A DNA stretch of 64,000 nt from contig NZ_CP101458.1 in NCBI RefSeq assembly GCF_024362525.1, forward strand, positions 620,001 through 684,000. Direction: 5' to 3'. The stretch comes from Natrononativus amylolyticus. Its GTDB lineage: Archaea > Halobacteriota > Halobacteria > Halobacteriales > Natrialbaceae. Below are positions 1 to 64,000 of this stretch, piece after piece; positions within the stretch are counted from its first letter, which is position 1, and each line of letters opens with the position of its first letter. The position numbers were made by a program, and so were the translations under genes. The notes beneath the pieces were generated by a model. That model did no database searches. It saw only the letters and a program-made list of their open reading frames with translations, and was not told the DNA's origin.

Positions 1-844
1 CACGAGCGCCGACGCGACGAAGTACTGGCTCGGCGTGAGCGGGGAGACGGAGTGGGAACGGCTCTCCGGCACCACGTTCTCGGGCACCTACGCCCAGATG
101 GCGAGCGTCCACATGCGCGAGTACGGAACCACTCGCGAACAGCTCTCCCGCGTGGCGGTGAAAAACCACGCGAACGGGGCGAAAAACCCCCACGCACAGC
201 TGGGATTCGAGTGTTCGCTCGAGGACGCCGAATCCGCGCCGGTCGTCGCGGACCCCCTCACGCTGTATCACTGCTGTCCGACATCCGACGGCGCCGCCTG
301 CGCGCTGATCGCGAGCGAGGACGTCGTGAGCGAGTACACGGACGATCCCATTCGGGTGGCGGGCGTCGGCGCCGGCAGCGACCGCGTGGGGCTGTTCCAG
401 CGCGAGGACTACGCCTCGATCCCCGCGAGCCAGCGTGCCGCCGAGGCGGCCTACGAGATGGCCGGCGTCGGCCCCGACGACGTCGACTTCGCGGAGGTCC
501 ACGACTGCTTCTCGATCGCCGAACTGCTCGCCTACGAGGACCTCGGCTTCTGCGAGCGCGGCGAGGCCGGGGAGCTCGTCGAATCGGGGTACACGGAACT
601 CGAGGGTGACCTCCCGGTGAACACCTCCGGCGGCCTCAAGTCGAAGGGACACCCGATCGGCGCGACGGGCGCCGGCCAGGTCGTCGAGGCGTTCAAACAG
701 CTTTCCGGAACCGCCGGCGACCGGCAGGTCGAGGGCGCCAGCAGGGGGCTCACCCACAACGTCGGCGGCAGCGGCGGGGCCGCTGTCGTCCACGTCTTCG
801 AGCGGGCTGGCGCGGCCGACTCGAGCACGGGGGTGGACGCATGA
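1..844 (+). CDS. Thiolase (acetyl-CoA acetyltransferase, archaeal SCP2-type), C-terminal part
   Basis: The reading frame is open from base 2, so the gene begins upstream and the N-terminal active-site cysteine is outside the window. About 280 residues are visible. The C-terminal thiolase signature is clear: an HDCFSIAEL segment, then GGLKSKGHPIGATGAGQ with the catalytic histidine in GHPIG, and a closing THNVGGSG loop typical of SCP2-type archaeal thiolases. Such enzymes condense or cleave acyl-CoA thioesters. The stop overlaps the next start as ATGA, so thiolase and the HMGS-like/DUF35 protein are translationally coupled. Archaeal thiolases are known to form complexes with HMG-CoA synthase and DUF35 proteins, and this pair looks like a variant of that arrangement. 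Substrate is unknown; a catabolic acyl-CoA role is possible. Confidence 0.9.
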   Translation, partial: TSADATKYWLGVSGETEWERLSGTTFSGTYAQMASVHMREYGTTREQLSRVAVKNHANGAKNPHAQLGFECSLEDAESAPVVADPLTLYHCCPTSDGAACALIASEDVVSEYTDDPIRVAGVGAGSDRVGLFQREDYASIPASQRAAEAAYEMAGVGPDDVDFAEVHDCFSIAELLAYEDLGFCERGEAGELVESGYTELEGDLPVNTSGGLKSKGHPIGATGAGQVVEAFKQLSGTAGDRQVEGASRGLTHNVGGSGGAAVVHVFERAGAADSSTGVDA

Positions 845-2274
845 GCCCCGCAATTACCGCCGTCGGCGCCTACGCGCCGCGGTTTCGGATCTCCGCCGAG
901 GCATTCCGGGAGGCGTGGGGCCAGTTTCAGGCGTCCGGTATCTCGGAGAAGGCCGTCCCCGCGGCGGACGAGGACGCCCTGACGATGGCCTACGAGGCGG
1001 GCCGGCGAGCGCTCGAGGCCGCCGACCTCGAGGGTGAGGGCGTCGACTGGCTCGCGTTTGCCAGCTCGCGGCCGCCGCTGGCCGAGGAGGACCTCTCCGC
1101 GCGACTCCGCGCGATGCTCGCGGTTCCGAGGACGGCGACGGATCACGTCTTCACCGGCAGCACCCGCGCCGGAACGCGGGCGCTCTGGGCGGGGATGGAC
1201 GCCCTCGAAGCAGCCCGCGCAGAACGGGTCCTCGTCGTCGCGGCGGACGCCCCGCGGGGCGAGCCGGACGACGGGGTCGACCACGCGGCGGGCGCGGGCG
1301 CCGCCGCGTTCGTCCTCGAGCGCGATGGCCCCGCGACGATCACTGACCGTGCAGAGTACGGCGCGCCCTATCCCGGTACCCGGTTCCGAGAATCCGGACG
1401 CGAGACCACCGAAGGACTCGGCGTCACCGGCTACGACCGGGCCGCGTTCACGGAGACGATCGGCGGCGCGGTGGCGGGACTCGAGGCCGATCCCGATCCC
1501 GACGCGGCTGCGATCCAGGCCCCCGACGGAAAACTCCCCTACCGGGCGGCCGGCGCCGCCGGCGTCTCGACGGACGCGATCCAGGCGAGCGCGACGGTCC
1601 ACGACCTCGGCGACCTCGGGGCTGCGAGCGTTCCCGTCACGCTCGCGCGGGCGCTTGCCGACGGCCATCGGTCGGTGCTCGCGGTTTCCCACGGGAGCGG
1701 CGCCGGCGCGGACGCGCTCGTCGTCGAGCGATCGGATGAAGTCTCCGCGAGCGTCGACCTCGAGGTCGGCGACTCGCTTTCCTACGCCGAGTACCTCCGC
1801 CAGCGGGGAGTCATCACCTCGGGGCCGCCGGCCGGCGGCGGCGCGTACGTCAGCCTCCCCTCCTGGAAGCGGTCGCTCCCCCAGCGCTACCGGCTCGAGG
1901 CGGGCCGGTGTCCCGACTGCGGCTCGCTCGCGTTCCCGCCGGAGGGTGCCTGCCCGGACTGCGGCTCGCTCACGGAGTACGAGTCGACTCCGCTCTCGAG
2001 GACGGGAACGCTCGAGGCGGCGACGACCATCTCCCAGGGCGGCGCGCCGCCGGAGTTCGCCCCGCTGCAGTCGCGGGCGGGCGACTACGCGGCGGTCATC
2101 GTGGCGTTCGGGGCGGCGAACGGCGACGGCGTCGCCCGCGTTCCCGCGATGGGAACCGACGCGGCTCCGGAGGCGTTCGGCGCGGGAGCGCCGGTAGAGG
2201 CGACGATCCGTCGGCTCTACACCCAGGAGGGTGTCACCCGGTACGGGTTCAAGGTCCGGCCGGTCTCGGAGTGA
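841..2274 (+). CDS. HMG-CoA-synthase-like domain fused to DUF35 zinc ribbon/OB fold; catalytic residues missing
   Basis: A 477-residue protein. Residues 1-300 align by eye with the thiolase-fold core of archaeal HMG-CoA synthase. Residues about 340-477 are a DUF35 module with a rubredoxin-like zinc ribbon (C357-P-D-C360 and C371-P-D-C374) followed by an OB fold. In active HMG-CoA synthases the nucleophile lies in a segment like ACKAGT; here it reads STRAGT, placing Thr108 at the cysteine position. The catalytic-histidine segment (HQPNGK type) reads IQAPDGK, placing Gln226 at the histidine. The synthase half is therefore probably a non-catalytic scaffold or acyl-CoA binder for the coupled thiolase. 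The start overlaps the thiolase stop. Family assignment is firm; loss of catalysis is inferred from a manual alignment. Confidence 0.85.
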   Translation: MSPAITAVGAYAPRFRISAEAFREAWGQFQASGISEKAVPAADEDALTMAYEAGRRALEAADLEGEGVDWLAFASSRPPLAEEDLSARLRAMLAVPRTATDHVFTGSTRAGTRALWAGMDALEAARAERVLVVAADAPRGEPDDGVDHAAGAGAAAFVLERDGPATITDRAEYGAPYPGTRFRESGRETTEGLGVTGYDRAAFTETIGGAVAGLEADPDPDAAAIQAPDGKLPYRAAGAAGVSTDAIQASATVHDLGDLGAASVPVTLARALADGHRSVLAVSHGSGAGADALVVERSDEVSASVDLEVGDSLSYAEYLRQRGVITSGPPAGGGAYVSLPSWKRSLPQRYRLEAGRCPDCGSLAFPPEGACPDCGSLTEYESTPLSRTGTLEAATTISQGGAPPEFAPLQSRAGDYAAVIVAFGAANGDGVARVPAMGTDAAPEAFGAGAPVEATIRRLYTQEGVTRYGFKVRPVSE

Positions 2275-2277
2275 GCG

Positions 2278-3282
2278 CTACGGCAGTTTTCCGGTCAGCG
2301 CCTCGCTCGCCGGCGCGAACGGGAGCTCGGTTCCGAGGCCCTCCTCGAGCGCGCGCTCGTACAGCCGGTGGGCGGCGGCGGCGGTCTCGATCCCGGTGCC
2401 GCCGCTGTCGAAGACGGTGATCTCCTCGTCACTCGTCCGCCCCGGCGCCTCACCGGCGACGACCTCGCCGAGTTCGGCGTGGACGTGGTCCTCGTCGATC
2501 GCGCCGGCCTCGAGCGCCGCGATGAACGAGCCGGCGTCCTGAGTCACGCGCTCGCGCAGGTCGGGGACGTACGTCGCTCGCTCGATGGTCGTCGCGTCGA
2601 GTTCGCGTTTTTTCGGGTGGTACTGACCCATCGCCGTGACGTGCGTGCCGGGTTCGAGGCTCTCGCCGTCGAAGACGGGGTCCGACGCGGTGGTCGCGGT
2701 GATCACGACGTCCGCCCCCTCGAGTGCCGCCGCGCTCGAGTCGACGGCCGAGACCGAGGCCTCGAGTGCCGCGTCGAACTCCTCGGCGAACGCCGTCCGG
2801 CTCTCGGGGGTCGGCGAGTAGACGCGGACGTCCTCGAAGTCGCGGACGGTCGCCGTCGCGTGGAGTTGACCGCGGGCCTGTGGACCGCTACCGATGATCG
2901 AAAGCGTCGTGGCGTCCTCGGGGGCGAGGGCGTCGACGCCCACGGCGCCGGCGGCGCCGGTCTTGAACGGGTTCATGCTGGCGCCGTCGACGAGCGCGAG
3001 CGGTTCGCCGCTCTCGGCGTCGAAAAGCGGCGCCATGAACCAGGCGTCGCCGGCACCGAACCCAGCGGAGTACATGTAGCCGCCCATCGCCCCGGAGTCG
3101 GGGAGGAGCGCGGCGTAACTCGTGAACATGCCGCCGGGGTCAGAGCGGAGGAACGTCTGTCGCGGCGCCGCCGGAGCACCCTCGCCGCGCTGGCGGTAGC
3201 CGTCTCTGACGGCCTCGACGTACTCGCCGGGGGTCAGGAGTCCGGTAACGTCGTCGCTTGACAGGAACAGCGGATCGGCCAT
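2278..3282 (-). CDS. Ornithine cyclodeaminase / alanine dehydrogenase family protein
   Basis: A 334-residue protein of the OCD/mu-crystallin family. These are NAD(P)-dependent enzymes acting on amino or imino acids, for example ornithine to proline or pyruvate to alanine. A Rossmann motif GSGPQARGQL starts at residue 131, after the usual dimerisation half. The expected OCD substrate-arginine region reads NPFKTGAAGAV, so substrate cannot be assigned between ornithine cyclodeaminase, alanine dehydrogenase and ketimine reductase. Length is normal for the family. It is convergent with the HMGS-like gene, with only 3 bp between the stop codons. Confidence 0.85.
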   Translation of the reverse strand: MADPLFLSSDDVTGLLTPGEYVEAVRDGYRQRGEGAPAAPRQTFLRSDPGGMFTSYAALLPDSGAMGGYMYSAGFGAGDAWFMAPLFDAESGEPLALVDGASMNPFKTGAAGAVGVDALAPEDATTLSIIGSGPQARGQLHATATVRDFEDVRVYSPTPESRTAFAEEFDAALEASVSAVDSSAAALEGADVVITATTASDPVFDGESLEPGTHVTAMGQYHPKKRELDATTIERATYVPDLRERVTQDAGSFIAALEAGAIDEDHVHAELGEVVAGEAPGRTSDEEITVFDSGGTGIETAAAAHRLYERALEEGLGTELPFAPASEALTGKLP

Positions 3283-3324
3283 ACGTACCAGAAGGGGGGC
3301 CGGATAGAAAAAAGAGCCGAGAGC

Positions 3325-3540
3325 TTACTCGGTGTTGATCGGCGGTCGCGGCGAGGACGCCTCCTCGACGGTGCTGCCGGGTGCGTTGACGAACATCGCG
3401 TGGCCCATGAGCGCGACCGCGAACAGCGCGCTAATCGGCACCGCGGTCGTCAACGAGACGCCGACGACGGTGAGCGCTGCGGTGATGCCGAGCAGTGCGA
3501 CCGGGATAAGCCCAAGAACAATGTCGTAATATCCAGCCAT
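3325..3540 (-). CDS. Small membrane protein, two transmembrane segments
   Basis: A 71-residue protein with two hydrophobic helices (about residues 6-28 and 33-52) and a polar tail ending PRPPINTE. I do not recognise a named family; it looks like one of many small haloarchaeal membrane proteins. The ATG is supported by an AT-rich TATA-like element about 30 bp upstream on the minus strand (ACTTATAT, 3569-3576), consistent with leaderless transcription. The gene ends 42 bp beyond the start of the ornithine cyclodeaminase gene on the same strand. Function unknown. Confidence 0.65.
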   Translation of the reverse strand: MAGYYDIVLGLIPVALLGITAALTVVGVSLTTAVPISALFAVALMGHAMFVNAPGSTVEEASSPRPPINTE

Positions 3541-3568
3541 AATCTATCTCATACTATGACGAATAGGG

Positions 3569-3576
3569 ATATAAGT
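3569..3576 (-). promoter_or_regulatory. TATA-like element for the small membrane protein
   Basis: On the minus strand this reads ACTTATAT, about 29 bp before the ATG at 3540. That spacing would start transcription at or just before the start codon. Confidence 0.5.
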
Positions 3577-3635
3577 GTTTCCCATAATCGGCCGATACTG
3601 GATTGGTTTCTAATCTGTATTTGGCCCGGGGGATA

Positions 3636-3650
3636 CTCATAACTTATGAG
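3636..3650. promoter_or_regulatory. Perfect palindrome CTCATAA-C-TTATGAG, operator candidate
   Basis: Seven-base arms are exactly complementary around one central C. It lies about 96-110 bp upstream of the membrane-protein start, and a further TTATGAG occurs at 3681. The size and symmetry fit a dimeric winged-helix regulator site; no regulator is identified. Confidence 0.45.
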
Positions 3651-3950
3651 GAATTCATGCAGAAATACGGAGGGGATAAATTATGAGAATACCTCGATGC
3701 TGAATCGGGAAACGGTCCCGGTTAAATGTCTCGTCTCTATCGCAAACCACCGGACTGCGGCGGTGTCTCCGTAACGAGTTCGCTGACTGTCCCGTCTCGG
3801 ACCATAATTATAAATCACTCGCCTTTTCGGACGCGGAAAAAACTCCCGTGTGTGTATCTAAATAGGTTCGACCGACCTCTCTCGGTTCTGAGGCGTTTTC
3901 GGGGGTCAACAGAGCGGGGCGTTCAGGAGTCCGATGGCGGCTCGAGAACG

Positions 3951-4370
3951 CTACCTCGAGTCGGTGACGGCGGCGTATCCGACTCGCCAGCCGACCAGGA
4001 GAAGCAGGCCGAGCCCGGTCATGATGAGGTTGAACGGCCAGCCGCTGCCGCCGTCGAACAGCGGTGACGACCGCAGGATCAACCCGACGTTCGCCGCCGC
4101 GATCCAGCTGACGGCCGCGACGCGGGCCGCTCGAGCGGGGTCGCGCCCGATACCCGCCCGGTAGGCGCCCGCGAGAGGGGACAGCGCGAGCCAGCCGAGG
4201 ACGAACGGAAGGATCGTCTCGACCGTCGACAGCGGCGCGGCGAGGGGATTCCCGCCGTGGTCGATCACCCCGCCGACCACCAGTAGCGCAATCAGTCCGA
4301 CGTCGACGACAGCCAGAAACAGCGTCTCCCTCGGGCGTGCGGGCCAGACCGTCCGTGATCGCAACTCCAT
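3951..4370 (-). CDS. DUF3054 family membrane protein
   Basis: A 139-residue integral membrane protein with four predicted helices (about residues 18-36, 48-66, 82-98 and 108-130), matching the DUF3054 pattern known from haloarchaea and actinobacteria. No catalytic motif is visible and the family has no assigned function. The frame stays open far upstream on the minus strand, but only the part from the ATG at 4370 has natural hydrophobic composition. The upstream part is antisense to the J-domain gene and is rejected. The gene is divergent from the J-domain gene, with 94 bp between starts. Confidence 0.75.
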   Translation of the reverse strand: MELRSRTVWPARPRETLFLAVVDVGLIALLVVGGVIDHGGNPLAAPLSTVETILPFVLGWLALSPLAGAYRAGIGRDPARAARVAAVSWIAAANVGLILRSSPLFDGGSGWPFNLIMTGLGLLLLVGWRVGYAAVTDSR

Positions 4371-4432
4371 AGCGGACGTCGGGGGTCCGTCCTCATTGCT
4401 CTCCCGGTTCCCGAGGCGCCGGCGGGGGAGCA

Positions 4433-4440
4433 CTAATATA
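4433..4440 (+). promoter_or_regulatory. TATA-like element for the J-domain gene
   Basis: CTAATATA lies about 28 bp before the ATG at 4465, in a short AT-rich patch within GC-rich DNA. This supports the downstream ATG over an in-frame one at 4396. Confidence 0.45.
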
Positions 4441-4464
4441 TCAGGAATACATATTCGATACCTG

Positions 4465-5127
4465 ATGGCTGTGGCCGACGAGCGACGCGAGAGGTGCGAC
4501 GGTTGCGGGCGAACCGTCTCTCTCGAGACCCTCACGGCGGTAGCGATGCCCGGCGGCGAGCACGTCGCTTGCTGTCCGACCTGCGAACCGCACGCTCGAG
4601 CGGCCGCGCGGCGCTCCGACTCGCTCGACCAGCGCCGAGGGTCCTGTGACGGCTGCACCGCCGACGTGCTCCGGGACCGACTCGAGGACGCCGTTCTCCC
4701 GGACGGCACCGTCGTCTCCTGCTGTCCGTCCTGTCTCGAGGAGGTGCCGGGGGCGTCCGAAACGGGGACCGACGGTGCTTCCGGTGACGGCCGACGGGCG
4801 GCCGACGGCCGGAAACGCCTGTGTAGCCAGTGTCGCGAGTGGGTGTTCACGGAACGGTTTCGCGTTCGGCTGGTCGACGGGCGAACCGAGAAGCTCTGTG
4901 GCGACTGCAAGACGGCCGCCGAGCGGGACGGGGTGATAACCGACGTCAAGATGCGCGCCGGCGAGGCGCGGGACGTTCTCGGCGTCGACGCCGACGCGAG
5001 CGACGAGGAGATCCGCGAGGCGTTCCACCGCGAGGTCAAGAGCGCCCACCCCGACCGAAAAAGCGGCAGCCGAGCCGCGTTCTCGCTCGTCACCGAGGCG
5101 TACGATCGGCTGACCGAGCCCCGGTGA
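4465..5127 (+). CDS. Zinc-knuckle protein with C-terminal J domain
   Basis: A 220-residue protein. The N-terminal two thirds carry three cysteine-rich modules: CDGCG with CCPTC, CDGC with CCPSC, and CSQC with CGDC, each resembling a treble-clef or zinc ribbon. Residues about 165-220 form a J domain with the diagnostic HPD tripeptide in SAHPDRK, preceded by a helix DEEIREAFHREVK. J domains stimulate the ATPase of Hsp70 (DnaK). This is not canonical DnaJ: the J domain is C-terminal and no substrate-binding beta domain is present. The start was set at the ATG following a TATA-like element. It is convergent with the TIR gene, 3 bp apart. Confidence 0.75.
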   Translation: MAVADERRERCDGCGRTVSLETLTAVAMPGGEHVACCPTCEPHARAAARRSDSLDQRRGSCDGCTADVLRDRLEDAVLPDGTVVSCCPSCLEEVPGASETGTDGASGDGRRAADGRKRLCSQCREWVFTERFRVRLVDGRTEKLCGDCKTAAERDGVITDVKMRAGEARDVLGVDADASDEEIREAFHREVKSAHPDRKSGSRAAFSLVTEAYDRLTEPR

Positions 5128-5130
5128 ACG

Positions 5131-5742
5131 CTACGCGGGTCCGCCCGTCCGGCGGACGAACCCGATCGTCGACGGCTCGAAGGCGTACGTCGAATCACAG
5201 ACCTCACAGGCCGTCTCGAGCAGCTGCCCGTGTTCGGAGCGTTTCCGGAGTTTCGACTGGGTCTCTTCCAGCGTGAGCGTGACGGGGTGGCCACAGTCCG
5301 GGACGGTACACGGGAACCGGACGTACCAGTCGGGAACCGAGAGCGCGCCGAGCGGCGCGAGTTCCCGTCGCAGCGCCGAGAGCAGCTCGAAGATCGTCCG
5401 CGTGACGTCCGCGCGGTCGATCTCGACGCCCTCGTGGTCGGCGAGAAAGCCGCCCCGAAGCGACGGGTCGTCGTACACCGGCACCACCGGAATGCCCTTC
5501 GCCAGCGCGTAGCCGACCTCCTGGTCGACCCAGCTGCTGGTCGCCGCGTGCTCGGTCAGGACCGCGACCAGCACGTCGCTGTTGGCGATTCGCCCCTCGA
5601 GACGCCTGCGTGCGCGCTCGGAGTCGGCCTCCTCGAGGGCGATGTGGACGCCGAACGGGAAGTTCTTGACCGTCGAGAACAGCTCCTGGACGAACTCGAG
5701 GTCGCGCTGGGCGTGGGAGACGAAGACGTGCTCTCCGGCCAT
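5131..5742 (-). CDS. Solo TIR-domain protein with C-terminal zinc ribbon
   Basis: A 203-residue protein. Residues 4-125 form a TIR domain: HVFVSHAQRD opens strand 1, SDVLVAVLT is a core strand, and SSWVDQEVGYAL carries the conserved W and E75, which aligns with the catalytic glutamate of NAD-cleaving TIR domains. Residues 145-182 carry C145-x4-C150 and C179-x2-C182, a likely zinc ribbon. Bacterial and archaeal TIR proteins are often NADase effectors in antiviral defence, but no sensor or partner gene is adjacent. A GTG three codons upstream is an alternative start; the ATG fits better with TAATAA at 5768-5773. The role in defence is inference. Confidence 0.75.
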   Translation of the reverse strand: MAGEHVFVSHAQRDLEFVQELFSTVKNFPFGVHIALEEADSERARRRLEGRIANSDVLVAVLTEHAATSSWVDQEVGYALAKGIPVVPVYDDPSLRGGFLADHEGVEIDRADVTRTIFELLSALRRELAPLGALSVPDWYVRFPCTVPDCGHPVTLTLEETQSKLRKRSEHGQLLETACEVCDSTYAFEPSTIGFVRRTGGPA

Positions 5743-5769
5743 ACGTTCCACCCAGACGGCACGGCGTTA

Positions 5770-6144
5770 TTACTGTACCTGTTGGCCGTCCCCCGCGAGG
5801 TCGACCGTCCCGAGCACGCGCTCTGAGAACTCGACCTCCGAGAGGTCGTCGTGAAGCCGGCGGAACCAGTCTCCCTCGACGCGCCAGGTGCCCCGAACGG
5901 CGCCGTCGGTGGTCGTCGAGGTCGCCTCGAGCCCGCCGGGCTCCCACCCCTCGCGCTCGTCCGCGACGGCGAGAACCGTCCTGACGACGGTGCCGACCTC
6001 GTGGCTGGTGATAGCCGGCGTCTCCGTGACGACCTCGTACTCGAGGACGAGGTCGTCGCCGCGGCGCTCGCAGTCGGTGACGTAGACCCCCTCGCCCATG
6101 AGCCGGTTCTCGAGGACGGTCCCGATCGGTCGCTGGTCGCTCAT
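5770..6144 (-). CDS. Conserved haloarchaeal hypothetical protein
   Basis: A 124-residue soluble acidic protein with no motif I recognise. It alternates short beta-like segments (GVYVTDCERRGDDLVLEYEV, then a VVRTVLAVADER segment and a TWRVEGDWFRRL segment), suggesting a small mixed alpha/beta fold. The start at 6144 was chosen because upstream in-frame sequence runs into the antisense of tpiA and has an unnatural arginine/proline-rich composition. It follows tpiA on the same strand after 64 bp and precedes the TIR gene by 27 bp. Function unknown. Confidence 0.6.
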   Translation of the reverse strand: MSDQRPIGTVLENRLMGEGVYVTDCERRGDDLVLEYEVVTETPAITSHEVGTVVRTVLAVADEREGWEPGGLEATSTTTDGAVRGTWRVEGDWFRRLHDDLSEVEFSERVLGTVDLAGDGQQVQ

Positions 6145-6208
6145 GGGGACGGGTTCGTCGGCTGGACCGAAAAGCTGTCGGGCCGTTCGCGGGCCGTCGC
6201 CGCCCCGC

Positions 6209-6853
6209 TCAGAGATCGGCGACGAGATCCTCGAGGGCTGCCTTCGGGTCGTCGGCCTTCGCGACGCCGCTGGCCAGCAGAACGCCCTCGCTGCCGAGTT
6301 CCCGGGCGGCGGTGACGTCGTCGCCCGTGCTGATCCCCGCGCCACAGAGGACGGAGACGCCGTCGTCGACGCCTTCGGCGGCCGCGACCGCGTCCTCGAC
6401 GACGTCGGGATCGGCCTGACTCACCGGCGTTCCGGTGCCGATGAGTTCCGGCGGCTCGACGGCGACCGAATCGGGGCCGAGCGCCGCCGCAGCACCGATC
6501 TGGGCGGGGTTGTTCGCGCAGACGACCGTCTCGAGGCCGGCCCGATCGGCCGCCTCGACGGCGCCGTCGACGTCGGCGAGCTTCAGCCGGCGCTCGGAAT
6601 GGTTGATCAACGTCCCGATCGCGCCCGCTTCGGCCACCGATTCGGCGAGCGTGTGGCCGGTGTTGCTGCCGTACTCGATCGGATCGACGTGCTGGGCCCA
6701 GGTCTCGACGCCCGTATCGGCGACGGCCTCGAGGTGGACCGCCTGCGGGGCGACCGCGATGCGGGCGTCTGCGGTCTCGTCGACGTCGCGGGCTGCCTCG
6801 GCGACGGCGATCGGATCGCACGGGTACGTCTTCAGGTTGACGAGGACGAACAT
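6209..6853 (-). CDS. tpiA: Triosephosphate isomerase
   Basis: A 214-residue archaeal-type TIM, shorter than the roughly 250-residue bacterial enzyme as is usual in archaea. It interconverts glyceraldehyde-3-phosphate and dihydroxyacetone phosphate. Visible landmarks are FVLVNLKTY near the N-terminus (Asn and Lys of the active site), NHSERR with the catalytic histidine, EPPELIGTG with the catalytic glutamate, and GAGISTGDD in the phosphate-binding region. Cytosolic. Confidence 0.95.
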
Positions 6854-6975
6854 ACCGCCACCGGTGCTCGCTCGAAAGAAATAGGTTTCGTGTTCCGCGA
6901 GTCATCCGGACTGCTGTAAGTCATTTCCGGTGCAACCGCAGACGGGTCGCGGTTGCACCGATAACCAGTTACGTA

Positions 6976-7512
6976 TCAGTCCTTGCGCTTGACGACGTCA
7001 CCGAGCGTGTAGCTGCCCGTCGAGGACCCACCCTCCCACTCGGTGTCCCCGCTCGAGCCGCCGCCGGTAAGATCGATCTCGAGGAACCGCTCGAGTTTCG
7101 ACTGCACCCGGTCGCTCGGGAGGGTGTCGCCGCGCTCGAGCTTGCGGATCAGGCTCGCCTTCTCGTTGAGTTCGTTGGCGAGGTCTGACTGGCTGAGGTC
7201 GCGCTCCTCGCGGGCGTTGCGGATCCGGTCGTCGTAGTCGGTGACGATCTCGTCCATGTCGTCGAACATGTCCGAGCGGCGGCTCGAGCCGCCCGAACTC
7301 GACGAACCCCGCGACCCCGTCGTGGTGGAACTCGAGGAGCCGCCCGAACTCGACGAATCCGTCGAGTACTTCGTGGAGGTGCTAGAGCCCGAGGACTGTT
7401 TGACTTCCGTGCCGAAGTCGGTACAGTTCGAACAGACATCCAGTTGCGCGCCCTCGACCTTGATGGTCTTCGGGGACGACGTCTCGGCGCCACACATCTC
7501 GCACTGAACCAT
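6976..7512 (-). CDS. Multiprotein bridging factor 1 family transcription factor
   Basis: A 178-residue protein with an N-terminal zinc ribbon (C5-x2-C8 and a CSNC pair near residue 28-31), a long Ser/Gly/Thr-rich linker (about residues 40-80), and a Cro/C1-type helix-turn-helix near residues 95-150 (IRNAREERDLSQSDLANELN). This is the archaeal MBF1 architecture (TIGR00270). MBF1 bridges TBP and regulators in eukaryotes; in archaea it is implicated in translation or transcription and binds the small ribosomal subunit. Monocistronic by spacing. Confidence 0.9.
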   Translation of the reverse strand: MVQCEMCGAETSSPKTIKVEGAQLDVCSNCTDFGTEVKQSSGSSTSTKYSTDSSSSGGSSSSTTTGSRGSSSSGGSSRRSDMFDDMDEIVTDYDDRIRNAREERDLSQSDLANELNEKASLIRKLERGDTLPSDRVQSKLERFLEIDLTGGGSSGDTEWEGGSSTGSYTLGDVVKRKD

Positions 7513-7567
7513 GGCCGAATCTATATCCCGGCGAGTGATAAAGGATGCGGCGCGGTGGCAAACCCCG

Positions 7568-8179
7568 TCAGTCGAGGGCGGCCCAGGCGTAGAAAAAGCG
7601 CTGCGCGGCGGTGACGTGGCCGATCACCGCGAGGAAGACGAGCAGCCAGCCGACCAGCGTGAAGCCGGCGTACGTTCCCGAGAAGGGAAACGCCAGAAAG
7701 CCGACGACGCCGATGATCGCCAGCCGGTCGGCCCGGCCGACGAGCCCGCCGTAGACCCGATCGAGGCCGACCGCCTGGGCCTGGGTGCCGAGGTAGGAGG
7801 TCATCACGACGCCCGTGACGGCGAGAAAGCCGAGCAGGTAGTCGCCGATCCCCGCCGCGAGCCCCGCGATGACGACGATGTCGGCGTACCGGTCGAGGAC
7901 GTGATCGAGCAGGTCGCCGCCGGCCGAGGCGACCCCCTGCTCGCGGGCGAGCGCGCCGTCGATGACGTCGAGCCAGCCGTTCAAGAAAACGAGCGCCGCG
8001 CCGACGGCGAACCAGACCGGATCAGCCCGCCCGCCGAGGGCGAACGCGACCGCCGCGGCGATCGCCATCCCGAACGCGAGGACGCTCACGCCGTTGGGGG
8101 TCATGCCGATCCGGTCAAATCCCGCCACGAACGGGTCGAGAACGCCCGAGACGTACGGTCTGAGCTTGTCCAGGGTCAT
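7568..8179 (-). CDS. CDP-alcohol phosphatidyltransferase, archaetidylinositol-phosphate synthase type
   Basis: A 203-residue membrane enzyme that condenses CDP-archaeol with a phosphorylated alcohol, most likely inositol-1-phosphate. The full family signature is present: DVIDGALAR, then GGDLLDHVLD, giving the four metal/substrate aspartates in the D-x2-D-G-x2-A-R...G-x3-D-x3-D pattern. Around six hydrophobic segments follow the expected layout. The ATG overlaps the stop of the upstream kinase as ATGA. The hydrophilic sequence encoded further upstream in this frame is antisense-like and was excluded. Confidence 0.85.
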   Translation of the reverse strand: MTLDKLRPYVSGVLDPFVAGFDRIGMTPNGVSVLAFGMAIAAAVAFALGGRADPVWFAVGAALVFLNGWLDVIDGALAREQGVASAGGDLLDHVLDRYADIVVIAGLAAGIGDYLLGFLAVTGVVMTSYLGTQAQAVGLDRVYGGLVGRADRLAIIGVVGFLAFPFSGTYAGFTLVGWLLVFLAVIGHVTAAQRFFYAWAALD

Positions 8180-8697
8180 CGCAGGTACCCCACGAAGTCG
8201 ACCTCGCCCGCGGCGGGTTCGCGCTCGCCCGTGACGACCGCCTCGAGTGCGTCCGCGACTGCTTCGGGCTCGAGATCCGTGGTGTCGATCTCGTACACCG
8301 ACTCGAGGCCGTGTCCCTCGACCGCTTCGGCGAGGATCACGTCGAGCGCCTCGCTCTCTGCATTTTCGCGGGCTTTTGGCTCGCTCGCTCCCCGCTCGAG
8401 CAGCCTCGCCTCGAGCGCCTCGGGGGCACACCGGAGGACGGCGACCCGGTCGGCCGCGAGGTGGTGTGCGAGGTGCGATTCGATCAGGACGTCCTCCCGG
8501 CCCGCGAGCCGCTCGTCGAGGGCCTCGAGGTCGGCCACCTTGCTGTCGCGCTCCGGATCGATCTCGGTGTAGAGTCCGTCGTCCTCGACGAGTTCGTTCA
8601 GGTGGACGACCTCGAGGTCGAATCCGGGCCGGGACTCGAGTTCGCCCGTCGCGGTCGTCTTCCCGGTGCCGGGCGTGCCGGTGACGGCGAGCCTCAC
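8176..8697 (-). CDS. Adenylate kinase family NMP kinase, Fap7/AK6-like
   Basis: A 173-residue P-loop kinase beginning with a GTG start and the Walker A motif GTPGTGKTT at about residue 7-15. It lacks a long LID and matches the small archaeal AK6/Fap7 group, which have adenylate kinase activity and help small-subunit rRNA maturation. The GTG start overlaps the hisC stop (GTGA), and its own stop overlaps the next ATG, so three genes are translationally coupled. Nothing in the sequence shows why a histidine gene, this kinase and a lipid synthase are combined. Confidence 0.85.
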   Translation of the reverse strand: MRLAVTGTPGTGKTTATGELESRPGFDLEVVHLNELVEDDGLYTEIDPERDSKVADLEALDERLAGREDVLIESHLAHHLAADRVAVLRCAPEALEARLLERGASEPKARENAESEALDVILAEAVEGHGLESVYEIDTTDLEPEAVADALEAVVTGEREPAAGEVDFVGYLR

Positions 8698-9839
8698 GTC
8701 TCGGACACCCCCCGAGCGGAGTCGCCGTCCGCCGTTGGCGAACCGATGCCGTCGGCCAGCACCGCGTTCAGCGTGTCGACGGCGCGCTCCGTCTCGGCCT
8801 CGGTGCCGCAGGTGATTCGCACGCAGCCGGGGAGGCCGAAGCTCGAGCAGTCGCGGACGATGACGCCCCGCTCTTGCATCGCCCCGGCCACCGCGGCGGC
8901 GTCGCCGACGGCGACGAGGACGAAGTTCCCCTCGCTCGGCCAGACGTAACTCTCGATCTCCTCGCGCATGACCGCCCGCGAGGCGGCCGCGGTCTCGACG
9001 GTTCGCTCGACGTGTTCGCGGTCTCCGAGCGCCGCCAGGCCCGCCCGGCAGGCGAGTTCGCTCGCAGCGAAGGGGGTGTTCACCCGCGCGTAGGCGTCGG
9101 CCCACTCGTCGGGAACGACAGCGTACCCTAGCCTAAGGCCGGCGAGGCCGTAGGCCTTCGAGAACGTCCGGACGACGGCGACGTCGTCTCGAGACTCGAA
9201 GCCGTTTCGCCCCTCGAGCACCGAGACGGCGCTGTCGACGTCGGCGAACTCGCCGTAGGCCTCGTCGACGACGACCAGGGTTTCCTCGTCGGTCTCGCGG
9301 GCGATCGTCTCGATCTCGGGAAGCGGAATCGTCGACCCCGACGGGTTGTGCGGACTTGTGAGGTAGACGATCCGCTCGCCGTCGTGGGCGGAGAGCACCG
9401 CGTCGGCGGTCTGGGCGAAGTCGTCCTCGCGGGAGAGCTCGTACTCGGCGACCTCGCCGTGGTGAAAGCGGGCGCTCATTCCGTAGTAGGCGAATCCCGG
9501 CGTCGGAACGAGCACCCGGTCGTCGGGCTCGATCGTCGCCCGCGAGAGGTAGTCGAGCGCGCCGTCGCCGCCGTTTGCGAGCCACACCTGTTCGGAGTCG
9601 ACGTCCCAGCGGTCGGCGATGGCGGCCGTGAGGTCAGCGTGGGTCGACTTCGGATACGAACTGACGCCCGGGGCGGCCTCCCGGAGCTCGGTCACCGCCG
9701 CCGGGGCCGGCCCGTGCGGGTTCTCGTTCGAGGCGAGTTTGACGAACTCCGAGGGGTCGCGTCCGAGTTCGCGGGCGACTTCCTCGATACCCCGACCCGC
9801 CTGGTAGGCGACGTGATCGGACAGATCGCGCGGTTTCAT
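8694..9839 (-). CDS. hisC: Histidinol-phosphate aminotransferase
   Basis: A 381-residue fold-type I PLP enzyme catalysing transamination of imidazole-acetol phosphate in histidine biosynthesis. Features include KLASNENPHGPAP near the N-terminus, TSPHNPSGS in the middle, VDEAYGEF for the cofactor aspartate, and RTFSKAYGLAGLRLGY with the PLP-binding lysine. The gene heads an overlapping three-gene operon with the NMP kinase and the phosphatidyltransferase. A CTTAAGAG element lies about 27 bp upstream on the minus strand (9864-9871). Confidence 0.93.
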   Translation of the reverse strand: MKPRDLSDHVAYQAGRGIEEVARELGRDPSEFVKLASNENPHGPAPAAVTELREAAPGVSSYPKSTHADLTAAIADRWDVDSEQVWLANGGDGALDYLSRATIEPDDRVLVPTPGFAYYGMSARFHHGEVAEYELSREDDFAQTADAVLSAHDGERIVYLTSPHNPSGSTIPLPEIETIARETDEETLVVVDEAYGEFADVDSAVSVLEGRNGFESRDDVAVVRTFSKAYGLAGLRLGYAVVPDEWADAYARVNTPFAASELACRAGLAALGDREHVERTVETAAASRAVMREEIESYVWPSEGNFVLVAVGDAAAVAGAMQERGVIVRDCSSFGLPGCVRITCGTEAETERAVDTLNAVLADGIGSPTADGDSARGVSET

Positions 9840-9863
9840 GTTCCACAGGTTCTCGCCGCGACT

Positions 9864-9871
9864 CTTAAGGG
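9864..9871 (-). promoter_or_regulatory. TATA-like element for the hisC operon
   Basis: The minus strand reads CTTAAGAG about 25-32 bp before the hisC ATG at 9839, suiting a leaderless start. Confidence 0.4.
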
Positions 9872-9917
9872 TAGTTACCTCGGTCGACGCGCGTGGCGGC
9901 CCCGCCGAACGTCCGCG

Positions 9918-11615
9918 CTACGACCGCAGCGTCCGGACGCGCTCGAGGCTGTCCGCATCCGCCGGCTCCTTGTCGTCTCGGACCGCGAGAAATCGCGGGA
10001 ACCGCAGGGCGAAACCCGAACTGTAGGTGGGCGAGCGCTGGATCTCCTCGTAGCCGACCTCGAAGACGACCGCCGGCTCGAGGTCGACCTCCTGGCCGTC
10101 CTGGGCCAAAATGTGCGGCTCGAGCAGCTCCGTCAGCTCTGCCAGCCGCTCGTCGGTGATCCCGGTGGCGACCTTGCCGACCGGTTCGAACCCGTCGTCG
10201 GTTCGCACCGAGAGCTCGAAGGTGCCGAGGTACGTTGCGCGGCGCCCCTCGCCCCACTCCGCGCCCGTCACGACGCAGTCGAGGGTTTCGACGTCGGGTT
10301 TGCGCTTGCGCCAGTGCTTGCCGCGCCGACCCGGCGAGTACGTCGAGCCGGGGTCTTTGAGCATGATCCCCTCGTGGCCGGCCTCGAGCGCGTCCGCGTC
10401 GATCGCCTCGATCTCGTCGGCGTCGTCGGTGAGCCAGAGCAACGAGAGGCCCTCGACCGCCTCCGGGGCCGTCTCGCCGTCAGCGAGCAGCGCCTCGAGG
10501 CGGTCGTGGCGCTCGGTCAGCGGCCGCTCGAGGTAGTCCTCGCCGTCGGCGTGCAGGCAGTCGAAGAAGGCCGGCCGGACGGTGACGTCCTCGCGGGCCC
10601 TGGCGACGTCGTGTTTCCGCCGGAACCGGCGCAGCACGTTCTGAAACGGCAGGGGCTCGCCGCCGTCGTCAACCGCGACCACTTCGCCGTCGAGAATCGC
10701 CGTCGTCTCGAGGGTCTCCTCGGCGAACTCGACGATCTCCGGAAGGGCGTTCGTAACGTCCTCCATGTTCCGCGAGAAGAGCCGCGTCTCCCCCGTCGGA
10801 TCGTGGTGTAACTGGACTCGGGCGCCGTCGTACTTCCACTCCACGGCGGCCGTTTCCCAGTCGGCGAGCGCGTCGGTGACGGTTCCCGCCTGGGCGAGCA
10901 TCGCCTGTACCGGCCGTCCGACCTCGAGGTCCATTTCGGCGAGCCCCTCGAGCCCCGCCTCGCGCGCGACTCGAGCGACGCGCCCGTAATCGTTCGACAC
11001 CTGCAGTGCGCGTTCGACGTCTTCGGCGGGAACGCCGAAAGCGTCCGCGACCGCGTCCCGAACCGTCCCCTCGCCGACGCCGATTCGCATCTCCGAGAGG
11101 ACGAGCCGGGCGAGGTAGCGGGCTTCCTCGCTCTCACACCGGTTGAACAGCCCGAAGAGGAGGTCGACCTTCCGATCCTGGCTGCCCGCCCCCTCCGCAG
11201 CGGCGACCGCCTCGAGCGTGTCGGCGACCTCGGCGACGGTGAGATCGTCGACGCCGTTACCCGCGCCGAACGCGCCGAGGCCGCGCTGGCCGCCGAACTC
11301 GTAGCTGGCCGCGACCGCCCCGATCTCGCCGACCTCGGCGAGACGGTCCTCGACGTCCGCGGCCGTTACGTTCCGTCCGGCCGCTCGAGCGATCGCCTCG
11401 TAGCACGCGCTCGGACCGATATCGAGCGTCGTCTGCTCCCACGCCGGAAACACCCGTCCCTGGACGAACCGGGAGACGATCTCGAGTTCGTCCCGGTCGC
11501 CCGCGGGCGCGTCTCCCGCCGCCACGAGCAGGTCGCTGACCAGGTCGACGATCTCGAGGTCGGCGTCTTCGGCGTCGATCTCTCCGGCGCGGGCGGCGAA
11601 CGTGGCGAACTCCAT
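9918..11615 (-). CDS. lig: ATP-dependent DNA ligase
   Basis: A 565-residue archaeal replicative DNA ligase. The N-terminal DNA-binding domain covers about residues 1-215. Motif I is EWKYDGARVQ, with K261 as the adenylated lysine. FSRNMED, LDGEVV and GIMLKDPGS mark further nucleotidyltransferase motifs, and KRKPDVETLD leads into the C-terminal OB domain. Length is normal. It joins Okazaki fragments and repair nicks. Separated from hisC by 78 bp, so probably an independent transcript. Confidence 0.95.
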   Translation of the reverse strand: MEFATFAARAGEIDAEDADLEIVDLVSDLLVAAGDAPAGDRDELEIVSRFVQGRVFPAWEQTTLDIGPSACYEAIARAAGRNVTAADVEDRLAEVGEIGAVAASYEFGGQRGLGAFGAGNGVDDLTVAEVADTLEAVAAAEGAGSQDRKVDLLFGLFNRCESEEARYLARLVLSEMRIGVGEGTVRDAVADAFGVPAEDVERALQVSNDYGRVARVAREAGLEGLAEMDLEVGRPVQAMLAQAGTVTDALADWETAAVEWKYDGARVQLHHDPTGETRLFSRNMEDVTNALPEIVEFAEETLETTAILDGEVVAVDDGGEPLPFQNVLRRFRRKHDVARAREDVTVRPAFFDCLHADGEDYLERPLTERHDRLEALLADGETAPEAVEGLSLLWLTDDADEIEAIDADALEAGHEGIMLKDPGSTYSPGRRGKHWRKRKPDVETLDCVVTGAEWGEGRRATYLGTFELSVRTDDGFEPVGKVATGITDERLAELTELLEPHILAQDGQEVDLEPAVVFEVGYEEIQRSPTYSSGFALRFPRFLAVRDDKEPADADSLERVRTLRS

Positions 11616-11688
11616 CGGGCTGGCGTAGGCGACCGACCGCCGTTAAGCGTTCGCGTTCGACGCGGTGTGTGAGAGCCGGGGGTTCGGT

Positions 11689-11883
11689 CTACAGGCGTTC
11701 GATCTGTCCGGGCGTGAGCCGACACCCGCACGGGGAGACGAACTGGTCGTCCGGCCCGATGATCGAGACGGCCGTGATCGGCGAGTCACAGCGAGGACAC
11801 CGTGAAACGGACCTTCCGATCCGTACCTCGCTCCCGTCGTCACCCGCGTCGTTCGACTCCGGTCCGCAATCACCGTCGCTCAT
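11689..11883 (-). CDS. Small zinc-finger protein
   Basis: A 64-residue protein with a disordered acidic N-terminus (residues 1-20) and a compact zinc-binding part: CPRC at residues 29-32 and CGC at 52-54, spaced by a beta-like segment ITAVSIIGPDDQF. Haloarchaea encode many such small zinc-finger proteins; some affect stress response and swarming, but this one has no assigned role. The start ATG is the one just upstream of the acidic segment; longer in-frame extensions look non-coding. Confidence 0.6.
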   Translation of the reverse strand: MSDGDCGPESNDAGDDGSEVRIGRSVSRCPRCDSPITAVSIIGPDDQFVSPCGCRLTPGQIERL

Positions 11884-12235
11884 CGGCTCCACCCGTGGAA
11901 ACGAAGCGAGCACCGACCCGGATCTCGAGTAGTGCCCGGAACACGACTGCCGCTCGCTCCCGACTGGTCCCGATCGGCCTGATCGCGGGCGTTCCCGGCA
12001 ACCGGTGGGTTCGAGACGGGGGCGAGAAAACGCTGATTTCTGCTTACAATTACCATCGCCGTATCTGTAAACGTCTCTGCTGTACAGGAACTTATACTTT
12101 CGCAACATTTGATGGATCGAAACGAATTCGAGAACGAAGGACGGCGGACGGACAGACCGTCGCACTCGCCGACGGCCGGACGTCGTTGGGGTGGGCAAAC
12201 AGACCATTCAAGGCGTTCCGTGTGCCACTGTCGCC
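11884..12235. other. 352-bp divergent intergenic region
   Basis: This separates the small zinc-finger gene (minus) from the GCS2-like gene (plus). No convincing gene is seen. The right half (12040-12110) is AT-richer and contains a TATA-like ACTTATACT at 12090-12098, a TTACA/TGTAA inverted pair around 12045-12072 and the palindrome CTGTACAG at 12080-12087. If the TATA element is used, the GCS2-like mRNA carries a leader of roughly 110-120 nt, unusual here. Confidence 0.4.
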
Positions 12236-13786
12236 ATGGCAGACGAACGACTCGCGGCGCGAATCGAGGAGGCGCTGTCGGTCGACGCCGGGGAGTTTCG
12301 CGAGCGAGCGGAAGCCGACGCCGAGGTGATCGTCGACGCGATCGAGGAGGGCGCGTTCGACAACCCGCAAGCGATCGTCGGCTTCGAGTACGAGTTTTAC
12401 GCGGTCGACGAGGACAGCGGCGCTCTGATGCGGGTTCCTCGGAGGCTGCTCGAGTTGATCGGCTTCGAGAAGGAACTCGGCCTCCACAACGCCGAGATGA
12501 CCACGAGCCCGCAGCCGCTCTCGGCCTACGGGCTGCAGGCACAGGAGTCCGAAGTGAAAGCCCGGCTCCAGACCGCCCTGAACGTGACGAAGACGGAGGG
12601 GATGCGCCTCGTCAGCGACGGGCTCTGGACGATTCCGCCGGACGGCGAGCGCGCCCGAGACTACCTCACCGACAGCATCGAACAGCGCGTTCCGGGCGCC
12701 GACGACGGGCGCTCCGTCCGCATCGCCACGAACATGAGCGACTCCGCGCGCTATCACGCGATGGCGAACGCCGATCGCTCCCGCGCCGCCGGGATGCGGA
12801 TCGACGCCCCGAACGTCTCCCTCGAAGCCGACACGGTGCTGCCCGAGAGCCTCATCACCTCGATTCAACCCCACTACCAGGTGCCACACGCCGCTGACCT
12901 CCCGACGTACTTCAACTACGCGCTGCGGGTCGCCGGCCCCCTGCTCGCCCTCGGCGTCAACTCGCCTTTTTTCCCGCCGGATCTGTACGACGAGGACGCG
13001 ACCGCCGAGGACGTCCTGCGCGAGGCGTGGATGGAACACCGAATCAGCGTCTTCGAGACGGTGCTGAACGCCCCCGCGACCGGCGCCGGAAAGGTTCGAT
13101 TTCCGCGCGACCTCGAGTCCGTCGCCGAGGCCGTCAGGCGGATCGCCGACGACGACACGCTCGTCCCGATGCCGGTCGCCGGCAGCGACCGTTTCGACGA
13201 TCAGTTCAGACACTTCCGTCGCAAACACGGCACGTACTGGCGCTGGGTCAGGCCGGTGTTCGACGGCTCGACCCGCTCGGCCGCGAACGCCCGCATCGAG
13301 TTCCGCCCCATCGCCGCCCAGCCCACCGTCCGGGACTCGATCGCCTTCCAGGCCGCCTTCGCCGGCCTCCTCGAGAGCCTCGTCAGGCTCGAGCACCCGG
13401 TCGTCGAACTCGATTGGGAGATCGCCCGGGAGAACTTCTACGCGGCCATGCGCGAGGGGTTGACGGCGAACCTGGCCTGGATCACGAACGACGGCCAGGA
13501 GACGACCGACCGCGAGCGCCTCTTCGAGGACCTGCTCGCACACGCCGAAGACGGCCTCACGAACCGCGGGCTCACCGAGGAGGAGGCGGCCAGATACCTC
13601 TACCCCCTCCGCAGGCGGGTCCGCCAGCGCGTGACGCCCGCCCGCTGGAAGTACCGGGAGGTCTCGAGTCGCGTCGAGGCCGGTTCGAGCCTCGAGGACG
13701 CGATCTCGGCGATGCAGCGGCGCTACGTCGACCGCCAGCGCGAGACGCTGCTCGAGGGGAGTTTCGCCGACTGGATCGGCGAGTAA
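12236..13786 (+). CDS. Glutamate-cysteine ligase-like (GCS2 family) protein
   Basis: A 516-residue protein. Residues 40-60 contain GFEYEFYAVD, the glutamate-rich metal/ATP strand of carboxylate-amine ligases, and HNAEMTTSPQPLS resembles the second strand of that fold. Arginine-rich segments later (RIEFRPIAAQPTVRDS) also fit GCS2. GCS2 enzymes ligate glutamate and cysteine; haloarchaea use gamma-glutamylcysteine as a thiol, but their known GshA is much shorter (about 360 residues), so this is a divergent, longer relative with unknown substrate. The ATG at 12236 is preferred to an upstream in-frame GTG at 12191 because the extra residues are not acidic or structured. Confidence 0.65.
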   Translation: MADERLAARIEEALSVDAGEFRERAEADAEVIVDAIEEGAFDNPQAIVGFEYEFYAVDEDSGALMRVPRRLLELIGFEKELGLHNAEMTTSPQPLSAYGLQAQESEVKARLQTALNVTKTEGMRLVSDGLWTIPPDGERARDYLTDSIEQRVPGADDGRSVRIATNMSDSARYHAMANADRSRAAGMRIDAPNVSLEADTVLPESLITSIQPHYQVPHAADLPTYFNYALRVAGPLLALGVNSPFFPPDLYDEDATAEDVLREAWMEHRISVFETVLNAPATGAGKVRFPRDLESVAEAVRRIADDDTLVPMPVAGSDRFDDQFRHFRRKHGTYWRWVRPVFDGSTRSAANARIEFRPIAAQPTVRDSIAFQAAFAGLLESLVRLEHPVVELDWEIARENFYAAMREGLTANLAWITNDGQETTDRERLFEDLLAHAEDGLTNRGLTEEEAARYLYPLRRRVRQRVTPARWKYREVSSRVEAGSSLEDAISAMQRRYVDRQRETLLEGSFADWIGE

Positions 13787-13822
13787 CGGACTCGAGAGAG
13801 TCGATCGGGACAGGTCACAACT

Positions 13823-13830
13823 GATTAAGT
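13823..13830 (+). promoter_or_regulatory. TATA-like element for cofD
   Basis: GATTAAGT sits about 26 bp before the ATG at 13853, consistent with leaderless transcription of the cofD cluster. Confidence 0.45.
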
Positions 13831-13852
13831 GCCCCCGCGCCGACTGGGGGAC

Positions 13853-14842
13853 ATGGTTACGTTTCTCTCGGGGGGGACCGGCACGCCGAAGCTGCTAGAC
13901 GGGGTGGAGGTCGCGTTTTCGCCGGCGGAGACGACGGTCGTCGCGAACACCGGCGACGACCTCGAACTCGGCGGGTTGTTCGTCTCGCCCGACGTCGACA
14001 CGCTGCTGTTCCAGGGCGGCGAGGTTCTCGACCGCGAGCGGTGGTGGGGGATCGAGGAGGATACCCATCGGACGAACGCGGCACTGATGGAGATCGCCGA
14101 GCGGGCCGGCCTTCCCGGGGGTCCGCAGTACCTCCCCGACGACCGACAGACCGCTGGCCGCGAACTCTCGCGCTGGCGGCGGTTCTCGGGGATCGCGGAG
14201 TTCATGACGATCGGCGACCGGGACCGGGCGGTCCACATCACGCGAACGAGCCTGCTCGACGCGGGTCACAGCCTCTCGGAGGCGACCCGCCGACTCGCCG
14301 ACGGCTTCGGGCTGTCGGTCGACCTCCTGCCGATGAGCGACGATCCCGTCGCCAGCCTCGTCCACACGCCCGAGGGGATGATGCACTTCCAGGAGTACTG
14401 GGTCGGCCACCGCGGCGAGCCCACCGTCGAGAGCGTCGAGTTCCGCGGGTCGTCGGACGCTGAGCCCGCTCCGGGCGTGCTCGAGGCGCTGTCGGACACC
14501 GTCGTTATCGGCCCCTCGAACCCCGTCACGAGCATCGGCCCGATGCTGTCGATGCCCGCGTTCGAAGACGCGCTCGAGGAAACGACGGTCGTCGCCGTCT
14601 CGCCGTTCGTCGGGGCGGACCCGTTCTCCGGTCCGGTCGCCGCCCTCATGGCTGCCGTCGGCGCCGAGCCGAGCACGGCGGGACTCGCGGACGCCTACCC
14701 GTTCGCCGACGCGTTCGTGATCGACGAGCGCGACGACACCGAGTTCGACCGCCCGACGGTACGAACGGATATCAGGATCGACGGCAGCGAAGACGCCGCT
14801 CGAGTCGTCCGCGCCGTCACCGACGCCCTCGACCTCGTCTGA
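13853..14842 (+). CDS. cofD: 2-phospho-L-lactate transferase (coenzyme F420 biosynthesis)
   Basis: A 329-residue CofD. It transfers the phospholactate moiety (or its unsaturated analogue) onto the deazaflavin Fo to build F420-0. The N-terminal [15 protein letters not shown] is the family signature, followed by [19 protein letters not shown], and [13 protein letters not shown] marks the C-terminal nucleotide-binding loop. It is the first gene of a cluster with the Dus-like gene (2 bp downstream) and, beyond an insertion, CitG-like and DUF447 genes. Confidence 0.95.
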
Positions 14843-14844
14843 TC

Positions 14845-15597
14845 ATGTTCGAGCCACCACTGCTCCTCGCGAGCCTCAGCGGCCAGTCGGACGCCGAGTG
14901 GGCGCTCGCGGGGAGCGAGCACGCCGGCGGCGCGATCCTCGGCGGGATCGCCCTCGACGCGGCCGCCCGCGACGCGGCCCGAAAACTCGTGGCTCGCGGA
15001 CGCGACGAGTTCCTCCCCGGCGATCCGCTCGCGTTCGTGGATCGGGAGCTCGCCGCGCTCGAGGACGCCCCGCTCCGCGCGGGGTTCAACGTCCGCAGCG
15101 CGACCCTCGAGCCGATCCCCGAGGCGGCGCGGATCTGTCGCGACCGGGGCGCCCTCCTCGAGATCAACGCCCACTGCCGCCAGGACGAACTCCGTGCGGT
15201 CGGCTGCGGCGAGACCCTGCTCCGGGATACGGAACGGCTCTGTCGGTACGTCGGGGCCGCCGCCGAAACGGGCGCGACCGTCGGCGCGAAGGTCCGCACG
15301 GAGGTTCCGGGGGTCGACCTCCCCTCGCTGTGTGTGGCGCTCGAGGCCGCCGGGGCGTCCTACGTCCACGTCGACGCGATGGATTCAGAGGCGGTCGTCG
15401 CCGACGTCGTCGAGGCGACCGACCTGTTCGTGATCGCCAACAACGGCGTCCGCGACGAGGCGACGGTCCGAGAGTACCTCGCGTACGGCGCCGACGCGGT
15501 CAGCGTCGGCCGACCGAGCGACGATCCGGTCGCCCTCGAGCGGGTGCGGCGAGCGATCGATCGGCTAGCCGAACGGCCGAGCGCGGCAGAACCGTAA
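14845..15597 (+). CDS. Dus-like FMN TIM-barrel protein lacking the Dus catalytic cysteine
   Basis: A 250-residue protein annotated in many archaea as tRNA-dihydrouridine synthase. The fold looks right: FNVRSATLEPI is near the usual FMN/Asn strand, EINAHCRQDELRAVGCGETLL lines up with the Dus segment LNxGCPxxxVCxxGAGaaL, and VIANNGVRDEA with DAVSVGRP forms the phosphate-binding end. At the catalytic cysteine position of true Dus enzymes there is Arg117, and GCP reads HCR. It is also about 80 residues shorter, lacking the tRNA-binding helical domain. A small-molecule flavin reaction in the cofD/DUF447 pathway is more likely than tRNA modification. Confidence 0.7.
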   Translation: MFEPPLLLASLSGQSDAEWALAGSEHAGGAILGGIALDAAARDAARKLVARGRDEFLPGDPLAFVDRELAALEDAPLRAGFNVRSATLEPIPEAARICRDRGALLEINAHCRQDELRAVGCGETLLRDTERLCRYVGAAAETGATVGAKVRTEVPGVDLPSLCVALEAAGASYVHVDAMDSEAVVADVVEATDLFVIANNGVRDEATVREYLAYGADAVSVGRPSDDPVALERVRRAIDRLAERPSAAEP

Positions 15598-15709
15598 CGC
15601 CGCTTTTTGTCCCGGCGGCGCGTTATCCCCGTATGGCGACTCGTAGCAAGCGCTGCCGGTCTGATAGCGACACCCCAGCGGCGGAACGCACCGCTCGAGG
15701 CGACGGCCG

Positions 15710-16219
15710 ATGATCCGGCGCGTTCGCGAGGACGTTCGGGCGATGCGCGAGCGCGATCCGGCGGCGAGAGGGGTGCTCGAGGTCCTGCTGTGTTATCCGG
15801 GTCTGCACGCCGTGTGGGCACACCGGCTGATCCACCGCCTCTGGACCCGCGGCCACCGACTTGCCGCGCGATTCCTGGCTCACTTCGTTCGCGGAGCTAC
15901 GGGCGTCGAGATCCATCCGGCCGCCTCGATCGGGCGACGGGTGACGATCGATCACGGAATGGGCGTCGTCATCGGCGAGACGGCGGTCGTCGGCGACGAC
16001 GTCCACATGTACCACGGGGTGACCCTCGGCGGAATGAGCGAGCGCCCCGTCAAGCGCCATCCCACGGTCGAGGACGGCGTCCGCATCGGCGCGAACGCGA
16101 CGCTGCTCGGCGACGTTACGGTCGGCGAAGGTGCGACCGTCGGCGCGGGCGCAGTAGTGCGATCCTCAGTCGATCCGGGAACCACGGTCGTCGGCGTTCC
16201 GGCGCGGCCGCTCGAGTAA
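15710..16219 (+). CDS. cysE: Serine O-acetyltransferase (hexapeptide repeat)
   Basis: A 169-residue acyltransferase making O-acetylserine for cysteine synthesis. Residues 60-165 form a left-handed beta-helix of hexapeptide repeats (GVEIHPAASIGRRVTIDHG, then GVVIGETAVVGDDV). The SAT histidines are in IDHGMGVVIGE and MYHGVTLGG. The N-terminal helical part is shorter than in bacterial CysE, as in other short archaeal/Gram-positive types. The ATG overlaps the stop of a 26-codon open frame starting at 15633, probably not a gene. It sits inside the interrupted cofD cluster. Confidence 0.85.
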   Translation: MIRRVREDVRAMRERDPAARGVLEVLLCYPGLHAVWAHRLIHRLWTRGHRLAARFLAHFVRGATGVEIHPAASIGRRVTIDHGMGVVIGETAVVGDDVHMYHGVTLGGMSERPVKRHPTVEDGVRIGANATLLGDVTVGEGATVGAGAVVRSSVDPGTTVVGVPARPLE

Positions 16220-16410
16220 CTCCTCGCCCGTCGTAGGTGTAACGCTCCGTCTCGAGTGCGTTCGGACACAGGGATGATAATTTGTGAGTTCTGGCTGCCG
16301 AGCGATCGCTAACGGTACTCTCAGCAGAAAGTCGTATCTGCGGTTACATAGAAGATCTCGAGAACGCACTTCGGGGCCGATTAGAGTCGATCTCGAGCGA
16401 TAGTTACGAT

Positions 16411-16431
16411 AGTAACGGTCGAATCGTTACT
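16411..16431. promoter_or_regulatory. Inverted repeat AGTAAC-N9-GTTACT upstream of the EamA gene
   Basis: Six-base arms are perfectly complementary around 9 bases, and a further GTTAC half-site lies at 16403-16407. The site ends about 26 bp before the ATG at 16457, so a bound protein would cover the promoter. A closely similar inverted repeat precedes the regulator gene at 17398-17421; both share AGTAACGG, which makes the adjacent CARF-like regulator the obvious candidate. Confidence 0.55.
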
Positions 16432-16456
16432 TTTGTCGTCCCGCAAACGCTCCACG

Positions 16457-17383
16457 ATGATCGAGTGGTTACGAGTAGTGGGGCGGTCTCCAGGTGAATC
16501 AGGCGTTGTGTCCGAGTATACGTGGGCAGTCACACAGGCGGTGGTTGTCGCGCTGCTCTGGTCGTCGTCGTACGTCCTGATCACGATCGGGCTCGACGAG
16601 ATTCCTGCGCTAACGTTCGCAGGCCTGCGCTACACCTTCGCAGCCGCTGTGTTACTCCCGCTCTTCCTGCACCGCGGTCACCATCGGACGGTTCGAACCC
16701 TTGGCTGGCGCGACCTCGGATCACTCCTACTCCTCGGCCTCCTCCTCTATGCCGTCACGCAGGGCGCACAGTTTGCTGCTCTCCAGTACCTCCGTGCCGC
16801 CACGGTCAGCCTCGTTCTGAGCTTTACGCCCGCTGTCGTCGCATTCCTTGCGGCTCCGATGCTCGACGAGCCACCATCGGTTCGACAGTGGCTATGGATC
16901 GGGGTGCTACTCCTCGGCGCCAGCGTCTACTTTTATCCGTTCGATCTTCGAACCGCCGCCCTCCTCGGGCTTGCCGTTATGATCGTCGGCCTCCTTGCGA
17001 ACTCGCTCTCGTCCGTTCTGGGACGACGATTCAACCGCGACGAAACGCTTTCTCCACTCGCAATTACGACCGTCAGTATGGGCTTCGGTTCGGGGGTACT
17101 ACTCACGAGCGGCGTCGCGCTCCAGGGTCTGCCACCACTCTCTCCGCAGAGTTGGGCGATCATCGTCTGGCTAGCGGTGGTGAACACGGCGTTTGCGTTC
17201 ACTCTCTGGAACCGAACGCTCCAGACGCTGTCCGCTACCGAGTCGAGCGTCATCAACAACACGATGCTGGTACAAGTGGCGGTACTCGGCTGGTTGTTTC
17301 TCGGGGAAACGCTGGACGGGCTCGGTTTCGTCGGACTGGCACTGGTCGCTGTCGGTGCGGTAGGCTTCCAGATCTTCGATTGA
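16457..17383 (+). CDS. EamA/RhaT family drug/metabolite transporter
   Basis: A 308-residue membrane protein with ten predicted helices in two EamA repeats (about residues 15-145 and 155-308). Typical end-of-repeat patterns are present, such as LVLSFTPAVVAFLAAPMLDE and AVGAVGFQIFD. Such transporters export amino acids or other metabolites. The ATG at 16457 was preferred over a TTG 8 codons upstream because the repeat/promoter region overlaps the latter. Base composition is visibly less GC-rich than the neighbours, as in the following regulator gene, suggesting acquisition. It follows cysE, so cysteine/O-acetylserine export is imaginable but unproven. Confidence 0.85.
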   Translation: MIEWLRVVGRSPGESGVVSEYTWAVTQAVVVALLWSSSYVLITIGLDEIPALTFAGLRYTFAAAVLLPLFLHRGHHRTVRTLGWRDLGSLLLLGLLLYAVTQGAQFAALQYLRAATVSLVLSFTPAVVAFLAAPMLDEPPSVRQWLWIGVLLLGASVYFYPFDLRTAALLGLAVMIVGLLANSLSSVLGRRFNRDETLSPLAITTVSMGFGSGVLLTSGVALQGLPPLSPQSWAIIVWLAVVNTAFAFTLWNRTLQTLSATESSVINNTMLVQVAVLGWLFLGETLDGLGFVGLALVAVGAVGFQIFD

Positions 17384-17397
17384 ACCCGATAGCGACG

Positions 17398-17421
17398 ACA
17401 GTAACGGATATTTCTTACTGT
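17398..17421. promoter_or_regulatory. Inverted repeat ACAGTAA-N10-TTACTGT overlapping the regulator's promoter
   Basis: Perfect seven-base arms flank a spacer CGGATATTTC that itself contains a TATA-like GATATTTC about 30 bp before the ATG at 17442. Binding would block TBP, the classic layout for autorepression. It resembles the site at 16411-16431. Confidence 0.6.
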
Positions 17422-17441
17422 GTGTGGCCGAACAGACCACT

Positions 17442-18218
17442 ATGACAGGCGACGTTCCCGTTCGAAACCGAGTACAGATCGTTCCGCTCGGCTTCGAATA
17501 CGCCCGATTGAGGGAACCGATCTTATACTGGAAGGCGGACGTGGTCGTTGCCATCGAATACGCGGAGAGTGAGCAGGAGATTCCCTTTCTCTCGGCGCTG
17601 TTGGACGAACTCGAGCAGAACGAACGGATCGAACTCGAGCGGCGCGAATGCGATCTGTTCGAACTGTACGACGCGCTCGGCACGATCACCAAAGCGATCA
17701 CCGACTACGAAACGGACGATGTCTATGTGAACCTCTCGGCCGGCAGCAAGATCACCGCGATCGCTGGAATGATCGCCTGCATGGCCTCCGGGGCGTCGCC
17801 GATCTACGCGCGGCCAGACTACGGGCCCGATGGCGAGCAGATTCCGGACGAGCCGCTGCACGACGGGGTCGCGGAGGTGTTCGCACTCCCGACGTATCCG
17901 ATCGATCGTCCCTCGAACACGCACGTCGCGTTTTTGGCCCGCATCGAAGCGGGAACGACTCCCGAGACACACGGCCGGTATCACGGGGTCCCAAAAAAGG
18001 AGTTGATCGAGTTCGCTCTCGAGGAGGAGTTCGACTTCGTTGTCCGGTCAGAGACAACGTCGCAGAAGGGATACTACAGGCTATTGGATCGGCACGTCAT
18101 CGAACCGCTCGTCGAACGTGGGTACGTCGAGATTGAACAGGTGGGCCGACGAAAATTCGTCTCACTGACGCCGGACGGGGAAAACGTACTCCGCGCATTT
18201 CGTCATTTCATCGAGTAG
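17442..18218 (+). CDS. HFX_2341 (DUF6293) family regulator: CARF-like domain plus winged helix
   Basis: A 258-residue protein. Residues 9-160 look like a CARF-type Rossmann domain: strand NRVQIVPLGF, then YVNLSAGSKITAIAGM (97-110), matching the glycine-rich nucleotide-binding loop of CARF proteins such as Csa3. Residues about 180-258 form a winged helix with a basic wing (EQVGRRKFVSLTPDGENVL). CARF domains sense cyclic oligoadenylates in type III CRISPR systems, but no cas genes are visible, so the ligand is unknown. An inverted repeat overlaps its promoter and a similar one precedes the EamA gene, suggesting control of both. The ATG at 17442 is preferred over a GTG at 17424. Confidence 0.75.
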   Translation: MTGDVPVRNRVQIVPLGFEYARLREPILYWKADVVVAIEYAESEQEIPFLSALLDELEQNERIELERRECDLFELYDALGTITKAITDYETDDVYVNLSAGSKITAIAGMIACMASGASPIYARPDYGPDGEQIPDEPLHDGVAEVFALPTYPIDRPSNTHVAFLARIEAGTTPETHGRYHGVPKKELIEFALEEEFDFVVRSETTSQKGYYRLLDRHVIEPLVERGYVEIEQVGRRKFVSLTPDGENVLRAFRHFIE

Positions 18219-18446
18219 TAGAGCAGCAAGCGGAGTCTCGCCGAACACGCGATCCCGAACGACAGACCGAAGGGAGCGACCAACAAAGGCAGCACACAGC
18301 TTGACTCGTCGCGGTAGATCGTTCACCCGTACTGAACCCGCTTTTCACAGGTCCCTCTGAAAACCCGCACTACTCGCAACAGACACCTCGCCGAACCGGC
18401 CGCGGTGACTACTGCTAAGTTCGTCCGGCACGCACGAGCCGACAGC

Positions 18447-19298
18447 ATGCGAACGCCCGACCAGAACGCGGAACTCGCGCTCCTGCTCGAGGTCGCCGGC
18501 ACCCCGAAGCCGGGGAACGTCGACCGCCACCGCGACCTGCCGGATCTCCGATTCGAGCACTTCCTCGCGGGCGCGGTGGGCGCGCGACCGGGTCTCCAGT
18601 CGGCCGCCAGCGGCGCCGCCGTCGGTCCCGCCTTCGAGCGGGCCGTCGCGGGGATGGCCGACCAGGGCGGCGGCAACACCCAGTTCGGCGCGCTCCTGTT
18701 GCTCGTCCCGCTCGTCCGCGCGGCGAGCGAGGACCTCGCCCAGCCGATCCTCGAGTCGGTGCTCGAGGGGACGACCGTCGCCGACGCAGCGGCCTTCTAC
18801 CGCGCGTTCGAGCACGTCGACGTCTTCGTGAGCGAACCGCCCGAGGACCTCGAGGCGCTCGACGTTCATCGGGGGAGCGAGGCGGTTCCGACCCTCGAGG
18901 AGCGCGGCCTCACCTTGCTCGACGTGATGGATCGATCGGTCCCGGGGGACGACGTGGCCCGCGAGTGGGTCACCGGCTTCGAGCGGTCGTTCACGGCGGC
19001 CGAGCGACTCGCCGCCGGGGAGGGGCCGCTGACGGCTCGCGCCGCCGCAACCTTCCTCTCGTTGCTCGCAGAGCGTCCGGACACGCTGGTCGTCAAGCGC
19101 CACGGCGAGGCGGTCGCCCGCGAGGTGACCGACCGCGCCGCGGAACTCCACGAGGAGGGAGCGCTGACCGCCGACAGCGATCGGGTCGAATCGTTCGCCG
19201 ACGAACTCGTCGACCGCGGCGTCAACCCCGGAACGACGGCCGATCTCGTCGCAGCCGGACTGTTCGTCGCCCTCGAGCGCGAGGCGGTCGAGCTATGA
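18447..19298 (+). CDS. CitG-like (triphosphoribosyl-dephospho-CoA synthase family) protein
   Basis: A 283-residue protein similar to the archaeal/methylotroph CitG-like group. It has the family start LLLEVAGTPKPGNVDRHRD, then the GGGNTQFGALLLLVPL segment. True CitG makes the citrate-lyase prosthetic group precursor, but no citrate-lyase genes are present, and in methylotrophs a relative lies in tetrahydromethanopterin-pathway gene clusters. It belongs with cofD, the Dus-like gene and DUF447, from which the first two are now separated by three inserted genes. The start at 18447 follows a GCTAAGT element at about 18415. The stop overlaps the DUF447 ATG. Confidence 0.75.
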   Translation: MRTPDQNAELALLLEVAGTPKPGNVDRHRDLPDLRFEHFLAGAVGARPGLQSAASGAAVGPAFERAVAGMADQGGGNTQFGALLLLVPLVRAASEDLAQPILESVLEGTTVADAAAFYRAFEHVDVFVSEPPEDLEALDVHRGSEAVPTLEERGLTLLDVMDRSVPGDDVAREWVTGFERSFTAAERLAAGEGPLTARAAATFLSLLAERPDTLVVKRHGEAVAREVTDRAAELHEEGALTADSDRVESFADELVDRGVNPGTTADLVAAGLFVALEREAVEL

Positions 19299-19960
19299 CC
19301 GGCAGCGGCGATCCGACCGAAGGGGACGCTGACGGTGGCGGGTCAATCGAAGCGGCCGACGAAGCCGCGGACTGGCCGGTCGCAGTGGACAGAGTCACCG
19401 AATCGATCGTCACCACGCTCGGTCCGAACGGGCTGTGGAACGCCGCCGCACTCGGACTGTTCCCCGGCGAGCCGGTCACTGCCCGAACCTGGGGGAACAC
19501 CCGAACCCGCCGGAACTTCCGCCGGCGAGGCGAGGGGTACGTCCAGTTCTCGAGCGACCCCGTCGATTTCGTCGACGCCGCCCTCTCGGTTACCGAGTTC
19601 GAGGAGCCCGTACTCGACTCCGCGGACGGGTGGGCCCGCGTCCGCGCGACGCGGATCGATTCCGGAACCGATGGCGGAACGCGATGGGAAGCCTGGACGG
19701 TCGAGCCGCTCGAGGCGAGCGTCGAGCGGGAGACGGTGCCGACGATCAACCGTGGCTTCGGCGCCGTAATCGAGGCGACCGTCGCGGCCTCGCGCCTCGG
19801 CGTGACGGGCTACGACCGGGACGTTCTCCGCGGGCGCCTCGGTCACTGCGCCTCGGTCGTCGATCGAACGGGGGGGCCGCGCGAGCGGGAGGCGCTCTCG
19901 CGGGTGCGTCGGTACTCGGAGTGGGAGCCGGACGCCGTGGGCGAGTACGAGTGGCTGTAG
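19295..19960 (+). CDS. DUF447 family protein (predicted FMN-binding split barrel)
   Basis: A 221-residue protein. After a disordered acidic N-terminus (residues 1-30), the segment RVTESIVTTLGPNGLWNAAALG is characteristic of DUF447, whose solved members have an FMN-binding split-barrel fold. RTWGNTRTRRNF probably contacts the flavin phosphate. The start overlaps the CitG-like stop (ATGA), so the two are coupled. The persistent link of DUF447 with CitG-like, Dus-like and cofD genes in archaea suggests a common unknown cofactor pathway; the reaction is not known. Confidence 0.8.
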   Translation: MTGSGDPTEGDADGGGSIEAADEAADWPVAVDRVTESIVTTLGPNGLWNAAALGLFPGEPVTARTWGNTRTRRNFRRRGEGYVQFSSDPVDFVDAALSVTEFEEPVLDSADGWARVRATRIDSGTDGGTRWEAWTVEPLEASVERETVPTINRGFGAVIEATVAASRLGVTGYDRDVLRGRLGHCASVVDRTGGPREREALSRVRRYSEWEPDAVGEYEWL

Positions 19961-20082
19961 CTCCCGGCGGCCGTCGGCGTGGGTAGAGGATTTTACCGCT
20001 GGAAGTGGTAGTACGCGTTTCATGTCGGCTGTGATACCCCAGAAGCGAGGCGGCGCGCGGCGGTCGGGAGGTCGGTGAAACG

Positions 20083-21342
20083 GTGTCGATTCACGTCGAA
20101 CTCGACCTCATCGCGCTGGTCGCGGCCGTCGTCGGTCTGGGCGTCACGGCCCAGTTCCTCGCCGCGAAGTACCGCGTCCCGAGCGTGCTGTTTCTCATCG
20201 TCGCGGGCATCGCCGTCGGCCCCGAGGGCATCGGTCTCATCACGCCTGACACTTACGGGGACGCCCTCTCGACCATCGTCGGCGTCAGCGTCGCGATCAT
20301 CGTCTTCGAGGGCGCGTTCCGCCTCGAGTACGACGCCGTTCGCGGTGCCACGAAGGCGGTCGGTCGACTGGTCACGGTCGGCGCGGCGATGGCGTTCGTC
20401 GGGACCGCGGTGACGGTCCGACTCCTCCTGGGGGCGGACTGGGAGATCGCGCTCCTCGTCGGCGCGCTGCTGGTCGCGACCGGGCCGACGGTGGTCACGC
20501 CGATCCTCTCGGTGGTCTCCGTCCGCGAGGAGGTCGCGACGACCCTCGAGACCGAGGGGATCGTCAACGACGTCACCGCCGCGATCCTCGCGATCGTCCT
20601 CTTCAAGGGGATGACGGCCCGCGAGCTGTCGCCCGAGGGGTACCTCCTCCTGTTCGGCGAACGCCTCGGAACGGGGATCCTCGTGGGCCTGGTGATCGCG
20701 GGCGCCGTCTGGCTCCTCCTCACGCGGGTCGGCCTCTCCGCGGACGCGGCACCGCAGGTGGCCCGGTTGCTCGTCCTGGCCGGCGCGGTCGTCGCGTTCG
20801 CGACGGCCGACTCGGTGTTCTCGGAGGCCGGTATCGCCGCCGCGGCGACCGCGGGGTTCGTCCTGGGGAACCTCGAGTTGCCCCACCAGGAGAGCATCGG
20901 GCAGTTCAAACGGGACGTGACGGTGCTCGTCCTCTCGTTCGTCTTCATCACGCTCGCGGCGCTGCTCGAGTTCGCCGAACTCGCGGCCCTCGGGGTGGCC
21001 GGACTCGCCGTGGTCGCCGTCTTGATGCTCGCGCTCCGTCCGCTGCTCGTCTTCGTCTCGACGGTCGGCTGCGGATTCACGACCCGCGAGCGCCTGTTCG
21101 TCAGCGCGATCGGTCCGCGGGGGATCATCCCCGCCTCGGTGGCGACCCTGTTCGCGATTCGGCTGCGGACGGACGCGCCCCCCTCGGACCCCGCGGGTGC
21201 GGACGTCCTGCTCGGGACGGTGTTCCTCGCCATCCTCGTGACGGTCGTCCTCGAGGCGGGGTTCGCGAGGCAGATCGCGTCCGCGCTCGGGGTGTCGGAG
21301 TCGGACCGCGTCACCGAGACGGACCCGACCCACGACGCGTAA
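20083..21342 (+). CDS. Cation:proton antiporter (CPA1/NhaP type)
   Basis: A 419-residue membrane protein with about 12 helices. The central segment [13 protein letters not shown] corresponds to the conserved TDP/TGP transport region, and [16 protein letters not shown] carries the ND pair of electroneutral CPA1 antiporters. It ends soon after the membrane domain with a short acidic tail, so it lacks a large cytoplasmic regulatory domain. Expected to exchange Na+ or K+ for H+, needed for salt and pH balance. The start is GTG; a separate 18-codon open frame ends 4 bp upstream. Confidence 0.88.
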
Positions 21343-21434
21343 CCGATAGACGCCGCCCCCGGTGGGCGGGTTTCGACCGGTGGGCCGCCGCGAGCGTCGC
21401 CTCGCCGGCGGGGCGGCTCTCGAGGGAAATGGTG

Positions 21435-21443
21435 TCTATTAAG
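21435..21443 (+). promoter_or_regulatory. TATA-like element for rps17e
   Basis: CTATTAAGG lies about 28 bp before the ATG at 21468. It supports that ATG over an in-frame start at 21429. Confidence 0.45.
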
Positions 21444-21467
21444 GCCCTCTGGAAGATAGCTCCCCCC

Positions 21468-21659
21468 ATGGCAATCAAACCGGCCTACGTCAAAAAGACC
21501 GGGAACCTCCTCCTGGAGCGGTACCCGGACGCGTTCACGACCGACTTCGAACAGAACAAAGACAGCGTCGCGAAGCTCACCAACATCGAATCGAAGGGCG
21601 TGCGCAACCGCGTCGCGGGGTACGTCACCCGCAAGAAGGGCGCGCAGGTCCCCGCCTGA
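21468..21659 (+). CDS. rps17e: Small ribosomal subunit protein eS17
   Basis: A 63-residue archaeal eS17. The start [20 protein letters not shown] and the internal [20 protein letters not shown] are diagnostic of the family. Component of the 30S subunit. A longer in-frame version from 21429 would add 13 residues overlapping the promoter and is rejected. Confidence 0.95.
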
Positions 21660-21805
21660 ACGGACGAGTTCTCCGGCCTCGACCCCCCGCCGCGAGCGGC
21701 GGGGCTGTCCACTCGTAACGTCGTGGGCCGACGCGAGATCCCCGATCCCGCGCAAACCGTGACGTCACCCAAACCGTTTTGCTCGCCCGGTTCCGAGGGC
21801 CGCCA

Positions 21806-22846
21806 ATGGCAGTACGAGTTGGCGTTCTCGGCGCGACCGGCGCCGTCGGACAGCGACTGATCGAACTCCTCGACCCCCACCCCGACTTCGAGATCGCGGC
21901 CCTGACCGCGAGCGAGGACAGCGCGGGCGAACCGTACCGCACCGCGGCGAAGTGGCGCCTGAACACCCCGATCCCGGACGACGTGGCGACGATGACCGTC
22001 GGCGCCACCGAACCGGGGTCGATCCCCGATGACGTGGACCTGCTGTTCTCCTCGCTCCCCTCGAGCGTCGGCGCGCGGGTCGAACCGGACTTCTGCGAAG
22101 CGGGCTACGTCGTCTCCTCGAACTCCTCGAACGCGCGGATGGCCGCCGACGTCCCGCTCGTGATCCCCGAGGTCAACGCCGACCACCTCGACCTCCTCGA
22201 GGTCCAGCGCGACGAGCGCGGGTGGGACGGCGCCCTCGTGAAGAATCCGAACTGCTCGACGATCACGTTCGTTCCCACGCTCGCCGCCCTCGCCGAGGCC
22301 GGATACCGGCTCGAGCGGGTCCACGTCGCCACCCTGCAGGCGGTGTCGGGAGCGGGCTACGACGGCGTCAGTTCGATGGAGATCATCGACAACGCCATCC
22401 CCCACATTGGCAGCGAGGAGGAGAAACTCGAGACCGAATCTCGACGGCTCCTCGGCGAGTTCGACGGCGCCGAGATCCGCGAGAACGAGGTCGAGGTGGC
22501 GGCCTCCTGTAACCGGATCCCGACGATCGACGGCCACCTCGAGAACGTCTGGGTCGAAGCCGCAGACGACCTCTCGCCCGAAGACGCCGCCGCCGCGATG
22601 CGGGAGTACCCCTCCCTGGACCTTCGCTCGTCGCCCGACCCCTTGATTCGCGTCTTCGACGACCCCGACCGCCCGCAGCCGCGGCTGGACCGCACGCTGG
22701 GCGACGGGATGGCGATCTCCGCCGGCGGCCTCCGGGAGTCGACGTTCGGCCTCCAGTACAACTGTCTCGCCCACAACACGGTTCGGGGAGCCGCCGGGGC
22801 GAGCGTCCTGAACGGGGAGCTGTTGCTCGAGAACGGCTACCTCTAG
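21806..22846 (+). CDS. asd: Aspartate-semialdehyde dehydrogenase
   Basis: A 346-residue enzyme of the archaeal/fungal Asd branch. It reduces aspartyl-4-phosphate to aspartate semialdehyde, the branch point to lysine, threonine and methionine. GVLGATGAVGQRLIELL is the NADPH-binding loop, NPNCSTI carries the catalytic cysteine, and VEVAASCNRIPTIDGH includes the conserved C-terminal histidine region. Its TAG stop and the stop of the convergent downstream gene share the palindrome CTAG, a 4-bp tail-to-tail overlap. Confidence 0.95.
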   Translation: MAVRVGVLGATGAVGQRLIELLDPHPDFEIAALTASEDSAGEPYRTAAKWRLNTPIPDDVATMTVGATEPGSIPDDVDLLFSSLPSSVGARVEPDFCEAGYVVSSNSSNARMAADVPLVIPEVNADHLDLLEVQRDERGWDGALVKNPNCSTITFVPTLAALAEAGYRLERVHVATLQAVSGAGYDGVSSMEIIDNAIPHIGSEEEKLETESRRLLGEFDGAEIRENEVEVAASCNRIPTIDGHLENVWVEAADDLSPEDAAAAMREYPSLDLRSSPDPLIRVFDDPDRPQPRLDRTLGDGMAISAGGLRESTFGLQYNCLAHNTVRGAAGASVLNGELLLENGYL

Positions 22847-24426
22847 TCGTCGACGAGCGACGCCTCGCTGTCGAGGAGTCCCTCGAGTGCGTTCGCTTGG
22901 AACGCTTGGAGCCGCGGGTCGGGCTCGAGTAGCGCCGAACCCGGCTCCCCGCGCCCCATCGGCCGTCGCGGGTTCTGGGGGTCCCAGCTCGAGTCGGGAT
23001 CCAGCCGCCAGGTCCAGGCGAGGGTTCCGCAGTGAAACGCCGTCGCCACGGACTCGGCCTCGAAGGCGATCACGTCGCAGGGCTGGATACCGCCCAGTTC
23101 CGGCTCTCTCCCCTCCTCGCCCTCGAAGTAGAAGAACCGGACGTAGTCGTCGGGCTCCTCGTCGGCCTGGACCCACGACCACTCGTGGCCGACGACGCCC
23201 TCGACCGGCGTCGTATCCTCCCTGAAGCCGGTGTCGTCGAACCAGGGGTGCTCGAGGCCGTCCCGGTCGACGCGCAGGTCGGGGAACTCCCCCTCGGCGT
23301 AGCCGAAACTCGCCATCCCCTTCAACGCGGCTTCGGGTCGTCCGACGTTCCGGAACAGGTCCTCGTCTTCGTCCTTCTCGCAGACGAAGTAGCGCCCGTC
23401 GTCCTCGTATCCGATGCGCCAGAACGCGATGTTAGCGCCCAGAAAGGCGAGATCGACGCCAGCCTCGCGGGCGTCCATGAACGCGTCGTACTGGGGGACG
23501 GACCAGTACTCGTCGTGGCCCGCGCTGATCGCGAGGGCGTACTCGCGGAGCCGTTCGGGCTCGCGGTGGACGTCCAGATCGCAGCAGTACTCGACGTCGT
23601 AGCCCTCGCGCTCGAGCCACCTGAGGAGGTGCGTCGCGTAGTTCAGGTGGCGGGAGAACGGAATCCGATACGGGCGGTCGTGGGAGACGGCGGTCCCGAT
23701 GTTGCCGCGGGGGCGGGTGACGTGGCCGTACAGCGACCAGTCCCCCCAGCCGTTGTACGCCTGCTGGGTCGCAACGGGAAGCTGTACCGCGATCTCGGCT
23801 GCGGGAGCCGGATTTCGAACCACGAACGGGTGGGCGTAGGCGCCCGCATCGCTCTCGACCCGGGCGTAGTAGAGTCCGGTCACCCAGTCGTCGGTCGCCG
23901 AGATTTCGTCCGTCACCGTCCAGTCACACCGCACCATTCGGTACTCCTCGTCGACGTCGAACGCCGGCTGTCGCCGTTCGTCGCTCGAGTTCGCCGCCAC
24001 CAGCCGACCGCCCTCCCCGCCGTACCAGCCCAGCCGGTACACCTCGAGGTCGTACGGCTCCTCGGCGTGGACGCAGACCTCGAGGGGCTCTCCGGGTTCG
24101 ATGGAGACCGCCGTCGTGTACGCCAGCACCGGGTGGTCGTTCGGGACGTCGATATCGTCTCCCAGCCGCCGCGGCTCCCACCCTCGATTCCCGGATCGGC
24201 GGTTCTCCTCGACGATCGCGTTCTCGCCGTCGTCGCGGTCTGCGGTCGCGTTCGGCGCCCCGGAGGTGACGCGGTCGATACCGACTCTCCCCTCGAGGTG
24301 TCGCCACACGCCACCGAACGCGGGCAGTGAGCCGACGAACCCGGCGAAGCGTCGCCGGTGGACGCCGTCGCGCTGGTCCGCCGGTCGTTCCGACGCCTCG
24401 TCGTCTCGAGAGGGATCATCGCTCAT
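22843..24426 (-). CDS. N,N-dimethylformamidase large-subunit-like secreted protein
   Basis: A 527-residue protein. Residues 30-55 contain a weak twin-arginine-like signal (HRRRFAGFVGSLPAFGGV), suggesting export. The rest matches the N,N-dimethylformamidase beta-subunit C-terminal domain: YRLGWYGGEGGR, a tryptophan-rich beta sandwich, then a GATase-like part with AISAGHDEYWSVPQYDAF and LAFLGANIAFWRI. Members of this group in haloarchaea have no proven substrate; amide hydrolysis is one possibility. The ATG at 24426 begins an acidic stretch of haloarchaeal composition; the in-frame extension to 24519 was excluded. Confidence 0.75.
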   Translation of the reverse strand: MSDDPSRDDEASERPADQRDGVHRRRFAGFVGSLPAFGGVWRHLEGRVGIDRVTSGAPNATADRDDGENAIVEENRRSGNRGWEPRRLGDDIDVPNDHPVLAYTTAVSIEPGEPLEVCVHAEEPYDLEVYRLGWYGGEGGRLVAANSSDERRQPAFDVDEEYRMVRCDWTVTDEISATDDWVTGLYYARVESDAGAYAHPFVVRNPAPAAEIAVQLPVATQQAYNGWGDWSLYGHVTRPRGNIGTAVSHDRPYRIPFSRHLNYATHLLRWLEREGYDVEYCCDLDVHREPERLREYALAISAGHDEYWSVPQYDAFMDAREAGVDLAFLGANIAFWRIGYEDDGRYFVCEKDEDEDLFRNVGRPEAALKGMASFGYAEGEFPDLRVDRDGLEHPWFDDTGFREDTTPVEGVVGHEWSWVQADEEPDDYVRFFYFEGEEGREPELGGIQPCDVIAFEAESVATAFHCGTLAWTWRLDPDSSWDPQNPRRPMGRGEPGSALLEPDPRLQAFQANALEGLLDSEASLVDD

Positions 24427-24596
24427 CGTCAACCGCGAGGGTCCGGACGGCAAAAAGCGACCGTGCGACTCCGTCTGAACGTCCCCCGTGCCGGAGTTTC
24501 TACTCCCGGTGACGTTCACTGTGCCGCGTCCGGTCTCGAGGACGGGACTCGAGGACGAGTCACGCGGGTCGTCCGTTCTCGGGCCGTTCGAGAGCC

Positions 24597-24611
24597 GTGG
24601 ACTCGCCGGGA
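24597..24611. repeat. 15-bp direct copy of the tRNA-Ala 3' end
   Basis: GTGGACTCGCCGGGA here is identical to 24682-24696, the last bases of the tRNA-Ala gene (acceptor and part of the T stem). The copies are 85 bp apart in the same orientation, as att duplications are, though nothing mobile lies between them. Confidence 0.6.
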
Positions 24612-24615
24612 CTGA

Positions 24616-24632
24616 GCAAACCGAGGGTTTGC
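24616..24632 (-). terminator. Hairpin downstream of tRNA-Ala
   Basis: GCAAACC-GAG-GGTTTGC is a perfect 7-bp stem with a 3-base loop, about 50-67 nt past the tRNA 3' end. No T-tract is obvious, so a terminator or processing role is only a possibility. Confidence 0.35.
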
Positions 24633-24682
24633 GAGGTACGGCGAGGACACTGACTGAAGCGAGTGAAACGAGCGAAAGGAAG

Positions 24683-24754
24683 TGGACTCGCCGGGATTTG
24701 AACCCGGGGCCTCTCCCATGCCAAGGGAGTGATCTACCACTGATCTACGAGCCC
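24683..24754 (-). tRNA. tRNA-Ala (anticodon GGC)
   Basis: A 72-nt cloverleaf with all stems paired. The acceptor GGGCTCG/CGAGTCC includes the G3-U70 wobble pair that identifies alanine tRNAs. The D stem is GATC/GATC, the anticodon stem CTCCC/GGGAG with loop TTGGCAT (anticodon GGC), and the T arm CCGGG-TTCAAAT-CCCGG. The discriminator base is A; CCA is not encoded and there is no intron. Confidence 0.95.
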
Positions 24755-24894
24755 GCACTGCAGTCAGGAGTTTCCGTCGGGAATAGATAAACCCCTCGAA
24801 TTACGCGAGTCCACGCTATCGCGCCACACGCCCTCGAGTCGAGGTAGAAACCCTTTAGTCGCGAAGCGAACAAGACCGCGTGGGAAGCGCACGG

Positions 24895-24963
24895 CCGCAA
24901 ATCTGACATCGCCGTCCGGTTGGACGGCTCGGGATTGCGGAAGTGCAACCCGGCGAGAGCCGG
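24895..24963 (+). promoter_or_regulatory. Structured leader upstream of rps15
   Basis: Two hairpins precede rps15. The first has a 6-bp lower stem (CCGCAA 24895-24900 with TTGCGG 24935-24940), an asymmetric internal loop (10 and 6 nt), and a perfect 7-bp upper stem GCCGTCC/GGACGGC closed by GGTT. The second (24950-24963) is CCGGC-GAGA-GCCGG with a GNRA-type loop. A CTTTAGT element at 24852-24858 could start a transcript containing both. S15 autoregulates through leader structures in bacteria; an archaeal counterpart is a hypothesis. A second TATA-like GGATTTACA at 24962-24970 could give a leaderless form. Confidence 0.4.
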
Positions 24964-25001
24964 ATTTACACGTCGCGGTCAGTGCGATTCCTATCCTCAC
25001 A

Positions 25002-25469
25002 ATGGCACGAATGCACACCCGCCGCCGCGGAACGTCCGGTTCGGACAGACCGGCGGCAGACGAACCACCGGAGTGGAGCGACGTCGACCCCGAGAAGGTA
25101 GAAGAACGGGTCGTCGAACTGGCAGAGCAGGGCTACGACCCGAGTCAGATCGGGATCAAACTGCGCGACGAGGGCGTGACGGGAACGCCCGTTCCCGACG
25201 TCTCTCTGGCGACCGGGAAGAAGGTCACCCAGATTCTCGAGGAGAACGACGCCAAGCCGGAGCTCCCAGAGGACCTCTGGAACCTGATGGAGCGCGCGGT
25301 CCGCCTTCGCGAGCACGTCCAGGAGAACGGCCAGGACTACCAGAACAAGCGCGCCTTACAGAACACCGAGTCGAAGGTGCGCCGCCTGGTGAACTACTAC
25401 CGCGGCAACGAACTCGACCCCGAGTTCACCTACTCCTACGACGTCGCAAAGCAGCTGCTCGAGGAGTAA
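25002..25469 (+). CDS. rps15: Small ribosomal subunit protein uS15
   Basis: A 155-residue archaeal uS15 with the usual N-terminal extension (MARMHTRRRGTSGSDRP) absent from bacteria. The C-terminal half has the rRNA-binding helices (LMERAVRLREHVQENGQD, then NTESKVRRLVNYYR). It binds the central domain of 16S rRNA. It leads a cluster with the RecJ-like gene 22 bp downstream, pcc1 and rps3ae, and has a structured region upstream. Confidence 0.95.
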   Translation: MARMHTRRRGTSGSDRPAADEPPEWSDVDPEKVEERVVELAEQGYDPSQIGIKLRDEGVTGTPVPDVSLATGKKVTQILEENDAKPELPEDLWNLMERAVRLREHVQENGQDYQNKRALQNTESKVRRLVNYYRGNELDPEFTYSYDVAKQLLEE

Positions 25470-25491
25470 TCACACCGCCGTCGACCACCCC

Positions 25492-26667
25492 ATGCCCGCA
25501 CCGACCCACGCTGCCGACGACCTCGCCGCGACCCTCGAGAGCGCCGGCTTCGTTCGGCTCGTGACGCGGGCGGACGCGGACGCGCTGGCGGCGGGCGGCA
25601 TCCTCGCCGGCGCGCTCACTGAGCGTGAGACGCCGTTCCAGTTCAGCGTCGGCCGGACGGTCCGCGAACGGACCGCTCGCGTCGCCGACGGCGGCGCCGA
25701 CGAGGTGACGCTCGCGATCGGTTCGACCGACGCCGACGTTCCGGAACTCGAGTCGGACGACCGCCCCGCCGCGCTCGCGGCGTGTGCGCTCGCGACCGAA
25801 CTCGAGGTCGCGCCGGACCCGGTGCTCGCACTGGCCGGCGCGGTCGCCGCCGGCGTCGAACCCGGCGCGGGGGAGACCGAGTGGCTCCTCGAGCGCGCCC
25901 GCGAGACGGGTCGTCTCGAGCGACGCCCCGGCGTCGCCGTGCCGACGGCGGACCCGGTCGACGGCCTCGCACACTCGACGCGGTGTCGCGCGCCGTGGTC
26001 GGGCTCGCCGGAGGCGACCCGGGAGGCGCTCTCGACGGTGGCTCTCGACGACGAACTCGACGACGACGCACACCGCACCGTCGGCTCGCTCGTCGCCCTC
26101 GACGTCGTCGGGGCCGAGGACGCGACCGAACGGGCGGCGGTGTCGGTCGGTCGGTTCCTCCGGCCGTACGCGGCGCCGGAGAGCGCGTTCGAGACCGTCG
26201 GCGGCTACGCCGACGTTCTCGCCGCGACCGCACAACTCGATCCCGGAACCGGCGTCGCACTGGCGATGGGCCACGACGCCCGCGAGTCCGCGCTCGACGT
26301 CTGGCGAGCCCACGGCAGAGAGAGCCACGAGGCGCTGTCGACGGCGGCGACCCGCCGGTACGACGGCCTGTTCGTCGTCGACGTCGACGGAGGACCGGTC
26401 GAAACCGTGGCGCGACTCGCCGCGGCGTTCCGATCGCCCGAGCCGCTCGCACTCGCGGTCGGCGATGGCGAGGCGGCCGTCGCCTCGTCCGAGCCCCGGT
26501 CGCTCGCGACGCAGTTCGAGGCGATCGCTCGAGCGCTCGCCGACGCGCGAGCGGGCGACGGGGCGGCCGGCGTCGAGTACGACGCTGGCCGCCGGCGTGG
26601 CTACCTGCAATACGGGTCGGAAGTGGACGAAACGACGCTCGTCGACACCGTGAGGGAGCACCTATGA
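25492..26667 (+). CDS. RecJ/DHH-family-like protein with degenerate active site
   Basis: A 391-residue protein in the position where archaea encode a RecJ/GAN/Cdc45-like protein next to rps15. The first DHH motif (HxDxDG, usually SHHDADGLTAAGILA) reads TRADADALAAGGIL: the histidine is Arg26 and the glycine Ala31, though D28 and D30 remain. No DHH triad is found where expected (the strand LFVVDVDG lacks it) and no GGGH motif closes the DHHA1-like part. Nuclease activity is therefore unlikely; a structural role like Cdc45 in the CMG helicase is plausible. The stop overlaps the pcc1 ATG. Confidence 0.7.
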   Translation: MPAPTHAADDLAATLESAGFVRLVTRADADALAAGGILAGALTERETPFQFSVGRTVRERTARVADGGADEVTLAIGSTDADVPELESDDRPAALAACALATELEVAPDPVLALAGAVAAGVEPGAGETEWLLERARETGRLERRPGVAVPTADPVDGLAHSTRCRAPWSGSPEATREALSTVALDDELDDDAHRTVGSLVALDVVGAEDATERAAVSVGRFLRPYAAPESAFETVGGYADVLAATAQLDPGTGVALAMGHDARESALDVWRAHGRESHEALSTAATRRYDGLFVVDVDGGPVETVARLAAAFRSPEPLALAVGDGEAAVASSEPRSLATQFEAIARALADARAGDGAAGVEYDAGRRRGYLQYGSEVDETTLVDTVREHL

Positions 26668-26999
26668 TGCGGCGCGCGACGATCCGGACGACGCACGCCG
26701 ATCCCGCGACGGTCGCGGCGGCGACCGAGCCGGACAACACCGACGAGATGACGACGGCGGTTGACGCCGACGAAGACGCGGTCGTGACGCGGATCGAACG
26801 CGAGACGACCGGCGGGCTCCACTCGACGGTCGACGACTACGTGGTGAACCTCGAGGTCGCAGCGGAAGTGGTACAGCAGACGACCAACACACCGGACGCA
26901 GACGCCCGCGACGGCGCGGACACGTGCGCGAGCACGAGTCAGGAACGCGAGAGCGCGGGTGTCGAGGCGTCCACGACAGATCAACCCAACAATGAGTGA
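26664..26999 (+). CDS. pcc1: KEOPS complex subunit Pcc1
   Basis: A 111-residue protein (110 if the second of two adjacent ATGs is used). The core up to about residue 75 has the Pcc1 pattern, including a strand pair around VDADEDAVVTRIERETTGG and the helix STVDDYVVNLEVAAEVVQQ. Pcc1 dimerises the KEOPS complex that makes the t6A modification in ANN-decoding tRNAs. The last 35 residues are an acidic, low-complexity tail. The ATG overlaps the upstream stop, and its end overlaps rps3ae by 8 bp. Confidence 0.85.
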   Translation: MMRRATIRTTHADPATVAAATEPDNTDEMTTAVDADEDAVVTRIERETTGGLHSTVDDYVVNLEVAAEVVQQTTNTPDADARDGADTCASTSQERESAGVEASTTDQPNNE

Positions 27000-27633
27000 A
27001 CGATCAGTTTCACGTGCGAAACAGGAGAAGCGGTGGTACACCGTGCTCGCGCCGGAGCAGTTCGACCGGCAGGAGCTCGGCGAGACCCCCGCTGACGAAC
27101 CGGAGAAAGTCTACGATCGGACGATCGAGACCACGCTCGGCGAACTCACGAACAACGCCAGCGAGAACAACACGAAGCTCACCTTCAAGGTGACCGACGT
27201 CGGCAGCGACGCCGCGTACACGGAGTTCACGGAACACTCCCTGACCCGTGACTACCTGCGCTCGCTCGTCCGCCGCGGCGCCTCGAAGATCGAGGCGTAC
27301 GTCACCGTCCTCACGACGGACGACTACCGCGTCCAGATCCAGCCCGTCGCCTTCACCACGAAGAAGGCCGACGCGAGCCAGGAGAAGGCCATCCGCGAGA
27401 CGATGGTCCGGATGATCGAGGAGGCCGCCGAGGACCGCACCTTCGAGGAGCTCATCGACGGCGTCGTCGAGGGACGACTCTCCTCGGCGATCTACGGCGA
27501 GGCCAAGACGATCTACCCGCTTCGCCGCGTCGAGATACAGAAGACGACCCTCGAGGCTCACCCCGACGAAGTCGCCGAAGAAGAGGCGACCTCCGTCGAC
27601 GTCGACGAAGCCGACGTCGCGACCGACGACTGA
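26992..27633 (+). CDS. rps3ae: Small ribosomal subunit protein eS1 (S3Ae)
   Basis: A 213-residue eS1/S3Ae with clear family segments: SRAKQEKRWYTVLAPEQFD, TLGELTNNASENNTKLTFKV and YLRSLVRRGASKIEAY. The acidic C-terminal tail (EEEATSVDVDEADVATDD) is a halophile feature. It binds near the mRNA exit of the 30S subunit. The start overlaps pcc1, which is upstream and on the same strand. Confidence 0.95.
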   Translation: MSERSVSRAKQEKRWYTVLAPEQFDRQELGETPADEPEKVYDRTIETTLGELTNNASENNTKLTFKVTDVGSDAAYTEFTEHSLTRDYLRSLVRRGASKIEAYVTVLTTDDYRVQIQPVAFTTKKADASQEKAIRETMVRMIEEAAEDRTFEELIDGVVEGRLSSAIYGEAKTIYPLRRVEIQKTTLEAHPDEVAEEEATSVDVDEADVATDD

Positions 27634-27713
27634 GCCGGCGATCGATCCGATTTTTCCCGCGACAGTCACGGAGAGCAGCGGCGCTCGAGGGCTGGATACC
27701 AGAACGGCGGCGC

Positions 27714-28148
27714 TCACTCCGTGACGACGACCCGACCGACCATCCCGCCCCTGACGTGTGGCTCGCAGATGTAGTCGTAGCTTCCGGGAACCTCGAAGGT
27801 GTGTTCGTACGTCTCTCGCGTACCGAGGCGCCCGCCGCGGTGCTCGTACCAGGCGTCGATCGCCGTCTCCTCGTCCTCGAAGTCACCGGTCGCGAAGTAG
27901 TCGGCACCCTCCGGAAGCGATCGCTCGAGAGCGGTCACCGTGTGGTCGGCCTCGCTCGTGTTCTTCCAGACGACGGTCTCGCCGACCGACGCCTCGTACT
28001 CGTCGGGGAGGAACTCGTTGCGGCTCATCCCGATGTCGTACTCCGCACCGCCGAAGAGCTGGTCGGTGGCGTCGCCGACGACGAGACAGCCCGCGAGTCC
28101 CGTACAGACGGCGCTTCCGGCAGCCGCGAGGTAGACGCGCCGGTTCAT
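27714..28148 (-). CDS. Halocyanin-like blue copper lipoprotein
   Basis: A 144-residue cupredoxin. The signal ends in a lipobox LAGC (residues about 18-21), so the mature protein is probably lipid-anchored on the outer face of the membrane. Copper ligands are visible: His in EADHTVTA, Cys and His in YICEPH, and Met in GGMVG, in the normal type I order. It would shuttle electrons in the respiratory chain. It is convergent with rps3ae (80 bp apart). Confidence 0.88.
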   Translation of the reverse strand: MNRRVYLAAAGSAVCTGLAGCLVVGDATDQLFGGAEYDIGMSRNEFLPDEYEASVGETVVWKNTSEADHTVTALERSLPEGADYFATGDFEDEETAIDAWYEHRGGRLGTRETYEHTFEVPGSYDYICEPHVRGGMVGRVVVTE

Positions 28149-28324
28149 ACGCGGGCGTTAGGAGGGGCGAGATATAACGACCGCGGTTCCCTGGCCGGCA
28201 CCCGGTTCGGCGCAACCGGCGCCGGTGGCCGGCCCCATCGAGAACGTCACCGGTGGAGCGGTCGAGTCTCGAATCGTCGTCGAAACGAAAACACGTAAGG
28301 TCGCCCCCCGTCGATTCGGCGAGT

Positions 28325-29056
28325 ATGCTTCCCCGGTTCGTGGGGCGCCTCGGCGTCGCCGACGCGGTGACGATCGCCAACGCCGCCCTCGGGTTCGTCG
28401 CCGTCGTCGTCGCCTTCGTCGACATCGACATCGCGGCGCGGCTCATCCTGCTCGCGGCGGTCGCCGACGGGCTCGACGGGATCCTCGCCCGCCGGTACGG
28501 CGGCACCCCCGCCGGGCCGTACCTCGACTCGCTCGCCGACGTCGCCTCCTTCGCCATCGCGCCCGCGGTGCTCGCGTTCGTCGTCGTCTCCGAGGGGCTC
28601 GGGGTGAGCCTCGAGACGGTGACCCTCGAACTCGGGGTCGTGGTCGCGGTCTGTGCGCTGTTCGTCGCGATGGCGGTCGCTCGGCTCGGCATGTACACCG
28701 CCTACGACACGGCCGACGACTACACGGAGGGGATTCAGACGACGCTCGCGGCGACGATCATCGGCGCGACGATCCTCGCGGGCGACCCCGTCTCGAGCCC
28801 GTGGCTCGTCCTCGCCGTCACGGGCGCGTTCTGTTACCTGATGGTGTCGAGGATCCGATACCCCGACCTGCTCGCCCGCGACGCGCTCATCATGGGCGTC
28901 GTTCACGTTCTCGCGATACTCATCCCGTCATTCGCCGGGCGGACGTTCCCGTACGCGCTGTTGACCCTCGGAATCGCGTACATGACGCTGAGCCCCTGGT
29001 TCTACTGGCGAGAGCCCGCCGAGCCGGTCGAGGCCGACGTGTATGGAAACGCTTAG
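28325..29056 (+). CDS. pssA: Archaetidylserine synthase, PssA type
   Basis: A 243-residue membrane CDP-alcohol phosphatidyltransferase. The signature DGLDGILARRYGG followed by GPYLDSLADVASF supplies the metal-binding aspartates. The length and C-terminal membrane segments match the PssA group that makes archaetidylserine, which with PssD supports archaeosortase-dependent anchoring of surface proteins in Haloferax. Two dozen upstream in-frame codons are rejected in favour of the ATG at 28325. Confidence 0.8.
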   Translation: MLPRFVGRLGVADAVTIANAALGFVAVVVAFVDIDIAARLILLAAVADGLDGILARRYGGTPAGPYLDSLADVASFAIAPAVLAFVVVSEGLGVSLETVTLELGVVVAVCALFVAMAVARLGMYTAYDTADDYTEGIQTTLAATIIGATILAGDPVSSPWLVLAVTGAFCYLMVSRIRYPDLLARDALIMGVVHVLAILIPSFAGRTFPYALLTLGIAYMTLSPWFYWREPAEPVEADVYGNA

Positions 29057-29158
29057 GAGCGTCCTGGCACGACGGGTTCGTATGAACACGGCTACGGCGA
29101 CGGCCACGGCTCCGGTCGCGGCCGCGAGAACGACGGCGGCTCTCCGCCGGGTGACGCC

Positions 29159-30439
29159 ATGAGTGACGAGGACGCCCCGGAAACTGCCGAGGCAGAGGAA
29201 TCGGGAGCCGACGAGCCCGAGGAGATCACCGTCGACGGGCTGAACGAACGCCTCGAGGGCATCGGCACCAATCTCGAGGGAGCCGAGACGGAAGCCGACC
29301 TCGACGCCATCGAGGCCGAACTCGAGACCCTGCGAGCGGACTTCGAGGGGGCGGAGTTCCCCGAACCCGACGACGACGACGAGGACCCCGCCGGCGAGTT
29401 CGAGTCGGGACTCGAGGACCTCGAGACGACCCTCGAGGACTCGCGCGGCCCCTACGCCGCGGACGTCGTCGCGGAGATCGACGACGCGATCGAGGAGATC
29501 GCGGAGACGCGCTGGACCGAGCAGGGCGAAGCGGAGCTGCTCGAGACCGTCGAGACGTTCGTCGCGGACGTAAACGAGATCCTCGGGACCGGACTGTCGC
29601 TCTCCGTCGGCGAGGACGTCCCGACCCGCCTGACCGCGACCCTCGAGGACGTCGCCGCGGAGATCGAGGCCGTCGATCTGGACCCGGACGCGGACGCCGA
29701 GACGATCGCCGAACTGCTCGAGGCCGCCGACGCGCTCACTACGGGCGTCGAGGACGCCCAGACCTGGGACGACCTCTCCGTGCGCGAACAGCTTCGCGCA
29801 CAGGGATACTACGACGTGCTGGAACACGTCAAGGACTACCCGCCGGAGTGGCACGCGCTCAAGGTCCACGAGAAACAGGGGAACGTCGAGATGGTGTTGC
29901 TCGCCCTCGAGACGTTCGACTCGGACTTCATGGAGGAACACGCCCTCGAGGCGCTCACCCGGATGGGGCCCGTCGAGGCCACCGAGGCGATGCTCGGGCG
30001 GGCGGGCAAGCGCGACAAGGACGCGATCGCGATCCTCGGCAAGATCGGCGAGCCCAACGAGGAGGCGATCGAGACGCTGCTCGACTACGTCGACGCCGAC
30101 AAGGACCCGCTGCTCCAGCAGGCGACGTTCAAAGCCCTCGGCGAGATGGGCGCCACCGACGCCGTCCAGCCGATCGCCAACAAGCTGGTCGCGGAGAACG
30201 ACGACGTTCGCAGCGCGGCCGCCGGCGCCCTCGGCCTGATCGGCGACACCCGCGCGATCGAGCCGCTCGCGGACGTCCTCGCCGACGACGAGGAAGACAC
30301 CGTTCGGGCGAGTGCCGCCCGAGCGCTCAACCAGATCGGCACCGAACAGGCCCTCGAGGCCGTCGCGGAGTACGCCGACGACCGCGCGTATCTCGTCCAG
30401 GCGGAGGCGGAGAAGGCGGACCTCGAGCCCGCCACCTGA
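29159..30439 (+). CDS. HEAT-repeat domain protein
   Basis: A 426-residue very acidic protein. Residues 1-190 are predicted helical/coiled-coil with many Glu/Asp, and about 230-420 hold six or so HEAT/PBS-lyase-type repeats of about 31 residues (for example KDKDAIAILGKIGEPNEEAI and VRSAAAGALGLIGDTRAIEP). Such repeats form a scaffold for protein binding; no enzymatic motif is seen and no partner is evident. The ATG at 29159 overlaps the TGA of a 26-codon open frame that starts at 29082 and is rich in Thr/Ala. Confidence 0.75.
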   Translation: MSDEDAPETAEAEESGADEPEEITVDGLNERLEGIGTNLEGAETEADLDAIEAELETLRADFEGAEFPEPDDDDEDPAGEFESGLEDLETTLEDSRGPYAADVVAEIDDAIEEIAETRWTEQGEAELLETVETFVADVNEILGTGLSLSVGEDVPTRLTATLEDVAAEIEAVDLDPDADAETIAELLEAADALTTGVEDAQTWDDLSVREQLRAQGYYDVLEHVKDYPPEWHALKVHEKQGNVEMVLLALETFDSDFMEEHALEALTRMGPVEATEAMLGRAGKRDKDAIAILGKIGEPNEEAIETLLDYVDADKDPLLQQATFKALGEMGATDAVQPIANKLVAENDDVRSAAAGALGLIGDTRAIEPLADVLADDEEDTVRASAARALNQIGTEQALEAVAEYADDRAYLVQAEAEKADLEPAT

Positions 30440-30483
30440 GCCGTCAGCCAGACACCGACTCACGGCCCCGTACCCCGTCCGTT

Positions 30484-30490
30484 CTTTAAG
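30484..30490 (+). promoter_or_regulatory. TATA-like element for the phospholipase-D-like gene
   Basis: CTTTAAG lies 26 bp before the ATG at 30516, in the usual place for a leaderless start. Confidence 0.45.
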
Positions 30491-30515
30491 TACCATCGCG
30501 CCCCCAGGCCGGGCT

Positions 30516-32273
30516 ATGCGCGTCGGACTCGGGACGATCGTTCTCCTCGCGGTGTGTGCGGTCGCGGTCTTCCCGCCCGCAGCGGCGCTCGCGGCCGACC
30601 AGCCGCCAGACGACCCCGAGTGTCCGACCCGCGCGGCCGACGGCCAGTCCGCGGACCCTGGCACGCAGCCCCGAATCGTCGAGCTGTATCCGAACCCGAC
30701 GATTCCGGGTAACGACGGGGAGTACTTCGTCCTCGAGACGCCGCCGAACACGTCCGTCGACAACTGGACCGTGACGGACGGCCACACGACCGCTGCGCTT
30801 CCGAACGCGACGGTTTCCGGACGCACGGCCGTCAGCATGAGCCCGGAGCGAACGCGCGCGCTCACCGATGCGCCGGTGCTCGAACTCGAGGGTCACCTCC
30901 GACTCGCGGCCGACGGCGACCGAATCGAGGTCCGCGCCGACGGCGAACCGATCGACGCCGTCGCCTACGACAGGGCGCCGCTGGCCGAGCGCTGGTACCG
31001 GGCTGGCGGCGATTACCCGACGGGTGCGAGCGGCGACTGGTGGCCGAGAGACGCCACCTGCCTCCCGGTTTCGACCGGCGACGCGACGACCGCCGACGCG
31101 TTCGTCCAGCCCGACAGCCCCGAGGTGCCCGTCGAAACCCTCCGGGCAGCAGACGACCGCATCCTGCTGGCGGGGTACACGTTCACCTCAGAGGCGGTGG
31201 CCGAGGAACTCGTGGCGGCGACGGACCGCGGCGTCGAGGTCAGCGTTCTGCTCGAGGCCGGGCCGGTCGGTGGCACGCCCGACGCGACCGAAACCCGCCT
31301 CGACGACCTCGAACGGGCGGGCGTCGACGTTCGCGTCCTCGGGGGCGAGGGAGCGAGGTACCGCTATCACCACCCGAAGTACGCCGTCGCGGACGACACG
31401 CTGCTGGTGATGACCGAGAACTGGAGCCCGTCGGGCGTCGGCGGGGCCTCGAGCCGGGGTTGGGGGGTCCGCCTCGAGGACCCGGCGCTAGCAGCCGATC
31501 TCGCGGCGGTGTTCGAGGCGGATTTCGAGGGGTGGGACACCCGTTCGTGGTCCGCCCACCGAACGGAAGCGACGTTCGTCGAGGACGAGCCGTCGACGGG
31601 AGCGTTCCCCCGAGAGCACGGACCCGAATCCGTCTCCGTCGACGGCGTCGAACTGCTGCTCGCGCCGGACAACGCCGAGAGTCGACTCGGCGAACTCATC
31701 GAGGGGGCCGACGAGCGCGTCCTGATCAAACAGCCGCGGATCGGAGACGAGGTCTCGCTGCTCGAGGCCGCGGTCGACGCCGCCCACCGCGGGGTCGAGG
31801 TGCGGATCCTGCTGGACTCGACGTGGTACGTCGAGGACGACAACGAGGCGCTGGCCGACGACCTCGAGACCGCCGCCGCGAACGACGACCTGCCACTCGA
31901 GGTGGCCCTCGTCGACTCCGGAGACCGGTTCGAGAAAATCCACGCGAAAGGGCTCGTCGTCGACGGGGAGACCGCCGTCGTCGGCAGTGCGAACTGGAAC
32001 AACAACTCCCTGCAGAACAACCGCGAGGTGCTCCTCGTACTCCACGGGGAGGAGGCCGCGGCGTACTACGCGGCGGTGTTCGAGGACGACTGGTCCGGCG
32101 AGACGTGGCTGGTGCCGGTCGAACTGCTCGGCATCGTCGCGGTCGCGTTACTCGGCGTGGGGTACGCCGGACGAAAGCGGATCCGCTTCGAACTCAGTTC
32201 TCGAGCGGGGTCGCACTCGAGAGCTCCTCGTCGAGATCGGCCGCCGCCATCTTCTCGACCAATGCGTCGATGA
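30516..32273 (+). CDS. Secreted phospholipase-D-like protein with lamin-tail domain
   Basis: A 585-residue protein. Residues 1-27 are a Sec-type signal (LLAVCAVAVFPPAAALA). Residues about 52-155 look like a lamin-tail/LTD beta sandwich (PRIVELYPNP). Two HKD motifs follow: H286-P-K288 to D293 and H476-A-K478 to D483, the latter in IHAKGLVVDGETAVVGSANW. PLD-superfamily members are phospholipases or nucleases; the LTD-PLD combination often fits an extracellular nuclease. A membrane helix near residues 535-555 may anchor it. The last 27 codons run 80 bp into the convergent DHH gene. Confidence 0.82.
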   Translation: MRVGLGTIVLLAVCAVAVFPPAAALAADQPPDDPECPTRAADGQSADPGTQPRIVELYPNPTIPGNDGEYFVLETPPNTSVDNWTVTDGHTTAALPNATVSGRTAVSMSPERTRALTDAPVLELEGHLRLAADGDRIEVRADGEPIDAVAYDRAPLAERWYRAGGDYPTGASGDWWPRDATCLPVSTGDATTADAFVQPDSPEVPVETLRAADDRILLAGYTFTSEAVAEELVAATDRGVEVSVLLEAGPVGGTPDATETRLDDLERAGVDVRVLGGEGARYRYHHPKYAVADDTLLVMTENWSPSGVGGASSRGWGVRLEDPALAADLAAVFEADFEGWDTRSWSAHRTEATFVEDEPSTGAFPREHGPESVSVDGVELLLAPDNAESRLGELIEGADERVLIKQPRIGDEVSLLEAAVDAAHRGVEVRILLDSTWYVEDDNEALADDLETAAANDDLPLEVALVDSGDRFEKIHAKGLVVDGETAVVGSANWNNNSLQNNREVLLVLHGEEAAAYYAAVFEDDWSGETWLVPVELLGIVAVALLGVGYAGRKRIRFELSSRAGSHSRAPRRDRPPPSSRPMRR

Positions 32274-34098
32274 CCTCCTCGCGCTTTCCCTTGACGAACT
32301 TGATCGAGCCGACGACGAGGTGGCCGCCGCCGGAGACGCCGCCGCCGGGGATCTCCTCCTCGAGTTCCGAAACCATCCGCGGGATGTCGAGTCGAACCCC
32401 GTCGCTCCGGAGTACGGCGAAGTCAGGGCCGTAGCCGACCGTGATAACCGGATCGCCGGTTTCCTGGATCTTGCGGTCGTGGATCTCGCCGGTGGTCTTC
32501 CCCGGCGCAGGGTAGGTAAAGCGGTGGGCGTGGTTTTCGACGTCGATTCGGTAGAGGTGGGCGTCGCTCTCGAGCACTTCGTGTTCGACGTGGGGCATCG
32601 CCGCTTCGAGCTGGTCGTCGACGTCGGCGCGGGCGCGGTCGGCGAAAAAGGAGACCAGTTCGCGGTGATGGGCCTCCTCGACCCCCCCGAGTTCCAGCAG
32701 GTCCTGAATCAGCTGGTCGCCGGAGTTGTAGCGCAGCCAGTGGGCGGCGTAGTCGAGCGCCTCGCTGACGTCCTGCAGGCGTTCCTCGTCGTAGGCCTCC
32801 TCGGCGGCGAGCTCGAGGTACTGGCTCATCGCGTCGGCTTTCGAGCGGTCGGCGAGCCCGGCGACGGCGGGGATGTGTCGAAGTTCCTCGCCGAGGTCGG
32901 GGTCGATCATCCGCGCGAGTTCGACACAGAGCATCCCCGTGGTGATCCGGTAGTCCTCGTCGTGGAGGTACGGGTTGACGTGGGCGTCGAGGAGGTGCTC
33001 GACGGCCTCGGGATCGGGATGGTGGTGGTCGACGGCGACGATCGGGATGTCGTAGTGGGCCAGCGTCTCGTAGGCAGGGACGTCCTCCGCAGTCGAGCCG
33101 TTGTCGAGCATGAGCAGGAGGGGGAGCTGCTGGCCGTGTTTCTCCCGGTCCTCGAGCGCGAAGTTGAGGTCTCGCGTGGCGTCTTCCATCTCGTAGAACG
33201 GCGCCTTCGCGGGCAGGCGCTTGATCAGGTGGCGGGGGGCGTCGTCGTCCTCGTGGACCTCGGCGATGAAGCGCTCGAGGGCCAACTGGACCGGCACCGC
33301 GGCGCACATCCCGTCACCGTCGGCGTGGTGGCGAACGCGGATCGGACGCCCCTCGAGCACGGTGCGTCGGAGCAGGGTGGCGACCTCCTCTAAGTTCGGG
33401 CGTAGCTTCTCGAAGGCGGGCCAGTCGATCAGCGGCTCGACGTCGTGGGGCTTGGCGCGCTCCTCGAGGGCGGCCTCGAGTCGGTCGCGGGCCTCGGCTT
33501 CCGTCTCGCCGTCGAGCGCCGAGAGGCCGTCGACTTCGATCTGGACGGTGCCCTCGCGGCGCTCGGGGGTGCCGGTGACGCGAACGATGTCGCCGACGTC
33601 GACGGCCGGGTAGGCGCGAACCCCTGCCTCCTCGAACGCGGCGCAGGGAACGACGCCGTCCTCGTCGGCGACGTGGAAGATCGTCGGCCCGCCGGTCTGT
33701 TTGACCTGGACGACCTCGCCCTCGAGGTGGATCTGTTCGCCGACGTTGGCATCGAGGCGGCCGGTGCCGGTCAGGGCGTACTCGTGGGTGACGTCCTCGA
33801 GTTCGTACTCCTCGACGTCGACGGGTTCGAACGCCAGATCGCCGTTGTCACGAACGGTCTCGAGTTCGACGACGAGTTCCTCGCCGACCCGGAAGGTGCC
33901 CTCGAGGACGGACTCGTGAACGAGTCCGGAGACGTCGTCGGAGAGGTCGACGAAGACGCCGTAGTCGACGATGCCGTTGATTTCGGCGAGATAGGGGCGC
34001 CCGGTTTCGAGATCGTCTGCCGTGCAGTCGGAAGCAAGATCGTAGACGACGGAATCCCCGTCGTCCGCGCCGGCGTCGCCGGCGGGCTCACGTGTCAT
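32194..34098 (-). CDS. S1/OB-fold DHH-family phosphoesterase (RecJ-like)
   Basis: A 634-residue protein. Residues about 30-95 form an S1 RNA-binding domain (AEINGIVDYGVFVDLSDDVSG), about 110-190 an OB-fold, and the rest a DHH/DHHA1 catalytic unit: RVRHHADGDGMCAAVPV, LMLDNGS, AVDHHHPD and a closing SGGGHLVV. All metal-binding motifs are intact, so exonuclease or oligoribonuclease activity is expected, perhaps on RNA given the S1 domain. The ATG at 34098 is preferred to upstream in-frame codons because these are antisense to the JAMM gene. Confidence 0.85.
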   Translation of the reverse strand: MTREPAGDAGADDGDSVVYDLASDCTADDLETGRPYLAEINGIVDYGVFVDLSDDVSGLVHESVLEGTFRVGEELVVELETVRDNGDLAFEPVDVEEYELEDVTHEYALTGTGRLDANVGEQIHLEGEVVQVKQTGGPTIFHVADEDGVVPCAAFEEAGVRAYPAVDVGDIVRVTGTPERREGTVQIEVDGLSALDGETEAEARDRLEAALEERAKPHDVEPLIDWPAFEKLRPNLEEVATLLRRTVLEGRPIRVRHHADGDGMCAAVPVQLALERFIAEVHEDDDAPRHLIKRLPAKAPFYEMEDATRDLNFALEDREKHGQQLPLLLMLDNGSTAEDVPAYETLAHYDIPIVAVDHHHPDPEAVEHLLDAHVNPYLHDEDYRITTGMLCVELARMIDPDLGEELRHIPAVAGLADRSKADAMSQYLELAAEEAYDEERLQDVSEALDYAAHWLRYNSGDQLIQDLLELGGVEEAHHRELVSFFADRARADVDDQLEAAMPHVEHEVLESDAHLYRIDVENHAHRFTYPAPGKTTGEIHDRKIQETGDPVITVGYGPDFAVLRSDGVRLDIPRMVSELEEEIPGGGVSGGGHLVVGSIKFVKGKREEVIDALVEKMAAADLDEELSSATPLEN

Positions 34099-34198
34099 CT
34101 TGGACCGTCCTTTGAGATGGGGGCGTATAACCCTTGCCAAGACGTGATCACCGCGGCCTTCCGGAACGTTTAGCAACGCCAAGCCCGCAGGGGAGGGT

Positions 34199-34705
34199 AT
34201 GGGGTTGTTCGACTCGCTGTTTCGCTCGAGCGAGATCCTCGGCATCGCCGGGGACACCCTCGAGTTCGCCCTCGAGTCCTCGGAGGCCAGCCACCCCAAC
34301 GAGTACATGGGCTTTCTCCGCGGCACGGAGGCCCACGAGCTGGGTCTCGAGCGCGACGGACTCGTCATCACCGACGTGCTCGTCGTTCCGGGAACCGAGG
34401 CGAACAGCGTGAGCGCGACGGTCCGGACGAGCCAGATTCCCAACGACGTACGGGCGCTGGGCAGCGTCCACTCTCACCCGAACGGCGTGATCAGCCCGAG
34501 CGCCGCCGATCTGAGCACGTTCGGCCGCGGCAGCGTTCACATCATCATCGGCGCGCCCTACGGCTGGAACGACTGGAAGGCGTTCGACTCCGAGGGCCAC
34601 CTGACCGGCCTCGACGTCCTCGACGTCGACTTACCCGACTCCGAGGAGTTCTTCGACTTCACCCAGGCGGACATCGACGACGACCTGCGACGGGGGCGGC
34701 GATGA
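34199..34705 (+). CDS. JAMM/MPN+ metalloprotease, desampylase-like
   Basis: A 168-residue Mov34/MPN/PAD-1 protein. The JAMM zinc motif is complete: E35, H91-x-H93 in VHSHPNG, S101 and D104. Related haloarchaeal JAMM proteases remove the ubiquitin-like SAMP modifiers from target proteins. The N-terminus ([14 protein letters not shown]) may be a short amphipathic helix. The stop overlaps a 25-codon open frame that leads into ribL. It is divergent from the DHH gene. Confidence 0.8.
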
Positions 34706-34779
34706 GCCGTCGGCGGGAGACGACGGCAGCGCCGAGGCGCTCGAATACCACTATGACTGCGACGGGGACGACCGCATGA
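34702..34779 (+). CDS. Possible 25-codon coupled mini-ORF
   Basis: A short open frame whose ATG overlaps the JAMM stop (ATGA) and whose TGA overlaps the ribL ATG (ATGA), so that JAMM, mini-ORF and ribL form a chain of overlapping starts and stops. The product would be basic and Thr-rich. It may only exist to couple translation, or be coincidence; no family is recognised. Confidence 0.2.
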
Positions 34780-35207
34780 CGACGACGGTGATCGCACAGG
34801 GAACGTTCGACATCCTCCACCCGGGCCACGTCCACTACCTCGAGGAGGCGGCGGCGATGGGCGACGAACTCTACGTCATCGTCGCCCGGCGGACCAACGT
34901 CGATCACAAGGCGGCACCGATCTGCTGTGGCGAACAGCGCCGGGACGTCGTCGCCGCCCTCGACTGTGTCGACGAGGCGGTCCTGGGCCACGAGGAGGAC
35001 ATCTTCGTCCCGATCGAGGAGATCGATCCCGACGTGATCGCGCTCGGCCACGACCAGCACCACGACGACGCGGCGATCGAGGCCGAACTCGAGCGCCGGG
35101 GGATCGACTGCGAGGTTCATCGGGCGTCGGGCAGAGAGCCCCGCTACGAGGACGAACTGCTGTCGACGCGGTTGATCGTGGATCGAATTCTCGAGCGGCG
35201 CTGTTGA
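34776..35207 (+). CDS. ribL: FAD synthase (archaeal RibL nucleotidyltransferase)
   Basis: A 143-residue cytidylyltransferase-fold protein that transfers AMP from ATP to FMN, giving FAD. The N-terminal [16 protein letters not shown] includes the HPGH nucleotide-binding motif (residues 15-18), and the C-terminal [11 protein letters not shown] supplies the conserved ST/SR motif. Archaeal RibL is monofunctional, unlike bacterial RibF. ribH lies 3 kb downstream on the other strand. Confidence 0.85.
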
Positions 35208-35222
35208 ACGCGGACTGCCAGA

Positions 35223-36440
35223 CTACCGCTCGAGTCGCAGCGCCAGATACCCCGCCAGCAACAGCGCCGCCGCGGGAAACGCCGCGAGGACGACGAAGAC
35301 GTGTTCGACGTCGCCGTAGGTGTAGACGATCCCCGCGATCGAGGCACCCGCGGCGCCGACGCCGAACACGCCGAGGTAGACGTACCCGAAGGAGAGGCCG
35401 TGGACGTCCGCCGGGACGGTTTCGCCCACGAGCGCCTGCACGATGGGCGCGTAGAGGTAGACGAAGAAGCCGAGGGCGGCGCAGGCGAGCAGGAAGGTGG
35501 CGGTTCCGAGCGCCGCGGCCGGGACGAACGCCAGCGAGACGGCGACCTGGGCGGCGAACGCGCCGATGATCGCGTACTCGGGGGTGACGCGGTCGCTGAG
35601 CTTGCCGCCCGCGAGCTGGCCGAACGCGCCGATCATCAACAGGCCGGCGTAGAGGTACTGGCTCGGATCGAACTCCTCGCCGCCGACGACTACGGCCTCG
35701 AAGACGCCGAGTTGACCGAGGACGTCCGGCAGGAAGGTGAAGATCCCCCGGTAGTAGATGCCGCCGAACATCGCGATGACGAAGACGACCACGAACCCGC
35801 TCGCAAACAGCAGCTTCGACTGGGCGAGGAACTCGAGGGGGGACATCCCGCCGTCGGCCGCGACCGTTCCCTCGCCGTCGACGCCCGCGGTCTCGTCGAA
35901 CGAGGCGACCTGCGCGTAGGCGGCCGCGGCGACCGCAGGAACCGCGAGGAGCGCGGCGACGAGTTGCCACTCGAGGAACGTCAGCAAGACGGCGGCGACG
36001 AACGGGCCGAGGGCGGTGCCGACGTTGCCGGCGGCGCCGTGGTAGGCGAGGGCGGTTCCCGTACCGTGGGTCCCCCGCGTGAGCAACGAGAGCGCCGCCG
36101 GATGGTAGACGCTGGCGGCGGCCCCCCAGACGACCAGCGCGACGGCGACCAGCCAGACGCTCGTCGCGAGGCTCAACAGCAGGAATCCGGCGCCCATTCC
36201 GAGGATCGAGCCGGTGACGAGCGTCTTGGAACCGTAGCTATCGGAGAGAACGCCGCTCGGGACGGCGCCGACGCCGATCAGCGCGTAGCCGACCGCGACG
36301 ACGGTTCCGATGAGCGCGGCGGAGGCGTCGAAGGCGACGAGCCAGACCACGACGAACAGCGGAATCGCCATCTCGTAGCCGTGAAACATGGCGTGACCGA
36401 CCATCGTAAAGCGCGTGATGGCCCGGTCGTTCCCGTCCAT
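35223..36440 (-). CDS. Major facilitator superfamily transporter
   Basis: A 405-residue membrane protein with about 12 helices. The loop between helices 2 and 3 reads GVLSDSYGSKTLV, a relaxed form of the MFS A-motif, and the second half has GGKLSDRVTPEY in the equivalent place. Substrate cannot be inferred. The ATG at 36440 is preferred to a GTG at 36449. It ends 16 bp from the convergent ribL gene. Confidence 0.85.
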   Translation of the reverse strand: MDGNDRAITRFTMVGHAMFHGYEMAIPLFVVVWLVAFDASAALIGTVVAVGYALIGVGAVPSGVLSDSYGSKTLVTGSILGMGAGFLLLSLATSVWLVAVALVVWGAAASVYHPAALSLLTRGTHGTGTALAYHGAAGNVGTALGPFVAAVLLTFLEWQLVAALLAVPAVAAAAYAQVASFDETAGVDGEGTVAADGGMSPLEFLAQSKLLFASGFVVVFVIAMFGGIYYRGIFTFLPDVLGQLGVFEAVVVGGEEFDPSQYLYAGLLMIGAFGQLAGGKLSDRVTPEYAIIGAFAAQVAVSLAFVPAAALGTATFLLACAALGFFVYLYAPIVQALVGETVPADVHGLSFGYVYLGVFGVGAAGASIAGIVYTYGDVEHVFVVLAAFPAAALLLAGYLALRLER

Positions 36441-36528
36441 GGCTATCACTCACACAGCCGGGTGTTAAACGCACGCCTCGAAGCCGTCGCTGCCGGTTTC
36501 GACGGCGGTAGAAACGCGGGGCGGCCGA

Positions 36529-37716
36529 CTACAGGTAGCCCTCGCCAACCAGCCGCTCGATCCCCTCCCGCAGCCGCTCCTCGCTCGCCGCGTAGGAGAT
36601 CCGCGCGTAGCCGGGCGTCCCGAACGCGCTCCCCGGAACCGTGGCGACGTGGGCGTCCTCGAGTGCGCCCTCACACCACGCCTGGTCGTCCACTCGCGGC
36701 TCGTCGCCGCTCTCCGAGGCGCGTGGCGCCTCGCTCGTGGGCAGCATCATGTAGAACGCCCCGTCGGGAACCGCGACGTCGACACCCTCCTCGGCGAGCA
36801 GGTCGGCGACGAGGTCGCGCCGGGCCTCGAAGGCGCCGACCATCTCCGCGACCGCATCGTCGGTGTTCTCGAGGGCCTCGACCCCGGCGTGCTGGACGAA
36901 ATTCACGGCACAAGAGACGGAGTGGCTGTGGAGCTTGCCGGCCTGCTCGATCAGTTCCTGGGGGCCGGCGAGGTAACCGAGCCGCCAGCCGGTCATCGAG
37001 TACGCCTTCGAGAAGCCGTTGACGGTGACGGTTCGCTCTGCCATCCCTTCCAGGGTACCGAGGCTCGTCGGCTCGACGCCGTAGGTGATCTCCTTGTAGA
37101 TCTCGTCGGAAATGACGGTGAAATCGTGCTCGACGGCCAGATCCCGGACGCCCTCGAGGGCCGCCTCGGAGTAGACCGCGCCGGTCGGGTTCGACGGCGA
37201 GTTGACGATCAGGAGGTCGGTGTCGTCGGAGACGGCGTCGGCGAGGTCGTCGAGGCCGGGCTCGAGCTGGAAGTCGTACGGCGAGAGGTCGACCCGCGAG
37301 AGCGAGCCGCCCGCCATCGTCACCATCGCCTCGTAGGAAACCCAGGCGGGGTCGAGGAGGACGACCTCGTCTCCCTCCTGAATCAGCGCGTGGATCACCT
37401 CGTACAGCGCCTGCTTGCCGCCGGGGGTGACGATCACGTTGTCGGCCTCCCACTCGAGGCCGTCGCCCTGGAGCGTCCGGGCGATGGCTTCTCGGAGCTC
37501 CGGGATGCCCTTCGAGGTGGTGTAGCCGGTGTCGCCGGCCTCCATCGACGCCTCGGCGGCTTCGACGACGTTCTCGGGGGTCGGGAAGTCGGGTTCGCCG
37601 ACGGAGAGGTCGACGACGTCTTCGCCCTCGGCCTCGAGTTCGGAGGCGAGCGCGGAGATGGCGAGCGTTGCGGACGGTTCGACGCTGGTAACGCGGTCGG
37701 TGAAGTGCATAGTCAT
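36529..37716 (-). CDS. Class I/II PLP aminotransferase (aspartate aminotransferase type)
   Basis: A 395-residue fold-type I enzyme. Landmarks: SVGEPDFPTP near the N-terminus, NSPSNPTGAVY, DEIYKEITYG and the PLP lysine in NGFSKAYSMTGWRLGY, with the substrate arginine in YARISYAAS. Most likely transaminates aspartate or another acidic/aromatic amino acid with 2-oxoglutarate. It is 16 bp downstream of ribH on the same strand, so the two are probably cotranscribed. Confidence 0.88.
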   Translation of the reverse strand: MTMHFTDRVTSVEPSATLAISALASELEAEGEDVVDLSVGEPDFPTPENVVEAAEASMEAGDTGYTTSKGIPELREAIARTLQGDGLEWEADNVIVTPGGKQALYEVIHALIQEGDEVVLLDPAWVSYEAMVTMAGGSLSRVDLSPYDFQLEPGLDDLADAVSDDTDLLIVNSPSNPTGAVYSEAALEGVRDLAVEHDFTVISDEIYKEITYGVEPTSLGTLEGMAERTVTVNGFSKAYSMTGWRLGYLAGPQELIEQAGKLHSHSVSCAVNFVQHAGVEALENTDDAVAEMVGAFEARRDLVADLLAEEGVDVAVPDGAFYMMLPTSEAPRASESGDEPRVDDQAWCEGALEDAHVATVPGSAFGTPGYARISYAASEERLREGIERLVGEGYL

Positions 37717-37732
37717 TGTTGTATCGGTGTTC

Positions 37733-38143
37733 TCAGGGCTCCGGGAGCGATTCGACGAGGCTGAGCGCGCCGTCGACGGCCTTCGCGGCGTTGTCGACGC
37801 GTTCGCGGGCCTCCGCGGCGGACATGCCGGGGCCGGTGACGCCGAGGGTCACCGGCGTGTCGCGCTCGAGGCTCACGTCAGACAGCCGCGCCGCGGCGGC
37901 GTCAGTGATCACCTGGTCGTGATCCGTGTCACCGGTGATCACCGCGCCGATCACGACGACGCAGTCGACTTCATTCACGCGAGCCAGCCGGTCGGCCGCG
38001 AGCGGCGCGTCGTAGACGCCGGGGACGCGGACGGTTTCGTAAACCTCCACGCCCGCGCTTTCGGCGACCTCGAGGGCGGCCTCTTCCATCTGCTCGGTGA
38101 TCGGGCGGTTGAACTCCGCGACCACCAGTCCGAGCGCGGTCAT
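37733..38143 (-). CDS. ribH: 6,7-dimethyl-8-ribityllumazine synthase
   Basis: A 136-residue lumazine synthase, catalysing the penultimate step of riboflavin synthesis. GLVVAEFNRPITEQM opens the fold, TVRVPGVYDAPLA is the substrate loop, and AVITGDTDHDQV carries the conserved catalytic histidine. Length is normal for archaea. Starting at 38143 it lacks an antisense-like upstream extension. An imperfect inverted repeat lies in its upstream region at 38230-38259. Confidence 0.93.
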   Translation of the reverse strand: MTALGLVVAEFNRPITEQMEEAALEVAESAGVEVYETVRVPGVYDAPLAADRLARVNEVDCVVVIGAVITGDTDHDQVITDAAAARLSDVSLERDTPVTLGVTGPGMSAAEARERVDNAAKAVDGALSLVESLPEP

Positions 38144-38229
38144 GCTCGAGCGGTGGATTGGCTGGGTCAAAGAGGTACCGTTATGTGCGAACTTTGGTGA
38201 GCACATTGCTCGATACCGCTCCTACTTCG

Positions 38230-38259
38230 TGGTTCCGTGCGAGAGTGATCGCACGCGGA
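38230..38259. promoter_or_regulatory. Imperfect inverted repeat between ribH and a membrane-protein gene
   Basis: GTTCCGTGCG pairs with CGCACGCGGAAC except for a 2-base bulge, around an 8-base centre. It lies in the 167-bp divergent intergenic region, so it could be an operator for either gene or an RNA hairpin. Confidence 0.35.
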
Positions 38260-38310
38260 ACTCCTTCGGCTGCAGAAATATGTATGGTCTACCATCTCGT
38301 TCGTTCAGCC

Positions 38311-38664
38311 ATGGAAACCGACGCGAGCTCACGGGTCCAGTTCACTACCCGTCGCGTCGTCCGCGTATTCGGCCTGCTCGTGGCGCTTCCGCTCGGATTG
38401 GCCGTTCTTTCGGTGCTCCCCTCCGGTTTCCTTCCGGAGAGCGCAATCTCCGTCCTGGAACGGCCCTTTATCCTGCTCGTCTATCTCCCGGTTGCAATCG
38501 TCGGGCTACTCGTTTTCGAACCGCTCCGTCTCTCCGAACTGCTTGCTCCCGTTCCGTTCGTCTCTGAGATCGCGTTTCTGGCCGGCTTGCTGGGGTTCTA
38601 CTACCTCCTCGCGGTCCTGCTGGTCAACTCCGTCGCGTTCGTCCGCCGAGCCACGGCCGAATGA
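38311..38664 (+). CDS. Small membrane protein, three transmembrane segments
   Basis: A 117-residue protein with three hydrophobic helices (about residues 18-38, 46-68 and 84-108) and short charged ends (METDASSRVQF, RRATAE). No family is recognised. An in-frame ATG at 38284 would give 126 residues, but it lies only 3 bp beyond an AAATAT element (38275-38280) that would direct transcription to about 38305, favouring 38311. It precedes purK by 191 bp. Confidence 0.55.
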   Translation: METDASSRVQFTTRRVVRVFGLLVALPLGLAVLSVLPSGFLPESAISVLERPFILLVYLPVAIVGLLVFEPLRLSELLAPVPFVSEIAFLAGLLGFYYLLAVLLVNSVAFVRRATAE

Positions 38665-38823
38665 CGTATTCGGAACCCGAACGGGGGTGTCGCTTCCTGC
38701 GGAGTAGTAGCGGAAACCGACCGCATCACCGGCCACCGGTACGAGGTCGGCTCTGTCAGCGTGAGAGCGTTCGTGAACGGTTCGCTCGAGTCGTCCGTCC
38801 GACGAAACGACGCGTTCCGTCGA

Positions 38824-38829
38824 TTTTAA
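38824..38829 (+). promoter_or_regulatory. TATA-like element for purK
   Basis: TTTTAA is 27 bp before the ATG at 38856; the preceding in-frame codons would overlap it, so the downstream start is preferred. Confidence 0.45.
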
Positions 38830-38855
38830 GCGCGATCGGCGAGAACCGCCGCCAA

Positions 38856-40028
38856 ATGACGACGCTACGAACGCCGGGGCCGACGCTCGGCGTCGTCGGC
38901 GGGGGACAGCTCGGACGAATGCTCGCGGAGGCGGCCGCGCCGCTGGGGGTCGACGTAGTCGTCCTCGATCCGACGCCCGACTGTCCGGCCGCGCCGGTCG
39001 CCAGCGACCAGATCGTCGGCGACTTCGACGACGAGGCGGGGGTCCGCGAACTCGCCGCGCGGGCCGACGTGCTCACCTTCGAGATCGAACTCGCTGACCA
39101 GGACCTCCTCGAGCGCGCGAGCGACCGGTCGGGCACGCCGGTTCACCCCCGACCGGAGACGCTGCGGCTGATCCACGACAAGCTGGTCCAGAAGGAGGCG
39201 CTCGAGGAGGCAGGGATCCCCGTCCCGCCGTTTCGGGCGGTCGAGGACGCCGACGACGTGCGGGCGGCGATCGACGACTACGGCGCGCCGGTGATGCTGA
39301 AGGCCCGAACCGGCGGGTACGACGGCCGGGGGAACGTCCCCGTCGAGTCGACGGCCGAGGCGGACGAGGCGCTCGAGGCCGTCGCCGGCCCCGCCATGGT
39401 CGAAGCGTTCGTGGAGTTCGAACGCGAGGTGTCGGTGATCGCGGTCAAAGGCGACGGCGAGACGGCGACGTTTCCGGTCGGGGAGAACGTTCACGAAGAC
39501 GAGATCCTGCGGGAGACGATCGTGCCGGCGCGCTCGAGCCCCGCCGTCGAGGGGCGCGCCCGCGAGGTCGCGACGGACGTCCTCGAGCTGATGGCGGGAC
39601 GGGGCGTCTACGGGATCGAGCTGTTCGAGGTGAGCGGGGAGTCGGCGGCTGACGGGCCGATTCTGGTCAACGAGATCGCCCCGCGCCCGCACAACTCGGG
39701 CCACTGGACGATCGAGGGCGCGCAGTGTTCGCAGTTCGAACAGCACGCCCGCGCCGTCCTGGGGTGGCCCCTCGGCTCGACCGTCCTGCGGGGACCGACG
39801 GTGTCGACGAACCTGCTCGGCGACGGCGCGGAGAACCGGCCCGCGGCGCTTCGAAACGTCGATCGGATACTCGAGACCGCGGGCGCACACCTCCACTGGT
39901 ACGGCAAGCGCGAGGCGCGACCGCTCCGGAAACTGGGCCACGTGACCGTTGCGGGTGACGAGACAGACGAAGCCGAGGACCTCCTCGAGACGGCGCGACG
40001 CCTCCGGGATGCGGTGACGTTCGAGTAG
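38856..40028 (+). CDS. purK: N5-carboxyaminoimidazole ribonucleotide synthetase
   Basis: A 390-residue ATP-grasp enzyme. It carboxylates AIR to N5-CAIR using ATP and bicarbonate in purine synthesis. Visible features: GVVGGGQLGRMLAEAA at the N-terminus, LKARTGGYDGRGN as the ATP-grasp loop, and NEIAPRPHNSGHWTIEGA near the C-terminus. The partner gene purE follows after a histidine kinase gene rather than directly. Confidence 0.95.
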   Translation: MTTLRTPGPTLGVVGGGQLGRMLAEAAAPLGVDVVVLDPTPDCPAAPVASDQIVGDFDDEAGVRELAARADVLTFEIELADQDLLERASDRSGTPVHPRPETLRLIHDKLVQKEALEEAGIPVPPFRAVEDADDVRAAIDDYGAPVMLKARTGGYDGRGNVPVESTAEADEALEAVAGPAMVEAFVEFEREVSVIAVKGDGETATFPVGENVHEDEILRETIVPARSSPAVEGRAREVATDVLELMAGRGVYGIELFEVSGESAADGPILVNEIAPRPHNSGHWTIEGAQCSQFEQHARAVLGWPLGSTVLRGPTVSTNLLGDGAENRPAALRNVDRILETAGAHLHWYGKREARPLRKLGHVTVAGDETDEAEDLLETARRLRDAVTFE

Positions 40029-40087
40029 CCGGTTTCAGCTGCCAATACAGCAACTATTTTGCCCCGCCGGTCCCGTGTGCTCGACGA

Positions 40088-41641
40088 GTGAACGGATCAT
40101 ATCGAGAGCGCGCTGCTGGGGGGTCGGTTCGCGCACTCTGTCTCACCCCGGACGAGACGCTCGGCGGGCGGGAGCCGGCGGCGTTCGAATCGGACGAGTT
40201 CTCGCTGTCGCCGGTTGCCGACCGCGAGCGGATGCGCCGGGACGCCCTCGACGCGGACTGCGCCGTCGTCGACGGAACGAACGACGGTTCGATCGAGGCG
40301 GTCGAGGCGTTGCTCGAGGCGCACCCGACGCTTCCGGTCATCGTCGTCGGTGGGTCGGTCGACCTCGAGGCGCGGGCGCTCGAAGCCGGCGTCACCGAAT
40401 GTCTGCGCGACGAGACGCTGGATCGGAATCCGGGTCTCCTCGAAGCGCGGGTCCGCCGCGCGGTCGGGTCGGCTCGTGCGAGCGAAGCGTCGCGGCCTCG
40501 TCGGCGCGGCAGTCGGTCGTGGGCGGCGTTTTACGGCTCGCTGTACGAGGTGAGTTCGGACGCGGACCTCGAGTTCGAGGAGAAACTCGAGCACCTGCTC
40601 TCGTTCGGGTCGGAGTACCTCGGCGTCGAACTGGGCTTTCTGACCCGAATCGAAGACGGAACACAGACGGTCGAGGTCGCCGTCGGCGACCACGAACTGT
40701 TACAGAACGGCTCGCAGTATCCGCTCTCCGAGGCGTACTGTCGGAAGACGATCGAAACCGACGGCCTGCTCGGCGTTCACGACGCCCTCGCGGCCGGCTG
40801 GGAGGGCGACCCGGCCTACGAGGCGTTCGACCTCGGCTGTTACATCGGCGGGAGGGTGACCGTCGACGGCGCACTATACGGGACCCTCTGTTTCGCCGAC
40901 ACCGACCCGCAGACCGAGCCGTTTACCGGCCCCGAGCGGACCGCGGTCGAACTGCTCACTCGCTGGGTGAGTTACGAACTCGAGGAGCGACACACCAGGG
41001 AGCGGCTTCGGCGTAAAACCGAGCGCCTCGAGCGGCTCACGGCCGTCGTCAGCCACGACCTCCGGAACCCGCTGACGGTGGCACAGCTCCAGCTCGGCCT
41101 GGCCCGCGAGGCGATCGACGCCGATCTCGAGGCCCTCGGTCACGTCGCAGACGCCCACGACCGGATGGAGACCATCATCGACGACCTGCTGTGGCTCGCC
41201 CGGGAGGGCCGGGACGTCGGCGCCCTCGAGCCGGCCTCGCTCGCCGCCGTCGCGCGAGACGCCTGGGGTACCGTCGACACCGGCGAGGCGACCCTCGAAG
41301 TCACAGACCGAGAGGTCGTCGCGGACCCGAACCGACTCCGTCAGATCCTCGAGAACCTGTTTCGAAACGCGGTCGACCACGCCGGCGAGGAGCCGACGGT
41401 TCGCGTCGGCCCGCTCGACGGCGGCGCATCGGGGTTTTACGTCGAGGACGACGGTCCCGGCGTCCCCGCGGAACTCGGCGAGAGGGTGTTCGAGCCCGGG
41501 ACGACCGAGTCCGACCAGGGAACGGGGCTCGGACTCTCGATCGTCAGGGGGATCGCGACGGCCCACGACTGGGACGTCTCGCTGACCAGGAGCGACGCGG
41601 GCGGTGCGCGATTCGAGTTCACCGGCGTCGACGGCGCGTAA
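40088..41641 (+). CDS. GAF-domain sensor histidine kinase with receiver-like N-terminus
   Basis: A 517-residue soluble kinase starting with GTG. Residues 13-130 resemble a receiver domain (DCAVVDG with D62 as candidate phosphoacceptor, LPVIVVGG). Residues about 155-300 form a GAF domain (YLGVELGFLTRIEDG ... YIGGRVTVDGALYGTLCF). HisKA follows with VVSHDLRNPLTV (phospho-histidine near residue 323), then HATPase_c with NLFRNAVDHAG, DDGPGVP and GTGLGLSIV. No membrane segment is seen, so it senses a cytoplasmic signal. It lies between purK and purE, 59 bp from each. Confidence 0.88.
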   Translation: MNGSYRERAAGGSVRALCLTPDETLGGREPAAFESDEFSLSPVADRERMRRDALDADCAVVDGTNDGSIEAVEALLEAHPTLPVIVVGGSVDLEARALEAGVTECLRDETLDRNPGLLEARVRRAVGSARASEASRPRRRGSRSWAAFYGSLYEVSSDADLEFEEKLEHLLSFGSEYLGVELGFLTRIEDGTQTVEVAVGDHELLQNGSQYPLSEAYCRKTIETDGLLGVHDALAAGWEGDPAYEAFDLGCYIGGRVTVDGALYGTLCFADTDPQTEPFTGPERTAVELLTRWVSYELEERHTRERLRRKTERLERLTAVVSHDLRNPLTVAQLQLGLAREAIDADLEALGHVADAHDRMETIIDDLLWLAREGRDVGALEPASLAAVARDAWGTVDTGEATLEVTDREVVADPNRLRQILENLFRNAVDHAGEEPTVRVGPLDGGASGFYVEDDGPGVPAELGERVFEPGTTESDQGTGLGLSIVRGIATAHDWDVSLTRSDAGGARFEFTGVDGA

Positions 41642-41700
41642 CGGCAGCGACCGCCGCCGAACCCGACCGTTTCTTTGTCTCCGCCGCAGAACTCGCAGCC

Positions 41701-42336
41701 ATGACCGCGGACCCGGTTACCGACCTGATAGACAGACTTCGCGCGGAGGCCGAACTCGACCGACCGGCGGCAGAGACGCCCGACGTCGGGATCGTGATGG
41801 GAAGCGACTCCGACCTCGAGACGATGATGACCGGTGGCAGTCGTCCCGGCGCCTACGACGCGCTGGTCGACGAACTCGGCTTCGAGGAGCAGACGGACTT
41901 CGAGAACCCGCCCGAGGCGCGCTTTACCTTCGAGACGTACGTCACCTCCGCCCACCGGACGCCCGACCTGATGAGCGCCTACGCCGAGACGGCCGAGGAT
42001 CGCGGCCTCGAGGTGCTCATCGCCGGCGCCGGCGGCAAGTCCGCGGACTTGCCGAACATGACCGCTTCGATCGCCTACCCGCTACCCGTCATCGGCGTTC
42101 CCGTCCAGGAGAAGTCCGTCGACAGCGTCATCGGGATGCCTGCGGGCGCGCCGCTGGTCGCCGTCGACGCCGGCAAGTCGTTCAACGCGGCGCTCTCGGC
42201 GGTCCAGATCCTCGCCCGCCAGCACGAGACGCTGCGCGAGCGGCTGCTCGAGTACCACGAGTCGCTGCGGGCGGACGTCGGAACCGTCTCCCGCGAACTC
42301 CACGACGGCGGAACGACCGCCTACCTGTCGCGGTAA
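41701..42336 (+). CDS. purE: N5-CAIR mutase
   Basis: A 211-residue PurE converting N5-CAIR to CAIR. VGIVMGSDSDLE and VTSAHRTPDLM are the substrate-binding motifs and AGAGGKSADLPNM follows. Between them is an insert (about residues 60-80, FEEQTDFENPPEARFTF) beyond bacterial PurE. The C-terminal region VQILARQHETLRERL is normal. The ATG at 41701 is chosen because the long upstream in-frame sequence is the shadow of the kinase gene. Confidence 0.93.
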   Translation: MTADPVTDLIDRLRAEAELDRPAAETPDVGIVMGSDSDLETMMTGGSRPGAYDALVDELGFEEQTDFENPPEARFTFETYVTSAHRTPDLMSAYAETAEDRGLEVLIAGAGGKSADLPNMTASIAYPLPVIGVPVQEKSVDSVIGMPAGAPLVAVDAGKSFNAALSAVQILARQHETLRERLLEYHESLRADVGTVSRELHDGGTTAYLSR

Positions 42337-42650
42337 CGTCCCGCAGCGATCGCAAACCGTTCGTAACGGCGACAGTTACGACGAGTTCATCGCCGCGGTA
42401 TCGACGTCCCAGCACGGACGGGCGCTGTTCTCGATCCGCGTGACCTCTCCGCTGTCGCGGCGGCTGCGGGTAAGACCGTATTACCATCAGCCGGCGGAGC
42501 GATCAGCGCCGGTGACTGTCACAGCTGAGACGTGAGACGGACACTGTCCGGAGTATCGGGTCCGAGGGGGACGCTGTCGGTCGGTATCGGGCGAAAAACA
42601 AAGAATCAACCCTTATATGGGTGCGTTTCCAAGCCCCGCACGTTACGGAG
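42337..42650. other. 314-bp region upstream of the nuo operon
   Basis: No gene is seen. The last 60 bp hold a strong TATA-like element (42612-42619) for nuoA. The remainder has several short GTAACG/CGTTAC-like pieces (CGTAACGGCGACAGTTACGA at 42363-42382) that may be regulatory, but no clear operator. Confidence 0.45.
42612..42619 (+). promoter_or_regulatory. TATA element of the nuo operon
   Basis: CTTATATG lies about 35 bp before the nuoA ATG at 42651, implying a leader of roughly 10 nt. This appears to be the only promoter before nuoI. Confidence 0.5.
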
Positions 42651-43070
42651 ATGAACCAATGGATAGCCATCGGGGCGCTGGCGCTCGTGGGGCTACTGAT
42701 TCCGCTCGGCATGATGGCGGTGTCGTATCTCCTGCGTCCGAGTGTACCCGAGACGAGTAAACGTGCCACCTACGAGAGTGGCGAGGTGCCGACCGGCGGG
42801 ACGCGCATCCGGTTTAACACCCAGTACTACATGGTTGCGCTTCTTTTCCTGGTCTTCGACATCGAGACCGTCCTGCTGTTCCCGTGGGCGATCGTCTACA
42901 CCGACGCGCTCGCCGCGGAGGAGTACGGGCTCCTCGAGGCGCTCGGACCGATGCTGGTGTTCGTCGCCATCCTCCTCGTCGGACTCGCGTGGGCGTGGCG
43001 CAACGGCGCAGTACAGTGGGCTCGAAGCCCCCGCCAGGTCGAACCCCGATCTGAGGTCGATCGACCATGA
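42651..43070 (+). CDS. nuoA: NADH dehydrogenase-like complex subunit A
   Basis: A 139-residue membrane subunit with three helices. The loop after helix 1 reads SVPETSKRATYESGEVPTGG, in the position of the conserved cysteine loop near the quinone site, and LLFLVFDIETVLLFPWAI is the family hallmark. It opens an operon of eleven genes with mostly overlapping starts and stops. Its stop overlaps nuoB as ATGA. Confidence 0.93.
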   Translation: MNQWIAIGALALVGLLIPLGMMAVSYLLRPSVPETSKRATYESGEVPTGGTRIRFNTQYYMVALLFLVFDIETVLLFPWAIVYTDALAAEEYGLLEALGPMLVFVAILLVGLAWAWRNGAVQWARSPRQVEPRSEVDRP

Positions 43071-43774
43071 GTAGCGACAAACCACGCCAAGACATCTACG
43101 ACAGCACCGCACCGGTGACAGACACGCGCGACGCGCGGATGGGAGAGGGTGTCGACGATCGGTTCAACTCGAAGCTCCGGGAGGCGTTCGGCTCGTCACC
43201 GTTCATCCTCACGAAGTTCGACCAGTTCATGAACTGGGTCCGCGGCTCGTCGATGTTCATGCTGCAGTTCGGAATCGCCTGCTGCAGCATCGAGATGATC
43301 CACACCTACGCGATCAAGCACGACCTGGACCGCTTCGGTGCCGGCGTTCCGCGTGCCTCGCCCAGGCAGGCGGACGTGATCATCGTTCCCGGAACCATCG
43401 TCTCGAAGTTCGGCCCGCGGATGAAGCGCGTCTACGACCAGATGCCCGAGCCCAAGTTCGTCATCGGGATGGGGTCGTGTACGATCTCCGGCGGCCCCTT
43501 CCAGGAGGGGTACAACGTCGTCAAGGGCGCAGAAGAGATCATCCCCGTCGACATCCACGTTCCTGGCTGCCCGCCCCGACCGGAGGCGCTCATCTACGGC
43601 GTCGCCAAGCTCCAGGAGCGCGTCGCCAACGGCGAGACCTCGCCCGTCGTCGTCAAGCCGTACGAACTCGAGCAGTTCGGCGACCTGCCACGGGACGAGC
43701 TGGTACAGAAGCTCGCCGACCAGATCGACGAGGACGACCTCGTCATGCGGTACAACTGGGCTGATTCACCATGA
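43067..43774 (+). CDS. nuoB: NADH dehydrogenase-like complex subunit B
   Basis: A 235-residue subunit holding the N2 [4Fe-4S] cluster that passes electrons to the quinone. The ligand pattern is visible: two adjacent cysteines in [10 protein letters not shown], one in [10 protein letters not shown], one in [11 protein letters not shown]. The N-terminal 45 residues are an acidic extension beyond the bacterial subunit. Overlaps nuoA and nuoCD. Confidence 0.95.
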
Positions 43775-45423
43775 GCACGGAACTCGAACCGGTGGCCGAT
43801 CGGACCACCGAAGACGAACTCGAGGCGCTGATCGGCGACCGCGCGCTCGCGCGTGACGATCACAAGAACGCCCCCGGCTTCGTCATCCGTCCCGACGCCG
43901 TTCAGGACGTCCTCTTCGATCTGCGAGACGAGGCCGGCTTCGATCACCTCTCGTGTCTCACCGCACAGCAGTACCCCGACCGGTACGAGTCGGTCTACCA
44001 CCTGAAGAAGTACGACGACCCGACCCAGGAGGTGAGCGTCGTCGTGCCGACGTCGGTCGACGATCCCGTCAGCGAGTCCGCCGAACCCGTCTACCGGACC
44101 GCCGACTGGCACGAGCGTGAGGCGTTCGACCTCGTCGGCATCGACTACGAGGGGCATCCCGATCCCCGCCGCATTCTGCTGCCGGAGACCTGGCAGGGCC
44201 ACCCGCTCTCGCTCGATTTCGACCAGAGCAAGCCACAGCTGGTCACGCTGTCGGAACACGCGAACCCGCTCCAGGAAGACCACAGGGACACCGAATCGGA
44301 CACGATGTTCCTGAACATCGGCCCGCACCACCCGGCGACCCACGGCGTCTTGCACGTCAAGACCGTCCTCGACGGCGAGACCGTCGCGGACGTCGAACCC
44401 GACATCGGCTACCTCCACCGCTGTGAGGAGCAGATGTGCCAGCAGGGAACCTACCGCCACCAGATCATGCCCTACCCCGACCGCTGGGACTACGTCTCGG
44501 CGGGGCTGCTCAACGAGTGGGCGTACGCCCGCGCGGCGGAGGACCTCGCGGATATCGAGGTTCCCGAGTACGCCCAGGTCATTCGGACGATGGGCGCGGA
44601 GCTGTGCCGGATCGCCTCGCACATGCTCGCGCTCGGGACGTTCTGTCTCGACGTCTTCGGCGACTTCACCGCCGTCTTCCAGTACGCGTTCCGCGACCGC
44701 GAGGTCGTCCAGGACATCTTAGAGGATCTGACCGGCCAGCGGCTGATGTTCAACTACTTCCGGCTGGGCGGGGTCGCCTGGGACCTTCCGGAGCCCCGCG
44801 AGGAGTTCTTCGAGAAGACGCGGGACTTCCTCGACGACCTCCCGCACAAGCTCGCGGAGTACGACGACCTCGTCACGGGCAACGAGATCTTCCAGATCCG
44901 GTGTGTCGACACCGGTATCCTCGAGCCCGAGATCGCAAAACAGTACGGCTGCAGCGGTCCCGTCGCCCGCGGCTCGGGCGTCGACTACGACCTGCGCCGG
45001 GACGACCCCTACGGCTACTACGAGAACTTAGAGTGGGACGTCATCACCGAGGACGGGATGGACAACTACTCGCGCGTGCTCGTACGCATGCAGGAAGTCG
45101 AGGAGTCCGCGAAGATCATCGAGCAGTGTATCGACCTCCTCGAGGAGTGGCCCGAGGACGACCGCCAGATTCAGTCGAACGTCCCCCGGACGCTCAAGCC
45201 CGAGGCCGACACCGAGGTGTACCGCGCCGTCGAGGGTGCGAAAGGTGAACTCGGGATCTACATCCGCTCTGACGGCACGGACAAGCCGGGACGGTTCAAG
45301 ATCCGGAGTCCGTGTTTCCACAACTTACACACGCTCGAGGAGATGACGAAGGGCGAGTACATCCCTGACCTGATCGCCTCGCTCGGCAGCCTGGACATCG
45401 TGCTCGGAGAGGTGGATCGATGA
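43771..45423 (+). CDS. nuoCD: NADH dehydrogenase-like complex fused subunit CD
   Basis: A 550-residue fusion. Residues 1-165 correspond to NuoC ([20 protein letters not shown]) and 170-550 to NuoD ([21 protein letters not shown] shortened at the HPATHG quinone-site loop, then ENLEWDV and [14 protein letters not shown] at the C-terminus). Fusion of C and D is usual in haloarchaea and some bacteria. The D part forms much of the quinone cavity with NuoB. Overlaps its neighbours by 4 bp on both sides. Confidence 0.95.
45420..45423 (+). other. ATGA stop-start overlap within the nuo operon
   Basis: The same four-base ATGA (or GTGA) junction joins A-B, B-CD, CD-H, H-I, J1-J2, J2-K and L-M, evidence for translational coupling along the operon. 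I-J1 is the exception with a 54-bp gap. Confidence 0.8.
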
Positions 45424-46508
45424 GTTCGGTCACGGCGCCTCTCCAGGTCGGCGAACCGCTGTTTCCGGAGCGGATCGCCGACCTCACCGGTCTCGGCGAA
45501 CTCGGCATAGCCGGCGAACTGATCGCGACGTTCATCGCGGCGTTCATCGTCGGCAACCTGATGCTCGCGATGACCGGCGTCGCCGGTCCGTGGGCGAAAC
45601 GAAAGATTACCGCCGCGTTCACCGATCGAATCGCGGTCAACCGCGTCGGACCGTTCGGCCTGCTGATCATCGTGGCCGACGCCGTCCGCCTGCTCTCGAA
45701 GGAGAACATCATTCCCGAGGCGGTCGACCGACCGGCGTACGACCTCGCGCCGATCGTCGTCGCCTCGTCGGCGATGCTCGGCTTCGCGGTGATCCCGATG
45801 GGAAGCGGCGTCCAGCTCGCCGACCCCGAGGTCGGACTGGCGTACGTCTTCGCCGTCTCCGGCATCGCAAGCATCGGACTCGTGATGGCCGGCTACGCCT
45901 CCGCGAACAAGTACTCGCTGCTGGGCGGGCTGCGCGCGGTCGCACAGAACGTCGCCTACGAGATCCCGCTGGTCGTCACCGGGATGTCCGTGGTGATCTT
46001 CACCGGTTCGCTGCAGATGAGTACGATCGTCGAAGCGCAGGCCGAGCCGCTGATCGACTTCGGCGCGGTCGCGATCCCGTCGTGGTACGCGATCGTCAAC
46101 CCGTTCGCGTTCGTGTTGTTCCTGACGGCGAACTTCGCCGAAATCGGCCGGAACCCCTTCGACACGCCCGAGGCGCCGACGGAGATCGTCGCGGGGTACC
46201 AGACGGAGTACTCGAGCGTCTACTTCGTGTTGATCTACCTCGGGGAGTTCCTGCACATCTTCCTCGGCGGGGCGATCATCGCGACGATCTTCCTCGGCGG
46301 CCCGGCGGGGCCGGGGCCGGAGGAGATCGGCATCGTCTGGTTCCTCGTGAAGATCTGGGCGGTGTTCTTCCTCACCCAGTGGCTGCGCTCTGCGTTGCCA
46401 CGGGTTCGTATCGACCAACTCATCGAGATCGGCTGGAAGGGCATGCTCGTCCTTTCGTTCGCCAATCTCGTGCTCACTGCGGTTATCGTGGGGCTGATTC
46501 AGGCATGA
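45420..46508 (+). CDS. nuoH: NADH dehydrogenase-like complex subunit H
   Basis: A 362-residue membrane subunit with about eight helices that lines the quinone entry channel. Conserved signatures: [23 protein letters not shown] and [19 protein letters not shown]. The N-terminal 25 residues are longer than in bacteria. Overlaps nuoCD and nuoI by 4 bp. Confidence 0.95.
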
Positions 46509-46966
46509 TCGGACTGCTCAAATCCATGGCGACGACGATGAAACACGCACTGGACGGGAACACGTTCACGGTCGAGTACCCGGACGTCGCTCCCGAAGTA
46601 TCGCCGCGCTTTCGCGGCGTCCACAAGTTCAGCCAGGAGCGGTGCATCTGGTGTCGTCAGTGCGAGAACGTCTGTCCGAACGACACGATCCAGATCGTCA
46701 CCGACGACCAGCGTCAGGGCGAACAGTACAACCTCCACATCGGACAGTGCATCTACTGCCGGCTCTGTGAGGAGGTCTGCCCCGTCGACGCGATCTTGCT
46801 CACCCAGAACTTCGAGTTCACCGGCGACACCAAACACGATCTGGTGTACAACAAAGAGCAGCTGAAGGCGGTACCGTGGTACAAGGACATCGACCCCCTC
46901 GAGTCGCGCGAACCGGACCGCGGCGGCTGGATCGGCGAGGGTGAAGGAGAGGTCGATTACCAGTAA
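46505..46966 (+). CDS. nuoI: NADH dehydrogenase-like complex subunit I
   Basis: A 153-residue ferredoxin-like subunit. Two CxxCxxCxxxCP motifs bind two [4Fe-4S] clusters: CIWCRQCENVCP and CIYCRLCEEVCP. In the absence of NuoEFG this is the likely entry point for electrons from an unknown donor, perhaps reduced ferredoxin. The C-terminal tail is acidic. A 54-bp gap follows. Confidence 0.95.
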   Translation: MIGLLKSMATTMKHALDGNTFTVEYPDVAPEVSPRFRGVHKFSQERCIWCRQCENVCPNDTIQIVTDDQRQGEQYNLHIGQCIYCRLCEEVCPVDAILLTQNFEFTGDTKHDLVYNKEQLKAVPWYKDIDPLESREPDRGGWIGEGEGEVDYQ

Positions 46967-47020
46967 GAGAGTCAGCCCATCTCGAAATCTACAAAGGGCA
47001 TACACAACCAGACAACACCA

Positions 47021-47290
47021 ATGACATACGAGCTCATCGCGTTCGCACTGTTCGCACTCGTGACGCTGAGCAGTGCCTTGGGCGTCGTGCTCCTGCAGGA
47101 TCCGTGGCATTCGGCACTCCTGCTCGGCGTGGCCCTGATGAGCGTCGCGGTCCACTACGTGATGTTGGCGGCGGAGTTCGTCGCCGTGATGCAGGTTCTC
47201 GTCTACGTGGGCGGGGTCCTCATTCTCATCACGTTCGCCGTGATGCTGACGCAACGGGCGGAACCTGATGACAGGGTGGTACAGACATGA
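47021..47290 (+). CDS. nuoJ1: NADH dehydrogenase-like complex subunit J, N-terminal half
   Basis: An 89-residue membrane protein covering the first three helices of NuoJ (FALVTLSSALGVVLLQDPWHSALLL ends shortened at helix 1; then MQVLVYVGGVLILITFAVM). NuoJ is split into two genes in haloarchaea. Its stop overlaps the next ATG. The start at 47021 follows a short AC-rich leader. Confidence 0.9.
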   Translation: MTYELIAFALFALVTLSSALGVVLLQDPWHSALLLGVALMSVAVHYVMLAAEFVAVMQVLVYVGGVLILITFAVMLTQRAEPDDRVVQT

Positions 47291-47679
47291 CGACAGGGCC
47301 GAAACTGCGCCTCGGAAAGGCGCTCGTTCCCGGCGTTCTCGCCGTTGCGCTGTTCGCGGTGATGGCGCTTATCGTCCTGAACACGCCGTTCGGCGGGATG
47401 GAGGGCTTTAGCCCCGGTGATACGACGATCACCGACAACATCGGCTACGCAATGCTGGATCTCACCGAGCTGCAGGAAATCGACAGCGAGCCGTTCCTCG
47501 CGTCGTTCCTGCTGGCCGCGGTCGTTCTCGACGCCGCACTGGACGCCTCGCTCGTCCTCGCAAAGCGCGAGGAGGCCGGCGAACCGGTGACCGCGCTCTC
47601 GAGCCGATCGGACCCCGGGGCGGACGAGGGGGCCCAGCCCGCCGTCACCGACGGCGGCGAGGGAGGTGAGAACGCGTGA
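47287..47679 (+). CDS. nuoJ2: NADH dehydrogenase-like complex subunit J, C-terminal half
   Basis: A 130-residue protein with two helices (residues 12-30 and about 65-88) followed by an acidic, disordered C-terminal tail (about residues 95-130). It corresponds to the last helices of NuoJ, which bear the pi-bulge helix region in fused versions. Coupled to nuoJ1 by ATGA and to nuoK by GTGA. Confidence 0.85.
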   Translation: MTTGPKLRLGKALVPGVLAVALFAVMALIVLNTPFGGMEGFSPGDTTITDNIGYAMLDLTELQEIDSEPFLASFLLAAVVLDAALDASLVLAKREEAGEPVTALSSRSDPGADEGAQPAVTDGGEGGENA

Positions 47680-47981
47680 GTGTCGGCGTCGAACACTACG
47701 TGCTGCTGTCGATGGCCCTGTTCTGTATCGGGCTGTTCGGCGTACTCACGCGCCGCAACGCACTCATGTTCCTGATGTCCGTCGAGTTGATGCTAAACGC
47801 GGCCAACATCAACCTGATCGCGTTCGCGTTCTACCACGGCAACCTCACCGGCCAGGTGTTCGCCCTCTTTACGATGGCGCTGGCCGCCGCGGAGGTCGCC
47901 GTCGGGCTCGGGATCATCCTGGTGCTGTACCGGAACTTCCGCGACGTCGACGTGACGGTGCCGTCGGCGATGAGGTGGTAA
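47676..47981 (+). CDS. nuoK: NADH dehydrogenase-like complex subunit K
   Basis: A 101-residue membrane subunit with three helices; GTG start. The conserved proton-path glutamates are present in LMSVELMLNAANINLIAF and in the helix LAAAEVAVGLGIILVLYR. Confidence 0.93.
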   Translation: MSVGVEHYVLLSMALFCIGLFGVLTRRNALMFLMSVELMLNAANINLIAFAFYHGNLTGQVFALFTMALAAAEVAVGLGIILVLYRNFRDVDVTVPSAMRW

Positions 47982-47982
47982 G

Positions 47983-49995
47983 ATGGTAGGTGTATTCGAA
48001 CTTGCTCCGGCGATCGCGTTGTTCCCCCTTGCGGCGTTCGTCATCGCGCTCGTCTTCGGCGACGCGATGCCGAAGAAGGGCGCGTTCGCGGGTATCTTCG
48101 CGACGGCGGCCTCGTTAGTGCTGTCGCTCGTGATGCTCGCGACCGTCGCAGGCGGCGAAGTGTACCACGAGACCCTCTACGAGTGGGCCGTCGGCTCCGA
48201 GATCGCGTTCACGTTCGGGATCCTGATCGATCCCCTCTCGGCGCTGATGCTCGTCATCGTCTCGCTGATCGCGCTGCTCGTGCACGTCTTCAGTCTCGGC
48301 TACATGAACGCCGAGGGCGAGACCGGGCTGCCGCGGTACTACGCCGAACTCGGCCTGTTCACCTTCAGCATGCTCGCGTTCGTCTTCGCGGACAACCTGC
48401 TGATGGCGTTCATGTTCTTCGAGCTCGTGGGACTGTGTTCGTACCTGCTGATCGGCTTCTGGTTTCGCACCCGGTCGGCACCGTCGGCGGCGAAGAAGGC
48501 GTTTCTGGTCACCCGCTTCGGTGACTACTTCTTCCTGCTCGGGGTCGTCGCGATCGCCGCGACGTTCGGCACGGTGGCGTTCGCCGGCGACGGCTCGTTC
48601 GTCGCCGAGGCCGAAGCCGCCATCCACGGCGGGGAGACGCTGTTCGGCTTCGACGCCGAAACCTGGGTCACGATCACCGGCCTGCTCGTGCTGGGCGGCG
48701 TGATCGGCAAATCCGCGCAGTTCCCGCTGCACACCTGGCTGCCCGACGCGATGGAGGGTCCGACCACCGTCTCCGCGCTCATTCACGCGGCGACGATGGT
48801 TGCAGCCGGCGTCTACCTCGTCGCGCGAATGTTCGGCTACTACGCGCTGTCGCCCACCGCGCTCGCGATCATCGCGTTCGTCGGCGGCTTCACCGCGCTC
48901 TTCGCCGCGACGATGGGCGTCGTCAAAGACGACATCAAGCAGGTGCTCGCGTACTCGACCATCAGCCAGTACGGCTACATGATGCTCGCGCTGGGCGTCG
49001 GCGGCTACGTCGCCGGGGTTTTCCACCTGATGAACCACGCCTTCTTCAAGGCGCTGCTGTTCCTGGGTGCCGGTGCCGTCATCATCCTGATGCACCACGA
49101 ACAGGATATGTGGAAGATGGGCGGCCTGAAGGAGAAGGCCCCCGTCACCTACTGGACGTTCCTCGCCGGTGCGCTCGCGCTCGCCGGGATCATCCCGTTC
49201 TCCGGCTTCTGGTCGAAAGACGAGATCCTCTACGACGCCTTCATCGTCGGCCTCGAGGAGCCCGTTATCCTCGCGGCCTACGCGATGGGGCTCGTGGCGG
49301 TCTTTTTCACCGGCTTCTACACCTTCCGGATGGTCTTCCTGACCTTCCACGGGAACCCGCGTTCGGACGCGGCCCGTGACCCACACCCGGTCGGATTGCC
49401 GGTCAAGATCCCGCTGATCGTCCTCGGCGTGCTCGCGCTGGTCGCCGGCGTCGCGAACCTCGCGCCGGTCTACAAGCTTACCGGTGCGGAGATCACGTTC
49501 CTCGAGTACTGGCTCGACGGCGAGTACGGCGCGGTCGAGGGGCTGACCTACAGCGCCTACAGCGAGGCGGTCGCCTTCGAATCCGGTCAGATCGGCAGCG
49601 AGACGCTGACGCTCCTGCTCGCGGCGGGCCTCTCGCTGGGGCTCGCGTTCGGTGGTGCGGGTGCAGCGTACGTGCTGTACAACGTCCCCGACCCCGTCGC
49701 CCACACGGAGAAGCTGGGCGGCGCCCGGGACGTCCTGCGGAGCAACTACTACCAGGACGAGTTCCAGGTCTGGATCGCCGAAGGGTTCGCGCTGCCGCTG
49801 GCTCGAGCCGCCGACCGGTTCGACCAGAGCGTGATCGACGGCGTCGTCAACGGCGTCTCGAGCGTGAGCCTGTTCGGTAGCAGCGGCGTCAAACGCCTCC
49901 AGACGGGGCTCGTGACGAACTACGCGGCGTTGATCGTCGCCGGGTTCCTCGCGTTACTGCTCGTTCTGGGCGTGCTCGGAGGGTGGTTCGTATGA
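47983..49995 (+). CDS. nuoL: NADH dehydrogenase-like complex subunit L (antiporter-like)
   Basis: A 670-residue proton-pumping subunit with about 16 helices. FFELVGLCSYLLIGFW includes the key glutamate, KSAQFPLHTWLPDAMEGPT is the lysine/proline-broken helix 7-8, and the lateral helix region lies near the C-terminus. The C-terminal 170 residues are more divergent. Overlaps nuoM as ATGA. Confidence 0.95.
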   Translation: MVGVFELAPAIALFPLAAFVIALVFGDAMPKKGAFAGIFATAASLVLSLVMLATVAGGEVYHETLYEWAVGSEIAFTFGILIDPLSALMLVIVSLIALLVHVFSLGYMNAEGETGLPRYYAELGLFTFSMLAFVFADNLLMAFMFFELVGLCSYLLIGFWFRTRSAPSAAKKAFLVTRFGDYFFLLGVVAIAATFGTVAFAGDGSFVAEAEAAIHGGETLFGFDAETWVTITGLLVLGGVIGKSAQFPLHTWLPDAMEGPTTVSALIHAATMVAAGVYLVARMFGYYALSPTALAIIAFVGGFTALFAATMGVVKDDIKQVLAYSTISQYGYMMLALGVGGYVAGVFHLMNHAFFKALLFLGAGAVIILMHHEQDMWKMGGLKEKAPVTYWTFLAGALALAGIIPFSGFWSKDEILYDAFIVGLEEPVILAAYAMGLVAVFFTGFYTFRMVFLTFHGNPRSDAARDPHPVGLPVKIPLIVLGVLALVAGVANLAPVYKLTGAEITFLEYWLDGEYGAVEGLTYSAYSEAVAFESGQIGSETLTLLLAAGLSLGLAFGGAGAAYVLYNVPDPVAHTEKLGGARDVLRSNYYQDEFQVWIAEGFALPLARAADRFDQSVIDGVVNGVSSVSLFGSSGVKRLQTGLVTNYAALIVAGFLALLLVLGVLGGWFV

Positions 49996-51515
49996 TGATT
50001 GAAGCACTGATCGCAGTTGCACTGATCGGCGCGCTCGTGACGTTCGTCGCGCCGAATCGCATCGCAGGGAAGCTCGCGTTCGGCATCAGCCTGATCCCGG
50101 CCGCGCTCTCGCTGTGGATGTTCGCCGTCTTCGACGGCAGCGGAAACGCCTTGCTCGACGGCGACCTCGCCTTCGAGTCCCAGATGGAGTGGATCCAGCT
50201 GGGCGAGTACTCGATCTCGTGGCTCGTCGGCCTCGACGGGATCAGCCTCCCGCTGGTCGTGCTGACGACGGTACTCACGTCGCTCGCGATTATGAGCTCG
50301 TGGACGCCGATCGACGAGCGCGAGTCGCAGTTCTACGGGCTCGTGTTGTTCATCGAGGCGAACCTGATCGGCGTCTTCGCGGCGCTCGACTTCTTCGTCT
50401 GGTTCATCTTCTGGGAGGCCGTGCTCATCCCGATGTACCTGCTGATCGGGATCTGGGGCGGACCCCGCCGGAAGTACGCCGCGATCAAGTTCTTCGTCTA
50501 CACGAACGTGGCGTCGCTGGTGATGTTCGGTGCGTTCATCGCGCTCATCTTCGGTCTCGACGTCGGGAGCTTCGCGCTCCCCGAGATCGCTGACGCGATG
50601 CTCGACGGTGGCCCCGACGGCTTCGCCGGTATCAGCGGCAGTGCGCTGGCGTCGATCGCGTTCGTCGCGCTGTTCCTCGGGTTCGCGGTCAAGGTTCCAG
50701 TCGTCCCGTTCCACACGTGGCTGCCGGACGCTCACGTCGAGGCGCCGACGCCCGCGTCGGTGCTGCTGGCCGGCGTCCTGCTGAAGATGGGGACCTACGC
50801 GCTGCTCCGGTTCAACTTCACCATGTTCCCCGAGGAGGTCGCGGCCTTCGCGATCCCGATCGCGGCGATCGCCGCGATCAGCGTCATCTACGGCGCGATG
50901 CTCGCGCTGGCCCAGACCGACCTCAAACGGATCGTCGCCTACTCCTCGGTTTCCTCGATGGGGTACGTCATCCTCGGTCTCGTCGCCTACACCCAGTTCG
51001 GCGTCGGCGGCGCGACGTTCCAGATGGTCTCACACGGCCTCATCTCGGGGCTGATGTTCATGGCCGTCGGCGTCATCTACAACGCGACGCACACGCGCAT
51101 CGTCTCGGACATGTCCGGGATGGCCGACAAGATGCCGGTCGCGGTCGGCATCCTCATCGCCGGGGCGTTCGGCTACATGGGGCTTCCCCTCATGTCCGGG
51201 TTCGCCGCGGAGTACTTCATCTTCTTCGGGGCCTTCGGCTCCGAGGTGCTCGAGTACGCGCCGGTGTTCACGGCGATCGCGATGTTCGGCATCGTCATCG
51301 TCGCCGGCTACCTGCTGTTTGCGATGCAGCGCACGCTGTTCGGCCCGTACCGCCTGGAAACCGACTACGAGGTGAGCCGCGCCCCGCTCCACGACATCGC
51401 GCCGATGTTCGTGTTGCTCGGGCTGATCATCGCACTGGGCGTCGCTCCCGAACTGATCTTCGAGATGATTACCGACGCAGTCGATCCGATCCTCGAGCTC
51501 GGAGGTGACGCCTGA
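49992..51515 (+). CDS. nuoM: NADH dehydrogenase-like complex subunit M (antiporter-like)
   Basis: A 507-residue antiporter-like subunit with about 14 helices. FFVWFIFWEAVLIPMYLLIG has the key glutamate, and KVPVVPFHTWLPDAHVEAPT is the conserved broken-helix loop. It is one of three homologous proton channels (L, M, N). The start overlaps the nuoL stop (two adjacent ATGs, 49992 and 49995). Confidence 0.95.
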   Translation: MMIEALIAVALIGALVTFVAPNRIAGKLAFGISLIPAALSLWMFAVFDGSGNALLDGDLAFESQMEWIQLGEYSISWLVGLDGISLPLVVLTTVLTSLAIMSSWTPIDERESQFYGLVLFIEANLIGVFAALDFFVWFIFWEAVLIPMYLLIGIWGGPRRKYAAIKFFVYTNVASLVMFGAFIALIFGLDVGSFALPEIADAMLDGGPDGFAGISGSALASIAFVALFLGFAVKVPVVPFHTWLPDAHVEAPTPASVLLAGVLLKMGTYALLRFNFTMFPEEVAAFAIPIAAIAAISVIYGAMLALAQTDLKRIVAYSSVSSMGYVILGLVAYTQFGVGGATFQMVSHGLISGLMFMAVGVIYNATHTRIVSDMSGMADKMPVAVGILIAGAFGYMGLPLMSGFAAEYFIFFGAFGSEVLEYAPVFTAIAMFGIVIVAGYLLFAMQRTLFGPYRLETDYEVSRAPLHDIAPMFVLLGLIIALGVAPELIFEMITDAVDPILELGGDA

Positions 51516-53017
51516 TGGTGGCGTTCGAGCTCCCACAGTGGACCGCGCTCGCGCCGGCGCTGTTGCTGGCGCTGACGGCGCTCGTCCTGTTCGTCTTCGA
51601 CAGCATCAACCCGCGTTCGACGAACCGGCCGGTCGTCGCCGGTATCGCTACCGTCGGCTCGCTCGCCTCCCTCGCCGTCGCCGTCTGGTTCATCGTCGTC
51701 GGCGTCGGCGACCCCGACCGCGGCGGCGTCATCGACGTCTTCGGCGGCCAGTTCGTCGTCGACCAGATGGCGCTGTTCTTCATGGTGGTCGTGAGCGTCG
51801 TCACCGCCCTCGTGGCGGTCGCGAGCTACGACTACATGCGCGATCACGCCTACCAGGCGGAGTACTACTCGCTGATCGTGCTCGCGGCGACCGGGATGGC
51901 GACGATGTCCGCCGCGAACAGTCTCGTGACGATCTTCATCGCCCTCGAGCTGGCGAGCCTGCCGTCGTACGCGCTGGTCGCGATCTTGAAGAACAACCGC
52001 GGCAGCGTCGAGGCCGGCCTGAAGTACTTCCTGATCGGCGCGCTGTCGTCTGCGATCATGGTGTACGGGATCAGCCTCATCTACGGGGCGACCGGCCACC
52101 TGCAGCTCGAGGCGATCGCCGACAACCTCGATGCTGCAGAGGAGTTCGGCGGCATCCTCGGCCTCGGCATCCTGATGTTGATCGGTGGGTTCGCGTTCAA
52201 GACCGCGAGCGTGCCGTTTCACTTCTGGGCGCCGGAGGCCTACGAGGGCGCGCCGGCACCGGTCTCGGCGTTTCTCTCGTCGGCCTCCAAAGCTGCTGGC
52301 TTCGTGATCGCGTTCCGCGTGTTCACAGAGGCGTTCCCGCTCGCCGAAACGACGGCTGTGATCGGCGTCGACTGGACGCTGGCGTTCATCATCCTCGCGG
52401 TCGTCACGATGACGGTCGGGAACTTCGCCGCTGCGACCCAGGAGAACGTCAAGCGGATGCTCGCGTACTCCTCGGTGGGACACGCCGGCTACGCGCTGAT
52501 CGGCCTCGCCGGTCTCGGTGCCGGGAGTGAACTCGTCCTCGGTGCGGCGATGATGCACCTGCTCGTCTACGGCTTCATGAACACGGGTGCGTTCCTGTTC
52601 GTCGCCCTGGCGGAGTACTGGGGCGTCGGCCGCACGTTCGAGGACTACAACGGCCTCTCCGTGCAGGCGCCGATCGCCTGCGTCGCGCTGGCGATCTTCA
52701 TGTTCAGCCTCGCCGGAATCCCGCCCTTCGGCGGCTTCTGGAGCAAGTACTTCCTGTTCGTGGGAGCGCTCGAGGCCGGCCTGTTCATCGTCGCCGCCGC
52801 GCTGGTGGTCAACAGCGCGCTGTCGTTGTACTACTACTCGCGGCTGGTGAAGGCCGTCTGGATCGAAGAACCGGTCCTAGAGCGCGAATCGCTGGCCCAA
52901 CCGACCGGTCTCTACGCGGCGATCGTCGTCGCCGCCGTCATGACCGTCGTCCTGCTGCCGGGCTTCGGTCCGGTCGTCGACGTGGCGATCGACGCCGCGG
53001 CGACGATGCTTGGTTGA
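51515..53017 (+). CDS. nuoN: NADH dehydrogenase-like complex subunit N (antiporter-like)
   Basis: A 500-residue antiporter-like subunit. FIALELASLPSYALVAI and FAFKTASVPFHFWAPEAYEG carry the proton-channel glutamate and lysine. It is the last structural gene of the operon; the next gene starts 38 bp later. No nuoE, F or G genes precede or follow, so the complex has no NADH-oxidising module. Confidence 0.95.
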   Translation: MVAFELPQWTALAPALLLALTALVLFVFDSINPRSTNRPVVAGIATVGSLASLAVAVWFIVVGVGDPDRGGVIDVFGGQFVVDQMALFFMVVVSVVTALVAVASYDYMRDHAYQAEYYSLIVLAATGMATMSAANSLVTIFIALELASLPSYALVAILKNNRGSVEAGLKYFLIGALSSAIMVYGISLIYGATGHLQLEAIADNLDAAEEFGGILGLGILMLIGGFAFKTASVPFHFWAPEAYEGAPAPVSAFLSSASKAAGFVIAFRVFTEAFPLAETTAVIGVDWTLAFIILAVVTMTVGNFAAATQENVKRMLAYSSVGHAGYALIGLAGLGAGSELVLGAAMMHLLVYGFMNTGAFLFVALAEYWGVGRTFEDYNGLSVQAPIACVALAIFMFSLAGIPPFGGFWSKYFLFVGALEAGLFIVAAALVVNSALSLYYYSRLVKAVWIEEPVLERESLAQPTGLYAAIVVAAVMTVVLLPGFGPVVDVAIDAAATMLG

Positions 53018-53055
53018 GCCGGTAGATTTTACCGTTCCGGGGGACAAGCCGCGCT

Positions 53056-54561
53056 ATGGTTTCCCGGCTCGTCCTCGGGTGCGGGAGCGTCGGACAACGC
53101 ATCGTCGAGCGACTGCCAGCCCGCGAGGGACGACTGCTCGTCATCGCGGCGAACGACCGGATCGTCGAGACGCTCCGCGAGGAGAACGTTCCGGCCCAGA
53201 CCGCGGATCCGACCGACCCGGACGTCATCGCCAACCTCGAGGCGCCCGAGGTCGTCTTCGTCGCCAGCGACCGGACGGACGTCAACCGGACGATTCTCGA
53301 CAACGTCCGCGAGCGGTTTCCGGACGCGGCGACGGTCGTCTACCTCGGCGCGAGCCCGGATCCGGCCGACAGGCGACACATCGAGGAGCGAGCCGATCGC
53401 GTCGTCGACGCGAAAGCGGCGATGATCGAGGCGGTTCTCGGCAAGACCGCCAGCCCGTCGGCGGAGAACGCGACCGCGCTGCGCCGACGGCTGTCCGGAA
53501 TCGACGGTAAACTCGCCGTCGTCATGCACGACAACCCCGATCCGGACGCCATCGCCAGCGCGGTCGCCCTGGTCGACATCGCGGCGGCGGTAGGCGTCGA
53601 CGCGGACGCCTGTTACTTCGGCGAGATCTCTCACCAGGAGAACCGGGCGATGGTCAACCTCCTCGAACTCGACCTGCGGAACCTCTCGCCCGAGGACTCG
53701 CTGGCGGAGTACGACGCGTTCGCGCTCGTCGATCACTCCCGGCCGGGCGTCAACGACCAGCTCCCGTCGGAGCTCCACGTCGACATCGTCATCGACCACC
53801 ACCCACCACGGGGACCGGTTCCGGGGGAGTTCTACGACCTCCGCGAGGAGGCCGGCGCGACGAGCACGGTGCTCACGGAGTACATCGAACAGTTCGACCT
53901 CGAGTTCGACCGCCGGACGGCGACCGCGCTGCTGTACGGGATTCGAGTCGACACCAACGACTTCATCCGCGAGGTCTCCTCGATCGACTTCCGGGCGGCC
54001 GCCCTGCTGTTACCCCACGTCGACGAGACCGTCCTCGAGCAGGTCGAACAGCCGACCGTCGACGGCGAGACGCTCGAGACGATCGCGCGGTCGATCAAGA
54101 ACCGCGTTCAGCAAGGATCCGTCGTCGTCGCCAGCGCGGGCCGGATCACGAATCGGGACGCGCTCCCGCAGGCGGCCGACCAGCTCCTGACGATCGAGGA
54201 CGTGGATACGACGCTCGTCTACGGCTTCAAAGACGAGATGGCGTTTCTCTCGGCGCGCTCGCGTGCGAGCCAGGTCGATCTCGGCGAGACGCTGCGGGAC
54301 GCGTTCGACCCGATCGGCAGCGCGGGCGGACACACCGACATGGCGGGCGCCCAGCTCGAGGTCGGGATCCTCGCGAGCACGGACGACGAGAGCCAGGTGG
54401 AGTCGATCGTCAGCGTCGTCGAGGAGGTGATCACCGACCGGTTCTTCGAGGCGCTTCGAACCCGTCCCGGGACGCCCGTCGGCGCCTACAGCCGGACCAG
54501 CGAGTGGCTGTTCGCACCCGACGAGACCGACGGCGACGGCGGGGAGTCCGAATCGGCGTGA
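53056..54561 (+). CDS. TrkA-N (RCK) domain fused to DHH-family phosphoesterase
   Basis: A 501-residue protein. Residues 1-130 form a Rossmann-type TrkA-N domain (RLVLGCGSVGQRIVERLP). Residues about 155-480 form a DHH-DHHA1 unit with intact motifs: HDNPDPDAIASA, LVDHSRPG, VIDHHPP and GGHTDMAGAQ near the C-terminus. The DHH part resembles NrnA/GdpP-like phosphoesterases that degrade nanoRNAs, pAp or cyclic dinucleotides. The TrkA-N part may let NAD(H) or a nucleotide control it. Located 38 bp after nuoN, but a TATA-like TTTTACC lies between them (53028-53034). Confidence 0.85.
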   Translation: MVSRLVLGCGSVGQRIVERLPAREGRLLVIAANDRIVETLREENVPAQTADPTDPDVIANLEAPEVVFVASDRTDVNRTILDNVRERFPDAATVVYLGASPDPADRRHIEERADRVVDAKAAMIEAVLGKTASPSAENATALRRRLSGIDGKLAVVMHDNPDPDAIASAVALVDIAAAVGVDADACYFGEISHQENRAMVNLLELDLRNLSPEDSLAEYDAFALVDHSRPGVNDQLPSELHVDIVIDHHPPRGPVPGEFYDLREEAGATSTVLTEYIEQFDLEFDRRTATALLYGIRVDTNDFIREVSSIDFRAAALLLPHVDETVLEQVEQPTVDGETLETIARSIKNRVQQGSVVVASAGRITNRDALPQAADQLLTIEDVDTTLVYGFKDEMAFLSARSRASQVDLGETLRDAFDPIGSAGGHTDMAGAQLEVGILASTDDESQVESIVSVVEEVITDRFFEALRTRPGTPVGAYSRTSEWLFAPDETDGDGGESESA

Positions 54562-54620
54562 CGACCGCCGGGGAGTCGAGAGGGGGAGAGTTTTTGCGCG
54601 CGGTGGCCGTTACACGGGGT

Positions 54621-55430
54621 ATGGACGTCGTGTCTGGCGAGAGCAAGCCCCAGGTCAGCGAGTACATGACCCGCGACGTCGTGACGGTCTCACCGGACGC
54701 GACCGTTCGCGACGTCGCAACCCGGATCGCAGAGAGCGACGAGCACAGCGGCTTTCCCGTCTGTGACCGTCGTCGCGTCGAGGGGTTCGTCAGCGCCCGC
54801 GACCTCCTGCTGTCCGACGACGACGAGCCCATCTTCAAGGTGATGACGACGGACCTGATCGTCGCCCACCCCCAGATGAAGGTGACCGACGCCGCGCGGG
54901 TGATCCTGCGATCGGGAATCCAGAAACTCCCCGTCGTCGACGACGCGGGCAACCTCGTCGGGATCATCTCCAACGCCGACGTCATCCGCAGTCAGATCGA
55001 ACGCGCCACCCCCGAGAAGGTCGGGAAGCTGATGCGGACCTTAGAGAACATCCACGGGATCGAACTGCACGAGGAGCGCCGGACGGTTCCGCTGGCGGAA
55101 CTGACCCCAACGCAGGGTCGGGTGTACGCCGACGAACTCGAGGGTCGGCGCTACGAACTCGAGCACGGGCTCGCCGAACCGCTGGTCGTCATCGACAACG
55201 GCGGCACGCTGTTGCTCGCCGACGGCCACCACCGGGTGATGGCCGCAGACCGCCTCGAGATCGACGAGATGGACGCCTACGTGATCGTCATCGACCGGAA
55301 GATCGACCTCGGGATGGCGCGGACCGCAGAGAAGGAGGACCTGCGCACGCTCGCAGACGTCGACATCGTCGACTACGCCAGACACCCGCTGGTGGAGACG
55401 ACCAAGCGGCTGCAGTCCGGACGGGAGTAG
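54621..55430 (+). CDS. Two CBS domains fused to a ParB/sulfiredoxin-fold domain
   Basis: A 269-residue protein. Residues 10-125 hold two CBS domains (VSEYMTRDVVTVSPDATVRD and VMTTDLIVAHPQMKVTD), which bind adenine nucleotides. Residues about 155-250 form a ParB-like domain with the motif D201-G-H-H-R205. The same fold and a GHHR motif occur in the archaeal ADP-dependent free-serine kinase SerK, so a small-molecule kinase regulated by adenylates is more likely than DNA segregation. The start follows an intergenic gap of 59 bp. Confidence 0.75.
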   Translation: MDVVSGESKPQVSEYMTRDVVTVSPDATVRDVATRIAESDEHSGFPVCDRRRVEGFVSARDLLLSDDDEPIFKVMTTDLIVAHPQMKVTDAARVILRSGIQKLPVVDDAGNLVGIISNADVIRSQIERATPEKVGKLMRTLENIHGIELHEERRTVPLAELTPTQGRVYADELEGRRYELEHGLAEPLVVIDNGGTLLLADGHHRVMAADRLEIDEMDAYVIVIDRKIDLGMARTAEKEDLRTLADVDIVDYARHPLVETTKRLQSGRE

Positions 55431-55460
55431 CGCGGTCGAAGAAATCACAGCCGAGCAACA

Positions 55461-55467
55461 GTTAAGG
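55461..55467 (+). promoter_or_regulatory. TATA-like element for the ABC transporter pair
   Basis: GTTAAGG is about 28 bp before the ATG at 55492 and is the only AT-rich patch between the two genes. Confidence 0.4.
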
Positions 55468-55491
55468 CCCCTCGACCCCCGAATAGGGCCG

Positions 55492-56502
55492 ATGAACGCT
55501 CGGTCACCGGCTCGCGAACAGAACGGGAAGGTCGCGCTGTCGGCCGAGAACCTGACCAAGACGTACGGACGGGGCGCGGAGGGTGTTCGCGCCGTCGACG
55601 GCATCGACCTCGAGATCGGGCGGGGGACCGCCGTGGGACTGCTCGGTCCAAACGGCGCCGGCAAAACGACGACGATCAAGATGCTGCTCGGGACGGTGCT
55701 CCCGGACGAGGGGTCCGCGACGGTCGACGGCGTCGACGTGATCGCCGATCCGCGAGCGGCCTATCGCTCCGTCGGCGCGATGCTCGAGGGTGCGCGCAAC
55801 GTCTACTGGCGGCTCACGGTTCGCGAGAACCTGCGGTTTTTCACGCGGCTGGCCGGCCGCCCCCTCGACGCCGCCCGGATCGACGAATTACTCGAGAGCG
55901 TCGGGCTCGTCGAGAAGGCCGACGTCACGGTCAACGAGCTCTCGCGGGGGATGAAACAGAAGGCCTCGCTCGCCTGTACCCTTGCCCGCGAGACGCCGAT
56001 CGCCTTCCTCGACGAGCCGACGCTCGGACTCGACGTCGAAAGCTCCCTCGAGCTTCGCCGGCAGCTCCGCCGGCTGGTCGAGGAGGAGTCGCGCACCGTC
56101 TTGCTCTCGAGTCACGACATGGACGTCATCGAGGACGTCTGCGACCGGGTCGTGATCATGAACGACGGGCGAATCGTCGCGGACGACACGGTCGAGAACC
56201 TGATCGAAGTCTTCCGAACGCAGGCGTATCGGATCACCCTCAATGGGTCACTGACTGCCGACCTGAGGCGCCAGCTCGCGGAGACGTATGGCGCAGAGAA
56301 CTGGCGCCTCGAGGGGGATCGCCACCGTTTCGACGCGACGCGCGTTCAGGGCGAAGAGTTCTACGCCATGATGGACGTCCTCCGCGACTCGTCGGCTGGA
56401 CTCCTCGCCGTCGAATCGCTCGAGCCAGACCTCGAAGACGTCTTCCTCTCGGTGACCGCCGGAAGCGACGACGGCGCGGCGTTCGGGGGAGCGAGCCGAT
56501 GA
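55492..56502 (+). CDS. ABC-2 type transporter ATP-binding protein
   Basis: A 336-residue ATPase. Walker A is GPNGAGKTTTIK, the signature is LSRGMKQKASL, Walker B is PIAFLDEPTLGLD, and the H-loop is LLSSHDMDVIED. The C-terminal 90 residues resemble the DrrA/CcmA-like extension. It pairs with the permease that starts within its stop codon (ATGA). Substrate unknown; such pairs export drugs, lipids or polysaccharides. Confidence 0.9.
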   Translation: MNARSPAREQNGKVALSAENLTKTYGRGAEGVRAVDGIDLEIGRGTAVGLLGPNGAGKTTTIKMLLGTVLPDEGSATVDGVDVIADPRAAYRSVGAMLEGARNVYWRLTVRENLRFFTRLAGRPLDAARIDELLESVGLVEKADVTVNELSRGMKQKASLACTLARETPIAFLDEPTLGLDVESSLELRRQLRRLVEEESRTVLLSSHDMDVIEDVCDRVVIMNDGRIVADDTVENLIEVFRTQAYRITLNGSLTADLRRQLAETYGAENWRLEGDRHRFDATRVQGEEFYAMMDVLRDSSAGLLAVESLEPDLEDVFLSVTAGSDDGAAFGGASR

Positions 56503-57278
56503 ACCCCGCAGCCGGTCTCGTCGCGGCGGTGTTCGAGAAGCAGTTGATCCTGCTCAGACGGTACTGGATCAACACCGCGATGATGCTCGTCTCGACGTAC
56601 GTCTTCTTCGCGATGATCTTCTACGGCGGGCAGGCAGTCGCCGGGCCCGCGATCGGAGAGGGGACGCTCGACGGTATCGTCGTCGGCTTCTTTCTGTTCA
56701 CCGCGACGGTGTCGGCGTACTTCGGCATCGCCGGAAACGTGATGCGGGAGGCCCAGTGGGGGACGCTCGAGCAGCTCGCGATGTCTCCGTTCGGCATCGG
56801 ACGGGTGATGGCGGTCAAGGCGGTGTGGAACGTCTCGATCAGCGTGGGCATCGGGCTGGTCCTGCTGGTCGTCATGGTGGCGACGACCGGCCGCACGCTC
56901 CACCTTGACCCGGTAACCGTCGTGACCCTCGCCGTCCTCTCGATTCTCTCGGTCGTCGGAATTGGATTCGTCTTCGCCGGCCTCTCGCTTCTGTACAAGC
57001 GGATCGAGAACGCCTCCCAGCTGATGCAGTTCGTGTTCATCGGTCTGATCGTAGCCCCGGCCGCCGACGGTCGTCCGCTCCTCGCGGCGCTGCCGCTGAC
57101 GCAGGGGAGCGCGATGCTGACCGAAGCGATGGCCGCGGACACCCGGCTCTGGGAGTTCCCGGCGGCCGACCTCGCCGTTCTCGCCGCCGTCGGAGTCGGC
57201 TACCTGCTCGCCGGCTACGTCGTCTTCCACCTCCTCGTCCGGCGGGCGAGAACGCTCGGCGTGCTGGGTCACTACTGA
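56499..57278 (+). CDS. ABC-2 type transporter permease
   Basis: A 259-residue membrane protein with six helices of the ABC-2 fold, including the conserved EAQWGTLEQLAMSPFG coupling helix and GIGFVFAGLSLLYKR region. Overlaps the ATPase gene by 4 bp, so the two form one transporter as dimers. No third component is nearby. Confidence 0.9.
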   Translation: MNPAAGLVAAVFEKQLILLRRYWINTAMMLVSTYVFFAMIFYGGQAVAGPAIGEGTLDGIVVGFFLFTATVSAYFGIAGNVMREAQWGTLEQLAMSPFGIGRVMAVKAVWNVSISVGIGLVLLVVMVATTGRTLHLDPVTVVTLAVLSILSVVGIGFVFAGLSLLYKRIENASQLMQFVFIGLIVAPAADGRPLLAALPLTQGSAMLTEAMAADTRLWEFPAADLAVLAAVGVGYLLAGYVVFHLLVRRARTLGVLGHY

Positions 57279-57383
57279 GCGACGCCCGCGTCCGACGTCC
57301 GCGAAACGGCGCGTCGGTTTCACTGACAGTCACCGTTTCGAACCCCTGGGGAGCATTATACGGCCTCCGGCGGTAGACCGCTC

Positions 57384-58115
57384 ATGGCTTCGACTGGCGA
57401 ACGCGTCCTCGTCGCAGGTGCGAACGGGGGCACCGGCCGCGAACTGCTGGCTGTGTTGCGACCGACCGACCTCGAGGTGCGCGCGACGACCCGCTCACAC
57501 GCGAACGTCGACGCGCTCGAGCGCCTCGGGGCTGACGAGGTGGCCGTCGTCGATTTCTTCCGGTCGGCCGACGCGGTTCGGGCCGTCGAGGGCTGTGACA
57601 TCGTCTGCTGTGCGCTCGGAGCGCCGCCGAGCCCGCGTCACTTCCTCGGGGGCAAACTCGTCGACCGAACGGGGGTGAGCAACCTCGTGACCGCCGCGAT
57701 CGGCGCGGGCGTCGATCGGTTCGTCTACCAGAGCGCGATCGGTGTCGGCAGCTCTCGAAAGGGGATGCCGCTGCCGGGCCGACTCATCGTTCGCGGTTCG
57801 CTCCGGGCGAAAGGCGACTCCGAAACGACGCTCAGGCGGTCGGGGCTCGAGTACACGATCGTTCGCCCCGGCAGGCTGACCGACAGCCCGCCGAGTGGCG
57901 AGGTGCTGGTCGGCGAGGGCGGCGACTCGGTCTCCGGTTCGATTCCCCGAGCCGACGTCGCCCGGGTGATGGCCGCAGCCCCGTTCACGCCGGAGGCGCG
58001 CAACCGCACGCTCGAGGTCGTCAGCCGCGACGGCCTCCGCGGAACGCCGAAACACCTGGCGGAGATCGACTGGGCGGTCGACCGTCTCGGAATCGAGCGG
58101 GAGGCCGAGTCGTAA
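57384..58115 (+). CDS. NAD(P)-binding atypical SDR (NmrA-like) protein
   Basis: A 243-residue Rossmann protein. The loop G12-ANG-GTG18 (VLVAGANGGTGRELL) binds NAD(P), VDRFVYQSAIGVGSS and LEYTIVRPGRLTD match atypical SDR5/NmrA proteins, and the usual YxxxK active site is absent. Roles range from redox sensing to electron-transfer assembly. It shares one base with the following GerW-family gene (TAATG). Confidence 0.85.
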   Translation: MASTGERVLVAGANGGTGRELLAVLRPTDLEVRATTRSHANVDALERLGADEVAVVDFFRSADAVRAVEGCDIVCCALGAPPSPRHFLGGKLVDRTGVSNLVTAAIGAGVDRFVYQSAIGVGSSRKGMPLPGRLIVRGSLRAKGDSETTLRRSGLEYTIVRPGRLTDSPPSGEVLVGEGGDSVSGSIPRADVARVMAAAPFTPEARNRTLEVVSRDGLRGTPKHLAEIDWAVDRLGIEREAES

Positions 58116-58516
58116 TGGGGACGTTCGAGGCGCTCGTCGACCGGGTGACCGGGTCGATGACGGTTCGGACGGCGTTCGGCGAGCCGATCACCGTCGACGG
58201 ACGGACGATCGTTCCCGTCGCGAAGGTCGGCTACGGGTTCGGCGGCGGGTTCGGACCGAACGAGACGGACGAGCCGACAACCGACGCCGAAGAACGGGCG
58301 TCCGCTGACGCTGAAGAGCGGACGTCCGCCGACGCCGAGGACGGCGGGTTCGGCGCTGGGGGCGCCGTCCGGCCTGCGGGAGTCATCGAAATCACCGACG
58401 AGGAGACGCGGTTCGTCCCGGTTCGGCAGGGACGGTGGCGGCTCGCGGTTGCCGCCGCGCTGTGCGGGCTCGCCGCCGGCTGGTTCGTCGGTTGCCGGCG
58501 GTCCCGGAATCCTTAA
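58115..58516 (+). CDS. GerW/YtfJ family protein
   Basis: A 133-residue protein. Residues 8-50 read like GerW (VTGSMTVRTAFGEPITVDGR, TIVPVAKVGYGFGGGFG). A variable acidic insert (about residues 50-75) contains two near-identical units ending ADAEER and ADAEDG. The C-terminus holds a membrane helix (LAVAAALCGLAAGWFVG) and a short basic tail. YtfJ-like proteins act in Bacillus spore germination, but homologs are common in non-sporulating archaea with no known function. Coupled to the SDR gene by a one-base overlap. Confidence 0.75.
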   Translation: MGTFEALVDRVTGSMTVRTAFGEPITVDGRTIVPVAKVGYGFGGGFGPNETDEPTTDAEERASADAEERTSADAEDGGFGAGGAVRPAGVIEITDEETRFVPVRQGRWRLAVAAALCGLAAGWFVGCRRSRNP

Positions 58517-58542
58517 TGGACTGTCCGGCAAAAATTACGATC

Positions 58543-60243
58543 ATGTACGACGAGGAAGATCTCGCCGAGATCCGCGAGGCGAACTCGGAGTGGGAGTCGG
58601 AGGCCCTCGAGCCGGTGCTCGAGCGCTTCGGCGAGCGCAAGGACCGGTTCGCGACGGTCTCGAACCTCGAGGTCGACCGGCTGTACACGCCCGACGACGT
58701 CGTCGACCTCGACTACCTCGAGGATCTGGGCTTTCCCGGCGAGGAGCCCTACACCCGCGGACCCTACCCGACGATGTACCGGGGGCGGACCTGGACGATG
58801 CGCCAGTTCGCTGGCTTCGGCACCGCCGAAGAGACCAACGAGCGCTTTCACTACCTGATCGAGCAGGGCCAGACCGGGCTCTCGACGGCGTTCGACATGC
58901 CGACGCTGATGGGGCTCGACTCCGACGACCCGATGAGCGACGGCGAGGTCGGCAGGGAGGGCGTCGCGGTCGACACCCTGCGGGACATGGAGATCCTCTT
59001 CGACGGCATCAACGTCGGCGAGGTCTCGACCTCCTTTACGATCAACCCCTCCGCGCCGGTGATCTACGCGATGTACATCGCACTGGCCGACCAGCAGGGA
59101 GTGCCGCGAGAGGAGGTCCGGGGAACCCTCCAGAACGACATGTTCAAGGAGTTCATCGCCCAGAAGGAGTGGGTGATCCCCCCGGAAGCGTCGCTGGATC
59201 TCGTCACCGACGTCGTCGAGTTCAGCACTGAAGAAACGCCGAAGTTCCACCCGATCTCGGTGTCGGGCTACCACATCCGCGAGGCGGGTTCGACGGCGAT
59301 TCAGGAGCTCGCCTTCACCCTCGCCGACGGCTTCGGCTACGTCGAGGATGCGATGGAGCGGGGACTCGAGGTCGACGAGTTCGCCCCGCGGCTCTCCTTT
59401 TTCTTCAACTGCCACAACTCCTTCTTCGAGGAGGTCGCGAAGTACCGGGCGGCGCGCCGGATCTACGCCCACGTGATGGACGAGTGGTACGACGCCGAAA
59501 CGGCCGAGTCGAAACGGCTGAAGTTCCACACCCAGACCGCCGGCCAGTCACTGACCGCCCAGCAGCCGATGAACAACGTCGTCCGGGTGACGATCCAGGC
59601 GCTCGCGGGCGTCATGGGCGGTACCCAGAGCCTCCACACTAACAGCTTCGACGAGGCGCTGGCGCTGCCGAGCGAGGAGGCGGTGCGAGTCGCCCTGCGT
59701 ACCCAGCAGATCATCGCCGAGGAGTCCGGCGTCGCGGACATCGTCGACCCCCTCGGCGGGAGCTTCGCGGTCGAGGCGCTCACGGACGAAACCGAAGAGA
59801 AGGCGATGGCCTACATCGAGCACATCCGCGAGATGGGCGACGGCTCCGTGCGCGACGGCATCCTCCAGGGGATCGAGGACGGCTACTTCCTCCGGGAGAT
59901 CCAGGAGGCCTCCTACGAGTACCAGGAGCGCGTCGAGCGCGACGAGGAGGTCGTCGTCGGCGTCAACGAGTACACCATCGACGAGGACACCAGCCCCGAC
60001 ATCCTCCACGTCGACGAAACCGCCCAGGAGCGCCAGCTCGAGCGCCTCGCCGAAACGAAAGCCGAGCGCGACGACGCGGCCGTCGAGGCGGCCCTCGAGG
60101 CGCTCGCCGACGCGATCGGCCGCGGGGAGAACACGATGCCGTCCATCGTCGACGCGGTGAAGGCGTACGCGACGATGGGCGAGATCATGCAGGTGTTCGA
60201 AGAAGCCCACGGTGCCTACTCCGAGCAGATCGGGCTCGCGTAG
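58543..60243 (+). CDS. Methylmalonyl-CoA mutase large subunit, catalytic domain
   Basis: A 566-residue protein with the substrate-binding TIM barrel of B12-dependent acyl-CoA mutases but no B12-binding domain, which archaea encode as a separate small subunit (not in this window). YPTMYRGRTWTMRQFAGF is the substrate loop, and EQGQTGLSTAFDMPTLMGLD and HTQTAGQSLTAQQPMNN are core motifs. It interconverts methylmalonyl-CoA and succinyl-CoA, used in propionate and odd-chain or methylaspartate-type acetyl-CoA metabolism. A nearby in-frame ATG at 58516 is an alternative start. Confidence 0.9.
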   Translation: MYDEEDLAEIREANSEWESEALEPVLERFGERKDRFATVSNLEVDRLYTPDDVVDLDYLEDLGFPGEEPYTRGPYPTMYRGRTWTMRQFAGFGTAEETNERFHYLIEQGQTGLSTAFDMPTLMGLDSDDPMSDGEVGREGVAVDTLRDMEILFDGINVGEVSTSFTINPSAPVIYAMYIALADQQGVPREEVRGTLQNDMFKEFIAQKEWVIPPEASLDLVTDVVEFSTEETPKFHPISVSGYHIREAGSTAIQELAFTLADGFGYVEDAMERGLEVDEFAPRLSFFFNCHNSFFEEVAKYRAARRIYAHVMDEWYDAETAESKRLKFHTQTAGQSLTAQQPMNNVVRVTIQALAGVMGGTQSLHTNSFDEALALPSEEAVRVALRTQQIIAEESGVADIVDPLGGSFAVEALTDETEEKAMAYIEHIREMGDGSVRDGILQGIEDGYFLREIQEASYEYQERVERDEEVVVGVNEYTIDEDTSPDILHVDETAQERQLERLAETKAERDDAAVEAALEALADAIGRGENTMPSIVDAVKAYATMGEIMQVFEEAHGAYSEQIGLA

Positions 60244-60320
60244 TCTCCGCTCGAAGCGAGCCGCCCGCTCGAGTCGACGCGACCGCCGAAATCGGCAACC
60301 AGCACGGAGTCGATGGGGAA

Positions 60321-60329
60321 CACTTATTC
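60321..60329 (+). promoter_or_regulatory. TATA-like element for acs
   Basis: CACTTATTC is about 32 bp before the ATG at 60357, the only AT-rich run in the 113-bp gap. It supports the downstream of two nearby starts. Confidence 0.45.
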
Positions 60330-60356
60330 GATCCATGGTCGATGATTCCGCTAGCC

Positions 60357-62339
60357 ATGACAGACAGTTCCGAGGAGAGCGTCGAACTGGAGGCACGACT
60401 GGAAGAACAGGGGTCGTTCGACCCCCCGGAGTCGTTCGTCGAGCAGGCGAACGTCGCCGATCCGGGGATCTACGAGGAGTTCGAGGAGAACTGGCCGGAG
60501 TGCTGGGAGGGGGCCGCCGACCTGCTCTCCTGGGATCGTGAGTACGAGACGGTGCTCGAGGACGACGACGCGCCGTTCTACAAGTGGTTCACCGGCGGTG
60601 AGCTGAACGCTTCAGCGAACTGTCTCGACCGCCACGTCGAGAACGGGGCGAAGAATCGCGCGGCGATCAAGTGGGAGGGCGAACTCGGCGAGACGCGCAC
60701 CTACACCTACGGCGACCTGTTGAACGAAGTCGAGGCGTTCGCCGCCGCGCTGCGCGACCTGGGCGTCGGCGAGGACGACGTCGTGACGCTGTACCTGCCG
60801 ATGATCCCCGAGTTACCGGTCGCGATGCTCGCCTGCGCTCGGATCGGCGCCCCTCACTCGGTGGTATTCGCGGGCTTTTCGGCGGATGCGCTGGCGACGC
60901 GGATGAACGCCGCCGACAGCGAGTATCTGGTGACCTGCGACGGCTACTACCGCCGCGGCGACGCGCTGAACCACAAGGAGAAAGCCGACAAGGGGGTTCG
61001 AGGCGTCGACCACGACGTCACCTCAGTCGTCGTCGATCGGCTGGGCGACGAGCTGAAACACTTCCTCGGGGATAGTGCCCACGACTACGGCGAGCTGGTC
61101 GAGCAACACGAGGGGGCGTCGGTCGACCCCGTCTCCCGGGACGCCGAGGACATGCTGTTCCTGATGTACACTTCGGGCACCACGGGCCAGCCGAAGGGGG
61201 TCAAACACACGACCGGCGGCTACCTCGCCTACGCCGCCTGGACCTCACACGCGGTGCTGGACGTCAAGCCCGAGGACACCTACTGGTGTGCGGCCGACAT
61301 CGGCTGGATCACCGGTCATTCCTACATCGTCTACGGTCCCCTCGCCCTCGGCACCACCACGATGATGTACGAGGGGACGCCCGACTATCCCGACCGCGAC
61401 CGCCTCTGGGAGCTCGTCGAGAAGAACGACGTGGACATCTTCTACACCGCGCCGACGGCGATCCGCGCGTTCATGAAGTGGGGCAGTCAGTACCCCGAGA
61501 AACACGACCTGTCCTCGCTCAGACTGCTCGGCACCGTCGGCGAGCCGATCAACCCCCGCGCTTGGAAGTGGTACTACACTCATATCGGCGGCGATGAGTG
61601 CCCGATCGTCGACACCTGGTGGCAGACCGAAACCGGCGGCATGATGATCACCACCCTCCCCGGCATCGGCACCATGAAACCCGGTTCCGCCGGTCCCCCA
61701 TTACCCGGCATCGACGCCCGGATCGTCGACGCCGCCGGCGAGAACGTCGAGGCCGGAGACGCCGGATATCTCACGGTACAGAAACCGTGGCCGGGAATGC
61801 TGCGGACCCTCTATCAGAACGACGAGCGGTTCCTCTCTGAGTACTGGCAGGAGTACTCCGACGAGGAGACCGACGAGTGGGTCTACTTCCCCGAAGACGG
61901 CGCGAAGATCGACGACGACGGCTACATCACCATCCTCGGGCGCGTCGACGACGTCATCAACGTCTCCGGCCATCGGTTGGGGACCATGGAGATCGAAAGC
62001 GCCATCGTCGGCACCGAAGGCGTCGCCGAGGCCGCCGTCGTCGGCGGCGACCACGACCTCAAGGGCGAGGCCGTCTACGCCTACGTGATCCTCGAGGACG
62101 GTCAGGACCCCACCGACGCCATGTCCGACCGGATCGTCGAGGAGGTCGAAGACGCCATCGGCCCGATCGCCCGCCCCGAGGAGGTGATCTTCACGCCCGA
62201 ACTCCCCAAGACTCGCTCCGGAAAGATCATGCGACGGCTCCTCGAGGACATCGCCTCCGGAAACGAACTGGGGAACACGTCGACGCTGCGAAACCCCGAG
62301 GTCGTCGACGAGATCGCCGCACAGGTAGAGAGCGACTGA
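60357..62339 (+). CDS. acs: Acetyl-CoA synthetase (AMP-forming)
   Basis: A 660-residue ANL-superfamily enzyme that activates acetate to acetyl-CoA. The adenylate loop is YTSGTTGQPKGVKHT, the aromatic motif is DTWWQTETGGMM, and the catalytic lysine lies in PKTRSGKIMRR at the C-terminus. Length is normal. It is followed 54 bp later by a DUF4212/solute-symporter pair of the acetate-permease group, so the three genes probably form an acetate uptake and activation unit. A methylmalonyl-CoA mutase gene precedes it. Confidence 0.95.
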   Translation: MTDSSEESVELEARLEEQGSFDPPESFVEQANVADPGIYEEFEENWPECWEGAADLLSWDREYETVLEDDDAPFYKWFTGGELNASANCLDRHVENGAKNRAAIKWEGELGETRTYTYGDLLNEVEAFAAALRDLGVGEDDVVTLYLPMIPELPVAMLACARIGAPHSVVFAGFSADALATRMNAADSEYLVTCDGYYRRGDALNHKEKADKGVRGVDHDVTSVVVDRLGDELKHFLGDSAHDYGELVEQHEGASVDPVSRDAEDMLFLMYTSGTTGQPKGVKHTTGGYLAYAAWTSHAVLDVKPEDTYWCAADIGWITGHSYIVYGPLALGTTTMMYEGTPDYPDRDRLWELVEKNDVDIFYTAPTAIRAFMKWGSQYPEKHDLSSLRLLGTVGEPINPRAWKWYYTHIGGDECPIVDTWWQTETGGMMITTLPGIGTMKPGSAGPPLPGIDARIVDAAGENVEAGDAGYLTVQKPWPGMLRTLYQNDERFLSEYWQEYSDEETDEWVYFPEDGAKIDDDGYITILGRVDDVINVSGHRLGTMEIESAIVGTEGVAEAAVVGGDHDLKGEAVYAYVILEDGQDPTDAMSDRIVEEVEDAIGPIARPEEVIFTPELPKTRSGKIMRRLLEDIASGNELGNTSTLRNPEVVDEIAAQVESD

Positions 62340-62393
62340 CGCGGGTTCCGATTTCCGAACTGAGACGACACGCGATCACCCCACTCACGAAAC

Positions 62394-62798
62394 ATGACAG
62401 ATAATACTATACACGATTCGGAGTCCGACGTCGAAACCGACGGCGGCGTACAGACCGAGGCCTACCTCGAGGAGGAGATCAACATCTTCAGACCCGCGAC
62501 GCCGTTCATGCGGGATCACCTGCGGGTGATCTGGCTCGCCTTTTTCGCCTGGATTCTCGTCGTCTTCGGCCCGGTCACGCTGGCGCTGGCCAACCCAAGC
62601 CTCGTGACGGAGACGACGGTTCTCGGGGGCTACCCGCTACACTTCTTCCTGACCGCGATCATCACGCCGCTTGGCGCGCTGTTGCTGTCGGTCGGCTACG
62701 CGATACAGCGCGACCGCCTGGACGACAGGTACGGCATCGCTCACGACGAGGCGGCCGAGTCCGAGAGCACCGTCGCCGCGGACGGGGGTGACCGATGA
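62394..62798 (+). CDS. DUF4212 small subunit of a sodium:solute symporter
   Basis: A 134-residue protein with two transmembrane helices (about residues 45-68 and 82-105) and a charged N-terminus. DUF4212 proteins are always coupled to a sodium/solute symporter of the VC_2705 type. The segment FMRDHLRVIWLAFFAWILVV is typical. The stop overlaps the symporter ATG as ATGA, so the two are probably one transporter. Confidence 0.85.
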   Translation: MTDNTIHDSESDVETDGGVQTEAYLEEEINIFRPATPFMRDHLRVIWLAFFAWILVVFGPVTLALANPSLVTETTVLGGYPLHFFLTAIITPLGALLLSVGYAIQRDRLDDRYGIAHDEAAESESTVAADGGDR

Positions 62799-64000
62799 TC
62801 GAAGCGGTCGACCCGGTCGTTCTCCAGGAGACCGCACTCGACGTCGGGGAGTTCAAGCTGGTACCGGCGCTCACCGTCGCGGTGATGCTGGCGCTGTTCC
62901 TCGGCGTCGGCTACTTCTTCCGGGTCGCAGCGGTCGACGAACTGTGGGTCGCCGGTCGCTCGATCGGCTCGATCGAGAACGGAATGGCGATCGGCGCAAA
63001 CTGGATGAGCGCGGCGTCGTACCTCGGCGTCGCGGCCCTTGTCGCCACCGCCGGCTACTTCGGACTGGCGTACGTCGTCGGCTGGACGACGGGCTACTTT
63101 ATCCTGCTCATCTTCATGGCCGCGCAGTTCCGCCGGTTCGGGAAGTACACGGCGCCGGACTTCGTAGGCGACCGGTTCTACTCCGACTGGGCGCGCGGTA
63201 TCGCCGCGTTCACCACCCTCGCCATCGCCTTCACCTACGCGATCGGCCAGGCCAGCGGGATGGGACTGATGGCCCAGTACATCTTCGGCATCTCCTACGA
63301 GATGGGCGTCATCCTGCTGATGGGCGTCACCATCGGCTACGTCGCTCTCTCGGGGATGCTCGGAACGACGAAGAACATGGCCATCCAGTACGTCATCCTG
63401 ATCGTCGCGTTCACGCTCGGACTGTACGCGACGGGCTGGGCCGAGGGGTGGTCGACCGCGCTGCCATACCTCGAGGCCGGGCCGGAGTTCGCGGAAGCCG
63501 CGAGCCTCGAGGCCCAGTTCATCGAACCGTTCGAGTACGCGGGCTACTACGGCTGGATCGCGCTGGCGTTCAGCCTGATCGTCGGGACCTGCGGGCTACC
63601 CCACGTCCTCGTGCGCTTTTACACGGTCGACAACGAGCGGACCGCCCGCTGGTCGACCGTCTGGGGGCTGTTCTTCATCTGCCTGCTGTACTGGGGGACA
63701 GCCATCTACGCCGTCTGGGGCGGGCTGCTGTACGCCGATGGCCCCGGCGACGGCACGTTCACCGATATGGCCGGCGTGGAGGCCGACGCCCTCGTCGTCC
63801 TGACGACCCAGCTCGCGGGGCTCCCCGAGTGGCTCGTCGGACTCGTCGCCGCGGGCGCCGTTGCGGCGGCGCTCGCGACGACCGCGGGGCTGTTCATCTC
63901 CGCCTCGTCTGCGGCAGCTCACGACATCTACACCAACCTGTACAAGGAGGATGCGACCCAGCGCGAGCAGCTGATCGTCGGCCGCGGAACGATCCTGGGA
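62795..64000 (+). CDS. Sodium:solute symporter (acetate/VC_2705 type), cut by window end
   Basis: The first 402 residues of a sodium:solute symporter; the gene runs past base 64000. At least nine helices are visible. GRSIGSIENGMAIGANWMSAASYLG is the family start (shortened; the sodium site lies in ANWMSAASYLG), GTCGLPHVLVRFYTVDN is the conserved loop near helix 6, and AAGAVAAALATTAGLFISASSAAAHD contains the second sodium-site serines. Its coupling to DUF4212 and acs points to acetate, or a similar short monocarboxylate, as substrate. Confidence 0.9.
   Translation, partial: MIEAVDPVVLQETALDVGEFKLVPALTVAVMLALFLGVGYFFRVAAVDELWVAGRSIGSIENGMAIGANWMSAASYLGVAALVATAGYFGLAYVVGWTTGYFILLIFMAAQFRRFGKYTAPDFVGDRFYSDWARGIAAFTTLAIAFTYAIGQASGMGLMAQYIFGISYEMGVILLMGVTIGYVALSGMLGTTKNMAIQYVILIVAFTLGLYATGWAEGWSTALPYLEAGPEFAEAASLEAQFIEPFEYAGYYGWIALAFSLIVGTCGLPHVLVRFYTVDNERTARWSTVWGLFFICLLYWGTAIYAVWGGLLYADGPGDGTFTDMAGVEADALVVLTTQLAGLPEWLVGLVAAGAVAAALATTAGLFISASSAAAHDIYTNLYKEDATQREQLIVGRGTILG

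Follow-up and report, generated by a model that had tools for sequence, protein, structure and literature searches.

A putative self-contained cassette of a CARF-winged-helix regulator and an EamA/DMT transporter, with predicted 9-bp-repeat operators, in haloarchaea

The window analysed in the present work (the whole 64-kb stretch, positions 620001–684000 of contig 1) comes from a 3.99-Mb genome (G000), 98.6% complete, and embeds two adjacent genes on the forward strand. The first of them (16457..17383, +) was assigned to the EamA/DMT family: PF00892 was recognised (1.2e-41; 142.6 bits, above the Pfam cut-off) in two stretches corresponding to the two EamA repeats, and TIGR00950 was matched with 5.6e-29, under the cut-off of that model. 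Its start is likely the ATG at 16457 rather than the TTG at 16433, which is also open; probing the PDB with the protein sequence did not retrieve any solved structure. The gene probably codes for an EamA/DMT transporter, and we infer that it exports a putative substrate. A gene for serine O-acetyltransferase (CysE; 15710–16219, +) adjoins it upstream in the window and has no counterpart in the other cassettes described below; thus, a link with cysteine export is unlikely as a general rule. The second gene (17442..18218, +), with an ATG start consistent with those of its orthologs, codes for a CARF-wHTH regulator of 258 residues composed of HFX_2341_N (PF19810, 4.7e-33) and DUF6293_C (PF22665, 1.4e-30). 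Both Pfam domains score above their cut-offs (114.6 bits versus 30 and 106.2 versus 27), which places the protein in the DUF6293 family.

A reading of this DNA based on the sequence alone (the sequence-only reading) had ascribed a CARF-type loop and a winged helix to the regulator, and both were recovered. The ligand loop N97-L-S-A-G-S-K103 (17730..17750, +) fits the motif (D/N)-X-(S/T)-X3-(R/K) as defined for CARF proteins (PMC8844856), and its residues N97, S99, G101, and K103 are invariant in 12/12 orthologs; the winged helix (17886..18200, +) corresponds to PF22665, with predicted helices and a beta-wing in residues 185–256. The CARF fold itself, for which a structural comparison including Csa3 had been proposed, was analysed by AlphaFold and Foldseek. 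As a single sequence, the regulator gave no clear relative in the PDB. A model was then obtained with 49 homologs (mean pLDDT 89.5), and all 50 of the PDB matches listed for it were CARF or CARF-like proteins (best E 1.6e-06), including Can2, Csa3, ring nucleases, Csm6, and Cam1; the whole-chain TM-scores are modest because the domain arrangement differs. The profile of the regulator also picks up Card1, Can2-like, and Sso2081 chains. On the basis of the predicted model, the CARF Rossmann-like fold of the regulator is supported.

The regulator resembles Csa3 (Csa3a/Csa3b of the Sulfolobales) in combining CARF and wHTH domains and in the general CARF loop, and 6w11, 2wte, and 6wxq are among the best PDB matches. 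Its assignment to Csa3 was rejected, since TIGR01884 scores 23.3 versus 60.2 and PF22662 (Csa3_N) 25.4 versus 27. Two further traits of Csa3, the complete cA4 motif 1 and the association with CRISPR-cas, were not found. In Csa3, motif 1 has the form Phi-G-F-N/D-x-hydrophilic-F, and Phe14 is needed for cA4 binding (PMC8844856). The regulator keeps half of it (L16-G17-F18-E19-Y20-A21-R22, with G17 and F18 matching); the last Phe, i.e., the cA4-stacking Phe14 of Csa3, is absent and its position is occupied by R22, an Arg invariant in 49/49 homologs. An intact loop together with this replacement suggests, from sequence comparison, that the pocket has been retained and that its ligand probably differs from that of Csa3.

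The same reading had placed the regulator outside CRISPR immunity. In agreement with this, neither Cas1 nor Cas10 was found by Pfam profile in the genome of the window, and the same search gave no Cas10 in 12/12 genomes harboring the cassette and no Cas1 in 11/12 of them, Cas1 being present in one. This, in turn, makes a Cas10-made cyclic oligoadenylate an unlikely ligand. A regulator sensing a CRISPR-type cyclic oligoadenylate would couple antiviral signalling to export, and the CARF fold, the loop conserved in all of the orthologs, and the retained Gly and Phe of motif 1 agree with such a role; however, the distribution of Cas10 and Cas1 and the invariant Arg at a position required for cA4 both speak against it, and we regard it as very improbable.

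The phylogenetic distribution of the two genes was checked by whole-genome profile searches in 392 Halobacteria genomes. Orthologs of the regulator, 58–68% identical, were retrieved from 12/392 genomes belonging to eight genera and five family labels; in 12/12 cases an orthologous EamA gene lies immediately upstream of them, and a separate search for the latter retrieved the identical 12 genomes. The EamA-linked regulators form one clade (support 100/99), in which the regulator of G242 (family f3) nests among members of f1, suggesting that the cassette has moved by transfer. No conservation of the operon was found among the cassettes past the two genes, nor any other common neighbour outside a genus, and none of the more remote homologs that were examined (≤49% identity) has a matching EamA neighbour. 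EamA/DMT exporters adjacent to a regulator represent the pairing of a transporter gene with a dedicated local regulator. To our knowledge, no CARF-domain regulator has been described in an exporter–regulator pair, and searching the literature for haloarchaeal EamA exporters did not bring up any paper.

The closest described counterpart is HFX_2341/crr of Haloferax mediterranei (PMC11434293; NF051475), a haloarchaeal CARF-like protein with PF19810, encoded outside CRISPR loci and linked to transport genes. The regulator of the window was rejected as its equivalog (NF051475, 14 bits versus a cut-off of 500); the true ortholog of the genome lies elsewhere (G000:C1:2392726-2393136, locus L013) and scores 573 bits. 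Moreover, HFX_2341 is a global regulator passed on by vertical inheritance, for which no site is known and whose binding regions remain to be found (PMC11434293), whereas the regulator studied here is patchy in distribution, bound to a cassette, and associated with a defined predicted local operator.

Two inverted repeats had been described at 16411–16431 and 17398–17421, and the sequence bears out their exact positions. The first one (AGTAACG-GTCGAAT-CGTTACT, 16411..16431, no strand assigned) is preceded by, and shares its left arm with, a tandem 9-bp repeat, AGTTACGAT-AGTAACG (16402..16417, +; 15/16 matches), which represents the core of the EamA operator and spans −55 to −40 from the EamA ATG. 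Its right arm, CGTTACT (16425–16431), represents a third half-site (−31 to −26) lying 14 bp after the second repeat and overlapping the expected TATA region. The regulator is preceded by a weaker copy of the core, AGCGACGAC-AGTAACG (17391..17406, +; −51 to −36 from its ATG); the inverted repeat ACAGTAA-CGGATATTTC-TTACTGT (17398..17421, no strand assigned) encloses the TATA-like GATATTTC, and the third half-site follows the second repeat by 13 bp (−27 to −23). All of these promoter positions rely on inferred start codons and TATA positions.

The rarity of these sites was evaluated by whole-genome scans, carried out with patterns allowing up to three mismatches, and by a matrix scan covering the 64-kb window. 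The whole 3.99-Mb genome contains only 3 occurrences of the pattern AGTAAN{10,11}TTACT, two of which are the inverted repeats of the window. The octamer AGTAACGG alone was dropped as evidence of an operator, not being rare (53 genome copies versus 28 for the reversed octamer). With a matrix from whose training set the EamA operator of the window had been left out, this operator ranked first in the window (25.0 bits) and that of the regulator second (20.3 bits); the next site (10.6 bits) is a shifted register of the former, and the best unrelated site reaches 8.9 bits.

The alignment of the upstream regions revealed the tandem repeat AGTAACGAT-AGTAACG before the EamA gene in 12/12 cassettes, with 13–16 matches out of 16. 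In ten genomes, that of the window included, none of 200 shuffles equalled the observed match; one did in G411 and two in G293. A weaker copy precedes the regulator in about seven cassettes, and the shuffles gave clear counterparts at this promoter in G112, G114, G019, G089, G327, and G242, a clear copy missing in several others. Hence, the claim of matching operators at two promoters stands as regards conservation across genomes; the element that is conserved is a tandem 9-bp repeat beginning 9 bp before the inverted repeat first described, and the third inverted half-site is optional, being missing in 5/12 cassettes. Where it occurs, it keeps a spacing of 14 bp at the EamA gene (seven genomes) and of 13 bp at the regulator (six genomes), so that the one-base difference in arm spacing noticed in the window is true and represents a conserved feature. 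Since GTAAC and GTTAC differ solely at their centre, the pair of repeats can also be read as a 14-bp pseudo-palindrome, GTWACnATnGTWAC, whose symmetry is raised to 12/14 by natural changes in two genomes. Loci L045 and L046 (G112 and G114) have extra AGTAACG-type copies with a 10-bp spacing upstream of the EamA core repeat.

The search for the motif before homologs, which the sequence-only reading had suggested, was extended to the wider DUF6293 family. Clades B and C of this family have the same domains (PF19810 and PF22665) and the same 9-bp-repeat operator, with different neighbours: a TFIIB-like gene beside 3-dehydroquinate synthase in clade B and an AGOG DNA glycosylase in clade C take the place of EamA. 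When the 392 genomes were scanned for exact copies of RGTAACGAYRGTAACG, 25 sites were retrieved from 21 genomes, versus 0 for the reversed control. Nine of them lie in EamA cassettes, seven beside clade B regulators, and four just 5' of clade C-type regulators, for a total of 20/25 near DUF6293-family regulators; of the remaining five, four have no such regulator nearby, and one (G018) is about 2 kb from one. This last copy (L151:3666, −) directly precedes an operon for an Mrp-type Na+/H+ antiporter (subunit E, NF009295). A matrix built from only the 12 EamA operators scored at least 19.5 bits at 33/88 other loci of the family, 11 of which had been chosen for the motif and are not independent, whereas 22 had been taken regardless of it (the clade B and C loci fetched for the motif among the 88 are L151–L158, L160–L162, and L164); moreover, the clade B genomes are related to each other, and the locus counts overstate independence. 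All 33 matched loci have the site either 46–85 bp upstream of the regulator or 560–1180 bp past its end, in the latter case mainly in the promoter of a gene that converges on it. In clade B, the distance from the end of the motif to ATGGG, with a TATA-like GATAATA in between, is mostly 47, 56, or 65 bp, and these steps of exactly 9 bp support the 9-bp unit. We did not find any paper giving a DNA binding site for the DUF6293 family; the operator of Csa3, CAPPa (TCCCN8GGGA; PMC8699464), is unlike the repeat described here. The comparison of these loci points to a family-wide operator code for DUF6293 regulators.

In principle, the repeats might be the target of another, global regulator, with the CARF protein merely adjoining them. 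Binding of the operator by the CARF protein is deduced, and the octamer is about twice as frequent as its reversed control in the genome of the window, which would fit this idea. On the other hand, most of the exact sites in the 392 genomes adjoin a DUF6293-family regulator even where the neighbours of the clades differ, and in six f1 genomes the near-matches away from the cassette are close in number to the reversed control; we therefore consider a global regulator improbable. The earlier proposal of a self-contained sensor–operator–transporter circuit holds insofar as the transporter is always the same one, and must be corrected in that the motif is common to a wider family of regulators.

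Taken together, we favour, with moderate confidence, a self-contained regulator–exporter cassette under autorepression. The CARF-wHTH protein would, as a dimer, recognise the tandem 9-bp repeat (AGTAACGAT)n, binding once before the EamA gene and once before its own. The repeats abut the BRE/TATA and the third half-site falls on the expected TATA region; hence, binding would most likely shut out TBP/TFB and keep both the EamA gene and the regulator low. A small ligand accommodated in the N-terminal CARF pocket, whose presence is the reason for proposing ligand control, might alter the winged helices and free the DNA, so that the exporter and the regulator would increase jointly. Repression by occlusion is preferred because the operators occupy the BRE/TATA zone of near-leaderless genes, and also because the paralog HFX_2341 is mostly a repressor, in whose deletion transport genes rise (PMC11434293).

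A serious rival, to which we assign a clearly lower probability, maintains the same cassette and operator and considers the regulator a ligand-dependent activator, bound just 5' of the BRE and recruiting TFB/TBP to the EamA gene. Csa3a, a relative in fold, acts as an activator from a site immediately 5' of the BRE, and the position of the core repeat before EamA resembles that of Csa3a on csa1 (−81 to −42; PMC4333418). Not every cassette has the third half-site on the TATA, and the clade B arrays end upstream of the GATAATA element, as those of an activator would, which counts against repression. At the promoter of the regulator, however, the second repeat lies on the expected BRE and the third half-site is adjacent to the TATA-like run or overlaps with it, an arrangement that fits occlusion better, and the mostly repressive role of HFX_2341 also speaks against activation.

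Haloarchaea commonly encode CARF-wHTH regulators outside CRISPR, homologs of HFX_2341 being found in 643/861 haloarchaeal genomes; what these homologs bind and sense was left open (PMC11434293). Judging from the comparisons reported here, the two-gene cassette, its predicted operator, and the wider operator code appear to be new parts. With a specific predicted operator, a test system reduced to two genes, and target predictions across the family, binding, the sign of control, and the ligand become directly testable, and the data argue that CARF pockets have been retained for a signal other than a Cas10-made cyclic oligoadenylate. As a speculative extension, which we put forward as doubtful, haloarchaea might possess a CRISPR-independent layer of CARF signalling, in which many DUF6293 regulators would share one 9-bp-repeat code and respond to a messenger of nucleotide type from a source other than Cas10, with differing local targets (an exporter, a TFIIB-like factor, and a DNA glycosylase).

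As for the neighbours of the other two clades, clade B regulators are convergent to a gene for a protein of about 195 residues, with a 9-bp repeat array at its promoter (L153:3174-3758, − and L157:3179-3757, −), an arrangement found at about 35 loci beyond these two. The protein fits no Pfam family, and its predicted fold is nearest to TFIIB/cyclin, the match being weak (E 0.34); its gene adjoins those for 3-dehydroquinate synthase II and a HAD hydrolase. Clade C regulators adjoin a gene for an AGOG-type DNA glycosylase/lyase (L160:2438-4321, L162, and L087/L114). At locus L160, these genes are transcribed divergently and the operator lies between them, an organization that recalls the control of DNA repair genes by Csa3a.
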